A stretch of DNA of 24,392 nucleotides from positions 1-24,392 of IMG/VR virus record IMGVR_UViG_3300026256_000056. One strand, given 5' to 3'. Source of the DNA: a virus. Positions 1-24,392 of the stretch are shown one piece after another. Every line of letters starts with the position of its first letter. Position 1 is the stretch's first letter. The translations under genes were made by a program, and so were the position numbers. The notes under the pieces are model-generated. The model saw nothing but the letters and a program-made list of their open reading frames with translations. It did not search any database and was not told where the DNA came from.

Positions 1-114
1 GCATTTATATTATTAATAGTTACTTTAGCACAATCACACTATAGAATTAAAGTGTTGGAAGAGAAAATTAAAGTAGCATTTGAACTTATTAATAAGTTAA
101 CAGACAAAAAATGA
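1..114 (+). CDS. 3' end of a small membrane-associated protein (partial)
   Basis: Frame 1 is open from the window edge to TGA at 112-114 and gives the last 37 residues of a protein. They begin with a hydrophobic stretch (AFILLIVTLA) followed by a charged, probably helical tail (RIKVLEEKIKVAFELINKL). This pattern fits a small single-pass membrane protein with a short coiled tail. The stop overlaps the ATG of the next small gene in an ATGA arrangement, which supports both being real. No family was recognised and the start lies outside the window. Confidence 0.5.
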   Translation, partial: AFILLIVTLAQSHYRIKVLEEKIKVAFELINKLTDKK

Positions 115-197
115 ACACAATATATACCTTAGCAGGTGTTGTTGCAGTACTAACAATTGTTATAGTTATAAGTATTTTTATAATTGTTTCTATTTAA
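111..197 (+). CDS. 28-residue single-pass membrane peptide
   Basis: This is a 28-codon ORF with ATG at 111 overlapping the preceding stop (ATGA) and TAA at 195-197. After MNTIYT nearly the whole product is hydrophobic (Leu, Val, Ile, Phe and Ala), so it would be a bare membrane helix. Its end runs 8 bases into the 3' end of the convergent cyclase gene. Such mini membrane peptides are common in T4-like phages, but a hydrophobic ORF this short can arise by chance in AT-rich DNA. The translational overlap is the main support. Function unknown. Confidence 0.4.
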   Translation: MNTIYTLAGVVAVLTIVIVISIFIIVSI

Positions 198-226
198 TAG
201 AATAACAATTAATCTTTTCTTTTTTA
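182..226 (+). terminator. Candidate weak terminator at a convergent gene junction
   Basis: AATTGTT (182-188) and AACAATT (204-210) are exact inverted repeats around an inner TCTAT/ATAGA stem with a 2-base bulge. The plus strand then runs into a T-rich tract (TCTTTTCTTTTTT, about 213-225). It lies where the plus-strand small gene meets the 3' end of the minus-strand cyclase, the expected place for a terminator. The stem is almost all A-T, so it would be weak; this is tentative. Confidence 0.3.
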
Positions 227-1818
227 CCTTTAACAGTACAAATACCTAGTTTATAAAACTTAAAGTCTAAATCTTTTTTAGTATTTTGAGATATTACTAT
301 TGTAGTATTGAAATCTTTACTCTTACCTTCCAATCTACTTGCCAAATTAACAGCGTCACCAATAACAGAATAATCAAAACGTTGTTCAGACCCCATATTA
401 CCTACAAGACACTCGCCAGTATTGATACCTATACCAATGTTTAAAGGTGGGTCAAACTCTCTACTCTTATTCATCTCCTTAACTGCTCTTCTCATTTGAA
501 ATGCAGATAGTACTGCTAGTTTTTTGTGTTCTGGATTATCAAGTGGTGCATTCCAAAATGCCATTATACAATCACCCATATACTTATCAATAGTACCACC
601 ATTTTTTAATATTATCCCCGTCATTGCAGTTAAAAATTTGTTAACATATCTGGTAAGTTTTTCTGGATTACCTTTCATAGATTCCGATATAGGAGTAAAG
701 CCACGTATATCAGAAAATAAAAACGTCATTTCTTTTCTTTCACCACCAAGTTTTAATAGAGATGGATTGTTTTGTAGTTTCTTAACCATATCTGGAGATA
801 GATAGTGTTCAAATTGTTTTTTAATTTGTAGTCTTAATTTATTTTCTTTTGAATAGTTATTGTATGTTAACTGACCCCATATAATAGAACCTATTACAAG
901 AGGACTAAACCAATCAGTTATGATTAAGTGTTGCGTCCATAGATAAGAACTTGCAAGTGTTAAATCAAATAAGTATCCACCAAACCATATCGCAGACCAC
1001 ATCACACCACATCTAGGTATAACTATGAGAAAGAATAGAGTACCTAATAATATAAAACCAAATTCAGCATATGGTAACCAATAAGGTCTACTAATAAAAT
1101 TACCTGACAATAAAGTTTCTGTACTGATTGCCATAATTTCGTGTGTGTTTTTTAAACCATTAGGAGTAGTTACAAACGTAGAACCTTTGAACGTAGTACC
1201 TATGAAAACTATTTTACCTTTTACAGACGACCAATCTTTATCAGTAAAATCTATTCTAGGAATATGGTGTCTGAAATCTATCCAAATAGTATCTTCTGCT
1301 GATGTTTTTGCATTGATAACTTTTAAGATAACTTCAGGTATAGAATTATCAAGAGGTAATTTTCTTATAGTGCCATCTATATCAACTGGCACACTTACGT
1401 TGCCTATTGCTATTGCTTTACGTGAGATACTTTGTAGATTTTTTACTTCATCCGTTTCAGTAAGTATGACTGGATATTTTGAAATCATTTTTAAAAACAT
1501 TTCATCACCACCTAATCTATCTTTATGTGGGAAGACTACTTGAAGAACTACTAGAGCGGCACCATTTTTATAAGCATTAATTATGACACGACCAAGTAAA
1601 TCTCTCTTCCACGGCCATTGCCCATTCTTTTTTAATGCTTTGTCTGATATGTCTACTAGGACTAAACTCTTTGATTCATAATTTGTACCAAATTTTTGGT
1701 AGAAATCAAAGGTGTTTAGTTTTGCTGTTTGTAGTAGTACTGGATTTGATAAGTATATTCCAAGTAATATAATCAAAGTCAAATATACAGTCCACGATTT
1801 AGCCAATATTTTAATCAT
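190..1818 (-). CDS. CHASE2-domain class III adenylate cyclase (membrane sensor)
   Basis: Predicted membrane-bound enzyme converting ATP to cAMP. Residues 1-25 form an N-terminal membrane helix. About 30-245 is a CHASE2-type periplasmic sensor domain (VDISDKAL and WPWKR near 55-71; GKIVFIGTT at 201-209). Three further membrane helices fall near 250-267, 272-290 and 303-317. The catalytic domain starts near 360. Catalytic residues look complete: FSDIRGFT (metal Asp370), DKYMGD (Lys412 for the base, metal Asp416), and the segment 481-495 with Asn491 and Arg495 of the transition-state site. Ser484 stands where mammalian cyclases carry Asp, matching the class IIIb Lys-Thr/Ser pairing. Lys412 argues against guanylate specificity. 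It is the only minus-strand gene here and diverges from the curli-like genes across 55 bases. The ATG at 1818 has no clear Shine-Dalgarno. In bacteria, CHASE2 cyclases are often found beside FecR-domain proteins, as here. Confidence 0.9.
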   Translation of the reverse strand: MIKILAKSWTVYLTLIILLGIYLSNPVLLQTAKLNTFDFYQKFGTNYESKSLVLVDISDKALKKNGQWPWKRDLLGRVIINAYKNGAALVVLQVVFPHKDRLGGDEMFLKMISKYPVILTETDEVKNLQSISRKAIAIGNVSVPVDIDGTIRKLPLDNSIPEVILKVINAKTSAEDTIWIDFRHHIPRIDFTDKDWSSVKGKIVFIGTTFKGSTFVTTPNGLKNTHEIMAISTETLLSGNFISRPYWLPYAEFGFILLGTLFFLIVIPRCGVMWSAIWFGGYLFDLTLASSYLWTQHLIITDWFSPLVIGSIIWGQLTYNNYSKENKLRLQIKKQFEHYLSPDMVKKLQNNPSLLKLGGERKEMTFLFSDIRGFTPISESMKGNPEKLTRYVNKFLTAMTGIILKNGGTIDKYMGDCIMAFWNAPLDNPEHKKLAVLSAFQMRRAVKEMNKSREFDPPLNIGIGINTGECLVGNMGSEQRFDYSVIGDAVNLASRLEGKSKDFNTTIVISQNTKKDLDFKFYKLGICTVKGKKEKINCYSIK

Positions 1819-1842
1819 CTAGTATATTTAGTACAGATATTT

Positions 1843-1850
1843 TATAAATA
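1843..1850 (+). promoter_or_regulatory. T4-late-type promoter box TATAAATA
   Basis: An exact TATAAATA, the T4 late promoter consensus, lies 23 bases before the csgF-like ATG. A start about 12 bases downstream of the box would give a leader of roughly 10 bases containing GAGAGAGAG as ribosome site. In DNA this AT-rich the octamer will occur several times by chance, so its placement in the short divergent intergenic gap is what gives it weight. If real, the curli-like genes are expressed late. Confidence 0.5.
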
Positions 1851-1873
1851 TATACATCAACGAGAGAGAGAAA

Positions 1874-2332
1874 ATGAGATTAATTACCATTATTTTAACA
1901 GTATTATTGTTAGGTTCTAGTGCTTATGCAAGTGAATTAGGATTTAAATTCCATAGTCCATCATTTTCTGGTAATGGAAAGTCATCACACTATCTAACGA
2001 TAGAGAACATAGAGAAAACTAGAAAAGACGCTATAAAAGCAGCAAATAAAGCGGCGGCAGATAAAGCGGCGGCAGATGCTAAATCAACATCTATAGCAAA
2101 ATTCAAAGCAAATATAGAGTCAAGATTTTATACTGCTCTTGCAAAACAAATTACAGACAATGTATTTGGTACTGATGGTCTTCAACAAGACTCAGGTACA
2201 TTTACAAATCCAGTTGGTGGAGAAACAGTTGAGTGGACAACACCATCAGGTACAGGTAATGTCGTAGTAACTGTCACGGAGTCCGATGGAACTGTAACGA
2301 CATTTACAATGCCTAAAGAGGACAATTCGTAA
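1874..2332 (+). CDS. csgF: CsgF-like curli assembly protein
   Basis: A 152-residue secreted protein with a clear signal peptide (residues 1-19, ending in AYA). The mature N-terminus, ELGFKFHSPSFSGNG, matches the CsgF pattern of a short strand followed by NPxFGGNP. In E. coli this N-terminal part binds inside the CsgG pore and extends it. The C-terminal third (VVVTVTESDGTVTTFTMP) resembles the CsgF beta strands that carry T-S-T-I motifs. Compared with E. coli CsgF (138 residues) it has an Ala/Lys/Asp-rich insert at about 55-72 (AAADKAAADAK), encoded by a perfect tandem 15-base duplication. The gene starts at ATG 1874 behind a GAGAG ribosome site and its TAA overlaps the ATG of csgG (TAATG). 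Order F then G, and the absence of CsgE, differ from E. coli. Confidence 0.75.
   Translation: MRLITIILTVLLLGSSAYASELGFKFHSPSFSGNGKSSHYLTIENIEKTRKDAIKAANKAAADKAAADAKSTSIAKFKANIESRFYTALAKQITDNVFGTDGLQQDSGTFTNPVGGETVEWTTPSGTGNVVVTVTESDGTVTTFTMPKEDNS
2048..2077 (+). repeat. Perfect tandem 15-bp duplication inside csgF-like gene
   Basis: AAAGCGGCGGCAGAT occurs at 2048-2062 and again at 2063-2077 without a mismatch, encoding Lys-Ala-Ala-Ala-Asp twice. The GCG codons are conspicuous in a genome that otherwise prefers GCA and GCT, suggesting a recent in-frame slippage event. Confidence 0.9.
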
Positions 2333-3486
2333 TGTTTAAATACATAAGTATATTTTTACTAACATTATTGTTAGTTGGATGTGCAGGTAAACCAAAGTTT
2401 GATATAAGAACTCAAACAGTTGCTTATAAAGACTTGTCAGTTATATCAGCACCGAAAGGTGAACCAATTATAATTGCTGTCTATGACTTTTTAGATATGA
2501 CAGGACAAAAGAAACCTGGTGGCAACTTTGCGTCTATGAGTACAGCAGTAACTCAAGGTTCATATCAGTTGTTGATTAAAGCATTACAAGACGCAGGCGA
2601 AGGCAAATGGTTTAGAGTAGTAGAACGAGCAAGTTTACCAAGTCTATTACAAGAAAGAAAATTAATACGTTCTACAAGACAACAAGTTAATGGAGAAGGT
2701 GCAGAACCATTACCACCATTACTATTTGCAGGTGCATATATAACAGGTGGTATTGTAGGATATGATAGTGATATTAAATCAGGTGGTTTAGGTGCTAGAA
2801 TATTAGGTATTCAAAGCAACAAACAATTTAGACAAGATATAGTTACTATTATATTAAGACTAGTCAATGTACAAACTGGTGAAGTTGTACTATCAACAAC
2901 AGTTGAAAAGACTATTGTATCAACAATGACTGGTGGAGATATATTCAAGTACTTTGATACTGATACAATGTTATTAGAAGTTGAAGCAGGATATGCTAAG
3001 AACGAACCAGTTACACTTGCAGTTAGAAAAGCAATTGAAAAAGGTGTAGTTGATGTTATTAATTTAGGTGCAAATAAAGGACTATGGGAGTTTGCTGTTG
3101 AAATAGTACCAACAAAAGATTTAAAAGTAGTACAAGATGATATTACAGTTGATATGGGCGAAGTAATGCCAGAAAAAACTTATGAAGACTTTAAGAAAGA
3201 AAAGAAAGCTAGAAAAGAATTAAAGAAAGCACAAAAACTTGAAGTAAAAAATTATAATAAAGCAAATGGAACAAAGTTTAAAACTTGGGACGAATATCAA
3301 GCACATTTAGAACATTTAGCGGCACTTGAAGCTAAAGAAATAGAAAAAGAAGAACGTAAGAACGGTATACAAGATAAAATAACAGAAGAAGAAGAGTGGA
3401 ACCAAGTAGACGAAACAGTAGAGGAGAACAAGTCAGATGAAAAAGATAGTAATGGCAATAGTGATTCTTCTAGCGACAACAATTAA
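2332..3486 (+). CDS. csgG: CsgG-like curli secretion pore lipoprotein with long C-terminal extension
   Basis: Outer-membrane lipoprotein that in curli systems forms a nonameric channel exporting unfolded curlin. The signal sequence ends in a lipobox (LLVG before Cys17). The CsgG domain spans about 40-255: IIIAVYDFLDMTGQKKPGG, then Asn65-Phe66 matching the E. coli Asn55-Phe56 constriction, ERASLPSLLQERKLIR, IVGYDSDIKSGGLGARILGI (141-160) and a GLW motif (250-252) near the family's normal C-terminus. E. coli CsgG has 277 residues; this one has 384. The extra 130 residues are a Lys/Glu-rich, probably helical segment with an Asp/Ser/Asn tail, which by CsgG topology should lie in the periplasm. 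Its last 50 bases overlap the signal-peptide codons of the next gene in another frame. Assignment to the CsgG family is strong; the transported substrate is inferred to be the next gene product. Confidence 0.9.
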   Translation: MFKYISIFLLTLLLVGCAGKPKFDIRTQTVAYKDLSVISAPKGEPIIIAVYDFLDMTGQKKPGGNFASMSTAVTQGSYQLLIKALQDAGEGKWFRVVERASLPSLLQERKLIRSTRQQVNGEGAEPLPPLLFAGAYITGGIVGYDSDIKSGGLGARILGIQSNKQFRQDIVTIILRLVNVQTGEVVLSTTVEKTIVSTMTGGDIFKYFDTDTMLLEVEAGYAKNEPVTLAVRKAIEKGVVDVINLGANKGLWEFAVEIVPTKDLKVVQDDITVDMGEVMPEKTYEDFKKEKKARKELKKAQKLEVKNYNKANGTKFKTWDEYQAHLEHLAALEAKEIEKEERKNGIQDKITEEEEWNQVDETVEENKSDEKDSNGNSDSSSDNN

Positions 3487-4528
3487 TTGTTTCGCAGGTA
3501 ATTCAGTTTATATCCAACAAGATAATCAAGACAGCGACGGATCAATCTTTATAAAACAAGATGGTTCAGGTAATACTTTTGGGTATTCAACATCATATCC
3601 ATTTAAAGTAAGTGGAGAGAACATCACAATCGTTATAAAACAAATAGGTGATAATAATAAAACAGATTATTCAAATCACTTGACTTTTTATGGTGAGGAT
3701 ATGACTTTAGATTATACAGCAACTGGTGATGGTAATAAATTAAGAATAGATAGTGATGATACGGATGCTACTGGACATTATTTAGACCACGATATTACAG
3801 GTGATTCAAATGTAGTAGATTATGATACCTGGGGAGATGATTCAACAAATTTCAATGTTGATTTAGATATTACTGGAGACTCAAATACATTTTGGGTACA
3901 GAATAGAGGAGATAATCACTTCTTATATGTTCTTATATCAGGTGATAGTAATACCGTAGAGTGGTATAGTACAACAGATTCAGTAGGGTTTAATACAAAC
4001 TCTAACAAGGCAATTGGTCCACAATCAACATCACACGGACAGTTTGCAGACAGTTCAGGTAGTGAAGGTGCAAGTGCAGACATTTATATTATTGGTAACT
4101 CAAATGTAATACATACTTCAACATATGGTACAGGTAACTATCAACTACACGACATTATAGGTTCTTCAAACCTTTTAGATATACACTCTAGTTACACTGG
4201 TTCTGATACAGACCCATATGGAGACTCAATGATTATATCAGGCGATAGTAATTATTTAAGGACTTATATATCTGGTGATAGTAATACAATAAGATTACAT
4301 ATGGCAGGTGGAAATAATACTGCTAAAATTTATCTTTATACAGATAGTTCAGTAATAAACTTTGCTCAAACAGGTGGTGGCAACACAGGTCAAGTTACTA
4401 TATCAGGTGATTCAATTTACGATTACACATTAAACTTTTCACAAAATGGATCCGATAATTGTACATATTCGTACAACAGAAACAATCAAACAGCAGATGT
4501 AACTGCTACAGTATCAAACGGATGTTAA
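3437..4528 (+). CDS. Curlin-like secreted GDSN-repeat protein
   Basis: A 363-residue secreted protein with a Sec signal peptide (residues 1-20, ending CFA before Gly21). The mature part is built from about a dozen imperfect units of 20-30 residues centred on hydrophobic-x-G-D-S-N-x-hydrophobic (ITGDSNVV, ITGDSNTF, ISGDSNTV, IIGNSNVI, ISGDSNYL, ISGDSNTI). Curlin subunits CsgA and CsgB have Gln/Asn-anchored repeats with a G-x-x-N turn, so a beta-solenoid amyloid-like fibre subunit is the likely fold. Early units (VYIQQDN, IFIKQDG, VIKQIGDNN) are closest to canonical curlin, and the last unit has FSQNGSDN. Only two mature Cys (342 and 363) are present. ATG 3437 is chosen because it opens the signal peptide and has GAGGAG about 10 bases upstream; it lies inside the 3' end of csgG. 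Position after CsgF and CsgG makes it the probable secretion substrate. It could instead be an adhesin rather than a fibre former. Confidence 0.7.
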   Translation: MKKIVMAIVILLATTINCFAGNSVYIQQDNQDSDGSIFIKQDGSGNTFGYSTSYPFKVSGENITIVIKQIGDNNKTDYSNHLTFYGEDMTLDYTATGDGNKLRIDSDDTDATGHYLDHDITGDSNVVDYDTWGDDSTNFNVDLDITGDSNTFWVQNRGDNHFLYVLISGDSNTVEWYSTTDSVGFNTNSNKAIGPQSTSHGQFADSSGSEGASADIYIIGNSNVIHTSTYGTGNYQLHDIIGSSNLLDIHSSYTGSDTDPYGDSMIISGDSNYLRTYISGDSNTIRLHMAGGNNTAKIYLYTDSSVINFAQTGGGNTGQVTISGDSIYDYTLNFSQNGSDNCTYSYNRNNQTADVTATVSNGC

Positions 4529-6712
4529 ATGAAACTATTTCATAATCCTTGGGAAAAATGGGCGATAATAATTTGTGTTACTGTATTATTAGTATTAGGA
4601 ATATCATCAGCTAAATCTCAAATAACAAGTCCAAAAGTTGGCGAAGTCATAGGTCAAATGGGTACGACTTGGAATGAAAGAGAAGGATCAACTCAAAATA
4701 CCTCAATGGGTTATGAGTTGCAGATGAATGACTTTTTACAAACAGGTGAAGATGGTGGTATGATATTATCTTATGTTGATAATACTAAATTTACAATGGG
4801 ACCAAATACAGAATTAACTATTGATGAATTTGCTTTTGATACTTCTGTTGTACCAATAGAAATTGCAATGAACATATCGGTTAATGTTGGTACATTTACA
4901 TATGAATCAGGTCAAGTATCTACATTAGGTGGAGAAGTTAATATTAATGCTGGTAATGCTACAATTACAGTACAAGGTACTGCTTTTTCAGGTACGGTAA
5001 CATCTTCAGGTCAAGCAACTATTACTTTGTTGCCAGATAGTTCTGGTGCAGTAGGACAAGTAACTGTATCCAATGACGCAGGTTCTCAAACAATAACTAA
5101 CGCTTACAATTCAGTAACCGTTTTATCAAATGACTTAGCACCAACACCTCCAAAAATAGAAACTAATAAACAAGATATTATTGAGTTAGATGAATTTGAA
5201 GAAGAAATAAAAGATGAAAGTCAAAAACATTTTGGTGATATGGATTCAAAATCTGAAATGTCTAAAGAAGAATCTGAAGCACAGGAGATGGAAGAGGCAA
5301 TCATAAATGAAGAAGTAAGTATAGTAGAAGATAGTAATACAATTGTTGCTACAGATTTATCAGTTGGTGAAACAGACGCAATAGTTGAAACAAAATCAGC
5401 AGAAGAAACAGCATTAGTTGAAATAGAAGAAGTTGATACATCTTATTATGACGAATGGGAAAGTGATTTAAAAGATTGGGGTTATATAGATGAAGATAAC
5501 CAGATTTCAGTTTGGGATGCCGAAGGTGAAAAAACTATGGATTGGGATGACGCAAAGAAAATGTATGCAGAAATGGATCAAGCATACTTTGACGCCATTG
5601 GTTGTTCAGATTGTACTTGGGATACTATTGATTGGGATACTATTGATTGGGATGAGGTAGATTGGGATGCTTATTCTGACAAGTATAATGAACTATTAGA
5701 AGACTATGGTTTAACTTCTTGGAATGTAGAAGTAGAAGAGCAAGATGTAGTTGAAGATACAAAAGATGAAACAGAAGTACAAGCAATTGAAGGATATACT
5801 TGGGAAGATTTTGCTTTAGATGATGACTACTATAACAATGCAGAATACAAAGCACAAGGTGGACCTCCAACATTAACTGTACAAAACTATTGTGAGTACA
5901 ATGGATACGAAGACTACTGGTGCAACCAAGACTATGTTGATTACTTAAATGACTGGTACAAAGATGACTGGACTTTAAAAGTAACCAATGATAGTTGGAC
6001 TAAAGAATCTAAAAAGATATTTGGTAAATTATATGGTTGGTGTGGATCGTGGCCGAATTATAAAATGTGTGATGACCAACCTAAACCCTGGAAGATGAAA
6101 GACTTAAAGAAGACTTACATAACTGATTGGGAGTGGGCAGATTGGGACACATATTGGGACGCATTATACGATTGGTGGTACACAGGTTACGATTACAATA
6201 ATGAAGATGATGAGACCAATTGGGAAGATGAATATTCTTATGAAGATGACTATGATATAGACGCAGAATTAGAATTATTATTAGCAAGTTATGATGAAGA
6301 AGAGTGTTTAAAATATGGATACTATTGGGACAATGCTAATCAATCTTGTGGTAGTGAATGGGTTGATAACGAAGGTAATGAAACTTCGGTAACTGCTAGT
6401 GGTGAAACATTAAACTACTCTACTGGAGATGTAACTCAAACTCTAACTACAACAGATGGAGTAACAGGTGCGACTTCAAGTGCAACTTCCACTGGAAGAG
6501 TATCAACATTAGGCAATGATTTTGACGCAGATTCAAGTACAAGTGGCGATTACACAATCATAAATAGATATAACGATAATCATAGAGCATATGTAAAGAC
6601 TGAAACGAGTAAAGAGGCAGATATTCAGATTTTACAAGATAAAGAAGCTCAACACCTTGACGTAGGAAATTCTTCTACACAAAATAATATTACAGTAATA
6701 CAAACGGATTAA
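4529..6712 (+). CDS. FecR-domain protein with Trp/Asp-rich region and curlin-like C-terminus
   Basis: A 727-residue exported or membrane-anchored protein. A single hydrophobic segment at about 11-28 acts as signal anchor or signal peptide. Residues about 35-165 form a FecR domain: GEVIGQMGTTW, NDFLQTGEDGGMILSYVDNT, KFTMGPNTELTIDEF and ITVQGTAFSGTV. After a Pro-containing linker (about 205) comes a long acidic region, then a stretch rich in Trp, Asp and Tyr (about 305-600), including a 5-residue repeat DTIDW. The last 50 residues (ADIQILQ, NNITVIQ) look like a curlin-type strand pair. ATG follows the curlin-like stop directly, implying co-translation. FecR domains are periplasmic sensor or carbohydrate-associated modules and often neighbour CHASE2 cyclases. 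A surface adhesin, fibre cap or sensor ligand are all possible; the middle region matches nothing I know. Confidence 0.7.
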   Translation: MKLFHNPWEKWAIIICVTVLLVLGISSAKSQITSPKVGEVIGQMGTTWNEREGSTQNTSMGYELQMNDFLQTGEDGGMILSYVDNTKFTMGPNTELTIDEFAFDTSVVPIEIAMNISVNVGTFTYESGQVSTLGGEVNINAGNATITVQGTAFSGTVTSSGQATITLLPDSSGAVGQVTVSNDAGSQTITNAYNSVTVLSNDLAPTPPKIETNKQDIIELDEFEEEIKDESQKHFGDMDSKSEMSKEESEAQEMEEAIINEEVSIVEDSNTIVATDLSVGETDAIVETKSAEETALVEIEEVDTSYYDEWESDLKDWGYIDEDNQISVWDAEGEKTMDWDDAKKMYAEMDQAYFDAIGCSDCTWDTIDWDTIDWDEVDWDAYSDKYNELLEDYGLTSWNVEVEEQDVVEDTKDETEVQAIEGYTWEDFALDDDYYNNAEYKAQGGPPTLTVQNYCEYNGYEDYWCNQDYVDYLNDWYKDDWTLKVTNDSWTKESKKIFGKLYGWCGSWPNYKMCDDQPKPWKMKDLKKTYITDWEWADWDTYWDALYDWWYTGYDYNNEDDETNWEDEYSYEDDYDIDAELELLLASYDEEECLKYGYYWDNANQSCGSEWVDNEGNETSVTASGETLNYSTGDVTQTLTTTDGVTGATSSATSTGRVSTLGNDFDADSSTSGDYTIINRYNDNHRAYVKTETSKEADIQILQDKEAQHLDVGNSSTQNNITVIQTD
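5621..5665 (+). repeat. 15-bp tandem repeat coding for DTIDW
   Basis: GATACTATTGATTGG is present exactly at 5621-5635 and 5636-5650, followed by a degenerate third copy (GATGAGGTAGATTGG) at 5651-5665. The product is DTIDW-DTIDW-DEVDW (residues 365-379 of the FecR protein). It is an in-frame protein repeat, like the one in the csgF-like gene. Confidence 0.9.
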
Positions 6713-6714
6713 AT

Positions 6715-6807
6715 ATGGACTACGGAACTATCACTCTATTCTTAATATTTGGAATACTTATCTATATGAATTGGTCTATTTACAGATGGATAGATAGAGA
6801 ATTTTAA
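6715..6807 (+). CDS. 30-residue membrane peptide
   Basis: ATG at 6715 lies 3 bases after the FecR-protein stop, and TAA at 6805-6807 overlaps the next ATG (TAATG). The product is MDYG, a hydrophobic helix (TITLFLIFGILIYM), then a basic aromatic tail ending WIDREF. Tight packing on both sides supports translation and coupling. It would be a small inner-membrane protein; no family recognised. Confidence 0.55.
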   Translation: MDYGTITLFLIFGILIYMNWSIYRWIDREF

Positions 6808-7220
6808 TGCCTGATTTACAAGTAGATATAGCAAAACTCAAAAAAGACATAGAACAAGTCAATAATATCAATATACGTTTAGACACAGCAATAGACAAAT
6901 TAACAGATGTATCAACATCTATTAAGTCTATGTTGGCGGTACACTCCGAAAAGATTGCTAGACAAGAACAAGTTGATGAAATTATATTTGAAAAATTGAA
7001 AGAAAGAGCAGGTGAAATTGACAATGTACATAGAGAATTAACTAGAGAAATAGAACAAAGTGAAAGACGTTTATTATTAGAAATTAAAGCAATAAGAAAC
7101 GATATTGGTGCTAGAGTTGGTATGTTAGAAAAATATAGATGGATTATATTAGGTGCTGCTATAGTAATAGGATGGATAGTATCTGGCAATTTCTCCGAAA
7201 TTGTTAGGATGATGAGCTAA
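6807..7220 (+). CDS. Tail-anchored coiled-coil protein of T4-like marine phages
   Basis: A 137-residue protein with a long helical, heptad-like region (about 5-110; segments such as DIAKLKKDIEQVNNINIRL and SIKSMLAVHSEKIARQEQ) and one membrane helix near the C-terminus (about 113-128, IILGAAIVIGWIVSG). A very similar layout, starting MxDLxVDxxKLKxDI and ending in a transmembrane helix, is a common hypothetical protein of T4-like cyanophages as I remember it; this was not checked. Its ATG overlaps the preceding stop, so it is the last gene before the terminator. The likely place is the inner membrane with the coiled coil in the cytoplasm or periplasm. Spanin, holin-associated or envelope roles are possible but unsupported. 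Confidence 0.7.
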   Translation: MPDLQVDIAKLKKDIEQVNNINIRLDTAIDKLTDVSTSIKSMLAVHSEKIARQEQVDEIIFEKLKERAGEIDNVHRELTREIEQSERRLLLEIKAIRNDIGARVGMLEKYRWIILGAAIVIGWIVSGNFSEIVRMMS

Positions 7221-7242
7221 TAGGATACTCGTAGGTTTTACC

Positions 7243-7269
7243 CCTGGAAAACACCCAGGCATTTTTTTT
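7243..7269 (+). terminator. Rho-independent terminator
   Basis: A 5-base-pair stem, CCTGG (7243-7247) with CCAGG (7255-7259), encloses a 7-base loop and is followed by CA and a run of eight T residues (7262-7269). It stands 22 bases after the coiled-coil gene stop and ends the surface-gene unit. It is the clearest terminator in the window. Confidence 0.8.
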
Positions 7270-7293
7270 GTTCAGGACCTTTTTCGTACAGAC

Positions 7294-7322
7294 TTGACTA
7301 TTTTCGTGAAATGGTGTATATT
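7294..7322 (+). promoter_or_regulatory. Sigma70-type promoter for the primase/nrdAB unit
   Basis: TTGACT (7294-7299) and TATATT (7317-7322) are separated by exactly 17 bases, each one mismatch from the consensus hexamer. The ATG of the primase lies 13 bases past the -10 box, so the leader would be very short, about 6-7 bases. It is placed right after the terminator and before the long rightward gene run, consistent with an early or middle promoter read by host RNA polymerase. Confidence 0.65.
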
Positions 7323-7335
7323 ATGAGATAGTGTT

Positions 7336-8331
7336 ATGTCAAGTTTTATAGATTTAAAGTATATTAATGCTATCTCTTCAGCATTAAGTCAGTTTAAAAA
7401 GAAGACAGATTATCTTTTCAATTTCAGGTGTCCACATTGTGGAGACTCGCAGAAGAGTAAGACTAAAGCAAGAGCATATCTTTATAGAGTAAAAAATGAT
7501 ATGTTCTTTAAATGCCACAATTGTGGTATGGGTCAGAATTTAGCAAATTTCATTAAATTCTTGGATCCTAAAAAATACGGAGAATACTTATTAGAGAGAT
7601 ACAAAGGATCGGCACCTTCCACGCCCCAACCTAAATTTGACTTTAAACCCACAAAATTTAAAGAAACAAATTTACTAGATTCTTGTATTAAAGTAAGTAC
7701 GTTAAAAGACGGACATCCTGTAAAGGAGTACGTAAAGAAAAGATTGATACCTCCACAATATTATGATATAATTTATTTTGTTGACAAATTTCATAATTTT
7801 GCCAATAAAGTGAAACCAGGAACTTTTAAAGAAAAATATGAACACCCTAGATTAATTATTCCTTTCTTTGATGTAACTGGTAAGTTGTTTGCATTTCAAG
7901 GCAGAGCATTTGGAAAAGAACAACCAAAATATATTACTATTAAACTTGATGAATCAAAACAAAAAGTATATGGACTTGAACGTGTAAATTATCAAAAACA
8001 TATTTACATAGTTGAAGGTCCACTTGATAGTTTGTTTTTAGATAATTGTTTAGCAGCAGGTGGTGCTGACTTAACATTGAGAGTGTCAAGTGACCAAGTT
8101 ACATATATATTTGACAACGAACCTCGTAATAAAGAAATCATAAAAAGGATGTACGCAGTAGTTGAAAAGGATTATAATGTAGTAGTCTGGCCAAATGATG
8201 TGCAACTTAAAGATGTAAATGAAATGATAATGAATGGAATGAAAATAAGTGAACTAAAAGATATCATAAGTAATAATACATTTAGCAAATTAGAGGCATT
8301 AACGAAATTAAACTATTATAAAAAATGTTAG
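7336..8331 (+). CDS. 61: T4 gp61-like DNA primase
   Basis: Primase that makes RNA primers for lagging-strand synthesis, acting with the phage gp41-type helicase (not in this window). The 331 residues compare well with T4 gp61 (342). The N-terminal zinc-binding domain has CPHC at 32-35 and CHNC at 60-63. The catalytic TOPRIM fold follows, with IVEGPLDSLF (Glu227, about 225-234), YIFDNEPRNK (Asp260) and LKDVNEM (291-297). ATG 7336 sits shortly after a sigma70-type promoter, so it heads the replication unit. The stop TAG at 8329-8331 overlaps the ribosome site of nrdA. No anomaly seen. Confidence 0.9.
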   Translation: MSSFIDLKYINAISSALSQFKKKTDYLFNFRCPHCGDSQKSKTKARAYLYRVKNDMFFKCHNCGMGQNLANFIKFLDPKKYGEYLLERYKGSAPSTPQPKFDFKPTKFKETNLLDSCIKVSTLKDGHPVKEYVKKRLIPPQYYDIIYFVDKFHNFANKVKPGTFKEKYEHPRLIIPFFDVTGKLFAFQGRAFGKEQPKYITIKLDESKQKVYGLERVNYQKHIYIVEGPLDSLFLDNCLAAGGADLTLRVSSDQVTYIFDNEPRNKEIIKRMYAVVEKDYNVVVWPNDVQLKDVNEMIMNGMKISELKDIISNNTFSKLEALTKLNYYKKC

Positions 8332-8338
8332 GAGAAAG

Positions 8339-10654
8339 ATGGTGAACGAAAATATAAGTGTAGTGAAACGTAATGGAAGAGGTAAAGAATCTCTTAACAT
8401 TGAGAAGATACATCAAATGGTAGAATATGCGTGTGAAGACATAACGCAAGTTTCTGCTTCTTCTGTAGAAATGAATAGTGGTCTACAATTTTATGATGGT
8501 ATATCAACAAACGAAATTCAACAAATCTTAATCAAGTCAGCAAACGACTTAATCACTTTAGAAAATCCAAATTATCAATATGTTGCCGCTAGACTATTAC
8601 TCTATAGTTTAAGAAAACAATTATTTCATAAAATGTGGGATCATCCACATATTTTTACACACGTACAAAATAATATAGAAAAGGGTATCTATGATAAAGA
8701 TATTTTAAATTGGTATGATAAAAAAGATTTTGATAGAATGGAAAATTGGTTAAATCACGAAAGAGATTATACATTTACATATGCAGGTTTAAGACAAGTT
8801 ATTGATAAGTACCTAGTGCAAGATAGAAGTACAGGACAAATTTATGAAACTCCACAATTTATGTATATGATGATAGCTGCTACATTATTTTCACAATATC
8901 CAAAGAGTAAGAGGATGAGTTATGTTAAAAGATATTATGACGCAATTTCAAGATTTAAAATTAATATTCCAACGCCTGTTATGGCAGGTGTTAGAACTCC
9001 CATTAGGCAATATGCGAGTTGTGTATTGGTTGATGTTGATGATACTTTACCTAGTATTTTTTCTAGTGATATGGCGATAGGTAAGTATGTTGCTCAAAGA
9101 GCAGGTATTGGTATCAATGCAGGACGTATTAGAGGAATTAATTCACGTATTAGAGGTGGTGAAGTACAACACACAGGTGTTATACCATTTCTAAAAAAAT
9201 TTGAGGCAACTGTTAAGTGTTGTACTCAAAATGGAGTACGTGGTGGTAGTGCAACGGTTCACTTCCCTATTTGGCACAAAGAAATAGAAGATATAATTGT
9301 TTTAAAAAATAATAAAGGTAGTGAAGATAATAGAGTTAGAAAATTAGATTACTCTATACAGTTATCAAAATTATTTTATGAAAGATTTATTAATGATGAA
9401 GAGATAACTTTATTTTCACCACACGAAGTACCAGAACTTTATGAAGCGTGGGGATCAAAAGAATTTGATAAACTTTATGAAACGGCAGAAAGAAAAACAA
9501 GTGTTTGGAAACATAAAATCAAAGCACAGGACTTGTTTATGGCAATTTTAAAAGAAAGAGCAGAAACAGGTCGTATTTACATTATGAATATAGACCATTG
9601 TAATACTCATTCCTCTTTTAAAGATAGAGTTTATATGTCTAACTTATGTCAAGAGATTACTTTACCTACAGACCCTATAAGTCATATAGATGGTAATGGA
9701 GAAATTGCATTATGTATTCTATCAGCAATTAATGTAGGACTTTTAAAAGATTTAGATGAATTAGAATCCTTATGCGATTTAGCAGTAAGGTCATTAGACG
9801 AAGTTATAGACCATCAAAAATATCCAGTTAGAGCGGCAGAAATTTCTACAAAAAATAGAAGAAGTTTAGGAATTGGATATATTGGTCTTGCTCATTACTT
9901 AGCAACATTAGGACTTGGTTATGAAACTAAAACTGCTTGGAAAGAAGTAGATAAGTTATCAGAAGCATTCCAATATTATCTATTAAGAGCAAGTAATGAA
10001 TTAGCAAAAGAAAAGGGAAAATGTGAATCCTTTTCTAAAACAAAGTATTCAGATGGTATCTTACCAATTGACACCTACAAAAAAGAAGTTGATGAGATTG
10101 TATCTCGGAAACTTTCATATAAATGGGAAGACTTGAGGAAAGATATTAAGGAATTTGGGTTAAGACATAGCACACTCACGGCTCAAATGCCTTCTGAAAG
10201 CTCTAGCGTGGTTTGTAATGCCACAAACGGCATTGAACCACCTAGAGATTATATTTCAGTTAAGAAGAGTAAGAAAGGTACTTTAAAACAAGTTGTACCT
10301 GATTATAAAAGATTAAAAAATAATTATACATTGTTATGGGATATGAAATCTAACGAAGGATATATAAACATAGTAGCAGTAATGCAGAAATATTTTGACC
10401 AATCAATTAGTGGAAATTGGTCATATAATCCTGAAAATTATGATGAAGGAGAAATACCATTATCAATAATGGCAGAAGATTTATTGACAACTTATAAGTT
10501 AGGATGGAAGACTTCTTATTATCAGAATACATATGATAGTAAAAGAGATATAGAGGAACCTGTACATCCTATTGGTTGGAAAGATGATGTACCAGAAGCA
10601 AAGACTATAATGGAGAAAAAAGACGAAGAAGAATGTGAAACCTGTGTAATTTAA
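8339..10654 (+). CDS. nrdA: Class Ia ribonucleotide reductase, large subunit
   Basis: Aerobic NrdA reduces ribonucleoside diphosphates to dNDPs, supplying DNA precursors during infection. At 771 residues it is full length (E. coli 761). An N-terminal ATP cone is present (ISVVKRNGRGKESLNIEKI, about 6-24), so allosteric on/off control by ATP/dATP may be kept. The redox pair is Cys228 (RQYASCVLVD) and Cys459 (GEIALCILSAINVG). The radical site is NLCQE (Asn435, Cys437, Glu439). The C-terminal shuttle cysteines are 766 and 769 (CETC). The start is fixed by GGAG 5 bases upstream. One unknown gene separates it from nrdB, an order I recall from T4-like marine phages. Confidence 0.95.
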   Translation: MVNENISVVKRNGRGKESLNIEKIHQMVEYACEDITQVSASSVEMNSGLQFYDGISTNEIQQILIKSANDLITLENPNYQYVAARLLLYSLRKQLFHKMWDHPHIFTHVQNNIEKGIYDKDILNWYDKKDFDRMENWLNHERDYTFTYAGLRQVIDKYLVQDRSTGQIYETPQFMYMMIAATLFSQYPKSKRMSYVKRYYDAISRFKINIPTPVMAGVRTPIRQYASCVLVDVDDTLPSIFSSDMAIGKYVAQRAGIGINAGRIRGINSRIRGGEVQHTGVIPFLKKFEATVKCCTQNGVRGGSATVHFPIWHKEIEDIIVLKNNKGSEDNRVRKLDYSIQLSKLFYERFINDEEITLFSPHEVPELYEAWGSKEFDKLYETAERKTSVWKHKIKAQDLFMAILKERAETGRIYIMNIDHCNTHSSFKDRVYMSNLCQEITLPTDPISHIDGNGEIALCILSAINVGLLKDLDELESLCDLAVRSLDEVIDHQKYPVRAAEISTKNRRSLGIGYIGLAHYLATLGLGYETKTAWKEVDKLSEAFQYYLLRASNELAKEKGKCESFSKTKYSDGILPIDTYKKEVDEIVSRKLSYKWEDLRKDIKEFGLRHSTLTAQMPSESSSVVCNATNGIEPPRDYISVKKSKKGTLKQVVPDYKRLKNNYTLLWDMKSNEGYINIVAVMQKYFDQSISGNWSYNPENYDEGEIPLSIMAEDLLTTYKLGWKTSYYQNTYDSKRDIEEPVHPIGWKDDVPEAKTIMEKKDEEECETCVI

Positions 10655-10664
10655 AAGGAATTTT

Positions 10665-11336
10665 ATGGCATTTTTATGTGCAAATGTACCACATACGGAA
10701 GTACTAGTTAAAAAACAATACCTTTATGATTTTAAAAAAGGTCACGGAGAATTTGAACCAGGTATCTGGTGTACTGTTAAAAGTATTCAAGGTAGAGCAT
10801 TATACTTTGAAACTTATTTGTATGAAACAGGAGCATTATATGATAAACTTCCTATATCAGCATTTGTATGGAAAAAGACAAAAGAAGATATAACATTACC
10901 AGAATTACAATTATGGGATTGTTTTGATTATGATATTACTATTATTGAAAAACAATTAGTAAGTGGTAATAGATGTACGTTTCTATCACCAAGTAAGAAA
11001 TTATATGAAGGAAATTATATGTTTAGTATAGATAGTTGTCGTGCAACAAACAAAGAACTTAATGTAGGGTATAGTGAAACTCCTTCACAACATAAATCAT
11101 TTAACATATTAAAATTAGATAATGGACATTTTGCTGCTCAACCTAATAATAGAGTTTTGTTTTATGATAAATCATTAACCCCTAGTAAAGTAAAAGTGCC
11201 AGATTATAAAGTATCTACTATAGAGTATAGTGTAGATAATATGGATAAATGGACAGCAGGTGATAGTGATGAACACCATTATGAGTTAACAGAATCAGAA
11301 AGATTACAGAAAGAATTAGAACCGATAAATGACTAA
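10665..11336 (+). CDS. Unknown conserved-looking protein between nrdA and nrdB
   Basis: A 223-residue soluble protein, no signal peptide or membrane helix, rich in Tyr, Lys and Asp, apparently mostly beta. It begins MAFLCANVPHTEVLVKKQY and includes GIWCTVKSIQGRALYFETY near 33-51, reminiscent of a small barrel. Five Cys are scattered with no CxxC pair, which argues against a glutaredoxin or NrdC role. AAGGA upstream supports ATG 10665, and its end overlaps nrdB by 8 bases. I recall hypothetical genes at this position in T4-like cyanophages. The location suggests a link to dNTP synthesis, but nothing in the sequence shows a function. Confidence 0.7.
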   Translation: MAFLCANVPHTEVLVKKQYLYDFKKGHGEFEPGIWCTVKSIQGRALYFETYLYETGALYDKLPISAFVWKKTKEDITLPELQLWDCFDYDITIIEKQLVSGNRCTFLSPSKKLYEGNYMFSIDSCRATNKELNVGYSETPSQHKSFNILKLDNGHFAAQPNNRVLFYDKSLTPSKVKVPDYKVSTIEYSVDNMDKWTAGDSDEHHYELTESERLQKELEPIND

Positions 11337-12432
11337 AAGTGTATTCAATACAGATAAAAAGTTAGATTATACTAAACAACCTATGTTTTTTGGTAAAGAT
11401 TTACAGGTACAAAGATATGATGAATTAAAATATCCTATCTTTAATAAATTGTTTCAACAACAATTAGGTTATTTCTGGAGACCTGAAGAAGTATCTTTAC
11501 AAAAAGATATATCAGATTATAAAGAATTAAATGAACAAGGTAAGTTTATATTTACATCTAATTTAAAATATCAAACAATGATGGATAGTGTGCAAGGTAG
11601 AGGACCTGCTTTAGCATTTTTACCTTTTGTTTCAATACCTGAATTAGAGAGTTGTGTTCTTGCGTGGGACTTCTTTGAAAACATACACTCACACTCTTAT
11701 ACATATATCATAAAAAATTTATATTCAAATCCTAGTGAAGTTTTTGATACTATAATTACAGATGAAAAAATTGAAAAAAGAGCAATTAGTATAACACAAA
11801 GATATGATGATATGATTAATTTAGGTTATAAATGGCAACTAACACCAGATAAAGTTGATATGTATGAATTGAAAAAGAAATTATATTTAACATTGATGAC
11901 TGTTAATATATTAGAAGGATTAAGATTTTATGTTTCTTTTGCGTGTTCGTTTGCATTTGGAGAACTAAAAATGTTAGAAGGTTCTGCTAAAATACTTTCT
12001 TTAATTGCAAGGGATGAAACTTTGCATTTATCAATCACACAAAGAATACTTAATAACTATCGTGATAATGAAAACGATAAAATTATGGATAAAGTGATTA
12101 AAGATTCAGAAAAAGAAGTTTATACAATGTATGAAAATGCAGTAGGACAAGAGAAACGTTGGGCAACTTATTTGTTCTCTAAAGGTTCTATGATAGGACT
12201 TTCAGAAAAACTATTACACCAATTTGTAGAGTATATGGCAAATAGACGTATGAGAGCAATAGGATTAGAACCAAGATACGACCAAAAAGTAAATCCATTA
12301 CCTTGGGTTGACCATTGGTTAAATAGTAGGTCATTACAAAATGCACCACAGGAAACAGAAATTGAAAGTTATGTTATAGGCGGAATTAAACAAGATGTAC
12401 AAAAGGATCAGTTTAAAAAATTTAAATTATAA
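11329..12432 (+). CDS. nrdB: Class Ia ribonucleotide reductase, small (radical) subunit
   Basis: NrdB holds the di-iron centre that generates the tyrosyl radical used by NrdA. The 367 residues are close to E. coli NrdB (376). All expected ligands are visible: Asp86 (MMDSVQG), Glu117 and His120 (FFENIHSHSYTY), Glu196 (LEGLRF), Glu230 and His233 (ARDETLH). Tyr124 is the radical tyrosine, four residues after His120 as in E. coli, so this is not a Mn-type enzyme lacking the tyrosine. The C-terminal tail ends in KKFKL and would dock on NrdA. It starts inside the preceding gene (8-base overlap), implying translational coupling. Confidence 0.95.
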   Translation: MTKSVFNTDKKLDYTKQPMFFGKDLQVQRYDELKYPIFNKLFQQQLGYFWRPEEVSLQKDISDYKELNEQGKFIFTSNLKYQTMMDSVQGRGPALAFLPFVSIPELESCVLAWDFFENIHSHSYTYIIKNLYSNPSEVFDTIITDEKIEKRAISITQRYDDMINLGYKWQLTPDKVDMYELKKKLYLTLMTVNILEGLRFYVSFACSFAFGELKMLEGSAKILSLIARDETLHLSITQRILNNYRDNENDKIMDKVIKDSEKEVYTMYENAVGQEKRWATYLFSKGSMIGLSEKLLHQFVEYMANRRMRAIGLEPRYDQKVNPLPWVDHWLNSRSLQNAPQETEIESYVIGGIKQDVQKDQFKKFKL

Positions 12433-12444
12433 TACATATATATT

Positions 12445-12630
12445 ATGGACGAAGAGATAGGAAAGAGCATTAGGTTTAGTTGTGATAATTGTAAGGTAAG
12501 TTACACAATAAAATATGACGAAGACGAAACAGATATGAAACCTGAGTCTTGTCCATTTTGTAGTTATGAAGTAGAAGAAGAAGATGAAAATGAAGTTGGA
12601 GATGAAAATGAAGAAACTAGTTGGGATTGA
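12445..12630 (+). CDS. Small zinc-ribbon protein
   Basis: A 61-residue acidic protein with two Cys pairs, CDNC (13-16) and CPFC (36-39), forming a probable four-cysteine zinc ribbon, then a Glu/Asp tail. FmdB-like and transcription-factor zinc ribbons have this layout. The gene begins 13 bases after the nrdB stop and its acidic tail overlaps the first codons of the RuvC-like gene. It may be a small nucleic-acid-binding or protein-adaptor factor; no specific role can be claimed. Confidence 0.65.
   Translation: MDEEIGKSIRFSCDNCKVSYTIKYDEDETDMKPESCPFCSYEVEEEDENEVGDENEETSWD
12598..12601 (+). promoter_or_regulatory. Shine-Dalgarno GGAG fixing the start of the RuvC-like gene
   Basis: GGAG lies 6 bases before ATG 12608. 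Competing in-frame ATGs at 12584 and 12602 are upstream of it or directly against it, so 12608 (product beginning MKKLVGIDYS) is the best start. Confidence 0.65.
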
Positions 12631-13165
12631 TTATAGTTTAACAAGTCCTGCCATATGTGTTACAGATAACTTTAAGTTTGAATATAGTCATTTTTATTTT
12701 CTTACTAATAAGAAAAAACATATGGGCAAATTTGGTAATATAATTGGTTATGAACATCAACCGTGGACAGACCCTATCCAAAGATTTACTCAAATTTCTG
12801 ATTGGGTTTTAAAAGTCTTAAAATTAAATCACTCTAAAGACAATATAGATACACTAGCAATAGCAATAGAAAACTATTCTTATGGTTCTAAAGGTCAAGC
12901 ATTATTTCAAATAGCAGAAAATTGTGGCATACTTAAATATAGATTAGCAGAACAAAAATACAACTATAGTGTTATTGTACCAAGTGTTGTTAAGAAACTT
13001 GCTACAGGTAAGGGTAATGCAGATAAAGAAATGATGTACGAACAATTTTGTAAAGATACAAAAACAGATTTAAAGAAGTTATTAGATACAGCAAAGGCAG
13101 GTAATCCAGTATCAGATATAGTTGATAGTTGGTATATAGCAAAGGCACATTATGGGCGACTTTAA
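12608..13165 (+). CDS. RuvC-like Holliday junction endonuclease
   Basis: A 185-residue RNase H-fold nuclease predicted to resolve branched replication or recombination DNA before packaging. Acidic catalytic residues appear in family order: Asp8 in LVGIDYSLTS, Glu88 in IAIENYSYG, and Asp170/Asp173 in PVSDIVDSWYIAK. The segment ATGKGNADKEMM (132-143) matches the RuvC loop GxGxAdK. T4 itself uses the unrelated endonuclease VII (gp49) for this step, so a RuvC-type enzyme here is a replacement of the kind seen in marine T4-like phages. The ORF can be extended to 12584, but the extension (MKMKLEMK) is low complexity and the GGAG site favours 12608. The 3' end overlaps the next gene by 14 bases. Confidence 0.8.
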   Translation: MKKLVGIDYSLTSPAICVTDNFKFEYSHFYFLTNKKKHMGKFGNIIGYEHQPWTDPIQRFTQISDWVLKVLKLNHSKDNIDTLAIAIENYSYGSKGQALFQIAENCGILKYRLAEQKYNYSVIVPSVVKKLATGKGNADKEMMYEQFCKDTKTDLKKLLDTAKAGNPVSDIVDSWYIAKAHYGRL

Positions 13166-13469
13166 AATATTAATACTTGCATATTTAATTGGGCATAGTC
13201 CAATAGAAACACAACAAACTTTTCAAATGGAAGGTTGGTATAAAAGTATGGAAGAGTGTAAAAAAGAATTACTTTTACAAAAACCAGATGGAAGATACGA
13301 AGTGATGAACGAGTTTGTTGTAGATGGAGAGTTTAAATGGGATTGGTTAGTTGCAGGTTGCAAAAGTGATACAACAGGAGAAGAATTCCAGATTTGGCCA
13401 AGTTATCCTAAAGGCAAACCAAAGGAGTTAGAAGGCATTGAGTTTGATGTTTTTGAATTACAAGTATGA
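13152..13469 (+). CDS. Small protein with hydrophobic N-terminus, unknown
   Basis: 105 residues. Residues 4-14 (FKILILAYLIG) are hydrophobic and could be a short signal sequence or anchor. The rest is polar, with two cysteines (36 and 70) that could form a disulphide if exported. The MEECKKELL and WLVAGCK segments resemble small periplasmic hypothetical proteins common in marine phages. It overlaps the RuvC-like gene by 14 bases, and its stop overlaps the next ATG (ATGA). No family recognised. Confidence 0.6.
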   Translation: MGDFKILILAYLIGHSPIETQQTFQMEGWYKSMEECKKELLLQKPDGRYEVMNEFVVDGEFKWDWLVAGCKSDTTGEEFQIWPSYPKGKPKELEGIEFDVFELQV

Positions 13470-13909
13470 AATTATTAAAAGCAAGACAATATGTAACCTG
13501 TCAACACGCACCATTAAAAGGAATAAAACCTAAAGTTACAATAGTGCCTGTTAAAGATATAATGTTAACTGCTGATTATGAATGGATGATAAAAAGATAT
13601 CCTGCTTTTAAAACTAGTATTGAAAGTGCAGGTATGAAGTTTCCTATTATCTATACAGATTTAGAACATTATTGGTTGAAAAGAAGATGGAAGAAAGACG
13701 AAGAAGGAAATTGTATACCTGGTTTATCAGTACACACAGGTAATAAAAGAGTGTATTGGGCAAAGAGAAATGGGTTTACCCATATAGAAGGATACTTTGT
13801 TAATAATAAAGATGAACAAGCGGCAATAGTTAGACAAACATTTTTAGCACCTGCTAGTTTTCCAACTACAAATGCTCGTGCATACCAAGAGGAGGTTAAT
13901 AAAATATGA
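13466..13909 (+). CDS. ParB/sulfiredoxin-fold-like protein
   Basis: 147 residues. The order of motifs resembles a ParB N-terminal (sulfiredoxin-like) domain: VPVKDIML (about 27-34), a helix, SIESAGMKFPIIYTD (51-65), then HTGNKRVYWAKRNGFTHIEGY (90-110), which fits the family's G-N-x-R-x-x-A-x-x-x-G pattern. This fold binds nucleotides and occurs in CTPases, nucleases and DNA-modification proteins. No ParB helix-turn-helix follows, so a partition role is unlikely. It is joined by 4-base overlaps to both neighbours. The role is unknown; assignment rests on a motif reading only. Confidence 0.5.
   Translation: MKLLKARQYVTCQHAPLKGIKPKVTIVPVKDIMLTADYEWMIKRYPAFKTSIESAGMKFPIIYTDLEHYWLKRRWKKDEEGNCIPGLSVHTGNKRVYWAKRNGFTHIEGYFVNNKDEQAAIVRQTFLAPASFPTTNARAYQEEVNKI
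13890..13896 (+). promoter_or_regulatory. Perfect Shine-Dalgarno AGGAGGT
   Basis: AGGAGGT is the full anti-Shine-Dalgarno complement and lies 9 bases before ATG 13906. It is the strongest ribosome site noticed in the window, suggesting high translation of the dioxygenase at the head of the modification genes. Confidence 0.75.
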
Positions 13910-14556
13910 CTTTACCAGAATTAGCAAATTTTAAACCAGATGAATTAGACAATTTTGCTCAAAATAATTTTATGGTATATAATTGGGCAATGCCAGTTGA
14001 AGATTGTAAAATGATTATTGAGAAATTTGAACAGGTAGTTAAATATGATATGTCCCAGGTAGATACATTTAAAACTGGTCATAAAGAATTTACAGAAATA
14101 GATATAGACAAATATGGTGATTCAGATTTTTGGAGAGAACCTAAAAAGAAATTTATTGCAATGATTAAAGAATATAAAGCAAGATTTATGAAAAATTTGA
14201 GTATTAAAGATTTAGATTTTCCACCAGTAATAGATATGGAAAATATAAGAATAAAAAAATATATGCCTAATGACAAAGACCAATTTAAAGTCCACGTAGA
14301 TGTTGTTCGTTCTATGGGTGATTCAGCTAAAAGATTTTTAGTTTTTGTATTATATCTTAATGATGTTGAACAAGGTGGTCATACATTGTTTCCAAAACCT
14401 AATATATGGGTAAAACCAAGAGCAGGAAGATTGTTAGTATTTCCACCCTTTTGGACTCACCCACACGCAGGATTAAAACCATTAAGTGGTCCAAAATATA
14501 TTATGATGTCTTATTTACATTATGGGGACGCAGAAGATCCGAGGTATAAAAAATAA
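13906..14556 (+). CDS. 2-oxoglutarate/Fe(II)-dependent dioxygenase (prolyl 4-hydroxylase-like)
   Basis: 216 residues. The C-terminal half is a double-stranded beta-helix dioxygenase: HxD iron ligands His130 and Asp132 (KVHVDVV), the core strand FLVFVLYLNDVEQGGHTLFP (144-163), RLLVFPPFWTHPHAG with the distal His187, and Lys197 (GPKYIMM) as the 2-oxoglutarate anchor. This is the P4H pattern H-x-G ... G-x-K. Such enzymes hydroxylate proteins, sugars or small molecules using O2. Marine T4-like phages frequently carry P4H-like genes of unknown substrate. The gene overlaps both its neighbours, and the following gene is another predicted protein-modification enzyme (SET). The substrate cannot be read from sequence. 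Confidence 0.85.
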   Translation: MTLPELANFKPDELDNFAQNNFMVYNWAMPVEDCKMIIEKFEQVVKYDMSQVDTFKTGHKEFTEIDIDKYGDSDFWREPKKKFIAMIKEYKARFMKNLSIKDLDFPPVIDMENIRIKKYMPNDKDQFKVHVDVVRSMGDSAKRFLVFVLYLNDVEQGGHTLFPKPNIWVKPRAGRLLVFPPFWTHPHAGLKPLSGPKYIMMSYLHYGDAEDPRYKK

Positions 14557-14855
14557 TGTATCAACCATTACCAGACGAATTATATATTAGAAGAAGTGCC
14601 ATTGAAGGTATGGGTTTATTTGCTAAAGAAGATATTGATGGTAATGTTAATTTAGGTTTAAGCCATATAGTTGTTGATGGTGAGCTTATAAGAACACCAT
14701 TAGGAGGTTTTGTTAATCATAGTGATAAACCTAATTGTATAAAAATTAAAGAAGGTGATAGGTATAGTTTATTTACCTTGCGTGATATAAAAGCGGAAGA
14801 AGAAATAACATTGGAATATACTTTTTATAATGTAAATGAACTTGGAACAAAGTAA
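14556..14855 (+). CDS. Minimal SET-domain protein (putative methyltransferase)
   Basis: 99 residues, almost nothing but a SET core. It shows the cofactor loop GMGLFA (18-23), the pseudoknot motif GGFVNHSDKPNC (50-61) with Asn54-His55-Ser56, and the C-terminal EITLEYTFY (83-91) containing the likely catalytic Tyr88. Typical SET domains are about 120-130 residues with pre- and post-SET parts, so this is at the short end, but the three signature motifs are intact. SET proteins methylate lysines using S-adenosylmethionine. The start overlaps the dioxygenase stop (TAATG) and the end overlaps the radical SAM gene by 20 bases. Substrate unknown; a phage or host protein is possible. Confidence 0.8.
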   Translation: MYQPLPDELYIRRSAIEGMGLFAKEDIDGNVNLGLSHIVVDGELIRTPLGGFVNHSDKPNCIKIKEGDRYSLFTLRDIKAEEEITLEYTFYNVNELGTK

Positions 14856-15714
14856 AGAACTATTTAAAAAAAATATATATTCAGTAGAGATAGGTATTCA
14901 TAACTATTGTAATAGAACTTGTACATTTTGTCCTTTATCAAGAAAAGATGTAAATAGAAGAGTGAAAAGAAATATGACCTTTATGACGGATGCAATGTAT
15001 TTAAGTATATTAAATCAATTAGCAGAAATAGATTTTAATGGTCGTATAGATTTTACAAGATATCACGAACCACTTTCAGATAAAGAAGCAATATTAGAAG
15101 CAGTAAGAGCAGCTAAAAGAATTATACCTAAAGCAAAGATTAATATTAATACCAATTCAGATTATCTTAATAAAGAGTACATACAAGAGTTGATAGAAGC
15201 AGGCGTAGATAATATAGCAATGCAAGCGTATTTAAAAAATGGTGCAACTGTTTATAATGAAAACGAAGTATTTGAACGTATTAACCATATATGTGATAGA
15301 ATAGGTGTAGAAAGAATTAATCCAGATGAACATAAAAATAAAGATTGGATTATATACAGACTGCCACAATTTAAAGGTTCTATTCACGCAAGAAATTATT
15401 GGAAGAATGGAACTAATAGAGCAGGTAGTGTGCCAATAGATTTAGGTTATACACGAACACAACCTTGTACTAGTATGAATAAAGGAATTTTTATAGAGTT
15501 TGATGGTTCAATGACTATCTGTTGTGATATGTTGACACCAGAAGTCCATAGTAAATGGGCAGTAGGTAATTTAAAAAAAGAACCTAGTTTGTTTTTAAAC
15601 TATACTAGTGATTACTATACAGAATGGAGAGAAAGAATTAATAGAGCAGATTGGTTTAAAGGTTCTCCTTGTATAGTTTGTAAAAGGGATGTAAGAGGTA
15701 AAGAGGCAAGATAA
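14836..15714 (+). CDS. Radical SAM enzyme with SPASM-like C-terminus
   Basis: 292 residues. The N-terminal cluster motif is CNRTCTFC (Cys25, Cys29, Cys32), the canonical CxxxCxxC that binds the 4Fe-4S cluster cleaving S-adenosylmethionine. Further cysteines at 211, 229/230, 279 and 282 (QPC, ITICC-like TICCD, SPCIVC) fit a SPASM-type auxiliary cluster. SPASM enzymes modify peptides, proteins or sugars. The next gene is an asparagine-synthase-like amidotransferase, joined by TAATG, so both may act on one substrate, plausibly a surface sugar or a peptide. An enzyme of cofactor maturation is the alternative. Family is clear, reaction unknown. Confidence 0.85.
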   Translation: MNLEQSKELFKKNIYSVEIGIHNYCNRTCTFCPLSRKDVNRRVKRNMTFMTDAMYLSILNQLAEIDFNGRIDFTRYHEPLSDKEAILEAVRAAKRIIPKAKININTNSDYLNKEYIQELIEAGVDNIAMQAYLKNGATVYNENEVFERINHICDRIGVERINPDEHKNKDWIIYRLPQFKGSIHARNYWKNGTNRAGSVPIDLGYTRTQPCTSMNKGIFIEFDGSMTICCDMLTPEVHSKWAVGNLKKEPSLFLNYTSDYYTEWRERINRADWFKGSPCIVCKRDVRGKEAR

Positions 15715-17528
15715 TGTGTGCGATACACGGAATATTATATAGGTCTAAAGAGTTAATGGATGAAATGTTGTGCCAAGCACATCATAGAGGACCTGATGGT
15801 AATGGTCAATGGAGTGATGAAGATATTACTTTAGGTCATAATCTATTATCAATTATAGACACTACAGAAAATTCAAAACAACCTTGGTTTCATAATGATT
15901 GGGTATTAGTTTATAATGGAGAGATATATAATTATAAAGAATTAGGTTTTAAAACTAAAACTAATACAGATACAGAAGTTTTAATTAGAGGTTTGGAAAA
16001 AGAAGGTTCATCATTTATTAAAAAATTAGATGGTATGTTTGCCTTTGCCGCTTATAATAAAAAGAAAAAAGAATTAATACTTGCTAGAGATAGTAATGGT
16101 GCAAAACCTTTATATTATGGTTATATAAATGATAAGTTAGCATTTTCTTCTGAAATTAAAAGTTTATTAGCAATAGGATTTGAAAGAAAAGTAGATAAAG
16201 AAGCATTTAAACATTATTATAAACAAGGATATAATTCTGGTTATTTAACTTTATTCAAAGGTATAAAGAAATTAGTACCAGGTGAGTATGTTAAAATTAA
16301 TATTAGAACAAAACGAAGAACATCATCCAATCTTAATAATATACCTGTAAAACAAATACCAGTTAAAAATGTAGGTAAGATTTCAGAAGAAGTTAGAAAT
16401 AGATTATATCAGGCGACTAAACAGACTTTAATGGGACGTAGAGAGATTGGTTTATTTTTAAGTGGTGGTATTGATAGTACATCTATATTATATGAAATGA
16501 CACAATCATTAGATACAAAACCAAATACATTTAGCTCCAGATTTATATTAAAAGATAGAAAAAGTAGACTTAATCAAGACCCCGATTTGGCAAAATCAAC
16601 ATCAGCATTATATGGTGGTATACATAAAGAGCTACTTATAGATGAGAAAAATTATGTAGATACTATGAGAGATACAATATTAGCTTTAGAAGAACCTAGA
16701 CAAAGTAAAAGTCTACCTGTGTATTATAATGTAAATAAATTTATAAAACAAAATGGTATAACAGTAACTTTAAGTGGTGATGGAGGAGATGAATTATTAT
16801 GTGGTTATAAACATCATAGAAAACCAGAATGGAGAACTAAATTAAAAGCATTATCTTCTGAACATAAAGAATTACAAAATAAAGAGTTATGGGCAAGTCT
16901 TGATGAACAAATGACATATTTTGATAGTTGGTTTCCTACAGGTGGATTACAAGGTGATAAGATAAATGATTTTATGTTCATAGAATGCTTGAATACATTA
17001 TCAGAAGATTTTTTAATTAGAAATGATAAGTTAGGTATGAGATTTAGTTTAGAAGGAAGATTTCCTATGTTGAATAAAACATTTAGAGATTATATAAGAA
17101 GTGTACCTAGTGAGTTTAAAGTTAATAAGGAATATATGACAGGTGATTGGTCTAGGCACAATAAACCATTATTAAAAACTGCTTACTTTAGTAGATTGCC
17201 ACACTATATATTAAAAAGAGCAAAGACAGGTTGGAGATTTCCTACAGACGAAGGTATAATAGGAAGATTTTCTAATCCAGCTCCAAATAATAGTACATTG
17301 AAAGATTATATTAGACATTTATTAATGAATAAGGAAATGCAAGAAATTTTTGAATATACCCCTGCTGATATAGATAATAAATATATGAGTACGAAAGGAT
17401 GGGAAAAAGGTTTTAATAAAAGTGGTAAAGAAACTATATTGGCAAATATAGGACAAAAATCACAAAAACAATTATTTACTATACTATCCTTTGCCGTGTG
17501 GTATGATGTATTTAAAATGAGTATATAG
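15714..17528 (+). CDS. asnB: Glutamine-hydrolysing asparagine synthase-like amidotransferase
   Basis: 604 residues, two full domains. The N-terminal class II glutaminase starts MCAIHGI, where Cys2 is the nucleophile after Met removal; it also has HHRGPDG (23-29) and YNGEIYNY (67-74). The C-terminal synthetase domain has the ATP pyrophosphatase loop LSGGIDST (249-256) and LSGDGGDELLCGY (353-365). Canonical AsnB makes asparagine from aspartate. In O-antigen and capsule clusters, close relatives amidate uronic acids or other carboxylates. Given flanking radical SAM, DegT, Gmd and glycosyltransferase genes, sugar amidation is a fair alternative to asparagine synthesis. It overlaps the radical SAM stop by one base. 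Confidence 0.9.
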   Translation: MCAIHGILYRSKELMDEMLCQAHHRGPDGNGQWSDEDITLGHNLLSIIDTTENSKQPWFHNDWVLVYNGEIYNYKELGFKTKTNTDTEVLIRGLEKEGSSFIKKLDGMFAFAAYNKKKKELILARDSNGAKPLYYGYINDKLAFSSEIKSLLAIGFERKVDKEAFKHYYKQGYNSGYLTLFKGIKKLVPGEYVKINIRTKRRTSSNLNNIPVKQIPVKNVGKISEEVRNRLYQATKQTLMGRREIGLFLSGGIDSTSILYEMTQSLDTKPNTFSSRFILKDRKSRLNQDPDLAKSTSALYGGIHKELLIDEKNYVDTMRDTILALEEPRQSKSLPVYYNVNKFIKQNGITVTLSGDGGDELLCGYKHHRKPEWRTKLKALSSEHKELQNKELWASLDEQMTYFDSWFPTGGLQGDKINDFMFIECLNTLSEDFLIRNDKLGMRFSLEGRFPMLNKTFRDYIRSVPSEFKVNKEYMTGDWSRHNKPLLKTAYFSRLPHYILKRAKTGWRFPTDEGIIGRFSNPAPNNSTLKDYIRHLLMNKEMQEIFEYTPADIDNKYMSTKGWEKGFNKSGKETILANIGQKSQKQLFTILSFAVWYDVFKMSI

Positions 17529-17536
17529 GAGAAATT

Positions 17537-18739
17537 ATGAAATATCCATTAGCTAGTGATACTTGGGATCATAAAGAGTTACACGCAATACAAGAAGTCA
17601 TAAAAGGTGGACGATATACAATGGGTCCTTACGTCAAGAAGTTTGAGCAAGAGTTTGCCAAATATTTTAGATGTAATGAGGCAGTTATGGTTAATAGTGG
17701 GTCAACTGCTAATCTATTAATGATAGCACTATTGAAATTAAAATATAAAAGAGGTGGTAATATAATTGTGCCTGCTGTATCTTGGTCAACAACATATTTT
17801 CCATTACAACAATACGGTTTCAAATTAAATTTTGTAGATGTAGATAGAGAAACTTTAAATATAGACCCTAATAAAGTTAGAGAAGCAATTAATGATGATA
17901 CTTGCGCTATATTTGCAGTTAATCTTTTAGGTAACTCCTGTGACCATTATTCATTAATGCATATTGCTAGAGATAATGGACTTATGTTAATAGAGGACAA
18001 TTGTGAGAGTTTAGGTGCTCAGACATATAACTTTGAATATTGTGGAACGTTTGCTGATTTAGGTAGTTTTTCTTTCTTCTTTTCACATCACTTACAAACA
18101 ATGGAAGGTGGTATGATTGCTTGTAGAAATAAAGATGACGCTGATTATTTAAGGTCATTAAGAGCACACGGTTGGTGCCGAGATTTACCAGACGACAATA
18201 AGATTTATAAGAAGACTGGAGATAAATTTAAAGATAGTTTTACGTTTGTAACTCCAGGTTATAGTGTAAGACCATTAGAAATGAGTGGTGCAATAGGTAG
18301 TGTGCAACTTAAAAAAGAAATGGAAATGAGAACTCAAAGAATTCGTAATGCAAAATATTTTCAACATAAATTTAAAGATAATAAAGATATTTTATTACAG
18401 AAAGAAATAGGAACGTCTAGTTGGTTTGGATTCTCATTAGTATTACAAAATGATTTATATGGTTGGCGTGATGTAATTGTTAATAGACTTACTAAAGCAG
18501 GAGTAGAGTGTAGACCTATTGTTGCAGGTAATTTTATGAACAATCCTGTAATAGATTATCTTGATTATTATAATAATAGTTGTCCAAATGCAGATTACAT
18601 ACACGAAAATGGTTTGTTTATAGGAAACGATATAAGAGATTTAAAAGAAAATATTGATATGGTTTATGATTTGATTAATAAACCAGTAACTAGATTAGAA
18701 CAAATGGAAACATTAACACACGATCCTATTGTGGATTAA
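17537..18739 (+). CDS. DegT-family PLP enzyme with His in place of the PLP lysine (ColD-like 3-dehydratase)
   Basis: 400 residues with the fold of sugar aminotransferases: VNSGSTANLLM (52-62), VPAVSWSTT (78-86), LIEDNCESLGA (151-161) and YSVRPLEMSGAIG near 245-257. At the position of the Schiff-base lysine (usual motif S-F-x-x-x-K-x-L) the sequence is SFFFSHHLQTMEGG-like, with His184-His185 (residues 179-192). Lys to His is the hallmark of GDP-4-keto-6-deoxy-mannose 3-dehydratase (ColD) and of CDP-sugar dehydratase E1/RfbH. E1 also needs a four-cysteine iron-sulphur site, which is not visible here, so ColD is the better model. The next gene is Gmd, which makes ColD's substrate. A good GGAG site precedes the ATG. 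An aminotransferase label would be misleading. Confidence 0.85.
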   Translation: MKYPLASDTWDHKELHAIQEVIKGGRYTMGPYVKKFEQEFAKYFRCNEAVMVNSGSTANLLMIALLKLKYKRGGNIIVPAVSWSTTYFPLQQYGFKLNFVDVDRETLNIDPNKVREAINDDTCAIFAVNLLGNSCDHYSLMHIARDNGLMLIEDNCESLGAQTYNFEYCGTFADLGSFSFFFSHHLQTMEGGMIACRNKDDADYLRSLRAHGWCRDLPDDNKIYKKTGDKFKDSFTFVTPGYSVRPLEMSGAIGSVQLKKEMEMRTQRIRNAKYFQHKFKDNKDILLQKEIGTSSWFGFSLVLQNDLYGWRDVIVNRLTKAGVECRPIVAGNFMNNPVIDYLDYYNNSCPNADYIHENGLFIGNDIRDLKENIDMVYDLINKPVTRLEQMETLTHDPIVD

Positions 18740-18751
18740 TTAAGGAGAAAA

Positions 18752-19801
18752 ATGAAAAGAGCATTAATAACAGGTATAACTGGACAAGACGGCGCTTATC
18801 TTGCTAAATTGTTATTAGAAAAAGGTTATAAAGTATTTGGTGGACAAAGACGAAGTACATCACCAAAACATTGGCGATTAGATGAAATGGGTATTACAGA
18901 CCAAATAGAGTTTGTTGAACTTGATGTAATAGACCAGGCAAATATAAGAAGAGCTATAGAAGAAACTCAACCAGATGAAGTGTATAATTTAGCTGCTCAA
19001 TCTTTTGTATGGTTATCATTTAAACAACCAGAACTTGCTACTTTAATAGACGCAATGGGTCCTTTGAGAATACTAGAAAGTATAAGACAAGTAAATCCTA
19101 AAATAAAATTTTATCAAGCAAGTACAAGTGAAATGTATGGAAAAGTATTTGAAACACCACAAAAAGAAACAACGAAGTTTTGGCCGAGGTCACCATATGG
19201 TGTTGCAAAACTATATGCTCATCACATAACAGTAAATTATAGAGAGGCATATGATATGTTTGCTTGTTGTGGTTTATTATTTAATCACGAAAGTCCACAT
19301 AGAGGTGAGGACTTTGTAACTAGAAAGATATCAAAAGGTTTAGCACATTGGTTGCAAGAAGGAAGACCAATTGTTTTAGGAAATTTAAATGCAAAAAGAG
19401 ATTGGGGACACGCTGAGGATTTTGTTAGAGGTATGTGGCAAATGCTACAACACGATAAACCAGATGATTATGTATTAGCAACTGGTGAAATTCATACAGT
19501 AAAAGAATTTGCAGATATGGCATTAGATTATAAAGATATAAAACATTATTGGAAAGATGGTCAATGTTTTACAGACGGCAATCAGTTAATTATTACTACT
19601 GATAAGAAACATTTAAGACCTGCTGAGGTAGATGTATTACAAGGGGATGCTAGTAAGGCAAGAGAAGTATTAGGTTGGGAACATAAACATAATGTAGAGA
19701 GTTTAATGAAACAAATGGTTGACGCAGATATCGGTAGATTTTGTAGTGACCATCAATCAGGAGTACCAAGACTTTGGGATGCTCCAGAGAATTGTATATA
19801 A
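18752..19801 (+). CDS. gmd: GDP-mannose 4,6-dehydratase
   Basis: 349 residues, extended short-chain dehydrogenase. It converts GDP-mannose to GDP-4-keto-6-deoxymannose, the branch point to fucose, rhamnose, perosamine and colitose. Evidence: NADP-binding TGITGQDGAYLA (7-18), RR at 33-34 for the NADP phosphate, YNLAAQSF (78-85), the catalytic set STSEMYG (124-130) and YGVAK (Tyr149, Lys153), NHESPHRGEDFVTRK and the C-terminal RPAEVDVLQGD. The layout is very close to Pseudomonas Gmd. The ribosome site AAGGAGA precedes the ATG. The enzyme sits directly downstream of the ColD-like gene and upstream of glycosyltransferases, so it most likely feeds a surface glycan pathway. Confidence 0.95.
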   Translation: MKRALITGITGQDGAYLAKLLLEKGYKVFGGQRRSTSPKHWRLDEMGITDQIEFVELDVIDQANIRRAIEETQPDEVYNLAAQSFVWLSFKQPELATLIDAMGPLRILESIRQVNPKIKFYQASTSEMYGKVFETPQKETTKFWPRSPYGVAKLYAHHITVNYREAYDMFACCGLLFNHESPHRGEDFVTRKISKGLAHWLQEGRPIVLGNLNAKRDWGHAEDFVRGMWQMLQHDKPDDYVLATGEIHTVKEFADMALDYKDIKHYWKDGQCFTDGNQLIITTDKKHLRPAEVDVLQGDASKAREVLGWEHKHNVESLMKQMVDADIGRFCSDHQSGVPRLWDAPENCI

Positions 19802-20556
19802 TGGCTGATTACGTATTTTGTACAACATTTAATAAAAAACTTTATGATGACTATGCTCATCAATTAATTGACACGTTTATAGCAACAAAACAAATACCAA
19901 TGATGTATGTTTATGTGGAAGATAATCCAGACTGGTATCCTAAAATACCTAGAGTACATTATTATAATATATTTGATTATGAACCAGCTTTAAAAGATTT
20001 TATTGAAAGAAATAAACATAGAAAAGCAAATACTTTCTATGAAGAAGCGATAAGATTTAGTTATAAAGTATTTGCTCAATCAGCGGCAAGAAATAGGGGA
20101 GAAAAAATATTTTATGTAGATAGTGATTGTAAGTTTATGGGCACAATACCTGAAGAGTGGTACAACCAATGTTTACCAGATGATACGTTAATATCGTTTT
20201 ATGATAGACCATCACAATATACAGAAACAGGTTTTGTTGCATTTAATAATACACCAAACAATAATCATAGCATATGCAACCAGTTTTTTAATGCATATAG
20301 AGATTGGTATGTAACAGATAAAGTATATACAATAAACAAATTAGAAAAGAATTTTTGGACAGATTGCCACACATTGGACGGTACTAGGCAAATGTTTAAG
20401 GACAATCCAGCTTATATTGAAAAAATACTAGGGGATGGTAAAAATGGACATATAATGGCAAGAGATAAGTTTATTAATCCTTATATAGACCATAGAAAAG
20501 GACCAAGAAAAAAACAATCAAATAGTCCAGAATGGAGAAAAAATAATGACAGATAA
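19801..20556 (+). CDS. Putative glycosyltransferase (GT-A type, DxD)
   Basis: 251 residues from ATG 19801, which overlaps the gmd stop (TAATG). An in-frame ATG at 19774 inside gmd is less likely because it adds nine residues with no ribosome site. The N-terminus (DYVFCTTFNKKLYDDYAHQL) resembles the nucleotide-binding strand and helix of GT-A enzymes. FYVDSDCKFMG (104-114) has a DxD metal motif (Asp107, Asp109). FVAFNN (145-150) and FWTDCHTLDG (185-194) fit acceptor-side elements. The C-terminus is basic. It probably transfers a sugar to a surface glycan; donor and acceptor unknown. Confidence 0.7.
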   Translation: MADYVFCTTFNKKLYDDYAHQLIDTFIATKQIPMMYVYVEDNPDWYPKIPRVHYYNIFDYEPALKDFIERNKHRKANTFYEEAIRFSYKVFAQSAARNRGEKIFYVDSDCKFMGTIPEEWYNQCLPDDTLISFYDRPSQYTETGFVAFNNTPNNNHSICNQFFNAYRDWYVTDKVYTINKLEKNFWTDCHTLDGTRQMFKDNPAYIEKILGDGKNGHIMARDKFINPYIDHRKGPRKKQSNSPEWRKNNDR

Positions 20557-20803
20557 AGATGAACTAAAAAAAGCTTTAGATGGTGAAATGGCTATACCAA
20601 CAGAAACATCTAACGAAAATGATAAAACTTATGAGAATGAAAGTACAAGAGATTATTCTCCAATGGTACAACTTTCAGTTAGAGAATATGATAAGTTAAA
20701 AGAACAAAGTAAATATATTACAGACCCTACTTTAATTGGTATGATAGATAAGTTAGAGTTTTTTGTAAAAGAGTTGAGAAAACATATAGTAAGAAAATTA
20801 TAA
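20546..20803 (+). CDS. Small hypothetical protein
   Basis: 85 residues, charged, with a disordered N-terminal half (Glu, Asp, Asn, Thr) and a helical C-terminal half (LIGMIDKLEFFVKELRKHIV). It overlaps both flanking glycosyltransferase genes by 11 and 1 bases, which supports translation. No motif, signal peptide or membrane helix. It may be an adaptor of the neighbouring enzymes, but this is a guess. Confidence 0.6.
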   Translation: MTDKDELKKALDGEMAIPTETSNENDKTYENESTRDYSPMVQLSVREYDKLKEQSKYITDPTLIGMIDKLEFFVKELRKHIVRKL

Positions 20804-21477
20804 TGATTAACATTTTTATAGGATATGATAGTAAAGAAAAGGTAGCATTTAATGTACTTGCATATAGTATATTAAAAAATAGTACAAGACCTGTATCTAT
20901 TACACCTATTTATTTACCAAATATAAAAGATAACTTTACAAGAGAACGTAGTAATATAGAATCAACTGAATTTAGTTTTAGTAGATTTATAGTACCTCAC
21001 CTTATGAACTATAAAGGTTGGGCATTATTTTTAGATTGCGACCAATTAATGACAGGTGATGTTGCTGAATTATGGAGATTACGTGATGAGAAGTATGCCG
21101 TACAAGTATGTAAGCACGATTACCAACCAATAGAAAGTAAAAAGTTTTTAGGTCAAGTACAAACAAAATATGTTAAGAAAAATTGGTCAAGTTTTATGTT
21201 AATGAATTGTGATAAGTGTACAGCATTAACACCTGATTATGTTAATAGTGCAACAGGATTACAATTACACCAATTCAAATGGTTAGAAAATGATGATAAG
21301 ATTGGTGAACTACCATTAGAGTGGAATTGGTTAGTTGGGGAACCTGGATATAATTATAAACAAGATGTAAAAAATATACATTATACAAAAGGTGGACCTT
21401 GGTTTAATGAATATAGAGATTGTGATTATTCAAAAGAGTGGTTGAAATTATATGATGAGTGTTGTGATATAGAGTAA
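20803..21477 (+). CDS. GT8-like glycosyltransferase
   Basis: 224 residues. MINIFIGYDSKEKVAFNVLA is the nucleotide-sugar binding start typical of GT8-like enzymes, FLDCDQLMTGD (76-86) carries the DxD metal site (Asp78, Asp80), and IHYTKGGPWFNEY (192-204) supplies the conserved His193 near the C-terminus, as in H-x-x-G-x-x-K-P-W. GT8 enzymes are retaining transferases using UDP-glucose or UDP-galactose, and many build LPS cores. Enzymes of this type are common in marine bacteria and phage surface islands. TAATG junctions on both sides mark an operon. Confidence 0.8.
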   Translation: MINIFIGYDSKEKVAFNVLAYSILKNSTRPVSITPIYLPNIKDNFTRERSNIESTEFSFSRFIVPHLMNYKGWALFLDCDQLMTGDVAELWRLRDEKYAVQVCKHDYQPIESKKFLGQVQTKYVKKNWSSFMLMNCDKCTALTPDYVNSATGLQLHQFKWLENDDKIGELPLEWNWLVGEPGYNYKQDVKNIHYTKGGPWFNEYRDCDYSKEWLKLYDECCDIE

Positions 21478-22235
21478 TGGTACAAGGATTATTAACTAGA
21501 CCAGCGACAGATGAAGTTGTAAAACCTTTTGTTGAAAGTGCAAAGGGAACATTACATACAGTTGACAATGTTGATATTAATAAACCCATTGCTTGTTTTG
21601 GAATATTAAGAGGCACAGGCGAACTTCTGAAACAAAGTAAAGAGTTTTATTATTTTGACCACGCTTACTTATATGGTAATAGACATAAACCATCAAAGGT
21701 ATCTGGTGAGAGAATATATAGATTAACAAAAAATCATTATCATATACAAACTATACAAGCATTAACAGATGAAGACCACGAAAGAATTAAAAAGTATAAA
21801 CAGTATATAAAATTAAAACCTTGGAAAACTGGTAAAGAAGGTGGTTATATATTAATTATAGCACCTTCTCATTTTCAAATAGCATATCATAATATAGGTA
21901 GTTGGGTTGATGATACTATAAAGATTTTAAAACAACATACAGATAGACCTATTAAAGTAAGAGATAAAAAAAGTATGAAACCATTAAGAGAAGAAGTAGA
22001 AGGTGCATATGCTGTAGTATCTCATAATTCAGCAGTTGTAGTTGACGCTATTATAAATGGAGTACCTATATTTTGTGATAAAATGAATATGGGTGTACCA
22101 ATGGGGTTAACAGATTTTAGTAAAATAGAACAACCTATAAAACCTGGTAGATTGAACTGGATATATAGTTTACTAGCAAACCAATTTACTATGACAGAAA
22201 TAAAAGATGGAACAGCGTGGAGAAAAGTACAATGA
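21477..22235 (+). CDS. Capsule/GT-B-type surface glycan protein, copy 1
   Basis: 252 residues. The N-terminal part has no recognised motif. From 122 to 205 it shows GGYILIIAPS, a helix with WVDDTIKILKQHTDRPIKVRDK, then AYAVVSHNSAVVVDAIINGVPIF. The last segment matches the S-x-x-x-x-E/D-A-x-x-x-G-x-P-V motif of capsule and CDP-glycerol-type transferases, where the C-terminal Rossmann fold binds the donor. The same three blocks recur in the truncated gene at 23743, so the two are diverged paralogues. It is joined by TAATG to the GT8-like gene and by ATGA to the acetyltransferase. Substrate not known. Confidence 0.65.
   Translation: MVQGLLTRPATDEVVKPFVESAKGTLHTVDNVDINKPIACFGILRGTGELLKQSKEFYYFDHAYLYGNRHKPSKVSGERIYRLTKNHYHIQTIQALTDEDHERIKKYKQYIKLKPWKTGKEGGYILIIAPSHFQIAYHNIGSWVDDTIKILKQHTDRPIKVRDKKSMKPLREEVEGAYAVVSHNSAVVVDAIINGVPIFCDKMNMGVPMGLTDFSKIEQPIKPGRLNWIYSLLANQFTMTEIKDGTAWRKVQ
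22219..22222 (+). promoter_or_regulatory. Shine-Dalgarno GGAG fixing the acetyltransferase start
   Basis: GGAG lies 9 bases before ATG 22232, which also forms an ATGA overlap with the preceding stop. The longer in-frame ATG at 22217 would place this site inside the coding sequence, so 22232 is preferred. Confidence 0.6.
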
Positions 22236-22717
22236 AAGTATTAAAAAGTAAATTATCAGATTTTTTTAAATGGGTAAAGGGTACTGAACTTGTTGAGTTA
22301 GATAATATAGACGTATCGGAAGATCCAGTTAGACCTGAATTAACTTTAGGTTGGCGAATAACAAATGGTCGTAAGATATTTGGTTTAAAATATGATGATG
22401 AAATTGAAGGTATTATATGTATAGCATTTACCAATGATGTGCCTTCAAGTATAAAAGAATTAGATATTATGAGTGAGTTAGCACATATTAAAAACGAAAA
22501 GAAAATTGCTATTGCATATACAGTATGGTCAAGAAAAAGAGGTGCAGGTAAAGAGATAGTAAATAAAGTAATAGAATATGCTAAAAAGAATAAAATTGAA
22601 AGAGTAATAACGTTGTCCCCATTAACACCTATGGCGACACACTTTCATATTAGAAATGGTGCAAAACAAATTAACATAAATGAGGTAACCCAAAATTTTG
22701 AGTATGCAATTAGATAA
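22232..22717 (+). CDS. GNAT-like acetyltransferase
   Basis: 161 residues. The central part has the GNAT outline: a beta segment EGIICIAFTND (59-69), IAIAYTVWSRKRGAGKEIV (92-110) with the R-x-x-G-x-G-like acetyl-CoA pyrophosphate loop, and ERVITLSPLTPMATHFHIRNGA (123-144), corresponding to the usual A-x-x-F-Y-x-x-x-G-F end. It would transfer an acetyl group from acetyl-CoA to an amine, for example on an amino sugar or protein. In this glycan island, a sugar N-acetyltransferase is plausible. Start discussed at 22219. The end overlaps the GMP reductase gene by 14 bases. Confidence 0.65.
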   Translation: MKVLKSKLSDFFKWVKGTELVELDNIDVSEDPVRPELTLGWRITNGRKIFGLKYDDEIEGIICIAFTNDVPSSIKELDIMSELAHIKNEKKIAIAYTVWSRKRGAGKEIVNKVIEYAKKNKIERVITLSPLTPMATHFHIRNGAKQININEVTQNFEYAIR

Positions 22718-23759
22718 CGAAATAAAATTAGATTATAAAGACGTATTGTTAAAACCTAAAAGGTCAACATTATCATCAAGACGTGATGTAGAAATGACAC
22801 GTAAATTTACATTTAGAAATTCTGGTGAAACATATGAGTGTTGTCCTATAATGGCATCCAATATGGATGGAGTAGGAACATTTAGTATGGCGAAAGTTAT
22901 ACAAGAGTATAAGATGATGACCACTATTACAAAGACAACTACAGTAGACCAATGGAAGACAGCAGTTGGGGAAGGTATTAAATTAAAGTATCTATCAGTA
23001 TGTACAGGCACAGGTAAGTTATGGGATAATGACGCTGAAGATTATTCTACAATGCAAAAAGTATTAAAGAACTATCCAGATATTAAATTTATTACAATAG
23101 ATGTAGCAAATGGATATCATACAAATTTTTCAGATTTTGTTGGTGCAGTTAGAGAAGAATATCCAGATAAAACTATTATTGCAGGTAATGTAGTAACTGC
23201 TGAAATGACAGAAGAATTAATTATACAAGGTGCAGACGTAGTTAAAGTAGGTATTGGACCAGGTAGTGTATGTACAACAAGAACAATGGCAGGTGTAGGT
23301 GTACCTCAATTTAGTGCAGTAATGGAATGTGCTGACGCTGCTAATGGTGTAGGTGGGCATATAGTTGCAGATGGTGGTTGTAATATGCCAGGAGATATTG
23401 CGAAAGCATTTGGTGCTGGTGCTCATTTTGTTATGTTAGGTGGTATGTTAGCAGGACACAACGAAAGTGAAGTACAATCAAAAGATGGTAAAAGAGAATT
23501 TTATGGTATGTCTTCTGATAGAGCAAGAGAAGTACACGGTAAACGAAAAGATGGTTATAGAGGTAATGAAGGAAGAAAAGTAATATTACCTGATAGAGGA
23601 CCTGTTAAAGAAACGATAGAAGATTTATTAGGAGGTGTTCGTTCAAGTTGTACATATATTGGTGCAAGAAGATTAAAAGATATTCCTAAATGTGCAAGTT
23701 TTGTTAGATGTAACCAACCATTAAATACAGTATTTGAATCGTATGATAATAACTCATAA
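22704..23759 (+). CDS. guaC: GMP reductase
   Basis: 351 residues, IMPDH/GMPR barrel. GMP reductase converts GMP to IMP with NADPH, releasing ammonia. The catalytic loop is GIGPGSVCTTR with Cys190; SNMDGVGTF (52-60), PQFSAVMECADAANG and VADGGCNMPGDIAKAFGAGAHFVMLGGMLAGH follow the E. coli GuaC pattern closely (E. coli 347 residues). No CBS domains are present and the loop after the Cys matches GuaC rather than IMP dehydrogenase. The ATG at 22704 is used; a TTG two codons earlier is unneeded. It lies in a GDP-sugar island, where GDP and GMP are by-products, so it may recycle guanine nucleotides or shift purines toward adenine nucleotides for phage DNA. Confidence 0.9.
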   Translation: MQLDNEIKLDYKDVLLKPKRSTLSSRRDVEMTRKFTFRNSGETYECCPIMASNMDGVGTFSMAKVIQEYKMMTTITKTTTVDQWKTAVGEGIKLKYLSVCTGTGKLWDNDAEDYSTMQKVLKNYPDIKFITIDVANGYHTNFSDFVGAVREEYPDKTIIAGNVVTAEMTEELIIQGADVVKVGIGPGSVCTTRTMAGVGVPQFSAVMECADAANGVGGHIVADGGCNMPGDIAKAFGAGAHFVMLGGMLAGHNESEVQSKDGKREFYGMSSDRAREVHGKRKDGYRGNEGRKVILPDRGPVKETIEDLLGGVRSSCTYIGARRLKDIPKCASFVRCNQPLNTVFESYDNNS

Positions 23760-24392
23760 TATACCTTGGGATAAATGTTTAAGTAAGCAGTTGTTTCCTG
23801 CTATAGAAAAGGGTTGGACTGATTCAGATAAACCTATACATTTCTTTTGGGGACTTGGAAGTAAAAATATACCAGAGATTGCAATGTGCGAAGCACAAGG
23901 TGATGAGTGGTGGTATGTAGATGTTGGTTATTTAACACAACAAATTACAAGATATCCAGAACCTATTATACACGATTACGATAAGACATATTTTAGAATA
24001 TGTAAAGGTAATTTACATACGATTAGGTGCAAAGTTGGACCAGGTGCAAGATTACAGAAACTAGAGCATCAAGGGATTGATGTACAGTTTAAAGGGTGGA
24101 ATACTGGAGAAACAACTCATATACTATTAGCACCTTCTTCTCAAACGGTAACCTACCATATTAATGGCATTAGTCAAGATGATTGGATTAAACAGGTTAC
24201 AGAAGAGATTAAACAACATACAGATATACCTATTAAGTTTAGAAACAAACCTAGACCAGGTAATGAGTGGTGGAAAACTGACATAAAAGATGATTTGAAA
24301 AATGCCCATTGTTTGGTAACTAATATGAGTTTAGGTACTGTTGACGCAATATTAAATCAAGTACCTGTTATATGCCATCAAAGAAACATTGC
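23743..24392 (+). CDS. Capsule/GT-B-type surface glycan protein, copy 2 (3' truncated by window)
   Basis: An open frame runs from ATG 23743, inside the last codons of the GMP reductase gene, to the window end (216 residues visible). The N-terminal part has FFWGLGSKN (34-42) and several Trp and Tyr. From about 125 it shows THILLAPSS, WIKQVTEEIKQHTDIPIKFRNKP, and AHCLVTNMSLGTVDAILNQVPVICH, block for block like copy 1 (IIAPS, KQHTDRPIKVRDK, VVSHNSAVVVDAIINGVPIFC). The N-terminal halves are not obviously alike. It is probably a GT-B type transferase for surface polysaccharide. The C-terminus is not in the window. Confidence 0.65.
   Translation, partial: MIITHNIPWDKCLSKQLFPAIEKGWTDSDKPIHFFWGLGSKNIPEIAMCEAQGDEWWYVDVGYLTQQITRYPEPIIHDYDKTYFRICKGNLHTIRCKVGPGARLQKLEHQGIDVQFKGWNTGETTHILLAPSSQTVTYHINGISQDDWIKQVTEEIKQHTDIPIKFRNKPRPGNEWWKTDIKDDLKNAHCLVTNMSLGTVDAILNQVPVICHQRNI

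Follow-up and report, generated by a model that had tools for sequence, protein, structure and literature searches.

A curli-type secretion cassette with a late-promoter match and a FecR-CHASE2 adenylate cyclase pair in a marine phage genome

We found that a 24,392-nucleotide stretch of viral DNA (IMG/VR record IMGVR_UViG_3300026256_000056, positions 1 to 24,392; here called the window) carries four head-to-tail open reading frames (ORFs) at positions 1874 to 6712, encoding CsgF, CsgG, a curlin-type beta-solenoid protein and a FecR-type protein, together with a divergent gene for a CHASE2-domain adenylate cyclase and a match to the T4-type late promoter just upstream of csgF. These data support a phage type VIII (curli) cassette made up of a pore, CsgF and a curlin-type substrate, and we are close to certain that the five gene identities are correct. 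The carrier is a T4-like marine myophage, most likely of SAR11, the nearest phage by primase being Mosig of SAR11 (74.5%). The module is already known from ocean phages: curli clusters that include FecR and adenylate cyclase have been published from pelagiphages (PMC7029224, PMC9599517), and a curli operon has been published from the OM43 phage Melnitz (PMC9004378). The first-pass annotation of this DNA had placed the four head-to-tail genes exactly where we find them and had described clusters of this sort as widespread among pelagimyophages, their function being unclear, in agreement with PMC7029224. We did not find in print the late-promoter match at csgF, the curlin-like tail of FecR or the use of the FecR-CHASE2 pairing as an argument against an iron-related role.

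The csgF gene (1874 to 2332, plus strand) was identified by its own Pfam match (PF10614, E = 1.8e-12). The best-conserved part of the protein is its N-terminal region, a putative CsgG-binding segment that contains the PSF-G motif common to bacterial CsgF, which points to a CsgF that would partner CsgG. The csgG gene (2332 to 3486, plus strand), which encodes a predicted outer-membrane lipoprotein pore, also has its own Pfam match (PF03783, E = 1.4e-49), and a profile built from the CsgG alignment matched solved E. coli-type CsgG at an E value of 1.5e-68 over chain residues 2 to 259 of 277, so the earlier assignment of this gene holds and a placement outside the CsgG family did not occur. Candidate export signals were recognized by eye as hydrophobic N termini, a lipobox (LLLVGC) in CsgG and AxA-type sites. 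Past its conserved core (after residue 254), CsgG of the window clade has a charged C-terminal tail of about 130 residues (3094 to 3483, plus strand) that is variable within the clade and almost missing in the alignment from phages HTVC008M and Melnitz. We considered whether this tail stands in for CsgE, but HTVC008M and Melnitz are without CsgE and almost without the tail, and it is therefore no general explanation of gating. The csgG gene overlaps the following curlin-type gene by 50 nt (3437 to 3486).

The product of this next gene (3437 to 4528, plus strand) is a putative secreted fibre subunit with GDSN-type repeats. Its own sequence has no match to Pfam Curlin_rpt and scores far under the cut-off of the NCBIfam CsgA model (E = 2.1e-4), so the evidence for a curlin-repeat subunit lies at the level of the family: 14 of the 24 members of its alignment match Curlin_rpt within an E limit of 1 (best, 6.8e-7), and the curlin profile match for the family has an E value of 0.0055. 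In addition, BFVD ranks 1, 2 and 4 for this protein are curlin-associated phage proteins. When an AlphaFold model (pLDDT, 69; pTM, 0.72) was compared with solved structures by VIA-align, the best match was CsgA (8c50; Z = 25.5, 294 residues, 21% identity, rmsd 9.1), and the other 49 matches listed, tailspikes included, had Z scores of at most 17.8, about 8 units lower. A plain Foldseek search of the PDB with the same model gave nothing at an E value of ≤0.001, and CsgA was not among the 50 matches listed. The data thus support the view that this protein is more like curlin than like any tail fibre, in keeping with the curlin-like units noted in the first-pass annotation, and a tail-fibre identity is judged the less likely one from the VIA-align margin.

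The last of the four ORFs (4529 to 6712, plus strand) encodes a putatively exported FecR-domain protein. Here too the window sequence itself has no Pfam match, and the FecR assignment, already made in the first-pass annotation, comes from relatives, 17 of 20 alignment members matching FecR within an E limit of 1 (best, 3.7e-10). The match to the NCBIfam LapA-type retention module was weak and under its cut-off (E = 0.017). The middle part of the protein, about 400 residues long, is acidic and bears Trp and Cys; it is predicted to be helical, with pLDDT values of 80 to 90 at about residues 301 to 400 and 420 to 560, within a whole-protein model that is poor (pLDDT, 54; best VIA-align Z, 3.4). 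The alignment also has a conserved end, consisting of curlin-like C-terminal strands (6617 to 6709, plus strand) that finish with ITVIQTD. A curlin-like strand ends FecR in 44 of 46 distinct tails versus 13 of 480 control tails, a post hoc count since the motif was written after the alignment had been seen. No such tail was present in five bacterial FecR proteins, of which one was truncated in the sequence examined.

The first-pass annotation described a stripped-down set of pore, cap and substrate, a description that leaves FecR unexplained and omits a fifth gene, on the minus strand at 190 to 1818. Its product matches Pfam CHASE2 (E = 1.2e-27) and Guanylate_cyc (E = 6.8e-25), as well as solved adenylate cyclases (6fht, E = 9.6e-36; CyaB 3r5g, E = 2e-33). 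In the alignment to 6fht and 3r5g, it retains the Asp, the Lys/Asp and the Asn/Arg positions that we take to serve in metal binding, substrate binding and transition-state stabilization, respectively, as predicted for a class III adenylate cyclase. An adenylate cyclase is present in 62 of 63 assessable cassette loci, a count that pools loci with the cyclase upstream and downstream and in which "assessable" (cyclase seen, or more than 2.5 kb of sequence after a complete FecR gene) favours presence.

In gene content, the phage cassette pairs a putatively exported FecR-domain protein with a CHASE2 receptor that carries an output domain. Such a pairing also occurs in bacteria, where FecR was the commonest family in the ORFs flanking 30 CHASE2 loci (5 of 63 ORFs), and a FecR profile built from the phage proteins found FecR beside CHASE2 in 5 of 30 bacterial loci. 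A biofilm operon of Burkholderia contaminans (PMC5192318) likewise encodes FecR, as an exported protein, next to a CHASE2 receptor, although this receptor is a histidine kinase rather than a cyclase, and the CHASE2 cyclases of S. meliloti raise cAMP on a surface signal (PMC13001267). In contrast, FecR and cyclase are not a regular part of bacterial curli operons: the phage-built profiles (E ≤ 0.001) found neither in any of 39 bacterial curli regions (37 fetched plus L051 and L052, with about 8 to 10 kb per side where the contig allowed; the sub-threshold genome G349 was left out). Since FecR-CHASE2 is a bacterial sensor pairing that is also found away from curli, the published reading of the phage FecR as an iron regulator is doubtful, and the curlin-like FecR tail disfavours it as well. 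The Pfam-scanned proteins of the window included neither a partner sigma factor nor a TonB-dependent receptor of the FecR-FecI ferric-citrate kind. A phage-encoded cAMP receptor (cNMP-binding protein) was found in none of 15 phage records, and searching the literature for a cAMP receptor in SAR11 yielded nothing useful among the matches listed.

The first-pass annotation had guessed that the cassette is expressed late, and a consensus match now stands behind that guess. The T4-type late promoter octamer TATAAATA lies at 1843 to 1850 on the plus strand, 31 to 24 nt before the csgF start, and is the only copy in the window, versus 7.7 expected by chance. The same octamer precedes csgF in 115 of 126 loci and in 60 of 67 CsgG clusters (from 69 formed at 95% identity, among which common ancestry remains). 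In the same search space before the other genes, it was found at 0 of 68 csgG, 0 of 55 fecR, 0 of 64 curlin and 1 of 27 adenylate cyclase genes. In HTVC008M, for which part of the annotation served as the gene list, the octamer precedes virion genes, such as those for the portal, sheath, wedge and gp2. The late-promoter assignment narrows the candidate functions: late timing weakens the case for import of nutrients and for superinfection exclusion of the classical, early kind, while aggregation, a changed cell surface late in infection, assistance at lysis and a fibre on the virion may all be compatible with it.

The order csgF-csgG-curlin-fecR recurs in 47 related viral loci, within the reach of each contig, and in HTVC008M, with Melnitz agreeing by annotation, so the layout first noted in the window is conserved; dN/dS values of 0.11 to 0.31 across the five cassette genes indicate purifying selection. 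In the pelagimyophage/HTVC023P-type cluster (HTVC008M gp014 to gp019; PMC7029224, PMC9599517), the order of these four genes is the same, a CHASE2 adenylate cyclase is present, and CsgE is absent, as in the window. Unlike the HTVC008M-type cluster, the window clade has its cyclase upstream and divergent, no second curlin gene and a FecR of 727 rather than 368 amino acids; its cassette lies between spanin genes and primase, whereas the HTVC008M-type one adjoins ssb and the tape measure gene. Among 20 of the HTVC008M-type second curlin proteins, 3 contain PA14 and 1 contains GLEYA, the three PA14 proteins being closely related. PA14 and GLEYA are domains of a kind found in yeast flocculins. Like the window, the Melnitz record is annotated with csgF, csgG, curlin-repeat proteins, FecR and cyclase, and its CsgG is 43% identical to that of the window; the paper text reports csgA and csgB to be absent, whereas the record annotates two curlin-repeat proteins (PMC9004378).

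Compared with the E. coli curli system (CsgA to CsgG), the window shares a nearly full-length CsgG core, the CsgF N-terminal motif and a curlin solenoid, whereas FecR and the cyclase are extra. The first-pass annotation saw no CsgE, CsgB, CsgC or CsgD; we likewise saw none of the last three, and a search for CsgE was negative in all 15 phage records (13 of them IMG/VR contigs and possibly fragments) while the E. coli control was positive. According to PMC7029224, the CsgE gate is not strictly essential in E. coli.

Directly upstream of the cassette, the window begins with the 3' end of a gene that we call tm54 (1 to 111, plus strand; tblastn, 94.6%), for a 54-amino-acid protein that has a single transmembrane helix followed or preceded by a short coiled coil. 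Of 50 phage records searched, 37 have a relative of this gene adjoining the cassette, and one relative, at locus L007, has a weak BhlA-holin match (E = 0.024); we treat tm54 as flanking sequence that may or may not belong to the module. The "histidine kinase" published as lying upstream of csgF in podophages might conceivably be a small membrane protein of the tm54 kind.

We consider it somewhat probable that the cassette provides a late curli pore and fibre that alter the surface of the infected cell, with a FecR-CHASE2 cyclase sensor attached. In this proposal, the cassette would be transcribed from the late promoter in the infected host, and the host Sec system would export its proteins. 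CsgG would form a pore in the outer membrane, with CsgF placed at the opening. Through this pore the curlin-type solenoid protein would leave and form amyloid on the surface of the dying cell; working curlin secretion as such is probable. The exported FecR protein may join or sense curlin by its C-terminal curlin-like strand, and its pairing with the cyclase could convert a signal from the periplasm or the cell surface into cAMP. As for the benefit, an adhesive late surface of the infected cell, leading to aggregation (what others term "sibling capture"), is tentatively the likeliest one; the flocculin-type domains of the HTVC008M-type second curlin proteins favour it but come from a clade other than that of the window, and clumping was not seen with Melnitz in culture (PMC9004378). 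Also speculative, and less likely, is that amyloid secretion monitors itself, with the FecR tail sensing or capping curlin in the envelope and driving the cyclase, which would give a late cAMP report of fibre export.

Other functions for these genes deserve weighing against this late surface fibre. The fibres could instead form a coat that blocks adsorption of released virions or rivals to the infected cell or its debris, without aggregation. Surface fibres and late timing are compatible with such a coat, and the window encodes sugar-modifying enzymes (GDP-mannose dehydratase, DegT aminotransferase) of a kind that others tie to serotype change, but classical superinfection exclusion is needed early, and we regard a coat as possible though rather unlikely. 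Less likely still, CsgG, with or without CsgF, could be a diverged outer-membrane channel for timed lysis and no curli secretor, in line with a pinholin or secretin idea for lysis proposed for Melnitz (PMC9004378). The late promoter before csgF and the failure to find a CsgE plug fit this, as does an Rz/Rz1-like spanin pair directly upstream on the same island in 23 of 50 phage records, including locus L001, whose cassette is identical to that of the window. However, the HTVC008M spanin genes lie at 117 kb, far from its cassette at 7.5 kb, and the phage already has spanins. The substrate gene also stays adjacent to the pore gene under purifying selection, and conservation of the CsgF N-terminal motif is contrary to CsgF and CsgG having parted.

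We think it improbable that curlin, FecR and CsgF belong to the virion, as its fibres or whiskers: they would share a late promoter with HTVC008M virion genes and beta-solenoid folds with tailspikes (Z up to 17.8), but they carry apparent export signals, CsgG belongs to an outer-membrane lipoprotein family, the structural lead of CsgA remains, and PHROGs matches of the five proteins include no tail family, the single one of known function being a weak spanin match on the CsgG signal region (E = 0.058). Very improbable is the import of nutrients or iron, which PMC9599517 brings up as an option and in which an open CsgG pore would admit large molecules and FecR would be a ferric-citrate regulator: the FecR domain and the missing CsgE gate speak for it, but late timing, the curlin-like FecR tail and the pairing of bacterial FecR with CHASE2 sensors without need of curli or iron genes speak against it, and the curlin gene is left unexplained.

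Apparent late control and an amyloid-like tail on the putative sensor protein offer new handles on the function of this cassette, and the curlin-like FecR tail beside a CHASE2 cyclase suggests a concrete wiring in which curlin export might raise cAMP. If the self-monitoring reading is true, phages have welded curli secretion to a bacterial FecR-CHASE2 sensor. If phages make their hosts grow amyloid late, infection would alter recombination and contacts between cells in the ocean, a speculation already voiced by others.

The cassette itself belongs to an already published curli cluster, and its five genes comprise a CHASE2 adenylate cyclase gene on the minus strand (190-1818) and then, on the plus strand, csgF (1874-2332), csgG (2332-3486), a curlin-type gene (3437-4528), and a FecR-type gene (4529-6712). 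The CsgF and CsgG assignments are secure, and the CsgG alignment profile matches solved CsgG across residues 2-259 of 277. The window's own curlin-type sequence had no Pfam match; Curlin_rpt was matched by 14 of the 24 sequences aligned with it (E limit 1; best 6.8e-7), and the alignment profile gave a single match to PDB sequences at E ≤ 0.1, a major curlin subunit (E 0.0055). AlphaFold predicts a beta-solenoid for this protein. Plain Foldseek of the model against the PDB returned weak matches, with CsgA absent among the 50 rows listed. A structural second look placed CsgA 8c50 at the top, with Z 25.5 over 294 residues (21% identity, rmsd 9.1); tailspikes reached at most Z 17.8. Against viral predicted structures, "Curlin associated" phage proteins took Foldseek ranks 1, 2, and 4. 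The window's FecR-type sequence likewise lacked a Pfam match of its own, with FecR matched by 17 of 20 alignment members (E limit 1). For the cyclase, the alignment to solved adenylate cyclases runs across the catalytic motifs.

This 24.4-kb virus record is from a T4-like marine myophage, as primase, ribonucleotide reductase, and sugar-nucleotide genes come 3′ of the cassette. Since its primase is closest, in the GenBank phage set, to that of the SAR11 phage Mosig (74.5%, followed by HTVC008M at 49.7%), we infer SAR11 as the host. A DegT-type aminotransferase gene adjoins that for GDP-mannose 4,6-dehydratase (17537-19801), with radical SAM and asparagine-synthase-like genes beside them; such a pair could make GDP-perosamine for surface sugars.

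Relatives were collected with the window CsgG as query (47 viral loci) and with HTVC008M CsgG as query (best 80 of 194 loci taken). The csgF-csgG-curlin-fecR order is kept in the 47 viral loci to each contig's limit. Adding HTVC008M and Melnitz makes 49 loci: in 26 of them the cyclase gene is divergent and lies upstream, in 16 it is co-directional and downstream, and in 7, where contigs or fetched stretches stop inside the cassette, it is unseen. Three of the 49 have a second cyclase; in loci L036 to L038, an extra, diverged adenylate cyclase gene lies 3′ of fecR in the same cassette. Across all phage loci, 83 have a complete FecR gene. Of the 63 loci assessable for the cyclase, 62 contain it (assessable meaning cyclase seen, or more than 2.5 kb beyond a complete FecR gene, a rule that favors presence), the exception being L224. 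Compared with three relatives, the window gave pairwise dN/dS values of 0.11 to 0.31 for the five module genes and 0.06 to 0.15 for primase. The CsgG encoded by OR851715.1 (1.5 kb, titled Salmonella phage S.Kent 1-2-1) shares 43% identity with the window's; this record may be mislabeled or a bacterial gene.

The window has a single copy of the late-promoter octamer TATAAATA, where shuffles predict 7.7, and this copy sits 24 to 31 nt 5′ of csgF. The 147 kb of HTVC008M contain 21 copies, with 28.6 expected; 16 of the 21 are within 100 nt 5′ of a gene in a partial gene list; ten of these precede virion or assembly genes (DNA end protector, wedge proteins, wedge initiators, L-fibre assembly, sheath, and portal) and one precedes csgF. 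When we searched from 120 nt 5′ of each ORF to 90 nt inside it, 115 of 126 csgF loci contained TATAAATA (60 of 67 CsgG clusters at 95% identity), as did 1 of 43 plus-strand cyclase genes (1 of 27 clusters), but none of 129 csgG (68 clusters), 118 curlin (64 clusters), or 101 fecR loci (55 clusters). Six of the 11 csgF loci without TATAAATA carry CATAAATA, and in Melnitz the octamer lies seven nt 5′ of gene 97, two genes before csgF in the same gene run. Late-promoter prediction in pelagimyophages is described as unsuccessful in PMC7029224, Melnitz is credited with 15 late promoters in PMC9004378, and "late promoter" is absent from the main text of PMC9599517. We found no earlier report of the csgF promoter in the open-licence literature searched, including the main text of these three papers.

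The FecR C terminus is a curlin-like strand: a pattern composed after viewing the alignment, and so post hoc, fits 44 of 46 distinct tails compared to 13 of 480 control tails, and one of the two off-pattern tails is from a shortened ORF (L223). In contrast to HTVC008M and Melnitz, FecR of the window clade has an acidic, Trp- and Cys-bearing part of ~400 residues. Among 398 sampled Pseudomonadota genomes, CsgF is found in 37 and CHASE2 in 226. Phage-built profiles detected FecR or a class III cyclase near none of 39 bacterial curli regions, in agreement with PMC9599517. FecR was the commonest family beside bacterial CHASE2, accounting for 5 of 63 ORFs (~88 to 470 aa, with a single one at 471 aa) flanking 30 loci, and the phage FecR profile likewise matches at 5 of the 30. 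PMC5192318 describes a biofilm-controlling operon in which a FecR/LysM protein adjoins a CHASE2 histidine kinase, and PMC13001267 describes Sinorhizobium meliloti CHASE2 cyclases that increase cAMP in response to a protein signal perceived via an outer-membrane barrel. We therefore read FecR-CHASE2 as a predicted sensor pair that phages added to curli, in preference to ferric-citrate regulation. No cNMP-binding domain was detected in 15 phage records searched. No earlier report of the FecR tail or of the FecR-CHASE2 pairing was found in the open-licence literature searched.

In 23 of 50 phage records, the stretch upstream of the cassette contains a DUF1353 gene followed by overlapping Rz/Rz1-like spanin genes (pair at L007:4394-5222, with phrog_739 E 5.7e-8 and phrog_812 E 4.5e-7; L001:1880-2678; 21 more loci). 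In many loci the pair is also preceded by a 52-aa membrane protein, and L001 encodes five cassette proteins identical to the window's. HTVC008M spanin-like genes precede primase, far from the cassette, so the spanin adjacency belongs to one clade's island and not to the module. In another csg-bearing clade, a T4-type lysozyme gene lies ~2 kb 5′ of csgF (L042:1667-2110 and four close relatives). A 54-aa transmembrane and coiled-coil protein (window 1-111; L007:5583-5747) adjoins the cassette in 37 of 50 records, stays there even where inverted together with the cyclase, and might be the podophage gene called histidine kinase. Mosig has no CsgG match; its slot before primase (L155:568-1026, 1250-4313) holds other exported proteins, and one of the four genes there is holin-like with 3TM (PF11351 E 1.6e-5). 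The late promoter is matched here too (L155:1061).

Gene identities, gene order, selection, and the promoter match are established by computation. In the proposed mechanism, Sec would export the cassette proteins, a CsgG9/CsgF9 pore would assemble, and curlin would pass through it without CsgE and form fibres, with FecR touching both curlin and the CHASE2 domain. In established curli structures, the CsgF N terminus inserts into CsgG. The phage CsgF N terminus holds 10 of 28 invariant columns within 24 residues, and its motif is shared with bacterial CsgF, which speaks against the proposal in PMC9004378 that CsgF and CsgG of phages have ceased to pair. PA14 was present in 3 and GLEYA in 1 of 20 HTVC008M-type second curlin proteins scanned (20 of 29 candidates listed), in a clade different from the window's. 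The PA14 bearers are probably those of L048 (HTVC008M), L205, and L212, which resemble one another; HTVC008M gp018 (L048:10576-11901) has an N-terminal PA14, and the other two are assigned by similarity to it. This PA14-curlin protein is a natural adhesin-amyloid fusion, of which no earlier report was found in the open-licence literature searched, including the main text of the three cluster papers. Clumping was not seen in Melnitz infections, according to PMC9004378. As the predicted function of the cassette, a late adhesive surface is preferred, at modest odds, over the less favored alternatives that the cassette helps lysis or forms a virion fibre.
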